Assembly (NCBI RefSeq): GCF_012027395.1
Contig: NZ_SNUJ01000003.1
Coordinates: 62,001 to 126,000, forward strand
Direction of reading: 5' to 3'
Length of the DNA stretch: 64,000 nucleotides
Origin: Thermococcus sp. LS1
GTDB lineage: Archaea > Methanobacteriota_B > Thermococci > Thermococcales > Thermococcaceae
Part shown: positions 1-64,000 of the stretch, one piece after another
How positions within the stretch are numbered: the stretch's first letter is position 1
How the letters are laid out: every line of letters starts with the position of its first letter
Notes under the pieces: generated by a model
Database searches by the model: none
The model's input: the letters and a program-made list of their open reading frames with translations, nothing else
Told to the model about the DNA's origin: nothing
Translations under genes and position numbers: made by a program

Positions 1-420
1 AACTCTCTGCTTGGTCTTCACACCCCAGATGTCTATCGCGCCACCCCACTTATAGAACTCCAGCTCCCTATCCCTCGGTTCTATGAGCGGAAAAGTTACC
101 GTCGTTTCCTCATCTATCTCGATGACGCCCTTGATGAGATGCCACGGCGTTGCCATAACAATCTTTCTCCTGCTTACCAGGCCCTCAAGGGCGAGCTCTA
201 TCAAATAGCTCGGCACCTTGTACGGGATGAAGATGTCAATGTCGCTGTCTCGTCTAACATCTCCCCTAGCCACGCTACCGTAGAGCTGCGGGTCGAACTG
301 CTCCAGACGCTCCATTATTTTCAGAGCTTTCTCCCGCTTTTCCCAAAGGTAGCGCCAGCGCTTTGGTGGATAAGCCACTTCCCTCTCGTCCCAAATCTTA
401 ACCACTTTTTCCCTCGGCAT
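1..420 (-). CDS. Nucleotidyltransferase-domain protein, partial (runs off left edge)
   Basis: The reading frame starts at the ATG whose first base is 420 and stays open to base 1, so 140 N-terminal residues are seen and the C-terminus is missing. Residues 48-62 carry the polymerase-beta-type signature GSVARGDVRRDSDID; D60 and D62 are the expected metal-binding aspartates. This places it among archaeal stand-alone nucleotidyltransferases; the substrate is not predictable. A TATA-like CTTTAAACG near 443-451 puts transcription start almost at the ATG, so the mRNA is probably leaderless. It diverges from the gene at 502. Confidence 0.8.
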   Translation of the reverse strand, partial: MPREKVVKIWDEREVAYPPKRWRYLWEKREKALKIMERLEQFDPQLYGSVARGDVRRDSDIDIFIPYKVPSYLIELALEGLVSRRKIVMATPWHLIKGVIEIDEETTVTFPLIEPRDRELEFYKWGGAIDIWGVKTKQRV

Positions 421-463
421 TGAACTAAGCTCGACCGGAACGTTTAAAGGTCTACCGATAGCG

Positions 464-473
464 TTTTATATAG
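464..473 (+). promoter_or_regulatory. TATA box for the gene at 502
   Basis: TTTTATATAG lies about 33 bp before the chosen ATG at 502, leaving room for a short leader with the ribosome site GGTGGTGA at 489-496. Confidence 0.6.
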
Positions 474-501
474 TCGAAACCACTTTGGGGTGGTGAAAGA
501 A

Positions 502-921
502 ATGCCAGTGCTTGGATTCAACATAACCAAGGTCGAGATGGAGAAGAAGGCCATCGGCGTCCCTGGGGGCCAGATTGAGGTTAGGCTCTCGCCGAAGATT
601 AAGGAAATGCGCCTGGGTGAGATACGCACTCCTACCGGAAAGATGAACGGTATTGAGGTTCTCTTCAGGTATGAGATTGACTACAACCCCAAGGTCGCTC
701 AGGGTGTAATCGAGGGAATCATTCTGTACGTTCCGCCCCAGAAGGACAAGATGGATGAGATACTCAATCTGTGGGAAGATGAAAAGAAAATGGACCCGGT
801 AACCTTTGCCGAGATCGTCAACTTCATAACCAAGGAAGTCTCCCCGATAATAATGCTCCTCGCGAAGGAGATGCGCCTGCCCTACCACATACCGCTTCCG
901 AGGGTAGAGGTCAAGTCCTGA
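502..921 (+). CDS. Conserved hypothetical protein, 139 aa
   Basis: I do not recognise the family with certainty. The protein has a strand-rich N-terminal half with the alternating pattern of a beta sheet, and a helical C-terminal third ending in a proline-rich tail. No signal peptide, membrane segment or catalytic motif is visible. In-frame GTG codons exist at 490 and 493, but they lie inside the purine-rich ribosome site GGTGGTGA, so the ATG at 502 is the better start. An SecB-like fold is a possibility only. It is followed 11 bp later by the 3' end of the convergent TPR-like gene. Confidence 0.75.
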   Translation: MPVLGFNITKVEMEKKAIGVPGGQIEVRLSPKIKEMRLGEIRTPTGKMNGIEVLFRYEIDYNPKVAQGVIEGIILYVPPQKDKMDEILNLWEDEKKMDPVTFAEIVNFITKEVSPIIMLLAKEMRLPYHIPLPRVEVKS

Positions 922-932
922 CCTTTCTTTTC

Positions 933-2123
933 TTAACGATATATTCCCTCTGCCTCGTGGAGTATGTTTGTGACCTCTTTGAGCTCATCCCTTTTCAGGA
1001 GTACTTTTTCGGCCAGCTCAAGGGCTTTCAGGTAGTTCTTCTTATTGGTGTAGTACTCAATGGTATCGATGTCCTCCAGGAGATCTTCATCTCCCTTTGA
1101 CGCCACGAACTGTTTGAGGATAGCCAGGCGGACCCTGACCCTGAACTTCAGATCGCTCCTGGTTTCAAGGGCGCTCTTGTATGCTTCCATGGCCTCCTTG
1201 ATTTTGCCAATTCCTATCAGAGCTTCCGCCATCTCCACAAGCTTTTCGGCGGCCATGTCATAGTTGCCATTGGCGCGGTGGGAGCTTATTATCTGGTAGA
1301 GCATTCTGACGGTGTTTATTCCTATCAGCTTGGCCCTGTTGAAGTTCTTGGCAAGCAGATATGCGTACTGTGCCTTGACGAGACAGTTGGTGGTTCTATC
1401 AAGGTCACCGTTGGAATAGGCCACCTTGCTGGCCTTCTCAAAGTTCTTAGCTGCCGTGTCCATCATCTCAATGAAGTGTATATCGTAGCCGAATATCGAC
1501 CTGATGAAGCTGGCGAGGCGGTAGAAAGCCTCTGCAGCACCCTTTAAGTCTCCTTTTTCGAGCTTCTCCTCTGCGATCTGTCCATAGAGGGTTATCAGTA
1601 TCTCCGCGATCTTCTTGTATGATTCAATGTTGTCGATTATCTTGTAGTACCTGTAGGCGGATTCGTAGGCTCGGATAGCAATAGGGATATCGTTATTGTC
1701 CCGATACGAGTTGCCGAGGTCCTCATATATTGCCGCAAACTCTTCGGCGTATTTCATCAGGTTTCTTTCATCGTTTAGCGTCAGAAAGATCTCGAGAACG
1801 TTGGAGCAGTACTCATCAAGGATGTCCAGGTTAACCTCCGGTCGGGTTATCTCCTCTTCGATGAGGTCAATGTAGAGGTAGGCGCTCTTCAAAAGGGAGG
1901 GACGGGCCTTCTCAATCAATTTAGTTTTCTCAAGCAGAACATATCCCAAGTATTTGTAAAGTCTCGCAGCATCCTCCTTTTTCCCCTCCTCTTCATAACC
2001 TTTTGCAGCGCGAAGAACCAATTTAAGCCCCTCTTTAAGCTTCCCATCGTTGATTCTCTTGAAAGCGAGCTGTTCAAGCTCTTCTGGCCCTTCTAGCCCT
2101 ATGTTGGTTGTCAAATTTCCCAC
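933..2123 (-). CDS. TPR-like helical repeat protein, 396 aa
   Basis: The whole protein is predicted helical, with repeated hydrophobic/aromatic spacing typical of tetratricopeptide-like helix pairs, for example the tyrosine-rich segments around residues 145-185 and 270-320. There is no signal peptide or membrane segment, so it should be a cytosolic scaffold or interaction protein. The start is a GTG preceded by GTGGGGTGGG; a TTG nine bases downstream is an alternative. A TATA-like CATTAAATTTAG lies near 2152-2163. No catalytic domain is attached, and partners cannot be inferred from the neighbours. Confidence 0.75.
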   Translation of the reverse strand: MGNLTTNIGLEGPEELEQLAFKRINDGKLKEGLKLVLRAAKGYEEEGKKEDAARLYKYLGYVLLEKTKLIEKARPSLLKSAYLYIDLIEEEITRPEVNLDILDEYCSNVLEIFLTLNDERNLMKYAEEFAAIYEDLGNSYRDNNDIPIAIRAYESAYRYYKIIDNIESYKKIAEILITLYGQIAEEKLEKGDLKGAAEAFYRLASFIRSIFGYDIHFIEMMDTAAKNFEKASKVAYSNGDLDRTTNCLVKAQYAYLLAKNFNRAKLIGINTVRMLYQIISSHRANGNYDMAAEKLVEMAEALIGIGKIKEAMEAYKSALETRSDLKFRVRVRLAILKQFVASKGDEDLLEDIDTIEYYTNKKNYLKALELAEKVLLKRDELKEVTNILHEAEGIYR

Positions 2124-2186
2124 CCCACATGATTCAAGTCAGGGTTTCGTTGGCTAAATTTAATGGTTTCAATATTTAAGCGTTGT

Positions 2187-3206
2187 CTATGCCCATACTA
2201 TTCTGTACCCTGCTGCCTTTCTTAGTCTGTTCATCACCGCAAAGCCCAAACCTCTCTCCTCGATTCCTTCGGCGATTATGATGTCAACTCCCCTCTTGTC
2301 GAGCTCCCTTAGGGCCCTGAACAGGTTCCTGGCAACCTCCTCCTCGCTCGTTCCAAGATGGAAGAACTCATCTGCGTCGTATTGTTCTGTGGCCATAACT
2401 CCAACCCGCAGTCCTTTTTTCCTGTACTCATTAACGAGCTCTTCTATCTTTTTCCTGACGTTCTCTCTAGGCCCTTCAACGACAATGACCTGCGCATTCG
2501 GCGAGTAGTGCTTATACTTCATCCCTGGAGAGCGGGCGACATCGACGAGCTTGCCCCTGACCGCGGGATGTATCTCTACTTCTCCAATGACCTTTTCTAT
2601 CTCCTCGAGCGGCAGACCCCCGGGCCTCAGGAGAGTCGGTTTCTCACTGCTCAGGTCGATGACGGTGGATTCCACGCCTATTTTTGTCTCGCCTCCGTCG
2701 ATTATGCACTCGATTTTTCCGTAGAAATCATCTATGACGTGCTCGGCCAGGGTTGGACTTGGCTTTCCGCTTATATTGGCTGATGGGGCCGCTATCGGCG
2801 TGCTGGCCCTTATGAGTGCGAGGGCTATCGGGTGGGCGGGCATTCTAACCGCCACGGTGTCTAGGCCGCCGGTAGTGACCGTTGGTACCTCCTCCTTTTT
2901 GGGGAGAACTACCGTTAGGGGGCCTGGCCAGAACTTTTCGGCTAGGAGTCTTGCCTCGTCCGGTATTTCCCTCGCGAGCTTTTTGAGGTCATCGAAGTCT
3001 GCGATGTGAACTATCAGCGGGTTGTCCGCTGGCCTTCCCTTGGCCTTGAATATTCTCCTTACAGCTTCCTCGTTCAGTGCATCCGCACCGAGGCCGTAAA
3101 CAGTCTCCGTTGGGAAGGCGACGAGCTTGCCCTCGAGTATGAACCTCGCAGCGATCTTTATCTTCCTATCATCCATACCGTCTCGCATATTGATTACTAC
3201 TGTCAT
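2187..3206 (-). CDS. L-threonylcarbamoyladenylate synthase (Sua5/YrdC family)
   Basis: This enzyme makes threonylcarbamoyl-AMP from threonine, bicarbonate and ATP, the first step of the universal t6A37 tRNA modification. Residues from about 10 to 200 form the YrdC domain, with FPTETVYGLGADA, KGRPADNPL and APSANISGKPSPT as recognisable motifs. The C-terminal third is the extra Sua5 domain, so the 339-residue length fits the long Sua5 type rather than short TsaC. A TTG at 3218 is in frame, but GGGTGAGAGG immediately precedes the ATG at 3206. The gene follows the glycosyltransferase by 32 bp on the same strand and may share its transcript. Confidence 0.93.
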   Translation of the reverse strand: MTVVINMRDGMDDRKIKIAARFILEGKLVAFPTETVYGLGADALNEEAVRRIFKAKGRPADNPLIVHIADFDDLKKLAREIPDEARLLAEKFWPGPLTVVLPKKEEVPTVTTGGLDTVAVRMPAHPIALALIRASTPIAAPSANISGKPSPTLAEHVIDDFYGKIECIIDGGETKIGVESTVIDLSSEKPTLLRPGGLPLEEIEKVIGEVEIHPAVRGKLVDVARSPGMKYKHYSPNAQVIVVEGPRENVRKKIEELVNEYRKKGLRVGVMATEQYDADEFFHLGTSEEEVARNLFRALRELDKRGVDIIIAEGIEERGLGFAVMNRLRKAAGYRIVWA

Positions 3207-3238
3207 CCTCTCACCCAACGTTCACCGAGAAAAGGCCG

Positions 3239-4276
3239 TTAAAAACGTTGCCCAATGGCCTCGAGGTAAACCTTTTCAACCTCCCTTGCCACGGCCTCCC
3301 AGGAGTAGAGGCTGGCTATCCTCCTTCCAGTCCTTCCGGCCTTCATGTTGACCTTCGGTTCGAGGATTGACTCGACGGCTTTTACCAGATCCTCGAAGCT
3401 TTTGAACGTCAGCCCGTTTTTCCTTTCCCTTATTAGCTCGGGGATAGCGCTCACCCTTCTCCCAACAGTCGGAACGCCGAGGCTGTTGGCTTCAAGGATT
3501 ACAAGGCCGAAGCCTTCCCTCTTTGAGGGCAGCACAAGAAGGAGGCTTTCTGAGAGGATTCTATCCACATCGCGGCGGTAACCCAAAAACCTAACGTTCT
3601 CCGGCGCTTTCCTCTCGAGTTTTCCCCTGAGGGGGCCATCGCCCACCACGAGGAACTCCCTATCGGGAAAAACCCTGGCCAGTTCGATAAACGTTTCCGG
3701 GCTCTTGTAATCTCTCAAGGTTCCAATAAACGTGATGTAGCGCCTTTGACCCTGCTTTTCCGAGAGAGACTTGACGCCGTTGGGGATAACCTTAACCCTG
3801 CCCGCTCCCAGGGAAATCGCCTTCTTTGCGAGCCAGTGGCTGACAGCTATTATAGCGTCTGCCGTCGCAAGCGTTCTTTTGACGTAAAATCTTCCAAGGG
3901 TGAGCTTCGCGGTGTGTTCTAAATCGCTTCCGTGGGCGGTGACAACAAGAGGCAGGTCAGTTCTCTCCTTGGCCAGAACGCCGGCGTAGCTCGTTGTCCC
4001 CACGAAGTGAGCGTGCACCAAATCAAAACCGAACTCGCGATGGAGTCTGACTATCTCCTTTGCCCCAAGAAGGGCAAAGCTCGTCCCCCTAATGCCGTAA
4101 ACCGGTGGAACCCTAACCTGATGGATGAATTCTTTCTCGTTCTCCCTCGGTTTAATTGGGCCATAGGTAAGGACGTGAACCTCGTGGCGCTTTCTAAGCT
4201 CCCTTACGAGGTTGTCAAGGTGGTTTGCAACGCCACCGCCGTGGGGAGGGTAGTGTCCTACCATTAGAATCCTCAT
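3239..4276 (-). CDS. Glycosyltransferase family 4 (GT-B fold), 345 aa
   Basis: A retaining glycosyltransferase that would move a sugar from a nucleotide-sugar donor. The N-terminus has the glycine-rich acceptor-side motif HYPPHGGGVANHL (residues 8-20). The C-terminal half has the donor-side E-x7-E motif in EGFGLVILEANSLGVP. No signal or membrane anchor is visible, so it is cytosolic or peripheral. Acceptor and sugar cannot be deduced; a role in glycolipid, compatible-solute or surface-glycan synthesis is equally possible. It precedes the Sua5 gene on the same strand without an obvious functional link. Confidence 0.85.
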   Translation of the reverse strand: MRILMVGHYPPHGGGVANHLDNLVRELRKRHEVHVLTYGPIKPRENEKEFIHQVRVPPVYGIRGTSFALLGAKEIVRLHREFGFDLVHAHFVGTTSYAGVLAKERTDLPLVVTAHGSDLEHTAKLTLGRFYVKRTLATADAIIAVSHWLAKKAISLGAGRVKVIPNGVKSLSEKQGQRRYITFIGTLRDYKSPETFIELARVFPDREFLVVGDGPLRGKLERKAPENVRFLGYRRDVDRILSESLLLVLPSKREGFGLVILEANSLGVPTVGRRVSAIPELIRERKNGLTFKSFEDLVKAVESILEPKVNMKAGRTGRRIASLYSWEAVAREVEKVYLEAIGQRF

Positions 4277-4314
4277 TTTGACCGGGAAAAATGGAGAAGA
4301 GGCGTTAAAAAGCC

Positions 4315-5529
4315 TTATGGTCTTCCTCTGTCCCGTCCTTCAGGCATTCCTGGGATCGGCCTCTTCACTGTCAGCTGGGCTATCTCGTTCTTTATCTGCG
4401 GAATCAGGTCATTGAGGAGTGCTGAGTAGTCCCCTCTATCCAAGGCTTCCCTTGCCTGGCTCAACAAAGCCTCGAGGTTGCTAACGTTATAGCCCTTCTT
4501 CTTGAGGACTTCCACCATTACCTGCAGCCGGAACAGCTCCCTGGTCATTTGAAGCTTGGCAGAGCCCTGATAGATGGTGTTCATCTCCCTGTATGCGCGG
4601 GAGATAACGAAGTCCGCGTTGAAGTTGGCCATCATTGCCAGCTCGTAGGCCTTGGTATAATCTCCCTCATTGTATGCCTCCCACGCGAGGGTCATCAGCT
4701 TCTTGGCATCGTCGAGCTTCTTCCTAGCATCTGGGATTTCAAGACCATCTAAGAGCGTCTCGGCACGGTGGGTCTTGTTCTGCACATCAACTAGAACCTG
4801 GTACGTTCTTGTAGTGGAAGGCATGGACATACTCTCGGAGGAGAAGTAATCTGTCCCGAAGCGCTTTTTAAGCCAGAGGTCAATTGTTTCCTTGTTAATA
4901 GGGAACAGGGGAGTTCTGCTGAACGAACTTGCGTAGGTGGCCATGTATCTGACCTCGGTAATCCTGTTGAACTCGTTCAGGACGTCCAGCGTGGTCTGGA
5001 TTTTTCCTTCATCTGTGAGGATTAGAATGGGGATGCCTTCAAACTCATTTGGGAAGTATTCCCTCATGCTCTGATAGTTCTCTATGGCAAGAACATCGCG
5101 CCCGTTAACAATGACCACTGAAGTTATTTGGCTAAACGCCTCGGGGAACTCCTCCTTGAGCATCTTTATAACTGCCAGGTTCGTCTCGTACCTCGTCTCG
5201 CCGTACCAGCGCTCATAGGGTATCCCAAACTCCTCAAAGTCCTGAGTGTATTCCTCGGGTACGGCGACGGATCCGCCGATGATTATTATCCTATCGGGGT
5301 TTATCGTCAGTATCTCTGCACTCGCAGCCGGGTCATAGGTTCCCCAGGGGCTAACGACTACCTGGGCACCCAGGATTTCTGCCACGTTCTCTGCTATCGC
5401 CCTATCAGCCTCGTTGTCGCTCACGATGATTACGAGCTTTATATTTACCCCTGCGGCATGGACCCTCGTGATGGGGCTTATGATGAACAGGATTCCAATG
5501 AGCAGTGCGAGGCCTTTTCGCAGTATCAC
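4315..5529 (-). CDS. Secreted protein with cell-wall-binding-repeat-2-like domain
   Basis: Residues 1-25 are a signal peptide with a charged start, hydrophobic core and cleavage after VHA. The mature N-terminal half resembles CWB2 repeats, with IIIIGGSVAVPEEY followed by the typical RWYGETRYETNLAVI. The C-terminal half is helical and charged, with repeating leucines consistent with coiled coil. The protein is probably exported and associated with the envelope; no enzymatic motif is seen. The start is GTG with AGGTGAAAAGCC upstream. It is separated from asnB by a 144-base gap containing its own promoter. Confidence 0.75.
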   Translation of the reverse strand: MILRKGLALLIGILFIISPITRVHAAGVNIKLVIIVSDNEADRAIAENVAEILGAQVVVSPWGTYDPAASAEILTINPDRIIIIGGSVAVPEEYTQDFEEFGIPYERWYGETRYETNLAVIKMLKEEFPEAFSQITSVVIVNGRDVLAIENYQSMREYFPNEFEGIPILILTDEGKIQTTLDVLNEFNRITEVRYMATYASSFSRTPLFPINKETIDLWLKKRFGTDYFSSESMSMPSTTRTYQVLVDVQNKTHRAETLLDGLEIPDARKKLDDAKKLMTLAWEAYNEGDYTKAYELAMMANFNADFVISRAYREMNTIYQGSAKLQMTRELFRLQVMVEVLKKKGYNVSNLEALLSQAREALDRGDYSALLNDLIPQIKNEIAQLTVKRPIPGMPEGRDRGRP

Positions 5530-5560
5530 GGCTTTTCACCTGGTTTTAGTTTCGAAAGAG

Positions 5561-5572
5561 CCATATTTAAGC
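5561..5572 (-). promoter_or_regulatory. TATA box for the CWB2-like gene
   Basis: On the minus strand CGCTTAAATATGG lies about 35-45 bp before the GTG start at 5529, in an otherwise non-coding gap. The spacing allows a short leader with a ribosome site. Confidence 0.5.
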
Positions 5573-5673
5573 GTTTTTCACGAAACCGTTTGCCCGTGTT
5601 TGCGAGAAGAGGGAGGGGAAAGTTAAAAAAAGCTCCCCCGTGTCCTGGAAGATTAAAGGACGTTTAACAACGT

Positions 5674-7116
5674 TTATCCGCGTTTAAATGCCTCGTTAAA
5701 GGCTCTTTGGGCGTACTCTCTGAGGGCCATCCCTTCACTCCTGGCGAGCTTCTCGAGGAGCTTCTGGGCACCGCTGCCATACTGAGCGGCCTTTTTGTCT
5801 CTCTCAGCTATCCACTTTGGAAGGCCGAGCTCCACGGCGGCTTCCCTGAGGACTGCTTTTCTGATGCCATTCCTTATCTTGGCCTCGAGGGGCGTGTTGA
5901 GGGCGGTTGAAATCACCGCCAGATCAAGGAAGGGAACCCTTCCTTCCACAGAGTTCAGCATCGCTATCTTATCGTCCCTGGCAAGGTTCTTTTCGCCTAT
6001 TTCAAGCAGATCGCTCTCCATGAGTTCCGGCCTCTCGAGGTATTTTGCGTAGCCGCCGAAGAGCTCGTCGGCTCCCTGGCCGCTTAGAAGAAGCTTGCAG
6101 CCATCTTCGTGGGCGAGCTTGGTGGCGAAGTAGAGCGGAATGCCTATTGCCAGATTCATAGCATTTGGTTCCTCTATGGCAAATGCAACTTTCGGAACGG
6201 CCTCCCTGACGTCATCCAGATCAAAAACATACTCCCTGAGCGGAAGGTCAAGCTCTTCGCTGACCTTCCTGGCCCATTCGAGGTCCTGACTCCCCTCGGC
6301 TCCTGCGGTGTAGAGGACGACATTCGAGTACCTCGATGCAATCAGAGCTATCAGCGAGCTATCCAGCCCGCCAGAGAAGAGAACCCCCGTCCTCTTCCCA
6401 ACCCTGACCCGCACAGCATGGGTCAGCGTCCTCATTAGCGAGAGCTTTGCTCTCTCTCCGGAAAAGACCGTCCTTTTTAGTTCCAGTACGCTGAAGAGCC
6501 TTCTCCTTTGAAACCCCTCGCGCGAGAGGAGGACCAACTCTCCCGGCTGAACTGGAATTGCCTGCTCACCAATTGCCCATAGCACTTTCTTCTCCGAGGC
6601 GAAGAAGCCGTTCGGTGAATAGTAGAGCGGCCTCACACCAACAGGGTCGCGGAAGAGGTATATCCTCCTGCCATCACTGAAGGCAACCGCGTAGTCCCCT
6701 ACCAGCATGCTCATGGCCTTTTTAACAGCTGTCTCAACGTTAAGGCCCCTCTCCAGGAGATATTCGAGGAGCCTTAGGATCACCTCGCTGTCAACGTCGC
6801 TCTCGAAGGAGACGCCCCTGCCCTCGAGGTAATTCCTCATGTGGTTGTGGTTGTATATCTCACCGTTATGGACGAGCACCAAATCGTTGTAGAATGGCTG
6901 GGTGTAACCGAGGGAACCGGTCATGGCCAGCCTGCACTGGAGGAGGCCGATTCTTCCGTCAGGAATTTCGTCAAGCCTCGAAAAGTCCTCCGATTTGAGC
7001 ACGCCCCCATCAGTCCACACACCAAAAGAGTCCTCTCCCCTGTGCTTTCCCGCAAGAATCATCATTGTAAAGTGTTCCTTAAGGTTAGCGCCGATTCCTC
7101 CCGCTACAAGACACAT
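5674..7116 (-). CDS. asnB: Asparagine synthetase (glutamine-hydrolysing), 480 aa
   Basis: It converts aspartate, glutamine and ATP to asparagine. The ATG at 7116 places cysteine at position 2, the nucleophile of class II glutamine amidotransferases once the Met is removed; the in-frame TTG at 7128 would bury it, so it is rejected. The amidotransferase domain covers about residues 2-190, including LVHNGEIYNH near 81-90. The synthetase domain begins around 225, with the pyrophosphate loop SGGLDS at 248-253. At 480 residues it is shorter than the bacterial enzyme, losing C-terminal residues. A GGGTGAGAGC ribosome site precedes the ATG. Confidence 0.93.
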   Translation of the reverse strand: MCLVAGGIGANLKEHFTMMILAGKHRGEDSFGVWTDGGVLKSEDFSRLDEIPDGRIGLLQCRLAMTGSLGYTQPFYNDLVLVHNGEIYNHNHMRNYLEGRGVSFESDVDSEVILRLLEYLLERGLNVETAVKKAMSMLVGDYAVAFSDGRRIYLFRDPVGVRPLYYSPNGFFASEKKVLWAIGEQAIPVQPGELVLLSREGFQRRRLFSVLELKRTVFSGERAKLSLMRTLTHAVRVRVGKRTGVLFSGGLDSSLIALIASRYSNVVLYTAGAEGSQDLEWARKVSEELDLPLREYVFDLDDVREAVPKVAFAIEEPNAMNLAIGIPLYFATKLAHEDGCKLLLSGQGADELFGGYAKYLERPELMESDLLEIGEKNLARDDKIAMLNSVEGRVPFLDLAVISTALNTPLEAKIRNGIRKAVLREAAVELGLPKWIAERDKKAAQYGSGAQKLLEKLARSEGMALREYAQRAFNEAFKRG

Positions 7117-7237
7117 GCTCTCACCCAATGAACTTTAAGACACAATGCCAAAAGGCTTCCCCCTTATTCCTTGAAAGAGTTTTCAAAATGGCAGGCACTG
7201 GCTGAAAGAATGCTCATAAAATCGAAGGGCCGGTGAA

Positions 7238-7981
7238 CTATGTCAGGTCTCCGCAGGTGCAGTAGTGCTCGTAGGCTAGGGTTTCGAGCTCATCGAAGCC
7301 TTCGCGCGTTTTGGCTGAGATGTAAACAACCCTCGTCGGCGAGGCGAGCTCTGGGAGGACCGAGCACATCTTGTGGGCCAGAAGCCCCTGCATCGACGGG
7401 TCAAGCTTAAGTCTGGCCCTCAGATACTCGATGTCATCGAGGTATTTCCTGTATTCATCTATGTTCTCAACGATATCGATTTTGCTGAGAACTGGAACTG
7501 TTGTTGTGCCGAGGCGCAAATCGATCATGAGACCGAAGAACCTCACGAAGCAGAAGTCGTGGGGCTTTCTTAGAATGTCTGGACTGAAGAGGTAAACTGT
7601 GAGGGGCTCGGGAAGGTTCTCCATAAGCCTGACTCCGAATTCGTGGAAGAGGAAGGTCTCCATCTGGCCAGGCGTGTCGAGGAGGACGTAGTCGTTCCCC
7701 GTATCAAGCCTGAGAATCCAATCGACGTAGCTCCCAACTTTTGGGAGAAGCCTGTCGTAGCTCTCAACTATGGCCCCATTGGGCCCGTAACCCTCCTCCA
7801 TTATCTCCCATGCGGTTACTTCGTCCCTAACGTCTAAATCAGGTTTGTAAGGGAGCCACCTGACTCCCGTATCGAGGTTCACGTAGGCGACGTTGTATCC
7901 GTTTTCCTCCAGATACCTCCCGAACTCCCCGGTTAGGGTCGTTTTTCCGCTTCCAGCAGTGCCCACGAAGGTCAGTATCAC
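7238..7981 (-). CDS. GPN-loop GTPase, 247 aa
   Basis: Archaeal member of the GPN-loop GTPase family, whose eukaryotic members help assemble and import RNA polymerase II. Walker A is GTAGSGKT at residues 7-14, and the diagnostic GPN insertion lies in GYGPNGA at 64-70. LLDTPGQ matches the G3 motif and SKID the G4 base-recognition motif. Length is that of the homodimeric archaeal enzyme. Its ATG overlaps the stop of the upstream MinD-like gene by four bases (ATGA), which suggests translational coupling. Confidence 0.93.
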   Translation of the reverse strand: MILTFVGTAGSGKTTLTGEFGRYLEENGYNVAYVNLDTGVRWLPYKPDLDVRDEVTAWEIMEEGYGPNGAIVESYDRLLPKVGSYVDWILRLDTGNDYVLLDTPGQMETFLFHEFGVRLMENLPEPLTVYLFSPDILRKPHDFCFVRFFGLMIDLRLGTTTVPVLSKIDIVENIDEYRKYLDDIEYLRARLKLDPSMQGLLAHKMCSVLPELASPTRVVYISAKTREGFDELETLAYEHYCTCGDLT

Positions 7982-8718
7982 TTCCTCATCACCCTAGCCT
8001 TGAGGCCGGATATCCTCGCTACTCTCTCCGCAAGCTCCATGTATGCCTTAGCCCCCTCGGAGTTGGGCTTGTACTCAACGACGGGAACTCCTTCGAGGGT
8101 TGCTTCTCTGACGGCTGGATCCTCCGGAATAACAGCCAGGAGAGGTATCTCCATGACCTCCTCCGCGACGTCGGGAGGAATATCGTTATCGCTCCTTCCG
8201 TAGCGGTTGAGCACGAATCCGAGAATTGCCAAGCCGGCTTTTTTGAGAACCATTCCTACCTTCATGGTGTCCGTAACACACGATATCTCTGGGTTCGTAA
8301 CGAGGAGAACTTCCTCACCGCTCAACATGGCGTTCATCGCGTCCATCTGAAGTCCCGCTGGGGAGTCTATTATGATGTAGTCGAACTTGTCCTTCAGCTT
8401 CCTTATCGTGTCCGGAAGCTTCCTGGGATCGGCCCTTATGACGTGCTCCCAGTCTATCGATGCAGGGACGAGGTGGACGTTCTCGTATGCCGTTGCGTAG
8501 ATGGCCTCGTTTATGGTTGCTCTTCCAGCGAGGACGTCGTGAAGGGTTGTGTACGCGTCATCTATTCCCATGACGAGGCTCAGGTTCGCCATCGTCAGGT
8601 CAGCATCAACGGCACAAACGTGATAGCCCATTTTTCCGAGGGCTATTGAAAGATTAGCCGTTGTTGTGGTCTTTCCCGTGCCTCCCTTGCCAGAGGCGAT
8701 GGATATCAGCCTGCCCAT
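7978..8718 (-). CDS. MinD/ParA-like P-loop ATPase, 246 aa
   Basis: It has the deviant Walker A of the MinD/ParA/Mrp family, SGKGGTGKTTTTANLS, near the N-terminus, the switch DADLTMANLS, and IIIDSPAGL as Walker B. It lacks the amphipathic C-terminal helix seen in the second paralogue at 29378-30166, so membrane targeting is less evident. An earlier in-frame ATG at 8730 is less likely, because GGGTGGGATA directly precedes the ATG at 8718. It forms a two-gene transcript with the GPN GTPase. Its exact role, whether cell division, partition or enzyme assembly, cannot be read from sequence. Confidence 0.85.
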   Translation of the reverse strand: MGRLISIASGKGGTGKTTTTANLSIALGKMGYHVCAVDADLTMANLSLVMGIDDAYTTLHDVLAGRATINEAIYATAYENVHLVPASIDWEHVIRADPRKLPDTIRKLKDKFDYIIIDSPAGLQMDAMNAMLSGEEVLLVTNPEISCVTDTMKVGMVLKKAGLAILGFVLNRYGRSDNDIPPDVAEEVMEIPLLAVIPEDPAVREATLEGVPVVEYKPNSEGAKAYMELAERVARISGLKARVMRK

Positions 8719-8785
8719 TATCCCACCCATCCTATTTTCGGCTAAACCTTTATGAACCTTTAGTCAAAACACCGGTTAGGGAAGT

Positions 8786-8794
8786 CTTATAAAC
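8786..8794 (+). promoter_or_regulatory. TATA box for the PIN-ATPase gene
   Basis: CTTATAAAC lies about 40 bp upstream of the ATG at 8830; the leader carries GAGGTGAGAGAA as ribosome site. Confidence 0.6.
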
Positions 8795-8829
8795 GGATGA
8801 GAGTTTCCGGGACTTCTGAGGTGAGAGAA

Positions 8830-10638
8830 ATGAGAGTGTTCGTTGCTGATACGAGTGTTATAGTTGATGGCCGCCTTACGCAGTTCCTATCAACGCTTGA
8901 AGACAAAGTTAAGGTCGTTATCCCTGAGGCAGTCATTGCCGAGATAGAGCACCAAGCCAACGAGGGCAAGGCTATAGGCCATGTAGGGCTTGAGGAGCTC
9001 AAGAAGCTCCGTGAGATGTCCGATAAAGGAAAGATACTCCTCGAGTTCTACGGCGAGCGGCCCGAGCTCTGGCAGATAAGTAGGGCGAAGGCTGGAGAAA
9101 TAGACCACATGGTCAGGGAGGTTGCCCAGACGCTGAGCGCCACTCTAATAACCGGTGACCAGGTGCAGAGGGACATAGCCATCGCCAAGGGTATAGACGT
9201 GATTTACCTGACGGCCAAGAAAGAAGTCAGGCACCGCTTGGAGGACTTCTTTGACGAGACGACGATGAGCGTTCACCTGAAAGCTGGCTTAAGGCCGATG
9301 GCAAAGAAGGGAAGGCCGGGAGAGTGGAAGCTCGTTCCCGTTCGTGACGAGATTCTGACCGACGAAGAGCTCGAAGAGATTGCCGATGACATAGTCGAGC
9401 GCGCGAGGCGTGATCCAGAATCCTTTATAGAACTCGACGAGCCAGGAGCGACCGTCGTCCAGCTCAGAAACTACCGTATAGTTATTGCCAAGCCGCCCTT
9501 TGCAGACAGGATTGAGATAACTGCCGTTAGACCCGTCACAAAGCTGAGTATAGAGGACTACGATCTGAGCGAGAAGCTCCTGGAGAGGCTTGTGGATAAG
9601 GCGGAGGGAATACTCATAGCAGGTGCGCCGGGAGAAGGAAAGACAACCTTCGCACAGGCTTTGGCTGAGTACTACGCCTCCATGGGCAAGATAGTGAAAA
9701 CAATGGAGAAGCCGAGGGATCTGCAGGTGAGCGACGAGATAACCCAGTACACGGCTTTGGCCGGTAGAATGGAAAAGACGGGAGACATACTCCTCCTCGT
9801 CAGGCCAGACTACACGATATTCGACGAGATGAGAAAGACCAGCGACTTCAAAATATACGCTGATCTGAGACTTGCAGGCGTCGGAATGGTTGGTGTCGTG
9901 CATGCTACCAAGCCCATCGATGCGATCCAGAGGTTCATCGGAAGGGTCGAGCTGGGAATGATACCCCAGATAGTCGACACCGTGATTTTCATCAAGGCAG
10001 GAAAGGTCGCCAAGGTCCTGACACTGGAGTACCTCGTTAAGGTGCCAAGCGGTATGAAAGAAGAGGACTTGGCCAGGCCTGTCATCGAGGTTCGCGACTT
10101 TGAGACGGGCGAGCTTGAGTACGAGATATACACCTACGGTGAGGAGATAAGCGTTGTTTCAGTAAAGAAGGAGGAGAAAGCACCGGCGCTGAGGCTTGCG
10201 GAGAAGAGGCTCAAGCAGGAGATAAAGAAGTTCCTGCCGGATGTCTACGCCGAGGTTGAGATAGTCAGCCCGCACAAGGCGGTTATTTATGCCGACGAGT
10301 TCGACATTCCTGCAATCATAGGGAAGAAGGGCAAGCGCATCACCGAGCTTGAAAAGCGCATAGGGATAAGCATCGACGTCAAGAGCTTTGCCGAGAGGGA
10401 AGCGGCAAAGCCGAAGGAGAGGATACCCGTCGATGTCGAGGAGAAAAAGAAAACGATAGTGCTCCGCGTTTCGCCAGACTATGCTAAGAAGCCGCTCAAG
10501 TTCTACGGCGGCGAGCAGTATGTCTTCACTGCAACGCCGAGCAAGAAGGGCCTCGTCAAGGTAAGCAAGAGCACGCCGATAGGGAAGGAGCTGAAGAGGC
10601 TCCTCGATGCGGGCATTCCGATATGGGCCTCGGCCTGA
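8830..10638 (+). CDS. PINA-type PIN-domain/AAA ATPase with KH domain, 602 aa
   Basis: An archaeal fusion of three modules. A PIN nuclease-like domain at residues 1-140 begins MRVFVADTSVIVDG, with D7 as the first acidic residue. A VirB11/type II secretion-like ATPase follows, with Walker A GAPGEGKTT at 265-273. A KH-type segment, IIGKKGKRITELEKRIG, lies in the C-terminal fifth. A Sulfolobus homologue is described as an ATPase and helicase acting with Holliday-junction enzymes; older annotation as PilT is misleading because there is no pilus context. An upstream GTG/ATG extension to 8797 is less likely, since the ribosome site GAGGTGAGAG sits just before 8830. Confidence 0.9.
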   Translation: MRVFVADTSVIVDGRLTQFLSTLEDKVKVVIPEAVIAEIEHQANEGKAIGHVGLEELKKLREMSDKGKILLEFYGERPELWQISRAKAGEIDHMVREVAQTLSATLITGDQVQRDIAIAKGIDVIYLTAKKEVRHRLEDFFDETTMSVHLKAGLRPMAKKGRPGEWKLVPVRDEILTDEELEEIADDIVERARRDPESFIELDEPGATVVQLRNYRIVIAKPPFADRIEITAVRPVTKLSIEDYDLSEKLLERLVDKAEGILIAGAPGEGKTTFAQALAEYYASMGKIVKTMEKPRDLQVSDEITQYTALAGRMEKTGDILLLVRPDYTIFDEMRKTSDFKIYADLRLAGVGMVGVVHATKPIDAIQRFIGRVELGMIPQIVDTVIFIKAGKVAKVLTLEYLVKVPSGMKEEDLARPVIEVRDFETGELEYEIYTYGEEISVVSVKKEEKAPALRLAEKRLKQEIKKFLPDVYAEVEIVSPHKAVIYADEFDIPAIIGKKGKRITELEKRIGISIDVKSFAEREAAKPKERIPVDVEEKKKTIVLRVSPDYAKKPLKFYGGEQYVFTATPSKKGLVKVSKSTPIGKELKRLLDAGIPIWASA

Positions 10639-10697
10639 CCTCGCCGACTTCGAAAACTTTTTATGGTTTGTTTTCTTCTTTTATATGGTGGTAATTA

Positions 10698-10931
10698 GTG
10701 GGTGCGGCTGATGTTTTGGCAACCATCGGTGCAGTGTTGTTCATCATGCTCATAGCAATGCCATTCATCCCTGGCGGACCTGAGATCATGAAGCTCTTTT
10801 TGGGGCTGCTCCCCTTAATCCTCATTGTGGTTCTCCTTGTGAAGGTCTCCGAACTGAGCGGCGAAGTTAATGCCATGAAGAAGGAGCTCGAAGAAGTGCG
10901 TGAAAAGCTTGAAGGGCGGAGAGGTGAGTGA
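10698..10931 (+). CDS. Small two-helix membrane protein with C-terminal coiled coil (array member 1)
   Basis: The 77-residue product has two hydrophobic segments at about residues 6-26 and 31-49, then a charged heptad-like tail rich in Glu, Lys and Leu. It starts at GTG, with GGTGGT upstream and TATA-like CTTTTTATGG near 10657-10666. It is the first of five consecutive small genes of the same architecture between 10698 and 11789. I know of no function for the family. The tail could mediate homo- or hetero-oligomerisation on the cytosolic face. Confidence 0.65.
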   Translation: MGAADVLATIGAVLFIMLIAMPFIPGGPEIMKLFLGLLPLILIVVLLVKVSELSGEVNAMKKELEEVREKLEGRRGE

Positions 10932-11156
10932 ATGGGAGAAAATTGGGACGGCATGGAGGTTGCAGGTGCAGTGATTACCGGTTTGGGCTTTCTGCTCCTG
11001 TTTGCGGGCAGTTGGATCGTCGGCTCTGTGGTCATTGCCCTTGGCCTCGTCGTGTGGAAGATGGGGGAGATGCGGCGGGAGTTCAACGAGAAGCTAGAAT
11101 CCCTTAGGAGTGAACTGGATGCCCTTAAACGCTCCGGAGGGGTGATAGATGGCTAG
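10932..11156 (+). CDS. Small two-helix membrane protein with coiled coil (array member 2)
   Basis: The product is 74 residues, with two close hydrophobic segments at about 10-27 and 29-44, then a charged coiled-coil-like tail. The ATG follows the stop of member 1 directly, and GAGGTGAGTGA serves as ribosome site inside the previous gene. Sequence identity to member 1 is low, but size, topology and order of parts are the same. Confidence 0.65.
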   Translation: MGENWDGMEVAGAVITGLGFLLLFAGSWIVGSVVIALGLVVWKMGEMRREFNEKLESLRSELDALKRSGGVIDG

Positions 11157-11373
11157 TATTTCCACCGTGGGGTTTGCGATAATCGTTGTCTCGATCCTCA
11201 TTATGGTGTATCCCATGGGATGGTTCCCAGTCCTGATGATGGTTCTGCTGTTCGCTACGGTTGGCTGGGTCATCATGGAGATTGGGAGCCAGATTGAGGG
11301 CCTGAATTCACAGGTCAAAAGTATTCGCCGCGAGGTGGAAGCGCTGAGAAGAAAGATTGAGGGGGATGGCTGA
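11149..11373 (+). CDS. Small two-helix membrane protein with coiled coil (array member 3)
   Basis: The product is 74 residues. The hydrophobic segments lie at about 7-24 and 26-46, followed by a charged tail with regularly spaced Leu, Val and Ile. The ATG overlaps the end of member 2 by eight bases, and GGAGGGGTGATAG precedes it, so translation is probably coupled. Confidence 0.65.
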   Translation: MASISTVGFAIIVVSILIMVYPMGWFPVLMMVLLFATVGWVIMEIGSQIEGLNSQVKSIRREVEALRRKIEGDG

Positions 11374-11374
11374 A

Positions 11375-11623
11375 ATGAGGCTCATAAGGGATCTCTCCGT
11401 GCTCTTTGCGGTGCTGACATCGCTTGCGTTGATACTCTGGGTTCAGCCAGAGGAAAGGGGCGATGCAGCCTTTCTCTTCGCTACTGCTCTTATTGTTTTG
11501 GTCTTTCTGTTGCTTGTGCTTACGATGAAGGTTGAGCGCCTGGAATCAAAGGTTGCCGAGCTTGAATCCAGCCTGAAAAAGTTTGAAGAGCAGGGATGTG
11601 AAGGTGATGGTTTGGAAAGATAA
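11375..11623 (+). CDS. Small two-helix membrane protein with coiled coil (array member 4)
   Basis: The product is 82 residues. The hydrophobic segments lie at about 7-22 and 32-51, separated by a polar stretch QPEERGD, with a heptad-like tail after them. The start chosen is the ATG at 11375, because GAGGGGGA at 11359-11366 is properly spaced from it; an ATG at 11366 and a TTG at 11357 are in-frame alternatives. The 3' end overlaps the start of the next reading frame by 17 bases. Confidence 0.6.
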   Translation: MRLIRDLSVLFAVLTSLALILWVQPEERGDAAFLFATALIVLVFLLLVLTMKVERLESKVAELESSLKKFEEQGCEGDGLER

Positions 11624-11789
11624 GATCTTTTAGGCTCTGGCGATCGGAGGGTTCTTTGCTTATCTCTTCGCATTCATAGTCGGCCCAAGGGCCCTGATAA
11701 TTGGAAGTGCTCTCTGGATCCTTGCCTTCGTCTATCTGGTGGTTTCTAGCATTGAAAAATGGGCTGGATGCCGGAAAGAAACTGCATGA
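11607..11789 (+). pseudogene. Fifth array member, interrupted by an in-frame TAG
   Basis: An ATG at 11607 opens a frame coding MVWKDKIF, then TAG at 11631-11633. The same frame continues for 51 codons to TGA at 11787, giving two strongly hydrophobic segments (from ALAIGGFFAYLFAFIVG and from ALIIGSALWILAFVYLVV) and a short charged end. This matches the layout of the four genes before it, so the frame is very likely a real gene broken by one substitution, for instance TTG or AAG to TAG. No alternative ATG, GTG or TTG restarts the frame before the first helix. A sequencing error is the simplest competing explanation. Confidence 0.6.
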
Positions 11790-11881
11790 TGGCTCAGCTG
11801 CGAGGGTACTCATCATCCTGCCGCGTGGAGCGCGACTTCAGCTAGCGAAATTGTCGTCATCGCCAGCTTTAGTTCTCGGAA

Positions 11882-11893
11882 GCTTTTTTAACC
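11882..11893 (+). promoter_or_regulatory. TATA box for the maf gene (leaderless)
   Basis: GCTTTTTTAACC is centred about 25 bp before the ATG at 11913, and no ribosome site precedes that ATG, as expected for a leaderless mRNA. Confidence 0.55.
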
Positions 11894-11912
11894 CTTTTCC
11901 GAAGGCCCAACC

Positions 11913-12467
11913 ATGTTAGTGCTGGCCTCAGCAAGTCCGAGGAGAAGGGAAATACTTGGCAGGTTCATTAAGGACTTCAAGGTAGTTCCGAGCAACGCGA
12001 GCGAGGAGTGCTCCCTGACCGAGCCGAGAGCTTACGCCCTTGAGCTCGCTAGGAGGAAAGCAAGGGAAGTTTACAACCGCGTCGGCGGGACTGTCATCGG
12101 TGCCGACACCGTCGTCTCCATCGATGGCCATATCCTCGGCAAGCCGGGAAGCGAGGAAGAGGCCTACAGGATGCTGAAGCTCCTCAGCGGCAGGGTTCAC
12201 TGCGTCACGACCGGCTACTGCATAATCTACGAGGGAGAAGAGGTCTCGGGTGCCGTCATCACGGAAGTCAAGTTCAGGGAGCTGAGCGACGAGCTGATAT
12301 GGGCGTACATAAGAACTGGCGAGCCCATGGATAAAGCTGGCGCCTACGGCATACAGGGGAAGGGAGGCCTTCTGGTGGAATGGATCAAGGGTGACTACTA
12401 CAACGTTGTCGGCTTCCCGATTGAGATAATTATGAAACTTAGGGAGCTCGGCTTTAAGGTTTTATAA
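11913..12467 (+). CDS. maf: Maf family nucleoside triphosphate pyrophosphatase
   Basis: It hydrolyses non-canonical or modified nucleotides such as methylated UTP, CTP or dTTP to the monophosphate. The N-terminus LASASPRRREIL is the family's phosphate-binding motif, followed by GADTVVSIDG and the GKPGSEEEAYRMLKLLSG segment. At 184 residues it has the usual size. The 3' end overlaps the convergent PHP gene by six bases. No signal or membrane segment is present. Confidence 0.92.
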   Translation: MLVLASASPRRREILGRFIKDFKVVPSNASEECSLTEPRAYALELARRKAREVYNRVGGTVIGADTVVSIDGHILGKPGSEEEAYRMLKLLSGRVHCVTTGYCIIYEGEEVSGAVITEVKFRELSDELIWAYIRTGEPMDKAGAYGIQGKGGLLVEWIKGDYYNVVGFPIEIIMKLRELGFKVL

Positions 12468-13106
12468 AAGCTCCGAGAAGAGAAGGTCTTCTTTTCTTCC
12501 TCCAGCCTTCCTGAAGACCTTCTCGCTCCAGCTTACGTTTCCGACACTCCTCGGCCAGTGAGCGTCGCTGGCGAATGTGAGCTTTATACCTCTTTTTATG
12601 CACTTCCTGATAAAGTCCAGTTCGGGAACTTTATAACGTGAGCTTATCTCGAAGGCCTTTCCATTCGCTTCGGCCAGTTCTAGTATCTCCCTCAGGCCCT
12701 CCTCGCTTGGATAGCCTGTGTAGGGGAAGCTCGCCCCAAAGTGGCCGATTACGTCAACGTTCTCGTCTTGGAGGGCGAGTTTAACAAGTTCGACGTGTTC
12801 CTCTGGCGTCTCCACCCACAGATGAACGCTTGCTATGACGTAGTCGAGCTTCTTGGCTATGTCCGTGGTTATATCGACTCCCCCGTGCATTATATTGGCC
12901 TCCACCCCGGCTAAAACGACGAGCTCGGCACTTTCGCTCCACTGGCGTATCTCTCTGACGTATCGGTTGAGGCTCTTTGTGGTGAGGTAGTGAATATGGT
13001 CGCTTATCCCGAGGAGTCTCAGCCCTTTCTGTTCGGCCGCGGCTATGTTTTCGGGAATGCTTCCGGTTCCGTCGGAGTACGTGGTGTGGGTGTGAAGGTC
13101 CATCAT
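12462..13106 (-). CDS. PHP-domain metal-dependent phosphoesterase, 214 aa
   Basis: The first residues, MDLHTHTTYSDG, carry the HxH metal ligands of the PHP superfamily. Further histidine and aspartate motifs follow: GISDH, EANIMHGG, VIGHFG and FASDAHWP near the C-terminus. Family members hydrolyse histidinol phosphate or other phosphoesters; the substrate here is open because no histidine operon is nearby. Two adjacent ATG codons (13106 and 13103) are possible starts after AGGTTGAAAC. Confidence 0.85.
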   Translation of the reverse strand: MMDLHTHTTYSDGTGSIPENIAAAEQKGLRLLGISDHIHYLTTKSLNRYVREIRQWSESAELVVLAGVEANIMHGGVDITTDIAKKLDYVIASVHLWVETPEEHVELVKLALQDENVDVIGHFGASFPYTGYPSEEGLREILELAEANGKAFEISSRYKVPELDFIRKCIKRGIKLTFASDAHWPRSVGNVSWSEKVFRKAGGRKEDLLFSELL

Positions 13107-13184
13107 GTTTCAACCTAAGGAAAGGCGATTAAAAACCTTCTGGACAAAATATCCAACGTAAAGCTCAACCTTGAGTTTTGACAA

Positions 13185-13196
13185 CCTTTAAATACC
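13185..13196 (+). promoter_or_regulatory. TATA box for the methylmalonyl-CoA gene group
   Basis: CCTTTAAATACC stands about 36 bp before the ATG at 13227. A second TATA-like CCTTTATAATTT occurs at 13663-13674 before meaB, so meaB-epimerase may also have its own start. Confidence 0.55.
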
Positions 13197-13226
13197 GCCT
13201 GAAACAAAATCTTCCCGGTGGTGGAA

Positions 13227-13655
13227 ATGGTCGAGCGCTCCAGGGTTAGAGTTCTCGTTGCAAAGCCAGGACTTGACGGTCACGATAGGGGAGCTAAGGT
13301 CGTTGCGAGGGCTTTACGCGATGCTGGTTTTGAGGTCATCTACACTGGAATAAGGCAGACACCCGAGCAGATAGTGGAGAGCGTCATCCAGGAAGACGTC
13401 GATGTTCTGGGCATAAGCATTCTGTCCGGAGCTCACATGGTTCTCATCCCAAAGATACTCAAGCTCCTCGAAGAGAGGGGTCTGAAGGTGAACGAGGACG
13501 TTCTTGTCATTGCCGGTGGAATAATTCCGCCCGACGACGCAGAGGAACTTGAAAAGATGGGCGTTGCCAAGGTCTTTGGCCCCGGCAGTCCAATAAGTGA
13601 AATCATAAAGTTCATCGACGAGAATGTTCCTAAGCTCAAGAAGTTCTCGAGCTAA
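13227..13655 (+). CDS. Methylmalonyl-CoA mutase, small (cobalamin-binding) subunit
   Basis: A free-standing B12-binding domain of the coenzyme-B12-dependent mutase that interconverts methylmalonyl-CoA and succinyl-CoA. The cobalamin-ligand motif DxHxxG appears as LDGHDRG at about residues 18-24; GISILSGAH and VIAGGIIP are further domain motifs. The catalytic large subunit is not in this window, as is common where archaea encode the two parts apart. GTG codons at 13218 and 13221 are part of the GGTGGTGG ribosome site, so ATG 13227 is used. The gene is followed by MeaB and the epimerase. Confidence 0.93.
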
Positions 13656-13702
13656 GCCAACCTTTATAATTTCTTTCTGGATAATTTGTCCGAGTGGTGA
13701 CG

Positions 13703-14662
13703 ATGATAGACGACCTGATCGAACGCATGCTCCAGGGCGATAAGCGCGCCACGGCTAGGCTGATAACCCTCGTGGAAAACGACGAGGAGAAAGCTAGAGA
13801 AGTAATCAAAAAGATCTACCCTTACACGGGCAATGCTTATATCGTCGGTATCACCGGCCCTCCCGGAGCTGGAAAATCGACTCTTCTCGACAAGCTGATC
13901 AGGGTCGCGAGGGAGGAAGGCAAAGTTGTCGGCGTCATAGCCATTGATCCAACCTCACCTTTCACCGGCGGCGCTCTGCTCGGCGACAGGATAAGGATGC
14001 AGAGGCACTCAACCGACCCGGGCGTTTTCATCAGGAGCATGGCCACACGCGGCTCCCTAGGTGGACTGGCCAAGGCCACGAGTGACGCGATAAAGGTGCT
14101 CGATGCTTACGGCTGCGACGTTATTTTCGTTGAGACGGTTGGCGTAGGCCAGATAGAGATTGACATCGTCAAAACTGCTGATACGGTCGTTCTCGTTACG
14201 GTCCCAGGTCTGGGCGACGACATACAGGCGATTAAGGCTGGCCTTATGGAGATAGCGGACGTTTTCGTTATAAACAAGGCCGACAAAGAGGGGGCAGATG
14301 CCACTTACTTCGAACTTAATCTGATGCTCGACCTCGAGAAGGAGCGCTGGGAGAAGCGCGGCTGGAGGCCGCCGATAGTCGAGACCGTGGCGACGACAAT
14401 GAGAGGCATAAGAGACCTCTGGAAGGCAATAAAAGATCACCATGAGTTCCTCGAAAGGAGCGGCGAAATAGAGCGCAAGAGGAAGTTCCGTGCCGAAGAA
14501 GAGGTTAAGACTATAATCTCTGGCAGAATAGCGAAGATGATAAGTGAGCGGCTCGACGAGGAAGAGGTTTCGGGCCTGATAGATAAAATTGTGAAGCGGG
14601 AGATAGACCCGTACTCTGCCGCGGATTTGGTTCTTGAAAAAACTCTGGGGGTGAGGGTATGA
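13703..14662 (+). CDS. meaB: MeaB-like G-protein chaperone of methylmalonyl-CoA mutase
   Basis: A P-loop GTPase that gates cofactor loading and protects the mutase. The P-loop GPPGAGKS lies at about residues 51-58. [18 protein letters not shown] is the family signature after it, VETVGVGQ the switch region, and NKAD the guanine-specificity motif. At 319 residues it has family length. The gene overlaps the epimerase start by four bases (ATGA), indicating coupled translation. GTGGTGACG precedes the chosen ATG. Confidence 0.94.
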
Positions 14663-15063
14663 TAAAGAAAATTGACCACGTTGGTATTGCAGTGAAGAAC
14701 CTTGAAGAGGCCATAAAGATCTGGGAAGGTTTCGGCCTCAAGGTCGAGGAGATTGAAGAAGTGCCGGATCAGAAGGTTAGAACTGCGATAATCCACGTCG
14801 GCGAGAGCAGGATCGAGCTTCTGGAGCCAACGGCCGAGGACTCCCCAATAGCCAAGTTCATTGCCAAGCGTAGTGAAGGCATACACCACATAGCACTCGG
14901 CGTTGAAAACATAGAGGAGCACCTTGCAAAGCTGAAGGAAGCGGGTTACAGACTGATCGACGAACAGCCCAGAATCGGTGCAGGTGGTGCGAAAATCGCA
15001 TTCATACATCCAAAGGCTGTAACGGGCGTTTTGCTCGAACTCTGTGAGAGAAAGGGAGATTGA
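14659..15063 (+). CDS. mce: Methylmalonyl-CoA epimerase
   Basis: A small vicinal-oxygen-chelate fold enzyme that interconverts the 2R and 2S forms of methylmalonyl-CoA so that the mutase can use them. Repeated half-motifs are visible: [15 protein letters not shown] near the N-terminus and [15 protein letters not shown] in the second half, each giving a metal-ligand histidine, with a glutamate ligand in LLELCE at the end. At 134 residues it has the normal length. With the two preceding genes it completes the module apart from the mutase large subunit. Confidence 0.94.
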
Positions 15064-15163
15064 TTAGGCATAGGATTCAAGAATTTCCAATCTTTTGTTA
15101 TTTTTCCAGGAGTTAGCTGAACCAAATGACTTGTTGTGAAATTTTTTATCCGACTCACAGTAA

Positions 15164-15173
15164 CATTTATATA
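15164..15173 (+). promoter_or_regulatory. TATA box for the DUF835 gene
   Basis: CATTTATATAGG occurs about 75 bp before the ATG at 15244, so the mRNA would carry a leader of roughly 45-50 bases ending in GTGGTGG. Confidence 0.5.
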
Positions 15174-15243
15174 GGGCATACCGAACTTGCGTTGGTCATG
15201 CCTTAATCCTGATGTATCAAGTAATCTGCGTGAAGTGGTGGTT

Positions 15244-15669
15244 ATGTTACTAAAGGGGAGGCCCCTACGAATCGGGTCAAGAATAATGGATTATCGACGG
15301 CTTAATGATATACTCATAAAAGACGCGAATCGTAAAAAAATACTCATAACCCGGAGGCCCCCCTTTGAAATCCAAGGACACAACGTCCACCAGATATGGC
15401 TCGCCAAGGTGTCCCATCCCAATGCGGTTCATCCCTCGAGGCTTCATGTGATCGAACAGACGGTCTGGGAGCATCTTCAGCAGGAGGAGGCAGATGTTGT
15501 TCTCGATGCTGTTGAGTATCTCATAATTGAGAATGGTGTTGAACCAACCCTCCGCTTTGTTAGCAAGCTGCGTGATATAGCTCTTCTCATGAATTCGGAC
15601 TTCTATGTGACCGTTGGTGATGGTTTGGACGACAGGGTTCTCAACATCCTCAAGAGGATTGTCGAGTAG
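15244..15669 (+). CDS. DUF835-domain protein, 141 aa
   Basis: A soluble member of the DUF835 family, which I know mainly from Thermococcales. It shares with the membrane-anchored copy at 48022-48768 the order ITRRPP...IWLAKVSHPNAVHPSRL (there TRRP...IWITNVDHPKAISPTRL), a central acidic DAVEYLIIENG (there DGLNYLILQNG) and a C-terminal helix. No biochemical function is known to me; the D/E-x2-YLI-x2-NG pattern suggests a RecA- or CheY-like alpha/beta core. The start is ATG 15244 after GTGGTGG. The gene is followed at once by the remnant insertion element. Confidence 0.75.
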   Translation: MLLKGRPLRIGSRIMDYRRLNDILIKDANRKKILITRRPPFEIQGHNVHQIWLAKVSHPNAVHPSRLHVIEQTVWEHLQQEEADVVLDAVEYLIIENGVEPTLRFVSKLRDIALLMNSDFYVTVGDGLDDRVLNILKRIVE

Positions 15670-16090
15670 CTGACCTCCTCCCTGCCTTGATGGGTGCGGG
15701 TTCTTCTCGGGAGTCATAACCCCAACCTATCAAGGAGGTTCATTGGTTCGGGGGCTCATCTCCTACTCCCGTTGCCAGTTTCGGTTCAGCCCCCAGGGAC
15801 GGTCTCGCCCCCATTACCCCTACCCGCCCGAGCGGGATCGGGGTTATCGCTTAGAGGCCACCTTTTAGAGTTTTAGACTGCCCAAAGGCGGCGTTGAAGG
15901 AACGCCTTACGGCGTCCTCCCACCAATGGTTGGTGGGACACAATAAACCCCTCGTCTCATCGGGTATTCCCTGTGGCCTCTCCGAGGCTCTATTACGTTG
16001 CAGGAGTTTAAAAGAGTTTCTGTTTTATGACCGAATTTTCGATTATTGCATCCCCGCCCTAAAGGGCGAGGCTTTCGGAAGAAAAAAGTA
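15670..16090 (-). mobile_element. Decayed IS200/IS605-type tnpB element (MITE-like remnant)
   Basis: No intact gene lies in this 420-base stretch, but it has the layout of an IS605-family element read on the minus strand. At 16051-16078 there is a CGCCCT-AA-AGGGCG hairpin like the left end of such elements. Towards 15670 there is an imperfect GC-rich hairpin. In between, the minus strand encodes short pieces resembling TnpB C-terminal tails in different frames, such as NPDPARAGRGNGGETVPGG (15848-15790) and EMSPRTNEPP. An extra CCCACCAA/TTGGTGGG hairpin sits at 15919-15937. In intact elements the tnpB 3' end also gives the omega guide RNA. Confidence rests on pattern recognition. Confidence 0.55.
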
Positions 16091-16092
16091 AA

Positions 16093-16102
16093 GTTATATA
16101 AC
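16093..16102 (+). promoter_or_regulatory. TATA box for smc
   Basis: The perfect palindrome GTTATATAAC lies 34 bp before the smc ATG; AGGTGTAGGGC before the ATG is the ribosome site. Confidence 0.6.
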
Positions 16103-16135
16103 CTTCTTCGTCATTCTCCAGTTTAGGTGTAGGGC

Positions 16136-19100
16136 ATGCCGTACATCGAGAAGATTGAAATGAAAGGTTTCAAATCCTACGGTAACCGAAAAGTCGTTGT
16201 TCCGCTTTCTAAGGGATTCACAGCAATAGTAGGTGCCAACGGTTCTGGAAAGAGCAACATCGGTGACGCCGTTCTCTTCGTTCTCGGTGGTCTATCCGCA
16301 AAAGCCATGCGTGCAACGAGGATAAGCGACCTCATATTCGCTGGTACAAAGACTGAACCTCCCGCTAAATACGCAGAGGTTGCGATGTACTTCAACAACG
16401 AGGACAGGGGCTTCCCGATAGATGAGGATGAGGTCGTTATCAAGCGCCGCGTCTATCCCGATGGCAGGAGCACTTACTGGCTCAACGGCAAGAGGACGAG
16501 CAGAAGCGACATCCTCGACGTACTAAGTGCAGCCATGATCTCTCCGGAGGGCTACAATTTAGTTCTTCAGGGGGACATCACCAAGTTCATCAAGATGAGC
16601 CCCACTGAGAGGAGGATGATCATTGACGAAATATCGGGCATAGCGGAATACGATGCAAAGAAGGAGAAGGCTTTGAAGGAGCTTAAACAGGCGGAGGAGA
16701 ACCTCGCGCGCGTTGACCTGCTCATAAGGGAGGTAAAAGCCCAGCTCGACAAACTTGAAAAGGAGAGGAACGACGCCTTGAGGTACCTCGACCTAAAGGA
16801 GCGTGTTGAGAAGGCTAAGGTTACGCTCCTTCTTGGAGAAATTAGAAAGATCGAGAATCTTATCGAAGAAAGCACCGTCCGCGACAAGGGTATAGAGGCC
16901 GAGATGGCGGCTATAGAGGAGCGCCTCAAGGAGATAGCCAAGGAGATAATAGCGAGGGAGAGGGAGCTTAACACGGTCGAGAGGGAGCTGGAGGAGAAGA
17001 GCGAGGATGGCATCCTGGAGGTCACCAGAAAGATAAGCGAGGTTCAGTCGAAGATAGAGATGGCAAGGAAGAACATTGAGCTCGCTCAGAAGGAGATAGA
17101 GGACAGCCAGCGCCGCCTTGCTAAGGCCAAGGAGGAACTCAAGAAGGTTTCAGAGGAGATAGAGAAGAGCAAAAGCGCGATCCAGCGCTGGAGCAAGAGA
17201 CGGGAGAAGCTCAAGGCTGAGATAAAGGAGAAGGAAGTCGTCAAGAACGAGCTTGTCATCAAGCTGGGAGAGATAGACAGAGACTTTGCGATAGCCAAGC
17301 AGGACTTCGACAGAGTCGTCGACGAGCTGGAGGAGGCCAAGAAGGAACTCTACATGAAAGAGGGCGATGTGAGGAAGTTTGAGGAGGAGATAGAGCGCCT
17401 CAAGGCCAAGATAGCCCAGCACAATGCAAAGAGGGTTGCCCTCAAATCCAAGATCGAGGAAGCGAAGAACTCCCTGGAAAGCAAGCGCTCCGAACTTGGT
17501 GAGATAGATGGTAAGATGGCAAAGGCCGAGGCTCGCCTGAGGAAAGCCGAGAAGGAACTCGGAGAGAAGACGAAGAAGCTGAACAAGGTTTCGAGTGAAC
17601 TCGTTAAGGCCAGGGAGGAGCTGATAAAGGCTGAAGCCCAGAGGGAAGTGAGAGGCAACAGGGCAATAGAGTTCCTGAAATCTCAGAACATACCCGGCCT
17701 CTACGGGTCTCTGGGTGAGCTGATAAGTGTTAGGGACGAAAACTACGCGCTGGCCGTGGAGGTCGCCCTTGGCGGCAACTACGACAACGTTGTTGTTGAA
17801 GATGATAAGGTTGCTGAGAAGGCGATCAAGCTTCTCAAGGAGAAAAAGCTCGGAAGATTAACATTCCTCCCGCTCAACAAGATAAAGCCGCGCTCCATGA
17901 AGGAGAGGCCCTCGCTGGGTATCCCTGCGATGGACGTCGTTCAGTACGATCCGCGCTTCAAGAACGCCGTTGCCTACGCCCTCGGAGACACACTCATAGT
18001 GAGCGACATGGACGAGGCGAGGGCAGTTGGCATCGGAAAGGTCAGGATGGTGACCCTTGGGGGCGAACTCCTTGAGAGGAGCGGAGCGATTACGGGCGGC
18101 CACTACAGACCGAGGGGCAAGCTCTCAATCAACACCGACGAGCTGAGGAGAAAGGTCGAAGCCCTCGAGAGGGAAAGGGAAGCCCTCGAGTCTGCAATCA
18201 ACGCTCTCAAGCTTGAGATTAAAGGCCTCCAGAACGAGATCTTTGAGCTGAGAATGAGGAAGAGCGACCTGAGCAAGGATCTCCAGGTCATCCAGCGCGA
18301 GATGGACAGACTTTTAGCGGAGGACAAAGCTCTGAAAGAGGAAATTGAGGAGAGCGAGAAGCTCATCGAGGCGCTCGAAAAGAAGATCCACGATACGAAG
18401 GGTGAGATGGCAAAGCTCCGCGGAAGGATAGAGAGGCTCGAGAAGAAGAAGGAGAAGCTCAAGAAGGCACTGGAGAACCCGGAGGCCAGAGAGCTCAACC
18501 AGAAGATAAGAGAGGTCGAGCACGAGATAAGCGCCCTCAGAGAAGAGCTCAGCAAGGTCGAGAGCAAGCTGGAGAACCTTGAGATAAGGATAAACGAAGA
18601 GCTCCTCCCGAGGAAAGCTGACCTGGAGGAGGAGATTGAGGGCTTAATCAACAGGATAAGCGCCCTTAAGAGCAACATAGTCGAAAATGAGAAGGCCATT
18701 GAGGAGTTTGAGAAGGATCTCGAGGAGCTCAAGAAAGCAGAGGAGAACGTTAAGGACGAGCTCAAGGAGCTCCGCGAGAGAAGGGAGACGCTCAGGAACG
18801 AGATAGTTGAGCTCCGCGCCGAGAAGGAAGAGCTCACGAACAAGCTCCAGAACCTCAGGATAGAGGCCAACACGCTGAAGATACGCCTCGCTCAGTACGA
18901 GGCTACCCTCAAGGAGAAGCAGGCGGAGCTCAAGCACCACGACGCCAAGCTCATCAAGTCTATCAAGGAGATACCGCTGGAGCTCGAGGCACTGAAGGAA
19001 GAGATAGAGCGCATGGAGGAGGAAATACGCTCCCTCGAGCCGGTTAACATGAAGGCCATCGAGGATTTTGAGGTCGTCGAGAGGCGTTATCTTGAGCTGA

Positions 19101-19702
19101 AGAGCAAGCGCGAGCAGGTCGTCGCCGAGAAGGAGAGCATAGAGGAGTTCATCGAGGAGATAGAAGGCCAGAAGAGGAACGTCTTCATGCAGACCCTCAA
19201 CGAGATCGCCAAGAACTTCTCCGAGCTCTTCGCCAAGCTCTCACCGGGTGGAAGCGCGAGGCTAATCCTCGAAAATCCCGATGACCCCTTCGCAGGTGGA
19301 CTGGAGATAGAAGCCAAGCCAGCCGGCAAGGACGTCAAGAGGATTGAAGCCATGAGCGGTGGCGAGAAGGCCTTAACCGCTTTAGCGTTCGTCTTTGCAA
19401 TCCAGCGCTACAAGCCAGCGCCCTTCTACCTCTTCGATGAGATAGACGCCCATCTTGACGATGCAAACGTTAAGCGCGTTGCTGACTTGATAAAAGAGGC
19501 CTCAGAGAACAGCCAGTTCATTGTCATAACTCTCAGAGACGTCATGATGGCCAACGCAGAGAAGATAATAGGTGTCTCCATGAGGAACGGTGTTTCCAGG
19601 GTCGTCGCGCTCAGCCTTGAGAAGGCCATGAAGATACTCGAGGAGGCAAGGAAGAAGAGCGAGGCCGAGCACGCCGAGATGTTCGGCCATCTAAGCGGGT
19701 GA
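16136..19702 (+). CDS. smc: Chromosome segregation protein SMC, 1188 aa
   Basis: Structural maintenance of chromosomes ATPase. Walker A GANGSGKS is at residues 33-40. Two long coiled-coil arms at about 170-500 and 675-1010 flank a hinge rich in glycine around residues 515-665. The C-terminal head has the ABC signature in AMSGGEKALTALAF and Walker B in FYLFDEIDAHLDD. Length is normal for archaeal SMC. The stop overlaps the scpA region, indicating one operon for the SMC-kleisin complex. Long serine-rich reading frames on the opposite strand are shadows of the coiled-coil codons. Confidence 0.97.
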   Translation: MPYIEKIEMKGFKSYGNRKVVVPLSKGFTAIVGANGSGKSNIGDAVLFVLGGLSAKAMRATRISDLIFAGTKTEPPAKYAEVAMYFNNEDRGFPIDEDEVVIKRRVYPDGRSTYWLNGKRTSRSDILDVLSAAMISPEGYNLVLQGDITKFIKMSPTERRMIIDEISGIAEYDAKKEKALKELKQAEENLARVDLLIREVKAQLDKLEKERNDALRYLDLKERVEKAKVTLLLGEIRKIENLIEESTVRDKGIEAEMAAIEERLKEIAKEIIARERELNTVERELEEKSEDGILEVTRKISEVQSKIEMARKNIELAQKEIEDSQRRLAKAKEELKKVSEEIEKSKSAIQRWSKRREKLKAEIKEKEVVKNELVIKLGEIDRDFAIAKQDFDRVVDELEEAKKELYMKEGDVRKFEEEIERLKAKIAQHNAKRVALKSKIEEAKNSLESKRSELGEIDGKMAKAEARLRKAEKELGEKTKKLNKVSSELVKAREELIKAEAQREVRGNRAIEFLKSQNIPGLYGSLGELISVRDENYALAVEVALGGNYDNVVVEDDKVAEKAIKLLKEKKLGRLTFLPLNKIKPRSMKERPSLGIPAMDVVQYDPRFKNAVAYALGDTLIVSDMDEARAVGIGKVRMVTLGGELLERSGAITGGHYRPRGKLSINTDELRRKVEALEREREALESAINALKLEIKGLQNEIFELRMRKSDLSKDLQVIQREMDRLLAEDKALKEEIEESEKLIEALEKKIHDTKGEMAKLRGRIERLEKKKEKLKKALENPEARELNQKIREVEHEISALREELSKVESKLENLEIRINEELLPRKADLEEEIEGLINRISALKSNIVENEKAIEEFEKDLEELKKAEENVKDELKELRERRETLRNEIVELRAEKEELTNKLQNLRIEANTLKIRLAQYEATLKEKQAELKHHDAKLIKSIKEIPLELEALKEEIERMEEEIRSLEPVNMKAIEDFEVVERRYLELKSKREQVVAEKESIEEFIEEIEGQKRNVFMQTLNEIAKNFSELFAKLSPGGSARLILENPDDPFAGGLEIEAKPAGKDVKRIEAMSGGEKALTALAFVFAIQRYKPAPFYLFDEIDAHLDDANVKRVADLIKEASENSQFIVITLRDVMMANAEKIIGVSMRNGVSRVVALSLEKAMKILEEARKKSEAEHAEMFGHLSG

Positions 19703-19707
19703 GAACC

Positions 19708-20370
19708 ATGGAATCCCGCAGGGAAGAGGAAATCACTCCCGTCGATATACTCCTTCAGCTCGTCCAGATGGGAAAGGTGGATCCATGGAACATCGATATA
19801 GTCGACCTTACAGAAAAGTACATAGAAAGGCTCAGGGAGATGAAGGAGCTCGACCTCCGCGTTTCCGCGAGGGCCATCTTAGCTGCTTCAATTCTCGTCA
19901 GGATGAAGAGTGAAGCTTTGCTGTACGCGGACGAGAAAGAGGAGGAAGAGAAGCACGAGGAGCGCATCCGCGTCGAGGTCGAGCCTCTGGCACCTCCGCT
20001 CAGGAGGGTGGAGCGTTACTACACCTTTGATGACCTGTTGGATGCCCTCATGGACGCCCTTGAGGAAGCCGAGAAGAGGAAGCCGCGGAAAAAGAAGAAG
20101 GTCGAGATAGAGGAGGAGATATTCGTCGTCGATGACTTCAGAGTTGACATTGAGAAGCACGTCAACAGGCTCCACGAGATAGTCAGGAAGCTCTACAGCG
20201 AGACCAGGGAGCCGATAAGGTTCTGGGACCTGGTCTTTGACCCCAGTCCAAAAATAGTTGCCAGAACCTTCCTCTACCTTCTCTTTCTCTCCAACATGGG
20301 CAAGGTGGAGCTGATTCAAGAGGAACCCTTCGGGGAGATATACATAGTGCCCGTCGGGGAAAATGCTTAG
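19708..20370 (+). CDS. scpA: Segregation and condensation protein A (kleisin)
   Basis: Kleisin partner that bridges the SMC heads. The N-terminal [19 protein letters not shown] and the following [21 protein letters not shown] are characteristic of ScpA. A charged Glu/Lys-rich linker occupies the middle, and the C-terminal winged-helix portion is last. The ATG at 19708 is preceded by GGGTGAGA; a GTG at 19699 overlapping the smc stop is an alternative. No scpB follows: the next gene is convergent and unrelated, so an ScpB-like partner must lie elsewhere or be absent. Confidence 0.92.
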
Positions 20371-20792
20371 CTTTCTCTCTCTTCCCTCTTCGCCGGCCTC
20401 AAGGTTATTGCCAAAAGCGGCCCTTCGCTGCCTATGTAAAGGCTCCTCTTCTCTCGGTTGATGTAGAAGCAGTATTCACCCTCTGGAATTAGCTCGAGGA
20501 ACTTTCTCGGGAGTGTTTCCCTCACGAGCTTGCCATCGAGAAAGACACACTCGTAAGGACGTTCTATCTTTTCGACACGGTGCCTTATTTCCTCCAGGGG
20601 GAGCCTCTCGCACTCGAGCCTAACACAGACGAGGCTCTTTCGCCCGTCAGTGAATATCACGACCTTATCGTTCACGTCTATCCTTTTCGAGCGCTCCAAA
20701 AACTCCCAAAGTGCCGAATAAACCCTTTCGAGCTTTCTTCTTTTAGCGAGTCTTTTGACGAGTCTCTCCTTGGCGTGTCTCGTGAGTAGCAT
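20367..20792 (-). CDS. Conserved hypothetical protein, 141 aa
   Basis: I do not recognise the family. The start [17 protein letters not shown] resembles the opening helix of BrnT- or DUF4258-like small RNase folds (TRHAxxR), followed by a strand-rich body with cysteines in [12 protein letters not shown], but the catalytic set cannot be confirmed. There is no antitoxin-like partner beside it. A TATA-like TTATAAATTC at 20808-20817 lies about 20 bases before the ATG, giving a nearly leaderless mRNA. Its 3' end overlaps scpA by four bases. Confidence 0.65.
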
Positions 20793-20841
20793 GACCTCAG
20801 TTCGTCCTAGAATTTATAAACTTCGTTGAGGAGATAGGAGT

Positions 20842-23211
20842 ATGTATCTTCGCAGGGACTTAATCCAGCCGCGCGTTTACCAGGAGGTCATCTACGCGAG
20901 GTGCAAGGAGCGTAACTGCCTTGTTGTTCTGCCAACCGGATTAGGAAAGACGCTCATCGCGATGCTTATCGCCGACTACAGGCTTCAAAAATACGGCGGT
21001 AAAGTTTTAATGCTCGCCCCTACAAAGCCTTTGGCTTTACAGCATGCGGAGAGCTTCAAAAAGCTCTTTGACATTCCTCCGGAGAAAATAAACGTCCTGA
21101 CAGGGGAGCTCTCACCTAAAACAAGGCAGGAAACCTGGGAGAAAAGCGTGATAATAACTGCCACGCCTCAAACGATAGAGAATGACATTTTAACAGGCAG
21201 GATCTCCCTTGAGGACGTCGTACTTCTCGTCTTCGACGAGGCCCACAGGGCGGTGGGCAACTACTCCTACGTCTTCATCGCAAGGGAGTACCTCAAGACT
21301 GCTAAACATCCGCTTGTTCTTGGCCTTACGGCCTCCCCGGGAAGCGACGAGGTGAGGATAAGGGAAATAATCAATAACCTCGGGATAGAGCGCATCGAGA
21401 TAAGAACCGAGAGCTCGCCGGATGTGAAGCCCTACGTCCAGAGGATAGCCTTTGAGTGGGTCAAGGTCGACCTTCCAGGCATCTACAAGGAGGTCCGCTC
21501 CCTCCTGAGGGAGATGCTCAAGGAGAGCCTCAAGCCCCTCGCTCAGTTTAAGCTTGTGAGTTCATACTCGCCAGACATCTCAAAGAAGGAAGTTCTCCAG
21601 GCGGGCTCAAAAATCAACCCGGAGGTCGCGAGGGGCAACTACGAGATTGGAAGGCTGAGGATGTACCAGGCTAAAGCAGTCAAGCTCCAGCACGCGATTG
21701 AGCTCCTTGAGACGCAGGGACTGACTGCCCTCCGTGCTTATCTCAAAAAGCTTCGCGAGGACAAACGGACGAAGTCGAGCAGAGAGCTGATGGAAGATCC
21801 TCGTATGAGGAAAGTGATATACCTCCTCGTCCAAGCGAAGGAGCTTGGGATAGACCATCCAAAGATGGAGAAGCTTAAGGAACTCGTTAAGGCTCAGCTG
21901 GAGAAAAAGCCGAACTCCAAGATAATCGTCTTTACCAACTACCGCGACACCGGAAAGAAGATAGTCGAGGAGCTTCGAGCGATGGGTGTCAGCGCGGAGC
22001 GCTTCATTGGTCAGGCCAGCAGGAGCAACGACCGGGGCATGAGTCAGAAACAGCAGAAAGAGACGTTAGAGCGCTTTTCGAGGAGAGAGTTCAGCGTTCT
22101 GGTTGCCACAAGCGTTGGTGAGGAAGGCCTTGATGTCCCTGAAGTCGACCTGGTAATCTTCTACGAGCCCGTGCCTTCCGCCATCAGAAGCATCCAGAGA
22201 CGTGGACGGACTGGAAGGCACAGGCCGGGTAGGGTCGTTATTCTTATGGCGAAGGGAACGCGCGACGAGGCATACTACTGGAGCTCCAGGCGGAAGGAAA
22301 AGGGAATGTTTGAGGCGATTAGGAAGATAGCCCGTGAGCTTGAGGTCGAGATGAAGGAGAGGGAGGATATGAAGAGGGGTAAGATCACTTCCCTCGATGC
22401 TTTTCTCAAGCCCAAGAAGAAGCTAGCTGAAGAAAAAGCCGAGGGAATTGAGGAGGCTGAGAAGCCCTCTGAGGAGAAAGTAGAAAAACGTGAAAAGGCC
22501 GAGCCCTCGAAGGAGGAGATCTACGAGAAGCTCCCGATAAAGCCTGTCTTTGTCAAAAAGCCAAAGGGCGTAGTCGTTTACGTTGACAACCGTGAGCTGA
22601 GGAGCGGCGTGCCGAAGCATCTCAGGGAGCTCGGCGCCGAGGTCGAGGTAAAAACGCTTGACGTTGCTGATTATGTGGTGAGCGAGGAGGTCGGAATAGA
22701 GCGCAAGAGCGCCAACGACTTCATACAGTCCATAATCGATGGAAGGCTCTTCGACCAGGTGGAGAGGTTGAAGAGGGCCTACGAGAAGCCCGTGATAATC
22801 ATCGAGGGGCAGCTCTACGGTATAAGAAACGTCCATCCCAACGCGATTAGGGGTGCCATAGCGGCTGTCACTTTGGACTGGGGCGTGCCGATACTCTTCT
22901 CCTCTGGACCGGAAGAGACGGCCCAGTTCATATACCTCATGGCCAAGCGCGAGCAGGAGGAGAGGAAGAAGGAGGTAAGACTGAGGAGCGAGAAGAAGGC
23001 CCTAACTCTTGCCGAAAGGCAGCGGTTGATAGTCGAGGGACTGCCCAACGTCTCGGCCACCCTGGCGAAGAGGCTCCTCAAGCACTTCGGCAACGTCGAG
23101 AGGGTTTTCACCGCCACGGAAGAGGAGCTTCAGGAAGTTGAAGGCATCGGCCCGAAAAAGGCGAGGGAGATAAGAAAGGTGATAACCGCTCCTTACGTGG
23201 AAGAGGAGTGA
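20842..23211 (+). CDS. hef: Hef helicase-nuclease (FANCM/XPF-like), 789 aa
   Basis: Archaeal enzyme acting at stalled replication forks. The N-terminal superfamily 2 helicase has Walker A LPTGLGKT near residues 31-38, DEAH in VFDEAHRAV near 130, and motif VI in QRRGRTGRH. A charged linker of about residues 515-570 leads to the XPF-type nuclease, with VDNREL, GIERKSANDF and a following basic helix as ERKxxxD active site. Tandem helix-hairpin-helix motifs close the protein (LPNVSATLAKRLL and VEGIGPKKAREI). Length is normal. The 3' end overlaps the convergent gene by 19 bases. Confidence 0.96.
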   Translation: MYLRRDLIQPRVYQEVIYARCKERNCLVVLPTGLGKTLIAMLIADYRLQKYGGKVLMLAPTKPLALQHAESFKKLFDIPPEKINVLTGELSPKTRQETWEKSVIITATPQTIENDILTGRISLEDVVLLVFDEAHRAVGNYSYVFIAREYLKTAKHPLVLGLTASPGSDEVRIREIINNLGIERIEIRTESSPDVKPYVQRIAFEWVKVDLPGIYKEVRSLLREMLKESLKPLAQFKLVSSYSPDISKKEVLQAGSKINPEVARGNYEIGRLRMYQAKAVKLQHAIELLETQGLTALRAYLKKLREDKRTKSSRELMEDPRMRKVIYLLVQAKELGIDHPKMEKLKELVKAQLEKKPNSKIIVFTNYRDTGKKIVEELRAMGVSAERFIGQASRSNDRGMSQKQQKETLERFSRREFSVLVATSVGEEGLDVPEVDLVIFYEPVPSAIRSIQRRGRTGRHRPGRVVILMAKGTRDEAYYWSSRRKEKGMFEAIRKIARELEVEMKEREDMKRGKITSLDAFLKPKKKLAEEKAEGIEEAEKPSEEKVEKREKAEPSKEEIYEKLPIKPVFVKKPKGVVVYVDNRELRSGVPKHLRELGAEVEVKTLDVADYVVSEEVGIERKSANDFIQSIIDGRLFDQVERLKRAYEKPVIIIEGQLYGIRNVHPNAIRGAIAAVTLDWGVPILFSSGPEETAQFIYLMAKREQEERKKEVRLRSEKKALTLAERQRLIVEGLPNVSATLAKRLLKHFGNVERVFTATEEELQEVEGIGPKKAREIRKVITAPYVEEE

Positions 23212-23897
23212 GGCTTGGAAAGCACTGAGTCCATTTCATTCACCCTTACGGTAATCTTGGGAATGTCCCCCATGTCCCGGAGCTTTCCGTTGGTCAGAAA
23301 GGCCAGTACGAGGTAGTTGATCCGCCGGTTCTCTGGAAGCTCCACTTTTACATAGTTGGGTGAAGTTACTGCAATCTTCCCGCTTCCGCTGTAATACACT
23401 CGCTTCCATTCGATCGGGACTTCCACGGTTATGGCCTCTACGCTGTTTGCTCCTTCTGTATCATAGATGCTGAGGAAAATCACGGCCCATCTCTTTGTTA
23501 TGAGGCCCACTCCGTCTATTCTCTGGCTCTCATCTTCCGTAAATGGCTCGAATGTAAAGTCTCCCTCAGTGGTGCCATTCCTCAGGCCGTACTTCCCGTA
23601 TTCCAGGGTGTTGTTTTTGAAAACGAATGATATTCCAAAAAGTTCCGCGTTTGGTTTTTTAGCCCGGTAGAGCTCTTTCAAAATTTCTAGGGGGTAGTTT
23701 GGGCTCTTCTGCTCTATATACGCTCTCTCAAGGGTTCTGGTAACATCCGTTTCATTTGAGATTTCCCTGCCCAACGGAATAGTGTATCCTTCGAGGATCT
23801 CGTAGTCTACTATTGGACATACCCGCATTTCCGGAAGTTGATTGGCTGAATCCTCACCCGAATATGAGAAGACTGTTCCAAGTACGAAGCCTATCAT
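23193..23897 (-). CDS. Conserved hypothetical protein with N-terminal hydrophobic segment
   Basis: Unknown family. From the ATG at 23897 the product begins with a hydrophobic stretch MIGFVLGTVFS and then a polar, beta-rich domain of about 220 residues. It is probably exported or membrane-anchored, since the last part of a signal sequence is visible. The usual basic N-terminus is missing. Upstream the other frame reads GTG-ACC-AGT-GTG...ATG-CCC-TGG-TTA-TAG, which would supply the missing part (MPWL joined to IGIMIGFVLG) if one base had been lost near 23908. A TATA-like CTTTTATATCG near 23962-23972 fits that upstream start. Confidence 0.55.
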   Translation of the reverse strand: MIGFVLGTVFSYSGEDSANQLPEMRVCPIVDYEILEGYTIPLGREISNETDVTRTLERAYIEQKSPNYPLEILKELYRAKKPNAELFGISFVFKNNTLEYGKYGLRNGTTEGDFTFEPFTEDESQRIDGVGLITKRWAVIFLSIYDTEGANSVEAITVEVPIEWKRVYYSGSGKIAVTSPNYVKVELPENRRINYLVLAFLTNGKLRDMGDIPKITVRVNEMDSVLSKPHSSST

Positions 23898-23996
23898 AAT
23901 CCCTATAACCAGGGCATGTTTCTCTGCACACTGGTCACCACTGAATTTACGCTTGCACGATATAAAAGGATATCAGCTTTGAATGTATATTGGTGA

Positions 23997-24066
23997 TGTG
24001 CCCCCGGGGAGCGAAGGGAGGTCACAGCTCGCCGAGGCGCTCTCCTCCCCGCGGTTTCCCGGGGGC
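23997..24066 (-). ncRNA. Probable H/ACA guide sRNA
   Basis: This unusually GC-rich intergenic block folds, on the minus strand, like an archaeal single-hairpin H/ACA RNA. A perfect 9-bp basal stem (24066-24058 with 24008-24000) is followed immediately by ACA (23999-23997). An internal loop (AAACCGCG opposite TTCGCTC) forms the guide pocket. A 6-bp upper stem GGGAGG/CCTCCC is topped by a kink-turn-like pair of AGA and TGTGA and a small capped stem. The plus strand lacks an ACA box, which fixes the strand. Guiding of rRNA pseudouridylation is inferred from the fold; the target is not assigned. The gene lies downstream of dppA on the same strand. Confidence 0.65.
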
Positions 24067-24098
24067 GTTATAGTGTTAGCCATCCAGAAACTTAAGCT

Positions 24099-24941
24099 TT
24101 ACCTCGTGACTATTGCGCTTACACCCGCGGAGGCAAGGGTAAGGAGCTCAAACACCCTGTACGCTTCTTCAACAGTCTTTGCCTTGAACTCAACAGTCTT
24201 TCCGTCCAGTCTCTTGATGAACGGAAGAAGCTCGGCGGTATCTGCCATGTCGCTCCTCAGGAAGCGGACTTTAACGTGAACCGGCTCTTCTGTCTTGAGC
24301 GGCTTTGCCTTGCCATTCTTGAGCCTCTCAACGGCTCTGGCAACACCTTCCCTGAGCTCATTCTTCAGCTTCACCATGCTCGGGCTCTTGGCAGAGTAGC
24401 GTGAGGGCGACTCCTTAAAAACAACCCCCTCCACCCAGGGTGTGAACTTCCTCACGTCGTCCTCTATGAGCTTTTTGTCTCCGCCTACGAGGATTACCGG
24501 GACATTCCAGCTTCCCAGGAGGTAGGCATTCAAAAGGAACTCGCTGACCTCAACGCCATTGATTTCCAGCCTGTCTATTGAAGCCCCGCTGTATGTGTGG
24601 TCAAAGGTTGCATAAGCCGTTCCGGCCTTGGCGTGATAGCCAAGGAAGAGCGCAGCGTCGCTGTCTTTGGCGAAGGCCACCATGCTGAGCGGTCTCGGAA
24701 AGCCGCGGACAAGCTCAACGAACTCGGGCATCTCCTCCGGGAGGATGTTCACCATTGGTCCATGGCTATCGGCAACAATAATTTCATCGAAACCGTTCTC
24801 GTGAAGTGCTTCGGCCGTTACTTTGACTATCTCGGTTGCTATTCTCCTGGCCTCAGAGTAGAGAGCCCCCTTTACGAAAAGGTGCTCCCTGCTGACTATG
24901 TAAGGCAGACCTTCTAGGTCAAGGGAGATAAAAGCACGCAT
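24099..24941 (-). CDS. D-aminopeptidase DppA-like (M55 family), 280 aa
   Basis: A zinc-dependent M55 peptidase related to Bacillus DppA, which removes N-terminal D-amino acids from short peptides. The N-terminus MRAFISLDLEGLPYIV holds the D-x-E metal motif, and ADSHGP and FLGYHAKAG supply further ligands. GGTGGTGCCC precedes the ATG at 24941. Upstream in-frame codons to 25073 translate into unrelated sequence across the promoter (TATA-like CTTTTATCG near 24974) and are rejected. Family members form decamers in the cytosol. In Thermococcales the natural substrate is not established. Confidence 0.85.
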   Translation of the reverse strand: MRAFISLDLEGLPYIVSREHLFVKGALYSEARRIATEIVKVTAEALHENGFDEIIVADSHGPMVNILPEEMPEFVELVRGFPRPLSMVAFAKDSDAALFLGYHAKAGTAYATFDHTYSGASIDRLEINGVEVSEFLLNAYLLGSWNVPVILVGGDKKLIEDDVRKFTPWVEGVVFKESPSRYSAKSPSMVKLKNELREGVARAVERLKNGKAKPLKTEEPVHVKVRFLRSDMADTAELLPFIKRLDGKTVEFKAKTVEEAYRVFELLTLASAGVSAIVTR

Positions 24942-25052
24942 GGGCACCACCAAAATAAAAATCGAAACGATAAAAGAAAAGTTTTCCGGTGGCTTTTCAT
25001 AACCTCTGAGAATATTCCTGATGGGATTCGATAATCCATACTCATGAGAAAG

Positions 25053-25061
25053 GTTATATAG
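25053..25061 (+). promoter_or_regulatory. TATA box for the gene at 25094
   Basis: GTTATATAGG lies about 37 bp upstream of the ATG at 25094. Confidence 0.55.
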
Positions 25062-25093
25062 GCCTTTTTTCATAAAATAAAGTGGTGATGAGT

Positions 25094-25333
25094 ATGCAAA
25101 TCGTTGAACTTGACATAAAATTGCCCTATGAGGGCAGGGGGAAAATTCTGGGTCGTCTGTATGAGAAGATTAGGGGCAAGATTCGGGACATACACTTCTT
25201 CCCGCCTGACGCAGATGGTATAAGTGAAATTAAAATGGAGATAGTCGAGGATGACGCTCTCAGGCTTCTCGCGGAGCTCAGAAAGATAATCAAAAAGGGA
25301 ACCATAACTTTCAAAGTGCTCTCCGAAGCTTAA
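25094..25333 (+). CDS. Small conserved hypothetical protein, 79 aa
   Basis: Unknown family; a compact alpha/beta pattern with a basic first helix (GRLYEKIRGKIRD) and a second helix (ALRLLAELRKIIKKG). No cysteines, membrane segments or known motifs. GTG 25082, GTG 25085 and ATG 25088 are in frame, but the GTGGTGATG stretch is probably the ribosome site, leaving ATG 25094. It ends two bases before the stop of the convergent GGGP synthase gene. Confidence 0.6.
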   Translation: MQIVELDIKLPYEGRGKILGRLYEKIRGKIRDIHFFPPDADGISEIKMEIVEDDALRLLAELRKIIKKGTITFKVLSEA

Positions 25334-25335
25334 TT

Positions 25336-26103
25336 TTACCCCTTGACCCCTCTTATTATGCTCTCCAGTCTGTTTTTGGCCTCTTCCAGAGAGCCCGCCT
25401 TCTCGATTGCCGTTCCCGTGACAATTATATCTGCCCCAGCTTTCACAGCGGTCTTTGCTTGTTCCTCGCTCCTTATGCCGCCGCCGACGATGAGGGGAAC
25501 ATCGATTACCTTTTTCACGAGGGCTATCATCTCGGGAGGAACCGGCTGCGGAGCGCCGCTTCCGGCCTCAAGGTAAACGAGGCGCATTCCGAGGTACTGG
25601 CCAGCCAGGGCATAAGCTGCTGCTATCTTTGGTTTGTGCCGAGGAATGGGCTTTGCATCGCCGACCCAGCCGACGGTTTCTCCGGGCTCTATTATGAGGT
25701 ATGCCATTGGTATCGGCTCTACTCCGTAGCGCTTGACCTGGAACGCACCCAAAGCCTGAGCACCGGTTATGAAGAACGGATTGGTCGAATTAAGCAGACT
25801 CATGAAGAATATCGCATCGGCATACTTGCTTATTCCACCATGAGAGCCCGGAAAGAGTATAACCGGAAGGTTTGAGCTCTCCTTTATCGCCTTCACGACG
25901 TTGTCAAGGACTTCTCCTTCGGCTCCGGTCGAGCCACCCACCATTATTGCATCAACGCCGGCCTCTTCACTCATCCGGGCTATCTCTCCAGCCTCCCATA
26001 CTTTGTCCGCAAAATCGTCTGGGTCAAGAAGAACGAAGTGAAGCTTTTCCTTTTCGAGCTTTTCGTGGATGTAAGATTCTACCTTCCCAATTTTGACCTT
26101 CAT
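25336..26103 (-). CDS. Geranylgeranylglyceryl phosphate synthase
   Basis: It forms the first ether bond of archaeal membrane lipids from sn-glycerol-1-phosphate and geranylgeranyl diphosphate. It is a TIM-barrel with phosphate-binding motifs LLDPDD near residues 25-30, VGGSTGAEG, LEAGSGAPQPV and IVGGGIRSEEQAKTAVKAGAD. At 255 residues and with this motif set it is the group II type. It works downstream of egsA, also in this window at 41777. Its ATG overlaps the stop of the GIY-YIG gene by four bases, so the two are probably cotranscribed. Confidence 0.95.
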   Translation of the reverse strand: MKVKIGKVESYIHEKLEKEKLHFVLLDPDDFADKVWEAGEIARMSEEAGVDAIMVGGSTGAEGEVLDNVVKAIKESSNLPVILFPGSHGGISKYADAIFFMSLLNSTNPFFITGAQALGAFQVKRYGVEPIPMAYLIIEPGETVGWVGDAKPIPRHKPKIAAAYALAGQYLGMRLVYLEAGSGAPQPVPPEMIALVKKVIDVPLIVGGGIRSEEQAKTAVKAGADIIVTGTAIEKAGSLEEAKNRLESIIRGVKG

Positions 26104-26543
26104 TTTCTCTCACCGAATTCCATAATCTCTTCCCTGCTTTTAACCCTTTTCCACTCGAGGCCGAGCCTTTCGAGGATTTCGATGAGCACACTGTCTGGCT
26201 CTTTTTCAAAGCGGTACAAGTTGGTACTCACTCTGACGTCTCCGGCGCCGAAGCCCTCAATGGGCTCGCCGTACTTCGCGGTCTCCAGTGATAATTTCTC
26301 CTCAAGTCTCTTCTCACTCGGTATCAGGTATGCTCTCAGAAGCTTGGCCTCATTTAGGAGAAAGTCGATGTGCCAGTGAAACTTCTTCTCCTTCCTGAAA
26401 TGTCTCTCCACTCGCTTTTCGAGGGAGTTCATGGCAGAGCCAACGTAAACGTAGTAGCCTCTCCTCAGGAAGAACTCCCGCCCTTTGGTGGCTACCCTTT
26501 TATCCTCCGCGAGTTTGATGACCAGAAAATACGAACCCCTCAT
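26100..26543 (-). CDS. GIY-YIG (DUF123-type) nuclease-like protein, 147 aa
   Basis: The segment RRGYYVYVGSAMNSLEKRVERH is a GIY-YIG-type motif (YYVYVGSA) with the conserved arginine after it; FHWHIDFLL and a late glutamate complete the pattern of the DUF123 group. Function in archaea is unknown, possibly DNA repair. A GTG at 26558 is in frame, but the TATA palindrome at 26564-26573 places transcription start at about 26543, exactly the ATG, so a leaderless start is chosen. The gene overlaps GGGP synthase by four bases. Confidence 0.8.
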   Translation of the reverse strand: MRGSYFLVIKLAEDKRVATKGREFFLRRGYYVYVGSAMNSLEKRVERHFRKEKKFHWHIDFLLNEAKLLRAYLIPSEKRLEEKLSLETAKYGEPIEGFGAGDVRVSTNLYRFEKEPDSVLIEILERLGLEWKRVKSREEIMEFGERK

Positions 26544-26563
26544 GGACAGGGATTCCACTTAGA

Positions 26564-26573
26564 GTTTATAAAC
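26564..26573. promoter_or_regulatory. Palindromic TATA box shared by two divergent genes
   Basis: GTTTATAAAC is a perfect 10-base palindrome. Its centre lies 25 bp from the GIY-YIG ATG (26543, minus) and about 36 bp from the ATG at 26605 (plus). No other TATA-like site is seen in the 61-base gap, so one element may serve both directions. Confidence 0.55.
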
Positions 26574-26604
26574 CCTTGACTCATAGTTCCCTCAGGTGTG
26601 ATGC

Positions 26605-26997
26605 ATGGATGAGAAAAAGAAGAAGCGCCCTATAGACGAGTTTGCCTGGCAGGAATACGATAAAGAAGAGTTTGAAGAACGCTTTCCGGCTTTGGCGAGA
26701 GAGCTTGAGGGGGAGGGCGTCCCGATAGACGCTTACAGAACGGATGAGGCTAAAGCTATAGCCGAGGAAGATGAGCTCAGGGACTTCTCCGGCTACAACC
26801 CAACTATCATAGACTTCCTGAGGAGATGTGAGACAGACGACGAGGCGCTCGAGATCATCAACTGGATGGAGAAGCGCGGAGAGATAACTCACGAGATGGC
26901 CAAGGAGCTCAGGATAACCCTTGTCCAGAAGGGCGTGAGGGCATTCGGTCCAAAGAAGGAGTGGGGCTGGTACGAGCGACACAGAAGGAGGGATTGA
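26605..26997 (+). CDS. DUF2095-like acidic protein, 130 aa
   Basis: A soluble, highly charged helical protein. The opening KKKKRPIDEFAWQEYDKEEFEERFPALARELE and the later FLRRCETDDEALEIINWMEKRGEI resemble archaeal DUF2095/COG4911 proteins, as far as I can recall. No catalytic residues are apparent. The ATG at 26605 follows AGGTGTG; an ATG at 26601 is in another frame. It is transcribed away from the GIY-YIG gene from the shared TATA region. Confidence 0.65.
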   Translation: MDEKKKKRPIDEFAWQEYDKEEFEERFPALARELEGEGVPIDAYRTDEAKAIAEEDELRDFSGYNPTIIDFLRRCETDDEALEIINWMEKRGEITHEMAKELRITLVQKGVRAFGPKKEWGWYERHRRRD

Positions 26998-27151
26998 GGC
27001 TTATTCCTGCTTCTGCTGCATCCTCCCAGGGTCTTGTTGTAACTTTTAAAGGATTGGCTGCATTTCCTGGCGCAACTTCTCAAAAGATGTCCTGAACACT
27101 TGGAAATATCAAGATGAAGAGAATAAGACAAGAAAACGAAAATTCTCAACT

Positions 27152-28663
27152 TCAGATGTTGCCGATTCGCTGGAGCACCATTCCCTCGATCCTTATCGGC
27201 TCCGCTCTTCTGGCGAAGACTATCGCCTGGTCGAGTCTGGCCTCGCTCTCGGCGTGTATAGTGAAGAGTGGGTCGCCTTCCTTGACCTTCTCGCCAACCT
27301 TGACGTAGAGCTCTATTCCGGCGCCCTTGTCCTCCGGTGCTCCGGCAGCTCTCGCTATACCTGTTATTGCCTTGTTGTCTATTCCGGTGATGTAGCCGCT
27401 CGTCGGCGCGGTGAAGGTATAGGTCTTGTCACCTATTGGTATTTCCTCTGGCTTGATGTCCGGGTTTCCGCCCTGCTCCTCTATGATTTCGCGCATCTTT
27501 TGGTAGGCCTTTCCGCTCTCAAGTATCTCACGCGCCATTTTCTTACCCATTCCTGATGGAGCAACGCCGCCCATCTCGAGGAGGATTCCAGCCAGGCCCG
27601 TGGCCTTCTCTATGAGGCTTCCAGGGCCGGTTCCGCTCATCAGTGCCTGAAGCGCCTCCCTGGCCTCGAGGGCAGGACCGACGGTGTGGCCTATCGGCTG
27701 GCCACCGTAGGTTATCGCGACCTCAACGTACTGGCCGAGCCTCTTTCCAAGCTCTATGAAGTCCCTTGCCAGTGCGCGGGCTTCGTCAACGGTCTCTACT
27801 TTGACACCCTTTCCGGTCGGGATGTCTATAAGGACGTACTGGCTACCCATAGCGTATTTCTTTGACATTATGCTCGCCAGCATGAGACCGACCGGATCGA
27901 TGCTCAGCGCGCGCTCGGCTTTAATGGTAATATCATCTGCTGGAGCGAGGTTGAGCGCGCCTCCCCAGACCATACAAGCACCTATTTTTTCGACTATTCT
28001 CTTTATCTCGTCTAGACTGAAGCTGACCTCTGCAAAGACCTCGACAACATCGGCCGTTCCTGCGGCACTGGTGATGGCCCTCGAAGATGTCTTTGGTATA
28101 GTAAGGCCTGCCGCTGCAACTATCGGGACAACCAGGATGTTGGTTTTGTTTCCTGGGACGCCGCCGATGCTGTGGACGTCCATAATGGGTTTTCTGTCTA
28201 TGTCGAGCATGTCACCGGTCTCTGCCATGGCTATGGTCAGGGCTGCTATCTCGTCCATGTCGAGGCCGTTTATCTCGAGCGAGGTGACAAAGGAGCTTAT
28301 TTCTATGTCGCGCAACTTCCTATCGACGATGTCCTTGACTATTGCCTCAATCTCGACCTTCCTCAGCTTCTCGCCCTTCATCTTCTTCTTTATGTAGCGG
28401 ACGCTCTCCGGGGTCCCGCTGGGCAGTACCGTGACGACCTCGCCCTCGGAGAAGCTGTGGAGCTGGAGTATGTCCTTGCTGATTCCGATTTCACCTTCCT
28501 TCACGAGGTTGCTTATGACGACGCTGCCATAGACAGTTTTCTTTCCTGCCTCAAGTTTAACGAGGTCATCCGGGTGGAGCTTTGCTTTCTTCGCTTCTTT
28601 CTCATTGATAAACACCGAATACCTTCCGCTGTACATGTCCAGTATCCTAACCTTCGCTTTCAT
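27152..28663 (-). CDS. deoA: AMP phosphorylase
   Basis: It phosphorolyses AMP (also CMP and UMP) to the base and ribose-1,5-bisphosphate, the entry to the archaeal pathway that ends with type III RuBisCO. An extra N-terminal domain of about 85 residues precedes the thymidine-phosphorylase-like core. The core shows [15 protein letters not shown] (phosphate/ribose site), [15 protein letters not shown] and [18 protein letters not shown]. The ATG at 28663 follows GGAGGGATGAAC and gives 503 residues, as for the characterised Thermococcus enzyme. A TATA-like CATTTAAGTAC lies near 28711-28721. RuBisCO and the isomerase are not in the window. Confidence 0.95.
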
Positions 28664-28790
28664 GTTCATCCCTCCATCTACTCACGAGTTCCCAATATTG
28701 CGCAAAAGAGTACTTAAATGTTTTCGACTGAAAGACTGTTAAAATGCGCCCAGCCGTCCATAGAGCTAGGCAGACAAATGTAAAAGAAGG

Positions 28791-29039
28791 TCAGCCGCTG
28801 AGTCCTTGGCCGTATTCGACGGCAGGCTGGAACTCTCCATGGAGCTCTCCAGTGCTCAGAAGCACCCTAATTATGTCTGGCACCACGGCTCTAACTGCAG
28901 GGGGCAGAAGACCCTCTCCTTTGAGATAGTAGTTCACGACCTCACTCAGTGGGGCGCTTACTAGTTTGCCATTAAAGACATGGACGGCTTTATCATCGAC
29001 CTCGACTATCCTATCCGGATAGCCGAGCCTGACCTTCAT
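28791..29039 (-). CDS. Small conserved hypothetical protein, 82 aa
   Basis: Unknown family. The product opens with two beta hairpins (VRLGYPDRIVEVDDKAVHV), then two helices with a glycine-proline turn. The ATG at 29039 is preceded by GGTGGGGCGC; an upstream extension to 29114 crosses the TATA-like TTTTAAAAG near 29074-29082 and is rejected. The gene has its own promoter downstream of the minD pair. Confidence 0.55.
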   Translation of the reverse strand: MKVRLGYPDRIVEVDDKAVHVFNGKLVSAPLSEVVNYYLKGEGLLPPAVRAVVPDIIRVLLSTGELHGEFQPAVEYGQGLSG

Positions 29040-29129
29040 AGCGCCCCACCTCCACTGTAGGATTAGTAGAAGGGGGCTTTTAAAATTTAACGCCACAGAA
29101 ATGTTTAATAACAAAAGGATTAGAAAAGC

Positions 29130-29381
29130 TCAGAGGTTCCTGACTTCTTCGTCTATGGATTCTTCGAGGGTCTTCTCCCATTCCTCGATGTCAAAATCGA
29201 TCAACTCGCTCTCGAGGTCCTCCTTGAGGCTGGTGACACGCCTCTTAAGGGCATTCTTGGTTTCTTCGTCGTAAACGACATAGTATGGGTTGCTTTTGGC
29301 GGAATAGTAGAGCATCAGCAGCACGATGTTGAGCACTATGAGGATGATAACTATTCCATAGAGGAGGGCACTGGTCATCAT
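29130..29381 (-). CDS. Single-pass membrane protein coupled to MinD, 83 aa
   Basis: Residues 3-27 form one hydrophobic helix (LLYGIVIILIVLNIVLLMLYY), followed by an acidic helical cytosolic tail rich in Glu and Lys. The ATG at 29381 overlaps the stop of minD by four bases, and GGAGGGAAGAG within minD is the ribosome site, so the two are translated together. A membrane partner or regulator of the MinD ATPase is a reasonable inference from this coupling only; no homology to MinC or MinE is seen. Confidence 0.65.
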   Translation of the reverse strand: MMTSALLYGIVIILIVLNIVLLMLYYSAKSNPYYVVYDEETKNALKRRVTSLKEDLESELIDFDIEEWEKTLEESIDEEVRNL

Positions 29382-30166
29382 CTCTTCCCTCCGAACAGTG
29401 CTTTGAACACTCTCTTGATCGGGCTCTCGGGCTCGGGGGCCTGCCACCTGATACCTGCGAGCTTTGCCGCAAGCTGCTTGATGGCTATCGCAGCTGGGCT
29501 GGTTGGGTTCTTGATGACGAGTGGAACACCATAGGCACTGGCGCGCTTGACCTCAGGATCCTCAGGAATCATCGCCAGAACCGGAACCTCAAGGATGGCC
29601 TCGATTTCTTCCTGGGTGAGCTCGGTCTTCTCGTTGGTGACTCTGTTGAGGATGGCACCGAGCGGGAGAGTTCCTAGCTTCTCTGCGATGAGTTTAGTCT
29701 TGAGAGAGTCAGTAATGGCTGAAATCTCCGGGTTGGTAACGATTATAAGCTCCTTACCTATGAGAAGGGCAGTAACTGACGTCATCTCGAGACCAGCAGG
29801 AGCATCGATGAGAACGAAATCTGCCATCTGGCCGATTTCTCTGATTAGTTGCCTGAGTCTCTCAGGCTTGGCCTTTTTTATTTTCTCAAGACTGAGACCA
29901 CCCGGGATGACCTTGACGCCGGCGGGACCCTCGTAGATTGCATCCTTGAGATCTGCCTCTCCTGCGAGGACATCGTGGAGTGTTATTGGAATGTCCTCCA
30001 TGCCAAGGACGAGGCTCAGGTTGGCCATTGTGATGTCAGCGTCCAGCAGAATAACTTCCTTTCCAAACTGGGCCAGTGCGACACCCAGGTTTGCAACCGT
30101 CGTTGTTTTACCTGTTCCACCTTTTCCAGATGCAAAAACAATTGAACGGCCTTCCAAAGTTGACAC
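29378..30166 (-). CDS. minD: MinD-like cell-division/positioning ATPase, 262 aa
   Basis: ParA/MinD superfamily. Deviant Walker A SGKGGTGKTTTVANLG begins near residue 13, DADITMANLS is the switch I region and VLIDAPAG the Walker B. The C-terminus IKRVFKALFGGKR has the amphipathic, basic pattern of a MinD membrane-targeting sequence, which the paralogue at 7978-8718 lacks. The start may be the GTG at 30166 or the TTG at 30157, since CTGGGGGTG lies just upstream of both. A TATA-like CTTTATAGG near 30198-30206 fits. It is followed by the coupled membrane protein. Confidence 0.88.
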   Translation of the reverse strand: MSTLEGRSIVFASGKGGTGKTTTVANLGVALAQFGKEVILLDADITMANLSLVLGMEDIPITLHDVLAGEADLKDAIYEGPAGVKVIPGGLSLEKIKKAKPERLRQLIREIGQMADFVLIDAPAGLEMTSVTALLIGKELIIVTNPEISAITDSLKTKLIAEKLGTLPLGAILNRVTNEKTELTQEEIEAILEVPVLAMIPEDPEVKRASAYGVPLVIKNPTSPAAIAIKQLAAKLAGIRWQAPEPESPIKRVFKALFGGKR

Positions 30167-30327
30167 CCCCAGTATGAGCGGTAACCGCCCTTCCTATAAA
30201 GCCCTTCTGGGTTTCGATTTTATACGGACCACGGTTTTGCGTGTATGAAGTATGCTGGCAATACTTTTATTTTTTGCGGTTCGTCCAACCCGGGAAAAGA
30301 AAAGATAGAAGAAAAGCTATTCACTAC

Positions 30328-31134
30328 TTACTCTTTCTCAGCTTCTTTTTCGAGTTTTATCCTGGCAACATCTGCCGTGTCGGCCAAGCTCCTGAAGAGC
30401 TTGAGCATCTCCATTGGCAACGTTAGTACTATTATGTTGCTCTTGTCACTGGAGACGTCGCTTATCGTCTGGAGCGTCCTGAGCTGGAGTGCCATCGGAT
30501 GTTCGGAGATTATCTCGGCAGCTTCTCTAAGCTTCTCGGCGGCCTGCCTCTCGGCCTCTGCCAGAAGGATTCTTGCTCTCCTCTCCCTCTCGGCTTCTGC
30601 CTGCCTTGCCATGGCCCTCTGCATTCCACTCGGCAGTTCGACATCCTTGATCTCGACGGTGCTGACCTTTATTCCCCACGGATCAGTTGCCTCGTCGATG
30701 ATCTTTTGGAGCTGAATGTTGAGCTTATCCCTCTCACTGAGGAGCTCGTCGAGGTGGGCCTGGCCGATCACGCTCCTCAGCGTCGTCTGAGCAATCTGGC
30801 TGGTGGCCATTATGTAGTTGCGGACTTGAGTGACGGCCTTGATCGGATCAATGACTCGGAAGTAGACGACCGCGTTGACCCTGACCGGGACGTTGTCCTT
30901 GGTTATGGTCTCCTGAACCGGAACGTCGAGGACGCGCGTTCTGAGGTCCACTATAACAGCTTTTTCGAATATTGGTATGATGAAGAACAGACCTGGGCCT
31001 CTTGCTCCGACTATCCTACCAAGCCTGAAGATAACGGCCCTTTCGTACTCCTTGACTATCTTTATGGCGGAGGCCACAATAATCAAAACAAACAACAAAA
31101 CAATACCCAAAACCATTGTGCTAATTGCCACCAT
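30328..31134 (-). CDS. Stomatin-like SPFH-domain membrane protein
   Basis: Homologue of Pyrococcus p-stomatin. One N-terminal hydrophobic helix (residues 5-26) is followed by the SPFH/PHB domain with [33 protein letters not shown] and the stomatin signature ending [18 protein letters not shown] helical Ala/Glu-rich coiled-coil stretch and a C-terminal helix end the protein. It starts one base after the stop of the NfeD protease gene, and the known pairing is that the protease cleaves the stomatin tail. It acts at the cytoplasmic membrane. Confidence 0.94.
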
Positions 31135-31135
31135 C

Positions 31136-32461
31136 TCAATCTCCCTCCTTCTCCACTATAAGAGTGAGTCCTTTGATTTCAACGATCCTGACCTTCTCCC
31201 CTGCTGGAATCCTGCTTCCGTCTTTGCTGAGGGCCTTCCAAAGCTCTCCGTGAACCCTGATCATGCCTTCGGGGTTGAGCTCCTGGATGACTTTTCCTTC
31301 GGCTCCAACTAGCTCCTCCTTTCCTGATTCTGGTTTCCTCCTATGGGCCCTCACTGCGGCCGCTGCTCCGAAGGCGAAAAATAGCCCCATTAGTATTGCC
31401 ATGACGATGATAACTATCCTCAACATTTCGTAAATGGCTCCGCTCACCAAGTACTCACCTCCACCGCTTCCAAAGAGCATTATCCCTCCGAGGATGAATG
31501 TAATAGTCCCTGCCACAGTGAAAAGGCCGAAGGTTGGCGTCAGGGCCTCGGCTATGAAGAATATCATCGCGAGGGCTATCAGAAGAAGCCCTGCACTGCT
31601 GTAGCCGAAGTATCCGAGGCCTATCAAGCCAAGGACGAGCATTATGGCCCCAGCGGTCTCCGGCACGTGCCATCCTGGAGTTAGGAAGCCAAAGATTATT
31701 CCTATAAAGCCAAGATTGAGAAGGATATAGGCTATAGTGGGGTCGGTTATGTACTTAACGACAGTGTCCTTGAAAGATGGCTGCAGGTAAACAACGCGCG
31801 CATCTTTGAAGTTGAGAACGACTTTTCCCTTCCCTTTGACCGGAATCTTGGTCTCCATCCCATCGGCCTTCTGGAGGAGGTCGTTGACATCGGTCGCTAC
31901 GACTTCGATAACGCCGTATTCAAGAGCCTCTTGTGAGGTGACGCTTCTGTCTTCAGTGATGAACTGTTCTGCAAGGGTGGCGTTCCTTCCGCTCATCTCG
32001 GCCAGCTCGCGCAGGTACGCTATGTAGAAGTTGACTATCTTGGGGGGTGCCTCTACTATGCTGCCGTTTGCACCGTAGCCGAGTATTGGCCTGCAGGCCC
32101 CAATGACGGTTCCGGGAGCCATGGCTATCAAGTGAGAGCCCAGGGCTATATACGTTCCCGCGGAAGCGGCCATTCCCCCTGAGGGATAGACGTAGATTAT
32201 AACTGGAACCTTGGCGTTCTGTATCCTCATCACTATCTCCTGCATTGCGTCGGCCCTTCCTCCGGGGGTGTTGAGCTCGATGATGATCGCCGATGCATTG
32301 GCCTTCTCTGCCTCGCTGATGTACCTATCGAACTGATCTACGGTGTAGCCGGTTATCATGCCGTCTATTTTGGCAACATAAACCGTGTTGCCCTGAGCAT
32401 GCGCACTGGGGAGGAACGTGACGAACAAAATGAGCACGATCAGGGCAATCTTTAGCTTCAT
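31136..32461 (-). CDS. NfeD-type membrane serine protease (stomatin operon partner)
   Basis: Signal peptide at residues 1-22, then a ClpP-like serine protease domain. The predicted nucleophile is S100 in [11 protein letters not shown], with K141 in PPKIVNF as base; this Ser-Lys dyad and its 41-residue spacing match the characterised Pyrococcus enzyme. Four or five membrane helices follow (about 238-375), and an NfeD OB-fold beta domain closes the C-terminus ([20 protein letters not shown]). At 441 residues it has family length. TATA-like GATTTAAACC lies near 32493-32502. The operon with stomatin is conserved in Thermococcales. Confidence 0.94.
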
Positions 32462-32552
32462 ACCTATCGCCTGTTATTAATACTACTGCATGGTTTAAAT
32501 CTTTTGCCTGTCTTCCAAAAGTGATTTATAGGTTGGGAGCCAAATCCCAACC

Positions 32553-32852
32553 ATGAGCCTGAAAACGCTCGTTAAACTTTATCGAGTCTCGAAGGGTGAG
32601 GAAAAGGTAGGGAGAGCCTGGAAACTTGTCCGTGAGGCGGCTAAATACGCTCATTATGAACCGTACTGGGAGTTTCTGAAGGAAGCTTTCAACGTTCGCG
32701 CAGAGGATATAAAGGAGGCGATGCGCTTTCTGGAGGAATCCGGAAAACTCGAGATCAAACGCTCCACCGATGGTAGGCGTCTTTATGTCTCGACGCTAAA
32801 GGATATAAAGGAGAACCCTGTTAAGCTTGACCGATGGCTGGGATTGACCTGA
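32553..32852 (+). CDS. Small winged-helix-like hypothetical protein, 99 aa
   Basis: Unknown family. The second half, with helix DIKEAMRFLEESGKLEIKRS followed by a strand pair TDGRRLYVSTL, has the layout of a winged helix wing and recognition helix, so nucleic acid binding is possible. TATA-like GATTTATAGG at 32523-32532 lies about 25 bp before the ATG and there is no ribosome site, so the mRNA is leaderless. The 3' end overlaps the glycosylase gene by 19 bases, and the two are likely cotranscribed. Confidence 0.65.
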   Translation: MSLKTLVKLYRVSKGEEKVGRAWKLVREAAKYAHYEPYWEFLKEAFNVRAEDIKEAMRFLEESGKLEIKRSTDGRRLYVSTLKDIKENPVKLDRWLGLT

Positions 32853-33661
32853 AGAAAACGACCCATGAGATGGTAAAGAACGGCACGTGGAAGTTCGACG
32901 GAATCTTCTGGCAGGCCTTCGAGAACGGTCTGGCTGGCTTCGACGGAGAGAGCTTCATATTCCCCGATGAATGGGGTAGGCAGGAAAGGAAGGAAGCAGA
33001 GAAAAAGCTGAAATTCGTCCTTGGTCTTGGTACCGACTTGGACTCCTTTTACAACGAAATAGTCGATTCAAGATTCGCTTTTCTTATCGATGAGTTCTAC
33101 GGCCTCACAGTTCCTGCCGCCCCGAGCCCTTACCAGGCCCTTGTTGAGGTAGTAGCGCAGCAGCAGATTAACTTTGAGTTCGCCCAGAGGACGATAAGGA
33201 ACCTCGTCGAAATGGCCGGCAAAAGGATTGGCGACCTTTACGCCTTCCCGAGCGCTGAAAAGATAACGTCGCTGAGTGAGGAGGAGCTCAAGAGGGCAAA
33301 ACTCGGCTACCGCGCGGGATACATAAAGTCCCTCACGGAGCTCTACCTCAATGGCAAGCTGAACCTCGAGTTGTGGGACTGGAGCGAGAAGGACGCCATT
33401 AAATACCTCACGAAGTTCCGAGGAATCGGGAGATGGAGCGCCGAGCTGTTTCTCCTCTACGGTTTGAGGAAGAACGTTTATCCCGCTGGCGACCTAGGGC
33501 TGAGAAGGGGGATAGCGAAGATTTTTGGGAAGAACGTGAAAGAAGTCAAAGAGAAAGACGTCCGCGAGCTCATTGAGCCTTACGGAAAGTGGAAGAGCCT
33601 TCTGGCATTCTATGTCCTCTGCTATGATAGGAAAACTGAGATGGAGCGGAAGAGAAAATGA
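32834..33661 (+). CDS. HhH-GPD DNA glycosylase (AlkA-like), 275 aa
   Basis: Base-excision repair enzyme of the helix-hairpin-helix superfamily. PYQALVEVVAQQQINFEFA marks the start of the HhH-GPD core (about residues 95-113). FRGIGRWSAELFLLYGL is the hairpin, followed by the catalytic aspartate in YPAGDLGLRRGI. There is no C-terminal 4Fe-4S cysteine cluster, so it is nearer AlkA and other alkylbase glycosylases than MutY or Nth. Which base it removes cannot be fixed from sequence. Its stop overlaps the ATG of the next gene by four bases. Confidence 0.88.
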   Translation: MAGIDLKKTTHEMVKNGTWKFDGIFWQAFENGLAGFDGESFIFPDEWGRQERKEAEKKLKFVLGLGTDLDSFYNEIVDSRFAFLIDEFYGLTVPAAPSPYQALVEVVAQQQINFEFAQRTIRNLVEMAGKRIGDLYAFPSAEKITSLSEEELKRAKLGYRAGYIKSLTELYLNGKLNLELWDWSEKDAIKYLTKFRGIGRWSAELFLLYGLRKNVYPAGDLGLRRGIAKIFGKNVKEVKEKDVRELIEPYGKWKSLLAFYVLCYDRKTEMERKRK

Positions 33662-33990
33662 ATGGACTCCAGATAGTCTTGCCCCGTGAGAAGTTCAAAT
33701 CTCTGAAGGGCAAAGACCTTGAAGCCCTTATCAAAGAACACCTTCCAAAAGTTGAGAAAACGTTGAAAGCCGAGCGCGAAGAGATTTTGGGGGAGAAAGT
33801 TAAAGCGCTGGAGGAGAAGCTCCACGAGATGGAGAGCGAGCTTGAGGAGCTGAGAGAGTTTTACGAGAAGGCTTTGAAGGACAAAGAGCTCATGATGGCC
33901 GAGAGGGACAGGCTGAGGAAGGAAAACGAGGAACTGAGGGAGAAGCTTGAAGAGAAAAAGAAAGAACTGGAGAAAGTTCACAAATCGTGA
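33658..33990 (+). CDS. Coiled-coil hypothetical protein, 110 aa
   Basis: After a short N-terminal beta/helix part (about residues 1-35), the remainder is one continuous charged helix of some 70 residues rich in Glu, Lys, Leu and Arg, typical of a coiled coil. It is translationally coupled to the glycosylase gene (ATGA overlap), and another coiled-coil gene follows 18 bases later. The N-terminal segment might be a short DNA-binding domain, but no motif is clear. A structural or regulatory partner role is inference from position. Confidence 0.65.
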   Translation: MNGLQIVLPREKFKSLKGKDLEALIKEHLPKVEKTLKAEREEILGEKVKALEEKLHEMESELEELREFYEKALKDKELMMAERDRLRKENEELREKLEEKKKELEKVHKS

Positions 33991-34008
33991 ACGATTCGTT
34001 TATGGAGT

Positions 34009-34413
34009 GTGAGCGAGGTGAAGCTCGTCATTAAACCCGAGAAGGGCTTCGGCAAAATCGAAATCGAGCTTGGTGAGGAGCTCTGGAGTGAGATTGAGGG
34101 GCTGAGCGAGAGGTATTCTGTCCCGCCGGAGAGGGTAATTGAAATCGCTCTCCTTGGTGAGTTTAAGGAGCCGAGCGGGGAGCTTGAGGAGCTTGAGAAG
34201 AAGGTTGAGGAGCTTGAGGAAAAGGTGTGGGAGCTGGAGAAGGAGTACGCTCCGCTGCGCTTCAAGGCTTACGGCGTGAGCGAGGACAACAAAATCCTGG
34301 CAATCGAGCTATCCGGCCTTATCGCCGAGAACAACCAGCTCAAGCGCTTTTTGAGGCTCAAGCCAGAACGCAACCTCGAGCTGAGAAAGCTTATATCTTA
34401 CTACCTCCAATGA
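34009..34413 (+). CDS. Ribbon-helix-like and coiled-coil hypothetical protein, 134 aa
   Basis: The first 50 residues (strand VKLVIKPEKG, then helix ELWSEIEGLSERYSV, then PPERVIEIALLGEF) resemble a ribbon-helix-helix DNA-binding fold. A glutamate-rich coiled coil occupies about 57-85, and a helical tail follows. The start is GTG; 34009 or 34018 are both possible. It is the last gene of the probable 32553-34413 transcript, directly ahead of a C/D sRNA. Function is unknown. Confidence 0.6.
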   Translation: MSEVKLVIKPEKGFGKIEIELGEELWSEIEGLSERYSVPPERVIEIALLGEFKEPSGELEELEKKVEELEEKVWELEKEYAPLRFKAYGVSEDNKILAIELSGLIAENNQLKRFLRLKPERNLELRKLISYYLQ

Positions 34414-34421
34414 ACGACCGC

Positions 34422-34476
34422 GGATGATGACAGCGAATTGCACCGAGCTTAGTGATGACGAGGACTGGCCCTGACG
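34422..34476 (+). ncRNA. C/D box methylation-guide sRNA
   Basis: Ordered boxes of an archaeal C/D sRNA: box C GATGATGA (34423-34430), a 12-base guide, box D' CCGA (34443-34446), a five-base spacer, box C' GTGATGA (34452-34458), a 12-base guide CGAGGACTGGCC (34459-34470) and box D CTGA (34471-34474). Both guide lengths equal the usual archaeal value. Flanking GCGG (34420-34423) and CCGC (34477-34480) can close the terminal stem. A TATA-like GCTTATATC inside the preceding gene (34389-34397) is at the right distance. The two guides should each direct a 2'-O-methylation five bases upstream of D' and D; the targets were not identified. Confidence 0.78.
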
Positions 34477-34481
34477 CCGCC

Positions 34482-34497
34482 CGGGGAGGCGGGTGAC
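34482..34497. other. GC-rich hairpin after the C/D sRNA
   Basis: CCGCCC and GGCGG around GGGGA form a short strong hairpin just 3' of the sRNA. It could be a processing or termination element. Beyond it, up to 34534, I see no gene. Confidence 0.3.
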
Positions 34498-34534
34498 GAG
34501 TCCAAGACGGGATGAGGAGAACCGATGATATACC

Positions 34535-35026
34535 CTATGAGCGCCGACGCCTCCTCGGGCGCTTTCTTGGAATGAGCCTCACGGGGCTTCCGCAGTCTGG
34601 GCAGATTCCGTCAGGAGGCTCACTTGTGAACTTCCTCCCGCAGCCGATGCAGATGTAGTTCCATCTTATAACGCGCTTTATGCCTCTTTTGAGCGTTTTG
34701 AACTCGATGCCAAGCGTTTTGGCGATGTTCTGCAGGTTGTAGTCGTCGGTGAATAGGATAGCCTTGAGCTCGTAAGCTAAGGCGAGGATTTCCATATCTG
34801 CCTCGCTCAGCTCCCCTAGCTCGCCGGTTCTTTTGGCCGCTTCCCTAACTGCCTCGATGCTCTCGCGCGAGGGCATCAGCACCCTAACCTTCCCCGCGTT
34901 AATCAGGCCCTCCAAGAAGAGCCTCGACTCGGGGTCTTTGACCTCCTCAACGACCTTCGGAGTGGTTACACCTTCGACGTCAATCCCCTGGATGAATATC
35001 GCGGCATCGATGACCTGAACCTTCAT
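34535..35026 (-). CDS. nob1: rRNA maturation endonuclease NOB1
   Basis: PIN-domain nuclease that cuts the 3' end of pre-16S rRNA. The N-terminal PIN domain starts [12 protein letters not shown], with D-containing [12 protein letters not shown] and [12 protein letters not shown] supplying acidic residues. A four-cysteine zinc ribbon, CIGCGRKF and CPDCG, follows at about 125-150, and the C-terminus is a basic RRRR tail. ATG 35026 is preferred over TTG 35032. TATA-like CTAAAAAAGG near 35046-35055 is 25 bases away, consistent with a leaderless mRNA. It is convergent with the sRNA region. Confidence 0.94.
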
Positions 35027-35085
35027 GGTCAAAACTCGGAGAAACCCTTTTTTAGATTTCTGTCGAAATGAACCCGGTGATGGAA

Positions 35086-35853
35086 ATGAGGGTCGACCTT
35101 AACTCGGACCTGGGTGAGAGCTTCGGCCGCTACAAACTCGGCCTCGACGAGGAGGTCATGAACCACATAACCAGCGCCAACGTTGCCACCGGCTGGCACG
35201 CTGGAGACCCAATCGTCATGAGGAAGACCGTCAGACTTGCGAAGGAGAAGGGCATCGCCGTCGGTGCCCATCCGGGTTATCCAGACCTCATGGGCTTTGG
35301 GAGGAGGTACATGAAGCTTACCCCCGAGGAGGCCAGGAACTATATCCTGTACCAGATCGGCGCGCTTTACGCCTTCACAAAGGCTGAAGGAATGGAACTC
35401 CAGCACGTCAAGCCGCACGGTGCCCTTTACAACGCCCTCGTGAAGGACGAGGAACTCGCTAGGGCGGTCATGGAGGGAATAGTGGACTTCGACAAAGGGC
35501 TGATCTTCGTAACTCTCTCGGGTTCAAGGGCGGCCGAAATAGCTGAGGAGATGGGACTAAAGGTTGCGCACGAGGTTTTCGCAGACAGGGCCTACAACCC
35601 AGACGGCACGCTTGTTCCAAGGGGGAAGCCGGGGGCGGTGATACACGACAAAGAGCTCATAGCCGAGCGCGTTATCTCTATGGTGAAGGACGGCGGCGTT
35701 AAGGCCATCAACGGGGAATGGGTTGAGCTCAGAGCCGACACAATCTGCGTCCACGGGGACAACCCGAAGGCTGTGGAGATAACAGCTTATATCAGGCGCG
35801 TCCTCGAAGAGGAAGGCGTCAAGGTAGTACCGATGGGTGAGTTCATAAGGTGA
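35086..35853 (+). CDS. pxpA: 5-oxoprolinase subunit A (LamB/YcsF)
   Basis: Part of the ATP-dependent 5-oxoprolinase PxpABC, which opens pyroglutamate to glutamate. [19 protein letters not shown] at the start is the family signature; [20 protein letters not shown] and [10 protein letters not shown] are further motifs. The ATG at 35086 follows GGTGATGGAA; the earlier ATG at 35068 is less likely. Length 255 residues is typical. pxpB follows after four bases, while pxpC is displaced 3.7 kb downstream beyond an insertion. Confidence 0.94.
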
Positions 35854-35857
35854 GAGC

Positions 35858-36565
35858 ATGGTCGAGTTTAAACCAGCTGGCGACTCAGCGCTCGTTATTT
35901 CCTTCGGCGAGGCCATAGATGAGGGGATAAACAGAAAGGTCCACGCCGTGGCGAGAGCCATCGAAGAAGCCAGTCCTCAGTGGCTCGTCGAGGTAGTCCC
36001 AACATACTCAACTGTTTACGTCTACTACGACCCGCTCATGGTGAGCTATACCGAGGTCGTCGAGGCAGTGAAACCTTTCCTCTCCGCTGAGCCTGATGAG
36101 GAAAAGTCGAGAATAGTCGAGATTCCAACGGTTTACGGTGGTGACTTCGGGCCCGACATCGAGTTCGTCGCTCAATACAACGGCCTCAGCGTGGATGATG
36201 TCATCGAGATTCACTCGAAGCCTCTATACAGGGTCTACATGCTCGGCTTCACTCCGGGCTTTGCCTACCTGGGTGGAATGGACGAGAGAATAGCCACCCC
36301 CCGCTTGGAAAAACCGAGGCTGAAAGTTCCCGCCGGAAGCGTAGGTATAGCTGGAAAGCAGACAGGCATATATCCCCTCGAAAGCCCCGGCGGCTGGCGG
36401 CTCATCGGCAGAACTCCTCTGAAGCTTTTTGATCCACGGAAAGACCCACCAACGCTTCTCCAGCCTGGCGACTACGTGAAGTTTGTGCCGATTGAAGAAG
36501 AGGTATTTTTGGAAATGTTAGATGAAAATCAGATGACTAATATTCCTAGATTTACGAGGAAGTGA
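35858..36565 (+). CDS. pxpB: 5-oxoprolinase subunit B (KipI-like)
   Basis: Second subunit of PxpABC. YRVYMLGFTPGFAYLGGM and the VPAGSVGIAGKQTGIYP segment, then PGGWRLIGRTP, are the KipI/AHS1 family motifs. The last residues (about 220-235, QMTNIPRFTRK) are encoded by the AT-rich sequence of the neighbouring insert and overlap the 3' end of the convergent CPBP gene by 37 bases. The original C-terminus may therefore have been replaced. The gene follows pxpA by four bases and shares its transcript. Confidence 0.92.
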   Translation: MVEFKPAGDSALVISFGEAIDEGINRKVHAVARAIEEASPQWLVEVVPTYSTVYVYYDPLMVSYTEVVEAVKPFLSAEPDEEKSRIVEIPTVYGGDFGPDIEFVAQYNGLSVDDVIEIHSKPLYRVYMLGFTPGFAYLGGMDERIATPRLEKPRLKVPAGSVGIAGKQTGIYPLESPGGWRLIGRTPLKLFDPRKDPPTLLQPGDYVKFVPIEEEVFLEMLDENQMTNIPRFTRK

Positions 36566-38463
36566 ATGGCCATAAGGTATGGAATTGAGTTAGTCTCATC
36601 GTAAAGCTGTATACTCAAAAACTGATACATGAACAGATAAAATGAATACAGGAAGAAAACTGGAAGATACGTCAGTAAAATTACAGGATTTAATAAATGG
36701 GTTAGAAGGAACAAGGTACTTATTAAAAGCTTGTCATCAAGAAAGCCTGGGGTTTTAGTATAGATTATTCCTTTCATCAAGATTTCTTCAGCACCACTAA
36801 ACAGGAACAGAAGAATGAAGCCTGGTAGTGTTTTCTCGAAGGGTATAATCTCACCAATAAAATTGCCAAGTATAACAAACACTCCAATGAGAAAGGCACC
36901 CCGGAACAGTGAGCTCTTGGTTATCATGTCAAAGTTAGCCCCAAGTAACTTATGACGTAAGTATTTTCCGAGATAAACAACCCACAACAGGAGAAGCGCA
37001 TAGAGTAAGTATTCTTTAAACACGAGAATTGCGAGGACGTACAAAGTAAAAGTTAGTTTGTCAAATACAATCCAAAGATCAGAACTTGAAAATAAGAAGA
37101 AGATTGTGTACAAGACGAAAAATAAGGTAGAATACACGGAAGGTGTGTGAATAAGAAAGGAGATTACGATGTAAAAAACCATTAGTTGAACGCGAATATC
37201 ATGACTAGTGTCTTTTAGCTGCTTGATTATATAGTATGGTATCATTAACATCGAATATAACAGAAAAGCAAAGAAAAGGAGTGCAAAAATAAAGTATGGT
37301 GAGTGAACATACCATGTTAACATATGGGTTGCAATGGAATAGGAATAAACAAAGAGGTATGGTATCATAATTGCAGATGATACAAGTTGGATCATGTTCG
37401 AATAGAATTTGGGAGATAACTCACGCTTGAAGTGAACAAAAAATATGGCCAATATACCGATAACCAATATTATGTAATAAAATCCGAACTTCTCATGGAT
37501 AGTCCATATGTTCATGAGAACACCATACCCGTTGCTGATTATCAGGGGAGAAAGGGTGACTGAAGGAAATGCCAAAAAAATTATGGCCGAGATAGTTCCG
37601 AGATAGTTAAGAAAACGTTGCTTTCCATCCATTATTATACTAATAAGCGGAAATATTATGAGCAGTACGTATGCAATCAGTGAGAATGTTAGTAGGGGTG
37701 TCAGATGGACGTGACTTAATGGCACTCCTATGTAGGTTAGGTACTCAGTATTTTCCCAAAGGTTTGTCGTTGATGGTAGAATATATAAAACAAAATCTGA
37801 AAGCATGTAGAATGTTATCAGGGCATATACATAGAAAAAGAACTTATTAACTCTAGATGACGGTTTTATTAGGAGGTATTTAATGATAATCTCATCAAAG
37901 TCCAGTGCTTTTCCGAGTAATTCTTTGATGTTGAGACCCCTCTTGCCCATTGATGTTAATATGGAGTATGCTAGGTATATAGTAGCCACCAACGCAACAA
38001 ACTTATCCATCACAAGAGGATACAGCTGTGAAACTGGATAAACAGCAACCACAGAGAATATCACCAGCATAATAGCCTTTTTCACGCTTTTTGAATGGAG
38101 ATATGAAACAATCGGAAGGATTATGAAGATCAGGAATATCGGAATAGCATTAAGCAGGATTTTGTACGTCATTAAATTCTTCTCAGACACCATGAGCTTC
38201 AACATTATATTAATGTTCGATAGGAAAAAAATCGCTATGATGGTATAAGTAGTTGGCTTGTTGAGATTGAACTCTACAACTAGAAACTCCTGGAACAGCA
38301 GGAATGAGAGAAAAAGGGTTGCAAAAAGAGCGAGATTTTCCAGTAGAGGAGGGAGATTAATGCTTATATTAAATCCATCGAGTACATCCATTGTAAAATC
38401 AAATGCCTGTAAGAATAATAAGAATAAAAGAAAAAATGAAGTAACAATCTTTTTAGGACTCAT
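36529..38463 (-). CDS. Polytopic membrane protein with C-terminal CPBP-type peptidase motif
   Basis: A 644-residue, very hydrophobic protein with roughly 16-18 membrane helices. The last 90 residues contain the motif set of CPBP (CAAX protease/bacteriocin-processing) intramembrane proteases: EEILMK at 559-564 (for EExxxR), FLLTH with H589, and HFLVN with H634. The bulk upstream is unlike short CPBP proteases. Codons are far more A/T-rich than in neighbouring genes. It begins seven bases after the stop of the CGP-CTERM protein gene on the same strand, so the two form an operon. Proteolytic function is inference. Confidence 0.65.
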   Translation of the reverse strand: MSPKKIVTSFFLLFLLFLQAFDFTMDVLDGFNISINLPPLLENLALFATLFLSFLLFQEFLVVEFNLNKPTTYTIIAIFFLSNINIMLKLMVSEKNLMTYKILLNAIPIFLIFIILPIVSYLHSKSVKKAIMLVIFSVVAVYPVSQLYPLVMDKFVALVATIYLAYSILTSMGKRGLNIKELLGKALDFDEIIIKYLLIKPSSRVNKFFFYVYALITFYMLSDFVLYILPSTTNLWENTEYLTYIGVPLSHVHLTPLLTFSLIAYVLLIIFPLISIIMDGKQRFLNYLGTISAIIFLAFPSVTLSPLIISNGYGVLMNIWTIHEKFGFYYIILVIGILAIFFVHFKRELSPKFYSNMIQLVSSAIMIPYLFVYSYSIATHMLTWYVHSPYFIFALLFFAFLLYSMLMIPYYIIKQLKDTSHDIRVQLMVFYIVISFLIHTPSVYSTLFFVLYTIFFLFSSSDLWIVFDKLTFTLYVLAILVFKEYLLYALLLLWVVYLGKYLRHKLLGANFDMITKSSLFRGAFLIGVFVILGNFIGEIIPFEKTLPGFILLFLFSGAEEILMKGIIYTKTPGFLDDKLLISTLFLLTHLLNPVILLTYLPVFFLYSFYLFMYQFLSIQLYDETNSIPYLMAIHFLVNLGILVI

Positions 38464-38470
38464 CAGTCCT

Positions 38471-39955
38471 TCACCGTCTTCTCAGCAATATTGCTGGAAT
38501 TATAATGAAGAACATTATGCCCGCAGGACCACAAGTAGAGCCCTTATCAGATTCAGTATCTTGGGTTGGAGAGTTTTGCTGAACTATAACCTGATGTTCA
38601 ATTTGAATTCCCTGTACAAACTCTGACTCAGAGGCTTGAGTAAGCACTATAACGTCGTACTGGGCATTGTCTCCAGACTGAGGATCTTTTATATCCAGTG
38701 CTATAACGGGATCTCTCTGAAGGATTATCGCATTTGAGGGAATGATCATATCATCTGTGCTGTAGGCTAAGTTTTTATCCACTGAAATTATTGTTCTAAA
38801 AGCAACCGGATTTCCCCGAACACTAAGGATTGAAACATTATGCTGAATAAGATAGCCCGGCTGCTGCCGTCCATTAATGTTAACTGTTATCTTCTGTATT
38901 ATTGTTGAAGCCTGGTATTCCACACTTGCAGTCTCGTTAGTTGTAACGCTGCTCTTCTCTGTGCTTGAGACGGTTTCTTCAATTGTTACCTGGTGGCCTA
39001 AAATAGTTGTTGTGCCCCTTGTAAGGGCTGATTCTGGAAGATAAAAGTAGTAAACTCTCTCATTGTCGTCTCCAGCGACTATATAATTGCCATTGGGGCT
39101 AACTGAAATACCTCTAACGAGGTCTCCTGTGTCGTAGGTCCATACAACCGAGCCATCCTTGCTGAATACATAAATCTTGTCTGCGCCGGCTGTTATGTAT
39201 TTTCCGTATGAAGAGACAGAAATTCCCCAGATATCATCTCCTGTTTCGTATTTCCAGAGGAGATCTCCATCCTTATCAAAGAGATATACATAGTAGTAGC
39301 CATCTCCAACGGCAATATAATCTCCTTCAGGACTTATTGCAATGCTCTCGGGCATTCCTGTTAATGATTCTTTCCATAGAAGATCACCGTACTTGTTAAG
39401 AAGATAGATATATCCGTCCGCAGAGGCTACTCCAACGTAGTAACCATCCCTCGATAGTGCCACAGACATTACTCCATCCCCAGTCGAATAGCTCCATAGA
39501 ACGTTCCCGTTGGAGTCGAGAAGATATACATCCCCATTTGAAAGCCCTGCAACAACGTATCTACCGTTAAGACTTATATATGCATCGAGTACTGGGCTTA
39601 AGAAATCGTGTGTCCAGAGAACATCTCCTGTTCTTTGGTCAAAAAAGTACACTTTTCCATCATCTGAAGCTGCTACAGAGTACCTGCCATCCTCAGTAAT
39701 GGCAACACCGTAGATGGTTCCATCGGTTTCATATTCCCACATCAGATTGCCGTTACCGTCGAATCCATACACATAGTACCAGGTGTCTCCTGCGACAACA
39801 TAATTCCCGTCTCCAGAAACGCCAACTTCCCAGAGTGTTCCATAGACGTCGTATGTCCATTGAGGCTCTACAGCAGCTATCGTTGGGTTGAAGGTACTAA
39901 GCATACTAACAGCGGCCAAAAAGGCCAATATCGAAGCTAGAGTGCTCCGGTCCAT
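38471..39955 (-). CDS. Secreted beta-propeller protein with CGP-CTERM-type tail
   Basis: An N-terminal signal peptide is followed by about seven repeats of roughly 40 residues with the PQQ/WD-like pattern VSxDGxYVVAGxxDGxVY...G-LLW, building a beta propeller to about residue 305. A Ser/Thr-rich beta domain follows. The protein ends STCGPAGIMFFIIIPAILLRRR: Cys-Gly-Pro, a hydrophobic helix and terminal arginines, as in the thermococcal CGP-CTERM sorting signal. It should be displayed on the cell surface. ATG 39955 is six bases from GGGGGGA; 39961 is an alternative. Codon use is A/T-rich like its operon partner. Confidence 0.8.
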   Translation of the reverse strand: MDRSTLASILAFLAAVSMLSTFNPTIAAVEPQWTYDVYGTLWEVGVSGDGNYVVAGDTWYYVYGFDGNGNLMWEYETDGTIYGVAITEDGRYSVAASDDGKVYFFDQRTGDVLWTHDFLSPVLDAYISLNGRYVVAGLSNGDVYLLDSNGNVLWSYSTGDGVMSVALSRDGYYVGVASADGYIYLLNKYGDLLWKESLTGMPESIAISPEGDYIAVGDGYYYVYLFDKDGDLLWKYETGDDIWGISVSSYGKYITAGADKIYVFSKDGSVVWTYDTGDLVRGISVSPNGNYIVAGDDNERVYYFYLPESALTRGTTTILGHQVTIEETVSSTEKSSVTTNETASVEYQASTIIQKITVNINGRQQPGYLIQHNVSILSVRGNPVAFRTIISVDKNLAYSTDDMIIPSNAIILQRDPVIALDIKDPQSGDNAQYDVIVLTQASESEFVQGIQIEHQVIVQQNSPTQDTESDKGSTCGPAGIMFFIIIPAILLRRR

Positions 39956-40303
39956 TCTCATTCCCCCCACTGTAGGCCCCCCGTACTATGTTTTAGTGCC
40001 TTACATTTTCCGTAGTGGCTGGAGATTAAACAGTGATAATGGGGAGCCTATAATATGGAGCGTAGCATCAAATCAATTATAAAATAGTACTTTATATACA
40101 TTTCCGTGGAATGTATAACCAATTATCCAACTATTATTATATCAATACCAAAATAAATCGTGGAATATTATAACTCCTTAATAGTTGAATTTAATCTCGT
40201 ACTTATTTTCCAAAGATGTGTACTGGGGTATCTAGATTATCCAGGATGAAATAGAAACTCTAATAATTTCTAATGAGAATCCGCATATGGGGGGAGTGGT
40301 CTC
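39956..40303. other. AT-rich gene-free gap before pxpC
   Basis: This stretch of about 350 bases has no credible reading frame. It is strongly A/T-rich, with several TATA-like runs (for example TACTTTATATACATTT near 40089-40104 and TAATAGTTGAATTTAAT near 40179-40195), and ends at GGGGGGAGTGG before pxpC. It holds the promoter of the beta-propeller gene (minus strand), probably one for pxpC, and the presumed right border of the insert. No tRNA, direct repeat or transposon end is obvious. Confidence 0.5.
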
Positions 40304-41305
40304 GTGATCGAACTTTTTAAGGTTCCATCAGTCCTAACCGTCCAGGATCTTGGCAGAACCGGCTACAGAAAGCTTGGCGTCCCAGTGAGCGGTGTCATGG
40401 ACGAAGTGAGCGCGAGGTTAGCCAACTACATAGTTGGTAACCCTGACAACGCCCCGGTTCTTGAGTTCCTCCTCGCAGGCCCGACCATCCGCTTCAACGC
40501 TTCTGCAGTTTTCGCGGTAGCTGGAGACGTTGAGATCAGGCTCAACGGCGTCCCCATAGAACCCTGGAGGAGTTACTGGGCAAAGCGCGGTGACGTTCTG
40601 GAAGTTGGAATGCTGAAGAGCGGTCTATACGGCTATATCGCCTTCGCTGGAGGGATAAAGTGCGAAAGGCTCCTCGGCAGCTGCTCGACCTATACGCGGG
40701 CGGGCCTTGGTAGGCCCTTAAAGGCAGGTGATAAGTTAACGCTCGGATACGCCATTCTAACGGGTAAGGAAGGTAGAGTTCTTCCCCGGGAGCTGAGGCC
40801 CGATTATTCGGCAAAGGAAAAAGTTATCCGCGTAATCCTCGGGCCGAACCTCGACCACTTTACCGAGCACGGGATAGAAACCTTCACGAGCGAGGCCTAC
40901 ACAGTTACACCCGAATCCGACAGGATGGGCTACCGCCTCGACGGACCGGCGATAGAGCACTCGGAGAAAGGAGCCGACATCGTAACGGACGCCGTTCCAA
41001 TCGGCTCAATTCAGGTTCCGGCAAACGGGAAGCCGATAATCATGATGGCCGATGCCCAAACCACTGGTGGCTACGCAAAGATAGGGGTGGTTGCTCGGGT
41101 TGAAGTTCCGCTGGTAGCTCAGAGCAGACCTGGTGAGAGGCTGAGGTTCAAAGCGGTGAGTGTCGAAGAAGCACATGAACTTTTAAGGAGGCGCGAGAAG
41201 ACAATGACGGCGATAAAAGCCTTTCTTGATGGAGAGCTCAGGGCGTACAGGATCAAAGCAGGGGGAGAAGAGCTGATAGCGTTTGCAGAAGTACAAAAAG
41301 AATAG
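40304..41305 (+). CDS. pxpC: 5-oxoprolinase subunit C (KipA/AHS2, biotin-dependent carboxylase-like)
   Basis: Third subunit of the 5-oxoprolinase. VLTVQDLGRTGYRKLGVPVSG at the N-terminus, LLGSCSTYTRAGLGRPLKAGD and DAVPIGSIQVPANGKPI are AHS2-family motifs, and 333 residues is normal. The start is GTG with GGGGGGAGTGG upstream. Its natural neighbours pxpA and pxpB lie 3.7 kb away on the same strand, so the gene now needs its own promoter in the AT-rich gap. Confidence 0.93.
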   Translation: MIELFKVPSVLTVQDLGRTGYRKLGVPVSGVMDEVSARLANYIVGNPDNAPVLEFLLAGPTIRFNASAVFAVAGDVEIRLNGVPIEPWRSYWAKRGDVLEVGMLKSGLYGYIAFAGGIKCERLLGSCSTYTRAGLGRPLKAGDKLTLGYAILTGKEGRVLPRELRPDYSAKEKVIRVILGPNLDHFTEHGIETFTSEAYTVTPESDRMGYRLDGPAIEHSEKGADIVTDAVPIGSIQVPANGKPIIMMADAQTTGGYAKIGVVARVEVPLVAQSRPGERLRFKAVSVEEAHELLRRREKTMTAIKAFLDGELRAYRIKAGGEELIAFAEVQKE

Positions 41306-41314
41306 AAGAGGGTG

Positions 41315-41749
41315 TCACTCCTTTTTCCTCATTACTTTGACGAGTTTGTAGGTTTTCCCGTCGCACTCCACATCGCCGAGGATTTCTATGATTTTGACGC
41401 TGTCGCCCTCGAAGAGCCCCTCCGGGCGGAACAGGTCGCGTTTCTCCGGGTCGCTGCAGTTCACGAAGCTCAGCTTTATCACAGAACCCGTTATGGCCAG
41501 CCTTGGCTCGATGGCTATCTCGATGGAGGGCTCCACTACTTCAACGACCCTGACCTTGCCCTCGTGGAGCGGGCAGGAGTGCGAGGGCATGCTCCTCACG
41601 CGCAGAATCTTGTAGCGCCTTCCAGGCTCTAGATTTCCAACGCAGACCCCGGCGAGCTTACAGGTCCTGCACGGTTCTGCTGGGCCGTAATATATGAATT
41701 CAACCCCAGGCCTTGCCAGCTTTTCTCCAACTAACGTGATTATTGCCAT
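41315..41749 (-). CDS. UPF0179 family protein, 144 aa
   Basis: Archaeal conserved protein of unknown function with four clustered cysteines: [10 protein letters not shown] at about residues 29-38 and CPLH near 62, plus later NCSD and VECDG. The arrangement suggests a metal or iron-sulfur site. The ATG at 41749 follows GGAGGTGTTTGG; a GTG at 41758 is in frame but falls in that ribosome site. It lies directly downstream of egsA on the same strand (27-base gap), so cotranscription is likely. Confidence 0.85.
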
Positions 41750-41776
41750 TCCAAACACCTCCGTGAGTGATGATCG

Positions 41777-42817
41777 TCAGATGACTCCAGTGATTTTAGC
41801 GGCTTTCTCGGCCGCCTCTCTGGTAAGACCCTCTTTTCCGAGTATCGTGTAGCGCTCGGGCCTTATGGTATGGGCAATCGTGAGCGCTTCGATGATATAC
41901 TCGGGGTCAATTCCCAACTCGTATGCGTTAGTTGGCGCCCCCACCTTCTTTAAGGTTTCCCTAATTTTCTCCCACTTGAGGCCGTGAAGGTAGGCCATTA
42001 TTATGGTTCCTACGCCGCACTGCTCGCCGTGTAGAGCCGGCTTCGGCGCTATCATGTCGAGCGCGTGGCTGAATAGATGCTCGGCACCACTCGCCGGCCG
42101 TGAGGAACCGGCTATGCTCATCGCAACGCCGCTCGAGATCAAGCCCTTTATAACCTTCCTCACGCTCTCCTCGTTGCCAAGCCTTATTATGTCGGCGTTT
42201 TTTATCACCATCTTGGCGCTCATCAGACTTAGAGAGGCGGCATACTCGCTGTAGTACTCGCCCCTTATTCTGTGGGCCAGCTGCCAGTCTTTTACAGCGG
42301 TAAAGTTCGAGATCATGTCTCCGACGCCGGCCGCTAAATAGCGGTACGGGGCGGTTTTGATGACTTGGACGTCGGCTATGACTGCTATCGGGGGAATGGC
42401 TTTGATGGAGGTCTTCGCTCCCGAATCCCTTATCGAGGCGTTAGCGCTTGCTATTCCATCGTGGGAAGCTGTCGTTGGAAAGCTGATGAACGGGACACCT
42501 GCCTTGAAGGATGCGAGCTTGGCGACGTCTATTATACTTCCACCGCCGACGGCAATGAGCCAGTTAACGTTTTCGTCCCTTATTTTATCCAGCGTTCTCT
42601 CAACCTCGCCCATTGTGGCCTCTCTTACGATGAGTGAACTAACCTCAAAGGCCTCCTTTAGGTTTTTCTCGACGTCCTTCCCGGCGATCTCCTTAGTCTT
42701 TGGACCATAGAGTATGAGAGCCCTCTCGCCAAGGCTCAGCCTCTTTGCAACGTTAACGACTTCTCCCTTGAGGTTCTCGCCCAGCAACACTTCCCTCGGC
42801 AGCTGCATTAAATGCAT
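41777..42817 (-). CDS. egsA: sn-Glycerol-1-phosphate dehydrogenase
   Basis: It reduces dihydroxyacetone phosphate to sn-glycerol-1-phosphate, setting the archaeal stereochemistry of membrane lipids. The iron-containing-alcohol-dehydrogenase fold shows the NAD(P)-binding GGGSIIDVAK, the conserved FPTTASHDGIASANASI, and zinc ligands in GAEHLFSHALD and HGEQCGVG. ATG 42817 is preceded by GGTGATGGGA and gives 346 residues. The product feeds GGGP synthase (25336). It diverges from the DUF63 gene across a 73-base gap with the shared TATA-like GCTTTAAGG (42853-42861). Confidence 0.95.
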   Translation of the reverse strand: MHLMQLPREVLLGENLKGEVVNVAKRLSLGERALILYGPKTKEIAGKDVEKNLKEAFEVSSLIVREATMGEVERTLDKIRDENVNWLIAVGGGSIIDVAKLASFKAGVPFISFPTTASHDGIASANASIRDSGAKTSIKAIPPIAVIADVQVIKTAPYRYLAAGVGDMISNFTAVKDWQLAHRIRGEYYSEYAASLSLMSAKMVIKNADIIRLGNEESVRKVIKGLISSGVAMSIAGSSRPASGAEHLFSHALDMIAPKPALHGEQCGVGTIIMAYLHGLKWEKIRETLKKVGAPTNAYELGIDPEYIIEALTIAHTIRPERYTILGKEGLTREAAEKAAKITGVI

Positions 42818-42890
42818 TCCCATCACCGTCCGTAGGAACTATGGTGGGAAAAGCTTTAAGGCTATCGGAACAACCGTCTATGGTGGTCGA

Positions 42891-43700
42891 ATGGGTCTCT
42901 ACGAGTTCTTTTACAGGTACTTCATCGAGCCTATAATCAACAACGAGGGCTACAACATCGTCAACACATTCGTTTATGCAGTAATCCTTGGAATAGCCGT
43001 CCTCCTGCTGTACAGGCTCCTGAAGAGAATGGGGATAAAAATAGACGAGCGCTTTTTCAAGGCGTTGATTCCATACATAATCCTCGGCCCGCTCATGAGG
43101 GCGATGACAGATGTGGGAATCCTCCCAAGGACTTACCTGACAGTCAGTCCAGGCGGCTACTTCGTCATTGCGGCCTTTGCCCTCGCTTCCCTCTACGTCG
43201 TCTGGCGGCACGTTGGGCCAGGGGAGAAGTTCTACCCGCTCTATCGCGATTTCGGATACGTCCTCCTCGGTGGACTAGTCTTTATACTGCTGATAAACCT
43301 AGACCAGGTCGACTTCAGGTGGGAGGTCTTCAAGTACTTCGTGCCAATTCTCATCGCCGCGGAAGCCTTCGTATGGGTGCTCTCGAAAAAGGCCAAGCTT
43401 GTGGGAGACAACTCGCTTCTCTTTTACACCCACTTCTACGACGCGACCACAACCTTCGTGGGAATTCAGTTCTTCGGTTTCTGGGAGCAGCACGTTTTAG
43501 CCAGGAAACTCATGGAGCTCTTTGGCACTCCCGCGGTGATTTATCCCGAGAAGCTCCTCATACTGCTCCCCATAGTCTGGATACTCGATAGGGAGATGAA
43601 GGATGAAGATCCGGAGCTGATAAACTTCGTCAAGCTCGCAATGTTCATACTTGGCTTTGGGCCTGGGACGAGGAATTTGCTGATAACCCTAATGGGGTGA
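42891..43700 (+). CDS. DUF63 family membrane protein, 269 aa
   Basis: Euryarchaeal DUF63 integral membrane protein with seven or eight hydrophobic helices. The motif YIILGPLMRAMTDVGILP and the histidine/aspartate-containing FYTHFYDATTTF are conserved in the family as I know it. Function is unknown. The start is ATG 42891 after TATGGTGGTCGA; the long in-frame upstream extension runs through the promoter and the egsA gene and is rejected. It overlaps the IMPase region by four bases (GTGA) and probably shares a transcript with it and rhomboid. Confidence 0.85.
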   Translation: MGLYEFFYRYFIEPIINNEGYNIVNTFVYAVILGIAVLLLYRLLKRMGIKIDERFFKALIPYIILGPLMRAMTDVGILPRTYLTVSPGGYFVIAAFALASLYVVWRHVGPGEKFYPLYRDFGYVLLGGLVFILLINLDQVDFRWEVFKYFVPILIAAEAFVWVLSKKAKLVGDNSLLFYTHFYDATTTFVGIQFFGFWEQHVLARKLMELFGTPAVIYPEKLLILLPIVWILDREMKDEDPELINFVKLAMFILGFGPGTRNLLITLMG

Positions 43701-43705
43701 TACGT

Positions 43706-44488
43706 ATGGAGAAACTTGGTGAGATTTCCTGGAACGAAGTGGCCATCGAGATGGCCAAGGAAGTTGAGAAGGTTGTCATGCCCCTCTTCGGAACTCCGAA
43801 GGCTGGGGAAACTATTGGAACGAACGTGAGCGGCGACGTCACCAAGTACGTTGACAAAGTGGCCGAGGACATCGTCCTGAGCAGACTGCAGCCCCTCGGC
43901 GTCAACATCGTAAGCGAGGAGATTGGACTCGTAGACAACGGGAGCGACTATACGGTTGTCGTCGATCCCATAGACGGCTCCTACAACTTCGCTGCAGGAA
44001 TACCAATATTTGCCTTCAGCTTCGCGGTCTTTGGGGGCAGAAAACCTGTTTATGGCGCGATATACGAGTTCGTTACCAAACATTTCTATGAGGGTATCCC
44101 CGGAAACGGCGCCTTCATGAACGGAGAGAGAATACACGTTAGAAAGCCGGAACGTGGAAAGGAAGCGCTAAGCTTCTACACGAGGGGAGAATACTCCGGG
44201 CTGATCAAAAAGGTAAAGCGCGTCCGTGTCCTTGGAGCTATAGCAGTTGAGCTGACTTACCTCGCTAAGGGAGCTCTCGACGGCGTTCTCGACATAAGGA
44301 ACTACGTCCGCCCGACGGACATAGCGGCGGGAGTTATAATCGCGAGGGAAGCCGGCGCAATAGTGACGGATGAGAAGGGAAACGAGCTTAGGCTCGACCT
44401 CAGCGCCACGGAGAAGACCAACATAATAGCCGTGAACGACCGCTACCTGCTTGATCTCATCTTGGGGGAGCTTACCAATGGATCTTGA
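43706..44488 (+). CDS. Inositol-1-monophosphatase / fructose-1,6-bisphosphatase
   Basis: Archaeal dual-activity phosphatase (IMPase fold). Metal-binding motifs are SEEIG (acidic pair), DPIDGSYNF and the C-terminal PTDIAAGVIIAREAGA. The product of 260 residues has the usual length. It may supply inositol for di-myo-inositol phosphate, a heat-stress solute, or act in gluconeogenesis. ATG 43706 is chosen over GTG 43697. The 3' end overlaps rhomboid by 11 bases. Confidence 0.92.
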   Translation: MEKLGEISWNEVAIEMAKEVEKVVMPLFGTPKAGETIGTNVSGDVTKYVDKVAEDIVLSRLQPLGVNIVSEEIGLVDNGSDYTVVVDPIDGSYNFAAGIPIFAFSFAVFGGRKPVYGAIYEFVTKHFYEGIPGNGAFMNGERIHVRKPERGKEALSFYTRGEYSGLIKKVKRVRVLGAIAVELTYLAKGALDGVLDIRNYVRPTDIAAGVIIAREAGAIVTDEKGNELRLDLSATEKTNIIAVNDRYLLDLILGELTNGS

Positions 44489-45086
44489 AGGCTTTATGAT
44501 GAAGTACGGGAAGGTCACAACGGCACTCTTCGCGATCAATGTTGCCGTTTACATTTTCGAGGCCGTACTGAGCGGTAACCCTGTAGACATCAGCATCGAG
44601 GTTCTCGCCAGAATCGGCCAGTGGAACTATGCAGTCCTTAACGGTGCCTGGTGGCAGCTCTTCACCGCCATGTTCGTTCACGTGGGAATACTTCACATAG
44701 TCTTCAACATGTACTTCCTCCTTATGCTCGGCAGTCAGCTGGAACGCCTTTTCGGCGGCAGGGTTCTCGTCTTTACTTACCTAACCGCTGGTCTCGTCGG
44801 TAACTTGGTCACGCTCTTCCTCCTCCCGCTCAACTCCGTAAGTGCTGGAGCGAGCGGTGCTCTATTTGGAATGGTAGGTCTCCTGATAATGACCGCCGGG
44901 ATAATCGGGGGTGATATCGTAAAAGCCCTTGCAAACGCTTTCGTCCTCTTCCTCATCAACAGTCTCTTCCCAGGAGTGAACGCCTACGCCCACCTGGGAG
45001 GCCTCATAACGGGCATCCTTCTTGGCCTCCACTATGGCAAGAAGCTCAAGAAAAAGCTCATGGCAATGACCTACAGCTATGCCTGA
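44478..45086 (+). CDS. Rhomboid-family intramembrane serine protease, 202 aa
   Basis: Six membrane helices; the catalytic serine lies in GASGALFGM (GxSG motif) and the histidine in AYAHLGGLITG of the last helix. The upstream WxR-type loop region is GAWWQLFTAMFVHVGILHIVFNMYFL, with the usual histidines and asparagine. It cleaves membrane protein substrates within the bilayer. The ATG at 44478 lies inside the preceding phosphatase gene (11-base overlap) after GGGGGAGC. Substrates are unknown. Confidence 0.92.
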   Translation: MDLEGFMMKYGKVTTALFAINVAVYIFEAVLSGNPVDISIEVLARIGQWNYAVLNGAWWQLFTAMFVHVGILHIVFNMYFLLMLGSQLERLFGGRVLVFTYLTAGLVGNLVTLFLLPLNSVSAGASGALFGMVGLLIMTAGIIGGDIVKALANAFVLFLINSLFPGVNAYAHLGGLITGILLGLHYGKKLKKKLMAMTYSYA

Positions 45087-45096
45087 TGAACGAAAG

Positions 45097-45109
45097 ATTT
45101 AAAAATACC
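45097..45109 (+). promoter_or_regulatory. TATA box for tRNA-Met
   Basis: ATTTAAAAATACC lies about 35 bp upstream of the tRNA 5' end at 45138. Confidence 0.6.
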
Positions 45110-45137
45110 CCCCGAAAGGTATAACCCGGGCGCTTGT

Positions 45138-45245
45138 GCCGGGGTAGCTTAGCCTGGTCAGAGCGCTCGGCTCATAGGGCTGCTCCCCTTCGGGGGAGCC
45201 TGAGAAACCGAGAGGTCCGGGGTTCAAAGCCCCGCCCCGGCACCA
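45138..45245 (+). tRNA. tRNA-Met (CAT), elongator type, with a 30-base intron
   Basis: Acceptor stem GCCGGGG/CCCCGGC, D arm GCTT...GAGC, T arm CCGGGGTTCAAAGCCCCG and encoded CCA at 45243-45245 are all present. The anticodon CAT is at 45173-45175. An intron occupies 45177-45206, between positions 37 and 38, and carries its own CTCCCC/GGGGAG hairpin, fitting the bulge-helix-bulge splice site. The G1-C72 acceptor pair and the intron point to elongator methionine rather than initiator. Methionine/isoleucine-2 discrimination cannot be settled from CAT alone. Confidence 0.95.
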
Positions 45246-45248
45246 CAC

Positions 45249-45309
45249 TCTAACAAACTTCGCCTTCTTGCAGTTAGAAAACTTTGATCAAACTTTGCCT
45301 GCAAAGTTT
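45249..45309 (+). repeat. Post-tRNA repeat copy A (17-base repeat plus hairpin)
   Basis: TCTAACAAACTTCGCCT (45249-45265) is identical to 48932-48948 downstream of tRNA-Leu. A hairpin AAACTTTGC/GCAAAGTTT (45290-45298 with 45301-45309) follows; its core resembles the hairpin in copy B. It may be a tRNA-linked terminator or processing element, or a scar of an integrated element. Confidence 0.55.
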
Positions 45310-45370
45310 ACTGGCGCAGAGGTTGCTCCGTAAAGGTTTCCTTTTTAACTTTCACTGACGATTTTATGTC

Positions 45371-46552
45371 ATGATGAGAAGGGCAGTCCTCGCGCTGGTA
45401 ATCGCGCTCATGGTGTTCGTCTCAGGGTGCATTACTGTAGTTCAGCAGACTGAAACCTCGCCATCTTCCACATATTCCCCAACAACTTCTACCTGGAGCA
45501 CGCCCGCTCCGACCACTACTACAGCTACAACAACACCTGCGACGTGGACGAATCCCGAAGTTCAGTGGGGCAACTTAACCGTTCTCCTGCCAAGTCAGGA
45601 TGCCCAGTTGAACTGCTCGGGAATCCTCTGGCGCTACATACTCAAGGACGCCCTTCCCTGCATGCTGAGCAGGCCGGAGCTTGAGGTTATCTCTCCACTC
45701 GCGGAGAAGCTTGAAGGCGAAAATTTAGTTCAGAGTGCCTGGAACGTCCTTGACTGGGAGGATCAGTGGATAATCTATGACCGAGAAAAAGCCAAAGAGC
45801 CTTTTGCCAAGGTTATCATTTATCCCGACGGAAGACAGGAAGTTGTTGAGGGACGGAACAACACGATACAGACTCCCTATGAGACGATTATGAGGGGAAA
45901 GGGTATATGCACTGACTACACCGTTCTCACCGACGCCCTGCTCTTGGCCATGAACTACTCCCCTGTTTACACAATGGCAATAAACCTTACCGACCTCGGC
46001 CATGCGGCGGCACTTGTAAGGATAGAGGGCTGGTTCTTCGTCATCGACCAGCATCTGCCCCCGATGGATCTCGGCTCCTACTATCGCTACTGGAAGAGGC
46101 AGGGAAGCATAATAATCAACGCAACGCTCTACGAGATAATGCCAGGAGAGAACCTTGCTGAAGTGAAGACCCTCGGGATCTTAAGTGGAAAAGACTTCCT
46201 CATGCAGGACTACACCATGACGGAGAACGACGCAAAGGCTCTGGCTTATGGTATGCTGAACCTACTTGCCCAGGATTTTGGAATTGGCGCCGATGATTCC
46301 CTCTCGCTCATCTCCGAGGGCAAGCTTCCGGAGGGTTACAAGGCCGGCTGGATGTGGAGCGCAACCTTCTACAACCTGGCCGATTACTATCATCCCATAT
46401 TCTACGAGCAGTATGTGAAGTGGCTCCTCGAAAGGATGACATCGGATTCCGAGCTTGTGGAATACTTTGAGAAAAGTGATTCAGCGTGGATAGAAGTGGG
46501 GATTGAGGGCAACGACCTCGTTGTCACCCTTTACCTCGGCCAGCGTCAGTAG
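45371..46552 (+). CDS. Lipoprotein with transglutaminase-like domain, 393 aa
   Basis: Signal peptide ending in the lipobox VSGC (Cys at about residue 20), then a Ser/Thr/Pro-rich linker of about 40 residues, which is likely glycosylated. A globular domain contains the transglutaminase/peptidase-type Cys-His-Asp set: GKGICTDYTVLTDALLLAM, LGHAAALVRIEGWFFVIDQH. It should sit on the outer face of the membrane. Whether it is a peptidase, a cross-linking enzyme or inactive is open. Two adjacent ATG codons (45371, 45374) are possible starts. The 3' end overlaps deaD by seven bases. Confidence 0.8.
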   Translation: MMRRAVLALVIALMVFVSGCITVVQQTETSPSSTYSPTTSTWSTPAPTTTTATTTPATWTNPEVQWGNLTVLLPSQDAQLNCSGILWRYILKDALPCMLSRPELEVISPLAEKLEGENLVQSAWNVLDWEDQWIIYDREKAKEPFAKVIIYPDGRQEVVEGRNNTIQTPYETIMRGKGICTDYTVLTDALLLAMNYSPVYTMAINLTDLGHAAALVRIEGWFFVIDQHLPPMDLGSYYRYWKRQGSIIINATLYEIMPGENLAEVKTLGILSGKDFLMQDYTMTENDAKALAYGMLNLLAQDFGIGADDSLSLISEGKLPEGYKAGWMWSATFYNLADYYHPIFYEQYVKWLLERMTSDSELVEYFEKSDSAWIEVGIEGNDLVVTLYLGQRQ

Positions 46553-47757
46553 CGCCTCGAATAGCCGCGGGAGTAGTTTCTTCTTCCGTTTTTCCTGTAT
46601 CCCCGTGGTCTCTCCTCGCGCTCGTACCTCTCGCGGTACTCCCTAGGTATCTCCTCGCTGAGCTCAGACTTCTGGATATCAACACCCGCGACGCTTGCTA
46701 TGTAGCGGAGCCTCTTGAACTCACCGGGCATGATGAAGGTGACCGCCTTGCCCTTCTTGCCCATCCTGCCGGTTCTGCCTATCCTGTGGACGTAGTCTTC
46801 GGCCGTCATGGGCAGGGAGTAGTTCACTATGTGGCTTATGTCCTGGACGTCGAGGCCCCTCGCGGCAACATCAGTCGCTACGAGAATCCTTATCCTCTTG
46901 GTCTTGAAGCGCCAGAATGTCCTTTCTCTGGCCGCCTGACTCATGTCTCCGTTGAGGGCTTCGGCGCTGTAGCCCTGCCTCCTGAGCTTCTCGCTCAGCT
47001 CCCGCGTTTCCCTCTTCGTCGCGCAGAAGACTATCCCGTAGAAGTCGTCGCTTAGGATTTTCTTGAGAGTCGAGAACTTTCTGGCAGGAACGACTTCAAT
47101 GTACTCCTGCTCCACCATCTCCGGAACAAGCTCGTCGCTGCTGACTTTAATTACCTCATAATCGTTCATATAGCGCCTCGCCAGCCTTAAAATCTCGCGT
47201 GGCATCGTTGCCGAGAACATCAGCACGCGCTTCTTCCTCGGTGTTTCCCTGAAGATTGCCTCTATGTCGTCTATGAAGCCCATGTCAAGCATCCTGTCGG
47301 CCTCGTCGAGGATGAAGAACTTCACCCCGCTCAGATCAAGGGTCCCGCGCCTTATGTGGTCGAGAACCCTTCCGGGGGTGCCAACGACGACGTGAGTACC
47401 TCTCTCAAGGGCCCTTATCTGCGGACCAATCGGCTGGCCACCGTAGACTGCGTAGACGTAAACCCTCTTCCTCCCGCGGAGGCTCTTTATCTCGTCTGCC
47501 ACCTGAAGGGCGAGCTCCCTCGTGGGCGTCAGGATAATCGCCTGGACGCTCTTTTCCTTCTCATCAATTGCCTCGATTATGGGCAAGGCAAAAGCGGCCG
47601 TCTTCCCGGTTCCGGTCTGGGACTGCCCGATTATATCTGCATCGCCAGACAAAAGACGCGGAATGACCTCCCTCTGGATGTCGGTGGGCTGTGAGAAGCC
47701 CTTCCTTCTAACGGCAACTAATGTCGCCTCAGATAAGCCTAAGCTTTCAAAACTCAT
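46546..47757 (-). CDS. deaD: DEAD-box RNA helicase, 403 aa
   Basis: Superfamily 2 RNA helicase with the complete motif set: Q motif near the start (GFSQPTDIQ), AQTGTGKT-type Walker A SQTGTGKTAA, PTRELALQ, TPGR, DEAD in LDEADRML, SAT, RGLDVQ, and HRIGRTGRMG. A basic Arg/Tyr/Gly-rich tail of about 40 residues can bind RNA. Thermococcus homologues are reported to be induced at low temperature with a long 5' leader. No TATA box is seen in the 72 bases between this gene and the upstream tRNA-Lys on the same strand; AAAAGGAGTTAAGAAAA before the ATG contains the ribosome site. Confidence 0.94.
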   Translation of the reverse strand: MSFESLGLSEATLVAVRRKGFSQPTDIQREVIPRLLSGDADIIGQSQTGTGKTAAFALPIIEAIDEKEKSVQAIILTPTRELALQVADEIKSLRGRKRVYVYAVYGGQPIGPQIRALERGTHVVVGTPGRVLDHIRRGTLDLSGVKFFILDEADRMLDMGFIDDIEAIFRETPRKKRVLMFSATMPREILRLARRYMNDYEVIKVSSDELVPEMVEQEYIEVVPARKFSTLKKILSDDFYGIVFCATKRETRELSEKLRRQGYSAEALNGDMSQAARERTFWRFKTKRIRILVATDVAARGLDVQDISHIVNYSLPMTAEDYVHRIGRTGRMGKKGKAVTFIMPGEFKRLRYIASVAGVDIQKSELSEEIPREYRERYEREERPRGYRKNGRRNYSRGYSRRY

Positions 47758-47829
47758 TTTTCTTAACTCCTTTTCAACTGCTCAAACGCGCTCCTTCAAG
47801 ACCCGAACGCGTCGAGAAGAACCGCGATT

Positions 47830-47907
47830 TGGCGGGCCGGGGGGGATTCGAACCCCCGACCACGGGATTAAGAGTCCCGCGCTCTAACCATGCTGAGCTA
47901 CCGGCCC
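47830..47907 (-). tRNA. tRNA-Lys (CTT)
   Basis: On the minus strand the 78-base gene begins GGGCCGGTAGCTCAG, has anticodon loop CTCTTAA with anticodon CTT, a T arm GGGGGTTCGAATCCCCC, a CCGGCCC acceptor 3' strand, discriminator G and encoded CCA at 47832-47830. There is no intron. A TATA box lies about 33 bp upstream. The DEAD-box helicase gene follows on the same strand 72 bases later. Confidence 0.95.
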
Positions 47908-47936
47908 TCAACCCGAAACCATAGACGGGAGGTGGC

Positions 47937-47944
47937 TTTATAAA
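47937..47944 (-). promoter_or_regulatory. TATA box for tRNA-Lys (and possibly deaD)
   Basis: TTTATAAA on the minus strand. A transcription start 25 bp downstream falls near 47915, eight bases before the tRNA and about 158 bases before the deaD ATG. Confidence 0.65.
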
Positions 47945-48021
47945 TTTTTTGGTCTGGAGTGGGAGGGGCCAGGTGTTACGCTTGAGAAAAGAATATAAAC
48001 CCACTGTTATACGTAGAAAAT

Positions 48022-48768
48022 ATGATAACCTACGAACACGTTGAACTCGCGGCTGAAATAGTTGCCCTCGTTTCCCTCACGGGGGCAGTTTATTTGCTGG
48101 TCACCCTTAGAGGGGTGCTGAGAGAATTTTTAGGGGTCTCGGTAGTCAGGGGAATATTTTTTGGTGTGCTAATTTTCTGGTCTGGGTATCTGATAAATGT
48201 TCTCAATAATGTTTTTCCGCTGGAGCTCCTGAAGATACTGGACGACGTTATAGTGGCCATAGGTATGGGGATAATAGCTCTCTCGGCGGTTGGAGTTAAA
48301 AGACAGATAGTAATGCGCGTGAAACCCAGAGTCATTCTCGATGGAGAGCCAGGACTCCCGAGTGGAGCGTATCTCGTTAAGCCCACATCTCCCCAGGGCC
48401 TTCTGAGGCTCCTATTGGGAAAGAAGATATTTGCCGTAACGAGAAGGCCCCAAATCTACGAGCCCCTTGGTGTTCCTTACATCTGGATAACGAACGTAGA
48501 CCATCCAAAGGCGATATCCCCCACAAGGCTCGCTCCCCTTCTGCACACCATAATAGAGAGTGCTGATAATGACACTTTCGTTATTTTCGATGGACTCAAT
48601 TACCTCATACTCCAGAACGGATTTGAATCAACAATCAAATTTCTCATGTCCCTTAAGGATGTCCTCCTTGAAAAGGGCGCTGGTATTGTATTGATCGTTG
48701 ATCCTGAAACCTTGGAGAAGAAGCACATCGCGATACTCGAAAGGGAATTCAAATGGATACTGAAATGA
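48022..48768 (+). CDS. DUF835 membrane protein, 248 aa
   Basis: Three N-terminal hydrophobic helices (about residues 9-27, 40-60 and 72-92) lead into a C-terminal cytosolic DUF835 domain, starting around residue 105. It contains VTRRPQIYEPLGVP, IWITNVDHPKAISPTRL and IFDGLNYLILQNG. The same domain stands alone at 15244-15669. The membrane part suggests a signalling or regulatory role, but nothing biochemical is known to me. TATA-like GAATATAAACC (47991-48001) is 25 bases before the ATG, and no ribosome site is present, so the mRNA is leaderless. Confidence 0.8.
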   Translation: MITYEHVELAAEIVALVSLTGAVYLLVTLRGVLREFLGVSVVRGIFFGVLIFWSGYLINVLNNVFPLELLKILDDVIVAIGMGIIALSAVGVKRQIVMRVKPRVILDGEPGLPSGAYLVKPTSPQGLLRLLLGKKIFAVTRRPQIYEPLGVPYIWITNVDHPKAISPTRLAPLLHTIIESADNDTFVIFDGLNYLILQNGFESTIKFLMSLKDVLLEKGAGIVLIVDPETLEKKHIAILEREFKWILK

Positions 48769-48806
48769 CGCTACGTTGGAATGTGTTCTCTTCACAGACC
48801 ACAAAA

Positions 48807-48814
48807 TTTATAAA
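48807..48814 (+). promoter_or_regulatory. TATA box for tRNA-Leu
   Basis: TTTATAAA lies about 33 bp before the tRNA 5' end at 48843. Confidence 0.6.
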
Positions 48815-48842
48815 GCCTCTCCGAGCGTTATACTTTGGCAAC

Positions 48843-48930
48843 GCGGGGGTTGCCGAGCCTGGTCAAAGGCGCGGGATTGAGGGTCCCGTCCCGTAGGGGT
48901 TCCGGGGTTCAAATCCCCGCCCCCGCACCA
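48843..48930 (+). tRNA. tRNA-Leu (GAG)
   Basis: An 88-base class II tRNA. Acceptor GCGGGGG/CCCCCGC, anticodon stem CGGGA/TCCCG with loop TTGAGGG (anticodon GAG), a long variable arm TCCCGTAGGGGT, T arm CCGGGGTTCAAATCCCCG, discriminator A and encoded CCA at 48928-48930. No intron. It lies at the left border of the irregular region 48931-51660. Confidence 0.95.
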
Positions 48931-48931
48931 T

Positions 48932-48960
48932 TCTAACAAACTTCGCCTGCGCGAAGTTTG
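48932..48960 (+). repeat. Post-tRNA repeat copy B with perfect hairpin
   Basis: TCTAACAAACTTCGCCT (48932-48948) repeats the sequence after tRNA-Met at 45249. Here it forms part of a perfect 10-bp hairpin CAAACTTCGC/GCGAAGTTTG (48937-48946 with 48951-48960), starting six bases after the tRNA CCA. Confidence 0.6.
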
Positions 48961-49294
48961 ACCAAGGTTCGTAGCTCCTTCCTGAAGTGCCAGTTTCTAA
49001 GTGGTTTCCTCAGTGCTGGAGCGTTTAACATGGAGAACTTGCTCTAAAATGCTCCTTTGCTATGGGTTTACTTTCTTTCGACGCCCTACGGGCGTCTTTT
49101 TCGAGCTAAACTTTCCTCAAAGGAACTCACAAAATAGTTCTCACTTGAAGCATTGGCCTTGGGTTTAAAACCCGCTCTTCAAAGTGCAACTTGGAGAAGA
49201 GCTACGAGCTTTTGGTGAAGCTTTTTCCAAAAGCTTCAGCGTTGGCGGAAAGAGGGCGTGCGAGTCCATAGGCTCTCCCAAAAGAAAGGAGAAA
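48961..49294. other. Gene-free region with several hairpins
   Basis: About 330 bases without a credible gene. It contains a perfect GACGCCC-TAC-GGGCGTC hairpin (49080-49096) followed by TTTTTC, which looks like an intrinsic terminator on the plus strand. It also has TTGGGTTTAAAACCCG and an AAGCTTTT/AAAAGCTT pair near 49206-49240. The block may be non-coding remnants of an element integrated at the tRNA, or an unrecognised RNA gene. Confidence 0.45.
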
Positions 49295-50656
49295 TCAGGC
49301 GTTCGTGTATTGTTTTAGTAGGTTGTAGATGTGTTGGGCTGCGTCGGTGTAGAGGGTGTATTTCTTGCCCTTCGCGCGGAATTCAAGGTAATAACCACCC
49401 AGTAAAGCCTTTTTCAGCTCAAGCCAGTTTATGTCCTTCAATGGAATATCCTCGTAAACTTCTCCAATTCCAGCCGCCCTTAGAGCGGCTTTTATCGCCA
49501 CGGTAGCAACGTAACCCTTCAACCTATATTTCCCAGTAAGCTTCAAGCGCTTGTTGGTTACCACCAGCATGCCGACGCGCTCCTGACTCATCGCACCCAT
49601 CTTGAAGCGGACTTCACCCCTGTAAAGCTCCTTTTCGGGTTCTTCGGCTGAAACGGTAACCTTCTCGACCGTTTCGGGAACTTCAACAGGCTTGGCTGCG
49701 GCGAAGCGCTCCGCCTGCTCTTGGGTTGCCCTTGCAACTGCACCGACTTCAGCCTCGTAAGCCTCAACAACGGCTTTGAGGAGGAAGTAGTGGAACTCGA
49801 AGAGGTACTGGAAGAATTTGATATCACCGCAGGAGTAGTCCCATTTCTCTTCTCTCATGAGCCTTAGCCTTTCCTGGGCATCGTTTAGTAATTCCCTGGC
49901 CTCTTCCATATCCCCATAGTGCAGGACGTGGCAGACGTTCGAGGCGAATTTTAAGGCGGAGATACCACGAGGGGTACTTTTCTTATTAAAATTCGCTTCT
50001 AACTCTTGAGCTATGCATGGTATCTCGTCTTTTTCAAGTTTAAGAACGTCTCGGAAGATTCCGCCGGCCTTGTACTCTTTGAAGGGGTCGTATATCTCAC
50101 CTACAATGACCTTGAGTTCTTCTCCCGCTTTGTCGAATTCATCTTTGGCGGTTATGAAGTCCCCTTCTGATAAGGAGATCAATGCTTGTTCGAGTTGTGG
50201 AGAAAGAGCAGATAGTATTTTCCAATCGCCATTGTTTTTCGAGGAGTATTCTCTGAACTTTTTTCTGCACTTTTCTAAGAAAGCGTCGCCAAATTTTTTC
50301 CTTGCGAGTTCCTCAATTGATGTTTCCCAATATCTCTTCTCCAGTTTTTCTTTTTCCTTTTTTAATTCATTGATTTCGTCTTTTATTGATTTTTTGAGAC
50401 GAAAATGCCCAATAACTATTATTGCTATTGCATATATCATACCCATGGCACTAAACATCCCTATCATAAACAGGATAGCCCCGATAGTGTCTTTTCTTTC
50501 CGATGCAGCCATAAACGAAATTGATGTCAAAAGAAACGTCACTAAAAGTATATCATAGTGGGTTCTAATGACTTTATCGTGTTCTTTTAGTTTTTCTTTT
50601 CTCCACTTAATCTCCTTTTCTCGCCAAGTTATTTCATTCCATAGTCTCTCTCTCAT
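49295..50656 (-). CDS. Membrane protein with coiled coil and C-terminal PH-like domain, 453 aa
   Basis: Unrecognised as a whole. A charged N-terminal helix (1-30) precedes two hydrophobic helices at about 36-50 and 58-86. Then comes a Lys/Glu-rich coiled coil, a helical middle domain with cysteines, and a C-terminal segment from about 345. That segment has LYRGEVRFKMGAMSQ, GMLVVTNKRLKLTGK and YYLEFRAKGKKYTLY, the pattern of bacterial PH/GRAM domains. The N-terminal half is visibly more A/T-rich than the C-terminal half, suggesting a mosaic gene. A 56-codon frame overlaps its start, so the two are coupled. Confidence 0.65.
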   Translation of the reverse strand: MRERLWNEITWREKEIKWRKEKLKEHDKVIRTHYDILLVTFLLTSISFMAASERKDTIGAILFMIGMFSAMGMIYAIAIIVIGHFRLKKSIKDEINELKKEKEKLEKRYWETSIEELARKKFGDAFLEKCRKKFREYSSKNNGDWKILSALSPQLEQALISLSEGDFITAKDEFDKAGEELKVIVGEIYDPFKEYKAGGIFRDVLKLEKDEIPCIAQELEANFNKKSTPRGISALKFASNVCHVLHYGDMEEARELLNDAQERLRLMREEKWDYSCGDIKFFQYLFEFHYFLLKAVVEAYEAEVGAVARATQEQAERFAAAKPVEVPETVEKVTVSAEEPEKELYRGEVRFKMGAMSQERVGMLVVTNKRLKLTGKYRLKGYVATVAIKAALRAAGIGEVYEDIPLKDINWLELKKALLGGYYLEFRAKGKKYTLYTDAAQHIYNLLKQYTNA

Positions 50657-50804
50657 CAGCTACTTCCTTTGCTTTGTTTAGACATTCCTCAGTGGTCTTG
50701 TCGAATTTCAATGGATTGAATCTCTTCGCCCGCTCCAGCTCCGCTTTCATCTTCTCCAAAAGAGCATCAAGGTTTACGTTGCCCTGCAACGCGACACCAC
50801 CCAT
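50634..50804 (-). CDS. Short helical protein upstream of the PH-like membrane protein, 56 aa
   Basis: The frame opens at ATG 50804 and runs to TGA at 50636-50634. It encodes a hydrophilic, mostly helical peptide (LDALLEKMKAELERAKRF, then a Lys/Glu-rich helix with one Cys). A TATA-like CCTAAATATTCC near 50820-50831 is about 22-25 bp before the ATG, so it would be leaderless. Its end overlaps the start of the 453-residue protein gene by 23 bases in another frame, a normal arrangement for coupled genes. It may be a partner or regulator; there is no homology I can name. Confidence 0.5.
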   Translation of the reverse strand: MGGVALQGNVNLDALLEKMKAELERAKRFNPLKFDKTTEECLNKAKEVADERETME

Positions 50805-50965
50805 AGGAGTAGGGCGTCGGAATATTTAGGGGTTTCGCTTGTCGTGAGGACAATGGCTCCAACTTGAGGGCAAAAAGTAAAAAAAGTCGAGGTTTACAAC
50901 TGTAAGCCATAAAGAACTCTCAGAAACCCAAAGAAACCCCCATCGATAATGGGGCTGGTGGTTGA

Positions 50966-51454
50966 ATGAAAACGCTGATAGTTTCAGTGGGCAGGAGCAA
51001 AGAGAAAAGAACGATCTATGCCCTGGTGGTTATAAAATACGAAAACCTCGGGGAACTTAGGAGAAAATCTGGCTGGCTTAGACACATATCCGAGCTTAAA
51101 AAGCAGGAGAAAAGAAATTATGTCTCAAAGTTTCCTCAGAGGTTTGCGTCTATTAAATCTCTGTTGGACTACGTAGAGGTAACTCCTTATTTTGGCGACT
51201 TGCATGAGCAAATGGCCAAGTTTGAACGCGATGCAAGGGTTTTGATAATCGATGACGTCGTGCTATCAAAAAAGTTGTGAGAATATCAAAGCAGGAAAAA
51301 CGTTTTCAGAGAGAGTATTGCCAAGAAAAGGTGGGAGTTCCGTCACGTTGTTCTTTTGACTGACAACATCGCATATATCAGCCGTGAGATTTACGAACAA
51401 ACTCCTAACCTGAGGGCCCTTAAAAAAGCGCTCCGCAAAAAGGGGATATTATAA
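50966..51454 (+). pseudogene. Hypothetical gene interrupted by a single in-frame TGA
   Basis: From ATG 50966 the frame encodes 104 residues and meets TGA at 51278-51280. The same frame then stays open for 57 more codons to TAA at 51452, reading EYQSRKNVFRESIAKKRW and on to LRALKKALRKKGIL. That is composition and helix pattern consistent with the first part. A single change such as GGA to TGA explains it. The product would be a basic alpha/beta protein of 162 residues with VLIIDDVVLSKKL before the break and HVVLLTDNIAYIS after it. No start codon restores the second part alone convincingly. The family is unknown to me. Confidence 0.6.
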
Positions 51455-51466
51455 AAGGGCGATCAT

Positions 51467-51531
51467 AAGCCCTTCTCACGGTGCGTCCCCGGCTTCATGA
51501 GGGTCTACCGGGGCCACCACTCAAAGGGCTT
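51467..51531. ncRNA. Unidentified structured element (long interrupted hairpin)
   Basis: Three nested pairings form one long rod: AAGCCCTT (51467-51474) with AAGGGCTT (51524-51531), GGTG (51480-51483) with CACC (51515-51518), and CCCCGG (51487-51492) with CCGGGG (51508-51513). Small internal loops separate them, and the apical loop has 15 bases. On the minus strand a TATA-like GATTAAAAAC (51559-51568) would start transcription just before the structure, and a T-rich run follows its end. It matches no RNA family I can name; the 9-10-base terminal pairing argues against chance. Confidence 0.45.
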
Positions 51532-51662
51532 AGTCTTCATTATTCCCTCAACTTCAAAGTTTTTAATCTTTTCGTGAGAACTCCTGAATTTCAGTCGAGA
51601 TTCTAATTTTATTACGGCAATAAATATATTAGCGGGGTGAGATTTCCAAAAATGAACTCATT

Positions 51663-53567
51663 CTAACTCCAGAACCGCCTCAAATACAGCCTCATCCTCC
51701 CCAGATCAACGGGTCTCATTGTTTCCCGCATCCAGTCTGGTAGGTCCTTCTTTATGCCCTTCCACAGCAGGCGGTAGTCGAGGACGATTATTGACCCCTT
51801 CTCCTCCGCCGAGCGGTGAACCCTTCCTGCCGCTTGGACGAGCTTTCTGTGGGCCGGCAGGTAATAACCGTAGTATCTACCTTTGCCCGGGAACTTCCTC
51901 TCGAAATACCTTATCTGGGCCTGAACCCTTGGCGTCGGCCTCGCGTAGGGGATACCAACTAAAATGACCCCGTTCATCTCGTCACCGCTGTAGTCCTGTC
52001 CTTCGCTGTTTCTCCCACCCATAACACCCAGCAGGACAGCTCCTTTACCTCTCGCGTGAGCTTTGAACTTGGCAACGAGCAAATCGTTCTCCTGAGATGT
52101 AGCGCCCTGTTTCTCTATGAATATTGCTTTCCCCGTCTCTTCGAGGCGAACCTCCAGGTTTGCCGAGAGCAACCCCTGCAGAACCTCATATGATGCGGTA
52201 AAGACACCGACGTTCTTTGGGATAAGCTTAACTGCTTCGACGATGTAGTCAACCATCCGCTTATAGACTTCCATCGAGCGCTCCTCACCACGCGTTGAAA
52301 CATCCTTTGCAACCAAAACCTGAGCGTTTTCGCGCTTCACCATGCGTGGGAACTTCTTCAGCTTGGCGTTTTCGATGCCCATAACGTCGCGGAAGGCTTC
52401 GAGAGGTGTGAGCGTTCCCGACATGAATATTGCTGACTGGACGTTCTTTACGAAGCTCAGCGCCTTTGAAGGATCCAACGCCACGAGCTCAAGGCTGAGG
52501 CCTTTGTCCCTGCTCATCAGAAAGAGGTAATCTTCCCTGCCTATGAGCGAGAGCCAGAAGAGGAGGAACTCCCCAACGCGGCCGATGTAGGAGCGCGGTG
52601 GCTTGCCCTTCTCTATCCTGTCCTCCCTTATTGAGTCTCCAACCGCCACCATCTCGTTGAGGGTCTTGACTAAATAGCGGCCGTCGAGGTTAAGTATATC
52701 CATGACATGGGCGAAGACAAGCTCCGGCTGAATCGGTACCTCGTGAACGTCCCTTTCTCTCAGCTTCTCCTCATAGAGCATTTCAAGCCCCTTTCCGAAG
52801 ATGCTCAGAAAGTTTGCTATCTCGTGCTCTCTGTACTCGTCGGCCTCCTTTATCGCCCTGTTGACGGTGTGGATGCTCAGCCTGTCGCTCAGGGCGGAAA
52901 TAGCCTGGTCAGGAAGGTTGTGGGCCTCATCGAAGACGACGATTAGATCAGAATAATCGATGTCGAGTGAGCTGAGGAAGTTCTCCCTTATCGTTGGGCT
53001 GAGAAGGTAGAGGTAGCTCGCGACTATGACGTTGGCCTTTTCCGCTATTCTTCTCGTCAGGTCGTAAGGGCAGAGCTCCAGCGTTTGGGCGTAGTCGAGT
53101 ATCTCCATCGGATGGCTTGGCTCCTGAAGGAAAAACTTGACCAGCTCATCGAACTCGGTCTTTTTCTTCTTCTCGTTCTCATAGAAGGGGCACTTGCCGA
53201 GCTTTTTCAGGTTTTTGCAGACGACCATGGCGTTGTAAGCGTCGGTTGTAAACTGGGTCAGATAGCTGTGAAGGCACAGATCCTTCCTGCTCCTTAGCTC
53301 AACGCCGGAAACGGGCGTTTTCCTGTTTATCGCCTTCAGCTCCTCTATAACGCGGTCCATTTGTCTGTGGGTTCTCGCCAGATAAAGAACCTTGTAGCCC
53401 ATTTCGATGGCGTACGGCAGAATTCCAGCTAAAACGCTTACAGTCTTTCCAAAGCCCGTTGGGGCCTCGATTATAGCGTTTTCACCGTTTTTAACGGCCT
53501 CGTCAACGAGCTCTATGAACTCTCGCTGGTGGGGTCTGAGGCTCTCGTAGGGGAAGTATTCGCTCAT
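51663..53567 (-). CDS. XPD/Rad3/DinG-type DNA helicase, 634 aa
   Basis: Superfamily 2 5'-3' helicase. Walker A APTGFGKT lies near residues 35-42 and VFDEAHNLPDQ is the DEAH box. A cysteine set (DLCLHS, VVCKNL, GKCPFY, LELCPYD) in the right place can hold the 4Fe-4S cluster. Motif VI is QAAGRVHRS near the C-terminus. It is likely involved in repair. ATG 53567 is used, since a TATA-like GTTAAAAGCG sits about 30 bases upstream; an extension to 53654 crosses this promoter and is rejected. Distinguishing XPD from other DinG-like archaeal helicases needs a tree. Confidence 0.9.
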   Translation of the reverse strand: MSEYFPYESLRPHQREFIELVDEAVKNGENAIIEAPTGFGKTVSVLAGILPYAIEMGYKVLYLARTHRQMDRVIEELKAINRKTPVSGVELRSRKDLCLHSYLTQFTTDAYNAMVVCKNLKKLGKCPFYENEKKKKTEFDELVKFFLQEPSHPMEILDYAQTLELCPYDLTRRIAEKANVIVASYLYLLSPTIRENFLSSLDIDYSDLIVVFDEAHNLPDQAISALSDRLSIHTVNRAIKEADEYREHEIANFLSIFGKGLEMLYEEKLRERDVHEVPIQPELVFAHVMDILNLDGRYLVKTLNEMVAVGDSIREDRIEKGKPPRSYIGRVGEFLLFWLSLIGREDYLFLMSRDKGLSLELVALDPSKALSFVKNVQSAIFMSGTLTPLEAFRDVMGIENAKLKKFPRMVKRENAQVLVAKDVSTRGEERSMEVYKRMVDYIVEAVKLIPKNVGVFTASYEVLQGLLSANLEVRLEETGKAIFIEKQGATSQENDLLVAKFKAHARGKGAVLLGVMGGRNSEGQDYSGDEMNGVILVGIPYARPTPRVQAQIRYFERKFPGKGRYYGYYLPAHRKLVQAAGRVHRSAEEKGSIIVLDYRLLWKGIKKDLPDWMRETMRPVDLGRMRLYLRRFWS

Positions 53568-53616
53568 GGGAAAGAGTTTTAACGGCTCGCTTTTAACTTT
53601 TCCCCAGGTGGGAGGA

Positions 53617-53940
53617 ATGGAAGAAAGGGACAAGAGGCTCATTGAATACACCATAGAGGCGTTGATCGTAGCCTGGCTGAGCTATCTGTTCTTCTACCAG
53701 AACTACCTGCTCTACAACTGGCACCGTGGGCTACCTCTCCCCTCGAAGTGGCCCTTCCTCCTGGTGGGCATTGGCATGGGTGCACTCTTCTTCTGGTATG
53801 AATGGAGGAAGTTTGAAAATGAGCTTTCCGAGGGGAGCGTTTCCACGGAAGGAACTTCTGGAACCCCAACTATCACCAACGAGATGCCAGAAGACAGCTC
53901 TCAGGAACTCCTGAACGAGAATCCCATGAATGATGAATGA
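53617..53940 (+). CDS. Small two-helix membrane protein, 107 aa
   Basis: Two hydrophobic segments, about residues 12-30 and 43-62, are followed by an acidic, Ser/Thr/Glu/Asn-rich C-terminal tail of about 40 residues. The ATG at 53617 follows GTGGGAGGA; an earlier ATG at 53566 lies across the divergent helicase promoter. No family is recognised. Confidence 0.65.
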   Translation: MEERDKRLIEYTIEALIVAWLSYLFFYQNYLLYNWHRGLPLPSKWPFLLVGIGMGALFFWYEWRKFENELSEGSVSTEGTSGTPTITNEMPEDSSQELLNENPMNDE

Positions 53941-53956
53941 GGTTCTCTGAGATCGT

Positions 53957-54667
53957 TTACTGTCCGTGCTCCTCAATTTTAACCATATATCTTCCGGCCA
54001 GCTCCATTCCAGTAAAATCGTCCTCTGACACGTCCAGAATGTTCTTTCCGACCTCTATTATAGAGCTTCCCGACGCCGTCTCGTACTCTACCTTTTCAAT
54101 GACTCCTCTGAGAACTTCCGCGACAAACCTACTATCCCCTGCCTCCCCAATCATTCTGAATGACCTCCTCCCTGTTTTTAGCATCACGTAGCGGAGCAAA
54201 TGGGCAAGCAGTGGGGCTCTAAACTCCTTGAGGATGAACTCCCGCGCAGAACCGAAGACGAGCGGGGCAATGATGTGGTGGCTCTCCGCCATTCTGGCGA
54301 GGGTCTTACCGGAGCCCTCGGCGATTAGCCTGAGCTTCTTTCCGAGCAACTTCTCGCCAGGAATGTCGGCAGAAGCTCTAGCCAGCAGATTCCCATCGTC
54401 TGCCATGAATGACAGGATTAAAAGACCCTTCCGACCTTTTATTACGTAGGTAACGTGGGGTTCGTTGAAGGCCAGCTCAAGGGCTCCCTCGAACTCGAAC
54501 TTCCAGAGGAAGCTCTTAATGGAGAGTTTCGCAATAAGCCTTTCTTCTGCCTTAGTAACCTCTGCACGGTATGGAAACGTTGGGAAGAGCTCCTCAGGAT
54601 TCACCGCGACGCTTATTAGAGCTTCCCATCCTCCTGAGAAGGGCACCCTTGCCGTCTTTGACTCCAT
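53957..54667 (-). CDS. Conserved hypothetical protein, 236 aa
   Basis: Unknown. The N-terminal 150 residues show long amphipathic strands and a single helix in an order resembling SRPBCC/START-like lipid- or ligand-binding domains (for example FEFEGALELAFNEPHVTYVIKG), followed by a helical C-terminal part. No cysteines, signal peptide or membrane helix. The ATG at 54667 follows GGTGCTCGGC; GTG 54676 is an alternative. It is convergent with the small membrane protein gene (16-base gap). Confidence 0.6.
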   Translation of the reverse strand: MESKTARVPFSGGWEALISVAVNPEELFPTFPYRAEVTKAEERLIAKLSIKSFLWKFEFEGALELAFNEPHVTYVIKGRKGLLILSFMADDGNLLARASADIPGEKLLGKKLRLIAEGSGKTLARMAESHHIIAPLVFGSAREFILKEFRAPLLAHLLRYVMLKTGRRSFRMIGEAGDSRFVAEVLRGVIEKVEYETASGSSIIEVGKNILDVSEDDFTGMELAGRYMVKIEEHGQ

Positions 54668-54760
54668 GCCGAGCACCCTTGTACATTGTCCCTCTAAGAG
54701 ATGCTCTGACCGGTTTTTAAAGTTGGCGTTAGAATGTGAAGAAGAAAACGGAAGAAACGG

Positions 54761-55837
<1,077 letters not shown>

Positions 55838-55949
55838 CTAAATGCTCGGGCGGGAGATATTTAAGGTTTTAGGTGTAGTAACAACCCATTGATAGTCATG
55901 TGCCCATTTAAGCGCTGTTAACAGATAAAAGAGTAGAAGTAGAGTGTGA

Positions 55950-57512
55950 TTAACGGATAGTCTTTAAGGCAAGATCTAATACTGCATTTATGTAGCTGTT
56001 ATAGTCCATCGCCTGTGTCGCTGCTGGGTTTATGAGGCTGTCCACAATAATTGGGGTTGCCAGTCCGACTATAATACAGATTACTGCCAATACCAAACAA
56101 ACTAAGCTCATGCTGGCATGCTCTTTGATCTTTATATCCTTCCTTGGTTTGCCCAGCCAAATAATGTAGAACACCCTTACATAAGCTACCAGCGCAATTA
56201 CAGAACTTATCACTAAGATTAACGCTAGACCAAGGTCCTTCTCCATTAAAGCATTGAAGAGTAGCAGCTTGCTGAAGAACACGTTTAATGGTGGAACACC
56301 TACGAGGCTTAATGTAGCTATTGCAAGGCTGAACGTCGCAACTGGCATCTTTTTACCCAAGCCAGCCAGATCATCCACGTTCCTTGAACCAATGGCGTGA
56401 ATAAAAGCTCCTGCCGCTAGGAACAGCAGAGCTTTGGCAATGGCATGGTTGACCAGGTGGAACAACGCGGCCTGTAGTCCTAGTTGAGTGCCAAGTCCAA
56501 CCGCCATGAATAGATAACCCATGTGCATTATTGTTGAATAAGCAATGAGTCTCTTAACGTCCTTCTGGACTGTCATCATTGCAGCGCCGAAAAGGGATGA
56601 TACTGCACCAAGGACAACGACGATGTTACTCAATACGCCGACTATGCGGGCCAATTCTGGAATTAGTGTACCCCCGTAGACTGTGTAGAGGAATCTGATG
56701 AGTGAGTAGACGCCGACGTTGACGACTAGTCCTGAGAGTATGGCTGAGATTGGGCTTGGTGCTGCTGGGTGTGCTTCTGGGAGCCAGAAGTGGTTCGGGA
56801 CTATGGCAGACTTAATCAAGAACGCCCAAGTAGCCAACGCCAAAGCAACACCTGAAGCTATCACAATATTGCTGACTGGTGAATTAGTAACCGGAAAGTT
56901 TAAACCGTGGACTTTTGCTGTCAAATCGGCAAGATTCACCGTGCCAAAGGCACCATAAATTATTCCAAGCGCGAGGAAGTACATTGTGGTTCCTACGGCA
57001 CCTATTAGGGCGTATTTGAGGCCAGCGTACACTGAATCGCCTCTATCGCGATAGAACATCACCAGGGCATAGGCTGCAATACTCGTAACTTCTATCATGA
57101 CGAAAAGATTGAATGCATCCCCGGTCAACAGGACTCCCAATAGTCCGGCCTCCAGGCCCAGATAGAGCGTATAATACCACTCCAGACCATTTTCGTGTTC
57201 TAGGTATCTATACGAGTAAATTGAGATCAGGAACATAAGTCCAGCGGTCACCAAGGCAATTAAGGCGCTTAGCTTGTCGACTTCGTAGATTACACCAACT
57301 GGTGCACTCCATCCTCCGAAAGTGTAGACTAATGGCCTGTCCGAGGCGTAGGTTTTCTGGAAGAGTTTGAAAGTGCTAACTAAAGCCAAGCCAGTCCCTA
57401 TTAGGACGTAAGCCTGGATTATCTTTCTGTTTCCTTTGATTATGATTGAGAATAAAGGTAGTGCGAATGCGAAGATTACAGGAATGACTGGAGTAATGCC
57501 GACAACGTCCAT
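55950..57512 (-). CDS. Mrp-type antiporter subunit D (NuoN/NuoM-like), 520 aa
   Basis: Last gene of the hydrogenase-Mrp operon. It is a proton-conducting membrane transporter with about 14 helices. The catalytic lysine lies in a central helix segment WAFLIKSAIVPNHFWLPEAHP, and YSTIMHMGYLFMAVGLG and HLVNHAIAKALLFLAAG are family motifs. It corresponds to MbhH/MrpD and moves Na+ and H+. ATG 57512 is used after GAGGTGATGAAA; ATG 57518 is an alternative. The gene starts 11 bases after the stop of mrpE. Confidence 0.92.
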   Translation of the reverse strand: MDVVGITPVIPVIFAFALPLFSIIIKGNRKIIQAYVLIGTGLALVSTFKLFQKTYASDRPLVYTFGGWSAPVGVIYEVDKLSALIALVTAGLMFLISIYSYRYLEHENGLEWYYTLYLGLEAGLLGVLLTGDAFNLFVMIEVTSIAAYALVMFYRDRGDSVYAGLKYALIGAVGTTMYFLALGIIYGAFGTVNLADLTAKVHGLNFPVTNSPVSNIVIASGVALALATWAFLIKSAIVPNHFWLPEAHPAAPSPISAILSGLVVNVGVYSLIRFLYTVYGGTLIPELARIVGVLSNIVVVLGAVSSLFGAAMMTVQKDVKRLIAYSTIMHMGYLFMAVGLGTQLGLQAALFHLVNHAIAKALLFLAAGAFIHAIGSRNVDDLAGLGKKMPVATFSLAIATLSLVGVPPLNVFFSKLLLFNALMEKDLGLALILVISSVIALVAYVRVFYIIWLGKPRKDIKIKEHASMSLVCLVLAVICIIVGLATPIIVDSLINPAATQAMDYNSYINAVLDLALKTIR

Positions 57513-57522
57513 TTTCATCACC

Positions 57523-58008
57523 TCACTCGAATATCCTCTTCGCAAACTTTTCAAAGTCTGCAGAAATTTCTCCCTTAACCTGTTCAGGATCCTCCGTAGT
57601 TACGTTAATCCAGTTCACATACATGTACTTATCATCTAGATCTACAACTACTGTTCCTGGAGTGTTGGTAATTGAATTTGCGACTAGTGTCTTTGCATAG
57701 TCTGTTTTTACTCCAATTGGTACTTTGACAATCCCTGGCTCGTACTTTCCTGTAATCGTTCTCACCATAACGTCAACGTGGGACTTAGTCTCGGCCACGA
57801 GCATGTACCAAATGAAATATATCACAGTCCATAGCCATCTGGTAGGGTTCATGGCTTTTGTATCATTCTGGACTAAGTATCTCCCAATAAGCAATCCGAC
57901 ACTAATGGCTACGATTATCCCAGTAACTAAGTCAAATGGACTTGCAGACCCCGTAAATATGAGGTATGTGATGAATGTCAGCGTTGCAGTGGGGACCACA
58001 CCTTTCAT
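57523..58008 (-). CDS. Mrp-type antiporter subunit E, 161 aa
   Basis: Two N-terminal hydrophobic helices with YLIFTGSASPFDLVTGI, a third near 60-78, and a C-terminal cytosolic ferredoxin-like domain with LVANSITNTPGTVVVDL and YVNWINV, the pattern of MrpE/MnhE. Its ATG overlaps the stop of the mrpC gene by four bases. In the usual mbh operon the MrpE homologue stands first; here it stands next to last. Confidence 0.92.
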   Translation of the reverse strand: MKGVVPTATLTFITYLIFTGSASPFDLVTGIIVAISVGLLIGRYLVQNDTKAMNPTRWLWTVIYFIWYMLVAETKSHVDVMVRTITGKYEPGIVKVPIGVKTDYAKTLVANSITNTPGTVVVDLDDKYMYVNWINVTTEDPEQVKGEISADFEKFAKRIFE

Positions 58009-58409
58009 CGTTCACCACCCCCAAGTAGCTCCTGTTGAAGCTCTCTCGTGTCAACAGTCCCGTATAAACGGTAAATCTGGATTATTGCAAAGGCTAGGAG
58101 AACGTTAACGGCCATTCCAATAACCACCGCAGTAATCACTAGGGCCTGTGGTAGAGGGTCAACTGCTGTGCTGATGAACTGACTTAGTGTCTCCTTGCTT
58201 AAGTCGGGCAATATTGGCGGCATTACAGGATAAATTGAGCGATATCCAAGTAAAACAACAAGCAGGTTTGTAGTATCTCCCAAAATTGTTAGTGCGATGA
58301 GTTTTTTGACTAGGTTGGGCCTCCCCACGATACCATACAGGCCGATCATGATTGTCGCGATGAGTGATAGTATTATGATTGATAATATAAAGGGAACCGC
58401 ACTACTCAT
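58005..58409 (-). CDS. Mrp-type antiporter subunit C (NuoK-like), 134 aa
   Basis: Three membrane helices with GLYGIVGRPNLVKKLIALTILGDTTNLLVV between the first two and DPLPQALVITAVVIGMAVNVLLAFAI in the third, characteristic of MrpC/NuoK, including the conserved acidic and proline positions. ATG 58409 lies at a good distance from GGGGGGATG; ATG 58415 is possible. It overlaps the fused MrpB gene by eight bases. Confidence 0.9.
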   Translation of the reverse strand: MSSAVPFILSIIILSLIATIMIGLYGIVGRPNLVKKLIALTILGDTTNLLVVLLGYRSIYPVMPPILPDLSKETLSQFISTAVDPLPQALVITAVVIGMAVNVLLAFAIIQIYRLYGTVDTRELQQELLGGGER

Positions 58410-59172
58410 CCACATCCCCCCGTAAAAAGCGCTTAAATATGCTTTCTGGGATTGCTAGTAGGAGGAATACTGCAGTGAAGCCTGCTCCAACTGCTAGAAA
58501 TTCGAAGAAGTTGTAGTAAATCAGCGAACCGCCAATGAGCTGGCCGTTGATCTCTGCGGGAAATACTGGTTGGTTCTGCATGATGAAGCCTCCGCTAAGG
58601 AGTGGAACTAACGCCACTAACGCTATTCCCAGGAGTCCAATAGAACGCAGAATTAATGCCCTCGTCTTGTCCAAGCCATTTTCTTCTAGGGTATATTTTG
58701 AGTATGCTGCTATTATAAGGAGCGGAGCGACCGCGAGAGCAGAGCCGCCCTGAAAGCCACCACCCGGTGTCAAGTGACCGTGCAAGGCAATAGATGCCGA
58801 AACCGCAAGGATCATGACGACAATAATTTTCGTAACTGATTTGACTACTATGGTAAGACCTCCTGTGAATTCCTCTGTCTTCTGCTTTGCTGCCTTTTCC
58901 TGTCTTTTATTTAGCCTAAAGAGAGTTAGGCTTCCAATAATCGCAAGGAAGAATACCGCAGTCTCAAAGAGTGTATCAACACCACGATAGTCCCACAAGA
59001 TTGAGGTGACGACCTCTGGACTTTTAGCCGAGTAGTCCCCGAAATAACTATTCTGGAGGTAAAACTCACCTAGAGGTCTTACATCAGTTTGCTGGGGGAG
59101 TTTTGGAGCAATATAATAAGCCAATCCCAATATTGCCACAAGTATGATTACAAGTGGGATTAGCTTTTTCAT
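58402..59172 (-). CDS. Fused MbhE-MbhF/MrpB-type membrane subunit, 256 aa
   Basis: The N-terminal third (about residues 1-90) resembles MbhE or the MrpA tail, with the WDYRGVDTLFETAVFFLA motif. The C-terminal part (from about 108) is an MrpB domain, with the diagnostic SIALHGHLTPGGGFQGGSALA and two further helices. In mbh-type operons these are two separate genes, so this is a fusion. About six membrane helices in total. It is part of the ion-translocating arm. It ends inside mrpC and begins directly before the stop of the 84-residue subunit gene. Confidence 0.88.
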   Translation of the reverse strand: MKKLIPLVIILVAILGLAYYIAPKLPQQTDVRPLGEFYLQNSYFGDYSAKSPEVVTSILWDYRGVDTLFETAVFFLAIIGSLTLFRLNKRQEKAAKQKTEEFTGGLTIVVKSVTKIIVVMILAVSASIALHGHLTPGGGFQGGSALAVAPLLIIAAYSKYTLEENGLDKTRALILRSIGLLGIALVALVPLLSGGFIMQNQPVFPAEINGQLIGGSLIYYNFFEFLAVGAGFTAVFLLLAIPESIFKRFLRGDVDE

Positions 59173-59427
59173 TTACACCACCTCGTATCTCCCTGTTTTA
59201 CTCACAACGAAAACCAGGAGTGCTGAATATATTCCAACCGCTATAGCAACGTAGGCCAGGACAATGTCTGGTGCCATTAGGATGTAAAATGCGATTGCAT
59301 AGGCAATTGCCTGGACTGCCGAAAAGCCAATGGCTCTAAGCAGGTCTTTTTCAATAATTGCCAAGTATGAGAATATTAATCCGATGATTGTTGTAATTGC
59401 CAGCATTAGTAAGTGCACTTCAATCAT
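59173..59427 (-). CDS. MbhD/DUF4040-type Mrp subunit, 84 aa
   Basis: Three hydrophobic helices with IIEKDLLRAIGFSAVQAIAYA and LMAPDIVLAYVAIAVGIYSALLVF, typical of the MbhD/MrpA-fragment subunit. The ATG overlaps mrpG by eight bases. The stop is followed one base later by the ATG of the fused subunit. Confidence 0.88.
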   Translation of the reverse strand: MIEVHLLMLAITTIIGLIFSYLAIIEKDLLRAIGFSAVQAIAYAIAFYILMAPDIVLAYVAIAVGIYSALLVFVVSKTGRYEVV

Positions 59428-59779
59428 GCTTCTTCACCTCTGTTAAGTGGTCGCACTTGGGGTTCCATTGGACGAGCTTAGCTTTGTGAGCGGCGTACGC
59501 TAAGACATGGGCACCGGCAGGCGCTGCCAGAAGCACTATTATCCCTGTGACGAAACTAGCTCCTGCTATAGCATACTTGTGGGGAAGGAAATTGCTACCC
59601 AATGCTAAAAACCCGACACCGAATAACGGCACTACTGCACCCCCAATAGTTCCAACTGTTGCAGCGTGTAGCCTGATGTAGAAGTTGGGGAAGCGGAGTA
59701 GGCCTATGGCTCCAAACAGGTCGCAGATGCCGCCGATAGCTATCATGATGGCTCCGAGGTAGAACAGCACCTCACTCAT
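59420..59779 (-). CDS. Mrp-type antiporter subunit G, 119 aa
   Basis: Three membrane helices with the MrpG motif GAIGLLRFPNFYIRLHAAT (a conserved R-F-P...R-x-H-A-x-T) and a C-terminal cytosolic tail. The ATG overlaps the mrpF stop by four bases. Confidence 0.92.
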   Translation of the reverse strand: MSEVLFYLGAIMIAIGGICDLFGAIGLLRFPNFYIRLHAATVGTIGGAVVPLFGVGFLALGSNFLPHKYAIAGASFVTGIIVLLAAPAGAHVLAYAAHKAKLVQWNPKCDHLTEVKKHD

Positions 59780-60060
59780 GCTCCCACCTCTCTACTCACG
59801 AGGTATTTGGCTATGTAGATGTCCAGAAGATAAGCCCACAATGCTAGAGTTATAGCACCACTAATCAGAAAGACGCTTTTGAAGTAGACTGCCAGAATGG
59901 CCATGAATGCTGCGATATCGAAGCTCATGCAGTCTATTGCTAGTATTATGTCAGGTATTGTTGGACCTCTGAAAGCTCTAATTGCATAAATCACAAATGC
60001 AAGCAGGTAAAGCGGAATAATGAACTTCATGAAGATAATGAATGTGCCCTCAAGGCTCAT
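59776..60060 (-). CDS. Mrp-type antiporter subunit F, 94 aa
   Basis: Three hydrophobic helices with RAFRGPTIPDIILAIDCMSF in the first loop, the MrpF signature (R-G-P-t...D-r). ATG 60060 follows GGTTGAGG and lies inside the 3' end of the NuoB-like gene (11-base overlap). This marks the transition from the hydrogenase module to the antiporter module. Confidence 0.9.
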   Translation of the reverse strand: MSLEGTFIIFMKFIIPLYLLAFVIYAIRAFRGPTIPDIILAIDCMSFDIAAFMAILAVYFKSVFLISGAITLALWAYLLDIYIAKYLVSREVGA

Positions 60061-60625
60061 CCTCAACCCCCCTGATGACAATTCCCGGCATAAAGTGCCT
60101 CGTCTTTTCTGCTTCACTTATGAGCTCGGCGATCATCAGCTTCTCATTTGCCACAGATTCCTCCGGCTCGATATAGACAGTCTTCTTCTGTTTTGACTCT
60201 AGCATCCCACTAGCAACAGCCACACCGTAGATTATGGCCTCTGGCTTTGGGGGACAGCCAGGTATAAAAACCGTCGCGGGAGGCTCCATGTTGTATTCTT
60301 CTTTTAGAATCCTGTAGAGCTCTTTAACACCACCTATTACGGAGTAAGTATCATACCATATGCCCCCTCCACAGGCGCACGCCCCTATGGCCAGAACCAC
60401 TTTTGGCTCCGGAACCGCTTTCAGAGCGTCAATAACCTTTGGCAGACACTCCCTCGTAATTGGTCCGGTAAATGCTATGGCGTCTGCATGTCTGGGAGAG
60501 CCAACGAGCTTTATCCCGAGTCTTTCAACATCGTTTCGTGGTGCAAAGATATTTAGGATCTCTATATCACAGCCGTTACATGAGCCGGAGTTGAGATGAA
60601 AAACCCATAGACTATTTTTTACCAT
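60050..60625 (-). CDS. [NiFe] hydrogenase small subunit (NuoB/HycG-like), 191 aa
   Basis: It carries the proximal 4Fe-4S cluster next to the large subunit. Cysteines are in SGSCNGCDIEIL, IGACACGG and IPGCPPKPEAI, the pattern of NuoB and group 4 hydrogenase small subunits (MbhJ). ATG 60625 is preceded by GGGGTGAGATCC; the in-frame ATG at 60649 is less likely. It faces the cytoplasm and is bound to the membrane arm. It starts five bases after the end of the ferredoxin-type subunit gene. Confidence 0.93.
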   Translation of the reverse strand: MVKNSLWVFHLNSGSCNGCDIEILNIFAPRNDVERLGIKLVGSPRHADAIAFTGPITRECLPKVIDALKAVPEPKVVLAIGACACGGGIWYDTYSVIGGVKELYRILKEEYNMEPPATVFIPGCPPKPEAIIYGVAVASGMLESKQKKTVYIEPEESVANEKLMIAELISEAEKTRHFMPGIVIRGVEDEP

Positions 60626-60630
60626 GGATC

Positions 60631-61128
60631 TCACCCCCACACCCTCCACTCAGACGTTTTTTTCGCTCTACACTCAGGGCACAGAAGGAGATTCTTTCTT
60701 TCCCAAGGGTGTATTTTTTCGAGAGAAGCTATCAGATGCCTATATGTGTCGAAGGACTTTCCGCACTCACTGCAGCGGGCCATCTGTAGTTCCACAATCT
60801 GGTGCAGTTCGTCATGATCTGGTGTAGCAAGTTCGAATTGTGTGGTTAGCTTTATCGCACCCACGGGACATACGTCTTGGCAACGACCACAGAATATACA
60901 TCTCCCAAGGAAAAGATGGACGACTCTGATGCCCCTAGCCTCGTCTGTGAAAACTCTAATTGCTTGGGGAGGGCAGGCGTTAGCGCAGGCACCGCAACCT
61001 ATGCATGTTTCCTCGTTGATAACTGGTTTTCCTCTGTAATCATCTGGAACGTCAATCGGAGCGAAAGGATATTTTTCTGTGACACTACCTATGGAAATGG
61101 CCTTGCCCAGTAGTTTCAGCCTCCCCAT
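60631..61128 (-). CDS. Polyferredoxin-type hydrogenase subunit (NuoI/HycF-like), 165 aa
   Basis: Two 4Fe-4S cluster motifs, CIGCGACANACP and CIFCGRCQDVCP, carry electrons from the donor to the small subunit. Beyond the NuoI/MbhN core, the C-terminal 45 residues contain a four-cysteine zinc-ribbon/rubredoxin-like unit (CSECGKSF and CPECRAKK), an extension I associate with formate-hydrogenlyase-type subunits. The gene follows the large subunit gene by one base. Confidence 0.92.
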   Translation of the reverse strand: MGRLKLLGKAISIGSVTEKYPFAPIDVPDDYRGKPVINEETCIGCGACANACPPQAIRVFTDEARGIRVVHLFLGRCIFCGRCQDVCPVGAIKLTTQFELATPDHDELHQIVELQMARCSECGKSFDTYRHLIASLEKIHPWERKNLLLCPECRAKKTSEWRVWG

Positions 61129-61129
61129 T

Positions 61130-62752
61130 TCAGACCCTCCTCACGCCCTCCTTAAGCGGCCCCCTCCACAGAATCTTCCCGCTTTCAGAATCAATTATTG
61201 AAACGTGGTCTGTACAGGAGAAGCATGGATCTATGCTGGCTATTATTAGGGGAGCATCTGCAACGTCATTCCCTCTGAGCATTATAGGAACTGCCGGGAG
61301 GTTGTTATAGGTTGCAGCTCTTGGATGCCAGCGGTAAATCATGTTCTCTCCCCATGTTATCACGGCGTGGATGTTCTCCCCACGTGGAGCTTCAGTGACT
61401 CCGATACCGAGTTTGAATGGAGGAATCTCATATTCGTCATTTATCAGTTCTCCTGGCGGCATATTTTCCAGGGCCTGTCTTATCATATTGAAGCTCTCAA
61501 AAATTTCTTCGTATCTTACGAGGAACCTTGCAAAAACGTCCCCTTCTTTGTAAACCGGGACTTTGAAGTCCAAGTCCTTGTAAGCCGCGTAGGGATGGTC
61601 TCGCCTTATATCAGTGTCAATCCCGGAGCTCCTGGCCATGGGACCGACCACACCTATCTCTCTGGCCTCTTTCTTCGGTAGAACTCCGACACCCTCCATC
61701 CTTTCTCTGAGCTCCTTCATCTCAGCGATGTTATCAAGTACTTCCCTGCTCTCTTTTTCAACCATGTCCAGAAGTTTCAGCGTTTTTTCCTTTTTATCCT
61801 CCGTGATGTCTCTTCTTACTCCTCCGACAATATTTATTCCGTAGGTCTTTCTGTTGCCGGTTATGAGCTCTGCTATGTCCATTATGTATTCTCTGGCCCT
61901 CCAGATGTGCATGAAACCGCTGTCAAAGCCGAGAAGATGGCATACAACCCCGAACCAAAGGAGGTGGCTGTGAATTCTCTCTACCTCAAGCATTATTGTC
62001 CTTATGTACTGTGCTCTCTCCGGAACGTAGATGCCAGCAGCATCCTCAACTGCCTGACAGTATGCGGCGGAATGGGTGCAACCACAGATTCCACATATCC
62101 TCTCCGCGAGGAATGGGATTTGGTTTATTGTCATTCGTGATTCAGCAAGCTTCTCCATTCCCCTGTGGATGTGAAATCCCCTGTATTCCGCATCTACGAC
62201 TTTGTCTCCTTTAACATAGAGCTCAAAATACTCTGGTTCGTGAAGGGAGGGATGATATGGTCCTAGGGGTATCTCCATGACGTCTTTTTTGTGCTCCCTT
62301 TCTTTTTCTATGGGTTTTGACGGTGGAAGCTTTTTGTTGTAAGGAAAGTCTTTTCTCAGGGGATGGACTCCTTCTGGCCAATCGTCCGGTAGAATAAGCC
62401 TTTCGGGCTTTGGATGTCCACTGAAAACTATGCCGAGCATGTCCATGGCTTCTCTCTCTGACCATTCAGCACCCTTGATAACAGGGGTTATTGACGGTAT
62501 CTCAGGGCTCCCTTCGGGGGATGTTATCTTGAGAACCACATATCTTCCCTCTGTATCGCAGTTGAATATGTGGTACATTGCAAACCTCCCGTTTATGGGC
62601 CGTTCGTCTACTCCCATGCCACTAGAGTAGTAATAACCCCTCTCGAATAACGCCCTTGCAATCTCCCGTATATTGCTGGCGCCGACCTCGGCGACTGTCA
62701 TCTTATCATTGTGCTCCAGTATTTTACATCCTTTGAGGATATCAAATACCAT
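61130..62752 (-). CDS. [NiFe] hydrogenase large subunit, fused NuoC-NuoD type, 540 aa
   Basis: Residues 1-150 form the NuoC-like domain, and residues from about 165 the catalytic NuoD-like domain, as in HycE. Both nickel-binding cysteine pairs of an active hydrogenase are present: RICGICGCTHS near 215-225 and DPCFSCTDH near 510. This separates it from NuoD and Mbx subunits, which lack such cysteines. In mbh-type clusters the C and D parts are separate genes. The ATG follows GGTGGGGTGG. Confidence 0.95.
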   Translation of the reverse strand: MVFDILKGCKILEHNDKMTVAEVGASNIREIARALFERGYYYSSGMGVDERPINGRFAMYHIFNCDTEGRYVVLKITSPEGSPEIPSITPVIKGAEWSEREAMDMLGIVFSGHPKPERLILPDDWPEGVHPLRKDFPYNKKLPPSKPIEKEREHKKDVMEIPLGPYHPSLHEPEYFELYVKGDKVVDAEYRGFHIHRGMEKLAESRMTINQIPFLAERICGICGCTHSAAYCQAVEDAAGIYVPERAQYIRTIMLEVERIHSHLLWFGVVCHLLGFDSGFMHIWRAREYIMDIAELITGNRKTYGINIVGGVRRDITEDKKEKTLKLLDMVEKESREVLDNIAEMKELRERMEGVGVLPKKEAREIGVVGPMARSSGIDTDIRRDHPYAAYKDLDFKVPVYKEGDVFARFLVRYEEIFESFNMIRQALENMPPGELINDEYEIPPFKLGIGVTEAPRGENIHAVITWGENMIYRWHPRAATYNNLPAVPIMLRGNDVADAPLIIASIDPCFSCTDHVSIIDSESGKILWRGPLKEGVRRV

Positions 62753-62755
62753 AAT

Positions 62756-63637
62756 TTACCACCCCACCACTCCCAAAATCCAACTTAGGATTCCAACTAT
62801 TGCAAAACGCTTGAGGAATCTGGCGGCGTCTTTAGTCCTGAATCTTCCATAGTGGGCTTCAATTGACGCGTAAACAACTGATATGATGACTAGTCCAATG
62901 ACGTAGACTAGTACTCTCACTGTGCCATCTTGGGGCAGGAAGAAGTTCAGGAGTATCGTGGTGAGAAGTAGCCGTTTCACGTAGATTGAGAGCTTTAACA
63001 TTCCCAGGCCTTTCCCGCTGAACTCTATAAAGGGACCTTCGACTATCTCTGGTTCGGCTTCAGCGACGTCAAATGGGATTCTGGCTCCCGCGACGTATGC
63101 CATAACTGCGAATGCCAGAGCACCTGTTATGGTAGATACTTTTAGTTGGAGGGGGAAAAGTCGCGAGAACGAGAGACCCCCACTGGATGCTGCGAGTGCG
63201 GCCACTATAAAAGCCAAGGAGAATTCCTCTGCCATTATGATTGAAACTTCTCTGTGGGACCCTATTTGGGCATATGCACTTCCAGTTGAGAACGCTCCGA
63301 GGGCTATGGCGACGGCTGAGAGCGTTGAGAGGTATATGAAGGCGATTATATCCCCCCATGTGTCTAAAGAGCCAGGAAGTAGTGATGGGATGAACAAGGA
63401 CGCCGCCAATACAGATACAAGCGCTATTGCTGGTGCTGGTTCGAACAGCCACCTTACGGACTCCCTAGGCCTGACGTTTGGCCTTCTGAAGAGCTTTAAT
63501 AAATCAAGCCACGTCTGGATTAACGGCGGCCCTTGTCTTGACTGAAGTCTTGCTTTGACTTTCCTCTCGATTCCGTCTAATAACGGAGCAAAGAGTACTA
63601 TGAAGATTAGATTGAGGGCAGCATAAACTGCATTCAT
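62756..63637 (-). CDS. Membrane-anchor subunit (NuoH/HycD-like), 293 aa
   Basis: Eight hydrophobic helices. ERKVKARLQSRQGPPLIQTWLDLLKL and the acidic loop ARIPFDVAEAEPEIVEGPFIEFSG are hallmarks of NuoH/MbhM, the subunit linking the hydrogenase to the ion-translocating arm. ATG 63637 overlaps the stop of the preceding gene by four bases and is preceded by GGGGGTGTTC; an extension to 63685 is rejected. Confidence 0.94.
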   Translation of the reverse strand: MNAVYAALNLIFIVLFAPLLDGIERKVKARLQSRQGPPLIQTWLDLLKLFRRPNVRPRESVRWLFEPAPAIALVSVLAASLFIPSLLPGSLDTWGDIIAFIYLSTLSAVAIALGAFSTGSAYAQIGSHREVSIIMAEEFSLAFIVAALAASSGGLSFSRLFPLQLKVSTITGALAFAVMAYVAGARIPFDVAEAEPEIVEGPFIEFSGKGLGMLKLSIYVKRLLLTTILLNFFLPQDGTVRVLVYVIGLVIISVVYASIEAHYGRFRTKDAARFLKRFAIVGILSWILGVVGW

Positions 63638-64000
63638 AACAGAACACCCCCGAGTATTGTAAGGAGTATAAGGAGCATTAGCCAAGCTCCAGTCATCATC
63701 TTGTCCAAGTCGAAGGATGCTTCCTCAAAGCTGGACAAGACGGCTTTTGTGGCGTCCCATAGTCTTTTCGTGGTACATACACACCATTCTCCCCAGCTAT
63801 AAACATCCTCGAATTCTTCCTCAAAGGAGGCATAGTATGAGCTCGCTGGAAGCCTCATGGCCAGGGACTTTCTCGTGCCAGTTGTCCACACTGGAAGACT
63901 GATTTTGTATGGGAAAATGGCTAGTAACACTGCGGTCAGAGCTCCGGAGAATACCAGGAGAGCCAGAGGAGCTATGTTTCCAATACCGTCGGACACTATG
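63634..64000 (-). CDS. Proton-conducting membrane subunit (NuoL/HyfB-like), C-terminal part
   Basis: The frame is open to the right edge at 64000, so only the C-terminal part (about 121 residues) is seen. It has a hydrophobic helix, the PVWTTGTRKSLAMRLPASSYY segment (typical of the tail of HyfB/HycC-like subunits before the last helix), an amphipathic charged stretch and a final helix. The in-frame GTG at 63996 is not a credible start. It is the upstream member of the operon in this window; the electron-donor genes must lie beyond the edge. Confidence 0.8.
   Translation of the reverse strand, partial: IVSDGIGNIAPLALLVFSGALTAVLLAIFPYKISLPVWTTGTRKSLAMRLPASSYYASFEEEFEDVYSWGEWCVCTTKRLWDATKAVLSSFEEASFDLDKMMTGAWLMLLILLTILGGVLL

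Follow-up and report, generated by a model that had tools for sequence, protein, structure and literature searches.

Five small genes lie head to tail on the plus strand at positions 10698-11789 of a 64,000-nucleotide stretch of the Thermococcus sp. LS1 genome (the window). Each encodes a tiny membrane protein, and the arrangement raises the question whether the array, here M1 to M5, specifies the subunits of one membrane-bound assembly or a set of parts that can be exchanged for one another.

Architecture and setting of the array

The reading frames were checked directly. As the initial annotation had it, four of the five are intact and one is broken. M1 (10698-10931, +; 77 aa, GTG start), M2 (10932-11156, +; 74 aa, with the motif WKMGEMRREF), M3 (11149-11373, +; 74 aa) and M4 (11375-11623, +; 82 aa from the ATG at 11375) each encode a two-TM hairpin that leads into a coiled coil with an almost perfect heptad pattern. 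M5 (11607-11789, +) encodes a two-TM hairpin with a short basic C-terminus and without the coiled-coil tail. It is a pseudogene whose sole break is one in-frame TAG (11631-11633) at a position that is Trp in relatives; the frame is otherwise open, and intact M5 copies are present in other species. M1 and M2 abut, M2 and M3 overlap by 8 nt, M3 and M4 lie 1 nt apart, and M4 and M5 overlap by 17 nt, which agrees with the overlapping or abutting starts and stops described at the outset.

In M1-M4 (74-82 residues) a short turn connects two hydrophobic segments, and a charged tail follows. The a/d positions of these tails are 67-89% hydrophobic compared with 0-13% elsewhere (M1-M4 rows listed), consistent with the heptad-like character first ascribed to the four intact copies. 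This architecture exceeds what chance would give. The window has 144 ORFs of 55-95 codons, both strands counted, and a strict rule demanding two hydrophobic peaks and a hydrophilic tail picked three of them, namely M1, M3 and M4, with M2 narrowly below the thresholds. AlphaFold2 models of M1 and M3 (pLDDT 80-82) display a helix hairpin in which the second helix runs unbroken into the tail (M1, H3-23 and H27-76; M3, H3-20 and H22-72); given a pTM of about 0.4, local shape alone is trustworthy in these models. The tails carry on average 3.8-6.7 K+R, while the loops are nearly devoid of positive charge (0.1-0.5; 1.4 in M4). According to the positive-inside rule, both the N- and the C-termini are thus most likely cytoplasmic. 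Moreover, the modelled fusion of a coiled coil with such a hairpin makes self-association the most likely behavior of the members. We are highly confident of the anatomy taken by itself, apart from any role.

An A-rich BRE, a TATA element (CTTTTTAT) and a T-rich stretch are located upstream of M1 (10654..10682, +; AAACTTTTTATRGTTTGNTTTCTTCTTTT), followed by the Shine-Dalgarno sequence GGTGGT (10687..10692, +), which fits the GGDGRD motif (PMC5316973). Promoter and Shine-Dalgarno elements have been mapped in T. onnurineus, and those of the array match them (PMC5316973). In array-bearing genomes, a BRE/TATA promoter precedes the first member, whichever member that is; it is conserved before a first-placed M1 or M2 and can still be recognised ahead of M3, M4 and M5, and GGTGGTAA is conserved ahead of the first member. 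When 61 Thermococcus genomes were scanned for the promoter pattern with up to three mismatches, it was found in 25, essentially at this locus alone, with one stray three-mismatch match. Judged from these elements, the view that the array is one operon with its own promoter is supported. Unusual conservation of this promoter was considered and dropped, since the PINA/MinD promoter is about equally conserved; the comparison therefore points to a working promoter, and no special control is claimed.

The neighbors of the array are fixed. Upstream is PINA (8797..10638, +), with PIN, ATPase and KH domains (Pfam PIN, 1.9e-9; T2SSE and KH below cut-off), which was found in 93 of 94 genomes. Downstream, 2 nt past M5 and on the opposite strand, is the C/D-box guide RNA sR39 (11792..11864, -; Rfam RF01122, 69 bits relative to a gathering score of 50, E=2e-16), a landmark also in array-free genomes, the conserved core of which was recovered at 32 loci. 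Next follows the gene for the Maf nucleotide pyrophosphatase (11913..12467, +; Pfam Maf, 1.9e-59), the fixed downstream neighbor in Thermococcus. PINA, sR39 and Maf are found whether or not a genome has the array, which is thus an insert into a fixed frame; that it lies there provides no functional tie to PINA.

This frame has features of its own. In the window genome and in G026, sR39 is extended by an insert between boxes D' and C', which is missing from most relatives. The divergent MinD-like and PINA genes have a common promoter region (8730-8797 of the window) in which TAAACCTTTATGAACCTTTAG is identical in 13 Thermococcus genomes; this region is probably a bidirectional promoter. The PINA frame extends to ~1200 aa in G018, G039, G042, G072, G073, G076, G077 and others, and the match breaks at residues 282/283, near the ATP-binding loop. 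These long frames very likely carry an intein, and the window copy is without one. A second locus-specific family, of about 123 aa (MRYDVVVIPESFH...), occurs downstream of PINA in G019 (C1:1858928-1859293) and 22 other genomes. It has no Pfam match and was never found with M1 or M2, which phylogeny may explain. The neighboring MRYDVV-family gene and M1/M2 were present in 18 and 23 of 50 genomes, respectively, and in none together (Fisher 4e-7); mutual exclusion is not claimed, as the tree holds only about two independent pairs.

Family identity, paralogy and variable content

To what family do these proteins belong? No family match for the members was found in Pfam, NCBIfam, PADLOC or PDB, nor did we find a paper that describes the array, and the original impression that no named system resembles it stands. 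A PDB sequence search matched the coiled-coil tails and nothing else, a PDB fold search with the M3 model found nothing, and a viral fold search with the M1 model found nothing convincing. The FlaC, FtsL, Rz-spanin and KwaA models, which have a TM helix or coiled coil in common with the members, gave weak matches, below curated cut-offs where these exist (for the PADLOC KwaA model nothing significant, best E=0.012), and coiled-coil/TM composition explains these matches. M3 weakly matches phrog_13188 (E=2e-5), but a tblastn search with M3 matched no phage record, and phrog_13188 is a weak lead at most. In Thermococcaceae, a conserved ~67-aa single-TM and coiled-coil protein is encoded directly before the gene of a 331-aa enzyme (L126, 2981-3184; G000:C2). 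It was discarded as a relative (G000:C2:537501), its weak M1/M3 profile matches covering TM2 and the tail only and reflecting composition.

Orthologs were gathered from the PINA-Maf stretch of Thermococcaceae genomes, and members were assigned with seed-only HMMs; HMM searches covered the genomes of the family for M2 and 115 genomes of the phylum for the other members. Strong matches lie essentially at the PINA-Maf locus alone, with a few on short contigs with flanks cut. Broken copies included, a readable locus with orthologs is present in 34 other genomes. Of these, 30 are Thermococcus sensu stricto, and four belong to a second genus, whose only member is an M5-type gene that does encode a coiled-coil tail. 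Another four genomes carry orthologs on fragmented contigs. An M2 pattern scan that extended to other archaeal and bacterial phyla, and which detects close relatives only, returned just two Thermococcus loci. Homologs outside the window strain hence exist, and they are not scattered singly among unrelated neighbors: members can stand alone, always in the same place.

The proposal that the array arose by old tandem duplication and divergence was examined with local hhalign runs against 100 shuffles, in which the columns of the N-terminus, TM1, loop, TM2 and tail were each randomised separately to keep composition and architecture in the null. Scores were clearly above all 100 shuffles for M1-M2 (z 7.6), M1-M5 (5.1), M2-M3 (4.9) and M1-M3 (4.7), and narrowly above all of them for M2-M5 (3.9), M3-M4 (3.6) and M1-M4 (2.6). 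M2-M4 (2.9) was equalled by one shuffle, and M3-M5 and M4-M5 did not exceed this null. As judged by these profile scores, M1, M2 and M3 are clear paralogs, and M5 and M4 probable ones, each joined by a single link, via M1 and M3, respectively. The duplication proposal is in this way upheld.

The content of the locus was surveyed in 50 Thermococcus genomes in which it is readable, counting broken copies. Thirteen states were found: no member (20 genomes), all five (6), M2-M3 (5), M5 alone (4), M2 alone (4), M1-M2 (3) and M3-M4 (2), and, once each, M1 with M5, M1-M2-M3, M1-M2 with M5, M2-M3-M4, M1 through M4, and M4 alone. Members always follow the order M1-M5, and the copy number ranges from 0 to 5. 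As to whether order and number are conserved next to the PIN-ATPase gene, the order is constant in Thermococcus and the number is not. The five-member state is scattered on the Maf tree, the early-branching window genome included, with 5-11 changes per member; an ancestral five-member array with repeated losses would fit this pattern. Broken copies are seen in G000 (M5), G070 (M3), G047 (M5), G027 (M4), G086 and G089 (M5 in both) and G029 (M1/M5). Where M2 is placed first, it has a GTG start in place of M1's GTG in 8 of 10 genomes, while internal M2 copies start with ATG in 9 of 12; in G017 the end of M2 resembles that of M4. The losses look like recombination between paralogs, some apparently leaving fused starts or tails.

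Synonymous divergence differs along the array. Between G071 and G070, dS is 0.21 at M1, 0.49 at M2 and 0.76 at M4, and saturated at M5. Between G071 and G037 it is 1.32 at M1 and 1.3 at M2, but 0.30, 0.24 and 0.20 at M3, M4 and M5. G031 and G042, which are sisters at Maf, show a dS of 0.51 at Maf relative to 1.62 at M1. Since high synonymous divergence means that DNA was replaced and not merely that the protein evolves fast, these values indicate that alleles have been swapped between species. At the protein level, dN/dS is 0.11-0.35 in most close ortholog pairs in every member group and 0.15-0.19 in pairs of lone M5, the latter signifying strong constraint. A few M2/M3 pairs with little synonymous change reach 0.5-0.8 over few sites. 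Collectively, these ratios indicate purifying selection on all member groups.

Parallel parts or one machine

Any member can be absent and a lone M5 is constrained, and therefore the members appear to be parallel and not obligate partners. The pattern suggests interchangeable accessory parts, not one machine. In the model that we favor, M1-M5 would constitute one lineage-specific family of about 54-85 residues that arose at one place in the chromosome through tandem duplication, with one promoter transcribing all members and translation proceeding from overlapping or abutting frames. In each protein, two membrane helices would form a hairpin that leaves both termini cytoplasmic. M1-M4 would prolong the second of these helices as a coiled coil, most likely for self-association, the tail serving as an oligomerisation or docking stalk. 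The members would act in parallel as individually dispensable accessory proteins, with a repertoire tuned by gene loss and allele exchange between species. The most likely selective reason would be protection against varying membrane-directed insults, an immunity-like repertoire, and not a constant housekeeping task. Within this model, the architecture, the paralogy (strong for M1-M3), the single locus, the promoter, the selection, the variable content and the mosaic alleles are observed, whereas topology, self-oligomerisation and the protective role are inferred. Several observations speak against the model: neither a toxin nor a virus nor any other threat is linked to the locus, whose position does not change and which has no recombinase beside it, the alleles are under purifying and not positive selection, and the rigid member order would be needless for a pure repertoire. 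The relaxed constraint in some M2/M3 pairs and the common broken copies also weigh against it. The complete statement, protective role included, is consequently put forward as a tentative reading with less than an even chance of being right.

A membrane-structuring role is nearly as likely as the immunity-like one, although we regard it as doubtful. LapA- or hairpin-scaffold-like members would adjust curvature, lipid order or vesicle release to the habitat, and copy number would track ecology such as depth or temperature. Two TM segments with a cytoplasmic coiled coil are the LapA/YrvD type of architecture, one M2 ortholog weakly matches LapA_dom (E=8e-4), and fast turnover without a partner gene would be in keeping with this role. 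However, the window M2 has no LapA match, and the role itself does not explain the mosaic exchange of alleles.

The members were also proposed to be subunits of one hetero-oligomeric membrane assembly, where coupled translation would yield equal amounts and the coiled coils would pair in defined combinations. The overlapping or abutting junctions occur throughout and are kept even after losses, the order is constant, and at least six genomes retain all five members, broken copies counted. On the other hand, M2, M4 and M5 each occur singly and almost all combinations of adjacent members are found, whereas the subunits of an operon-encoded complex should co-occur in genomes; moreover, alleles of the left and right members were swapped independently, which should break matched interfaces. 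A fixed multi-subunit assembly was thus not borne out, and the obligate hetero-oligomer is disfavored because single members persist; overall, we consider this explanation unlikely. The least probable of these rivals is that an old duplication or mobile element (e.g., viral holin-like genes) is decaying here, with little present function, as might be read from the broken copies in several genomes, the 20 of 50 memberless loci and the weak phrog_13188 match of M3. Against it, most close pairs show the low dN/dS reported above, the promoter is preserved to the same degree as the one of the housekeeping neighbor, neither tblastn with M3 nor the fold search with the M1 model gave a convincing phage or viral match, and one fixed site only is occupied.

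Comparison with known systems

Few archaeal genes are as poorly annotated as those for small membrane proteins. In the genetically tractable Thermococcus, the array offers a compact unnamed family for which nature already supplies knock-outs, strains with one member only and exchanged alleles. With LapA/DUF1049 (PF06305) M1-M4 share the order of two TM segments and a cytoplasmic coiled coil within about 70-100 aa, a likeness and not membership, as none of the window M1-M5 matches PF06305 above the Pfam cut-off. LapA genes, in contrast, are single, without tandem arrays, and are linked to bacterial control of LPS, which archaea lack. The arCOG01994/arCOG09673 system (Makarova et al. 2015, PMC5898192) likewise comprises fast-evolving, clustered small archaeal membrane proteins and is also found in Thermococci; by its description (PMC5898192), however, it has three TMs (arCOG09673), an AAA+ ATPase, an ABC transporter and S-layer genes, which the array does not.

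Bacterial polyimmunity loci consist of closely spaced, same-strand tandem arrays of distant paralogs that vary in number and type, usually with one locus per genome and no toxin between the genes (Zhang et al. 2012, PMC3482391). Two known immunity families, Imm-CdiI and Imm17, are two-TM proteins, and extended polyimmunity loci have been reported in bacteria only (PMC3482391). In the array, too, small paralogous genes follow one another closely on one strand with no other gene in between, and their number and type vary among close relatives; a single locus, the lack of a toxin inside and the existence of two-TM immunity proteins are further points in common. It differs in being archaeal, in its coiled-coil tails, fixed site and fixed order, and in that no sequence match was found. 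No toxin is known in its genome or neighborhood, and no homologs beside cognate toxin genes were found among the 115 genomes of the phylum or, beyond it, in the M2 pattern scan. An archaeal membrane-embedded counterpart, i.e., a recombination-shuffled hairpin/coiled-coil repertoire in a fixed slot, each member guarding the membrane from a threat of its own (entry or lysis by a virus, an archaeocin, a toxin carried by vesicles), is in our estimate improbable. With its tandem paralogs, variable content and exchanged alleles taken together, the array is most like polyimmunity loci, but we do not claim that it is one. Should conflict with viruses or competitors lie behind the variation, the array would be a rare and directly testable archaeal case; otherwise, it still illustrates how an operon of tiny membrane proteins is reshuffled by recombination between species.
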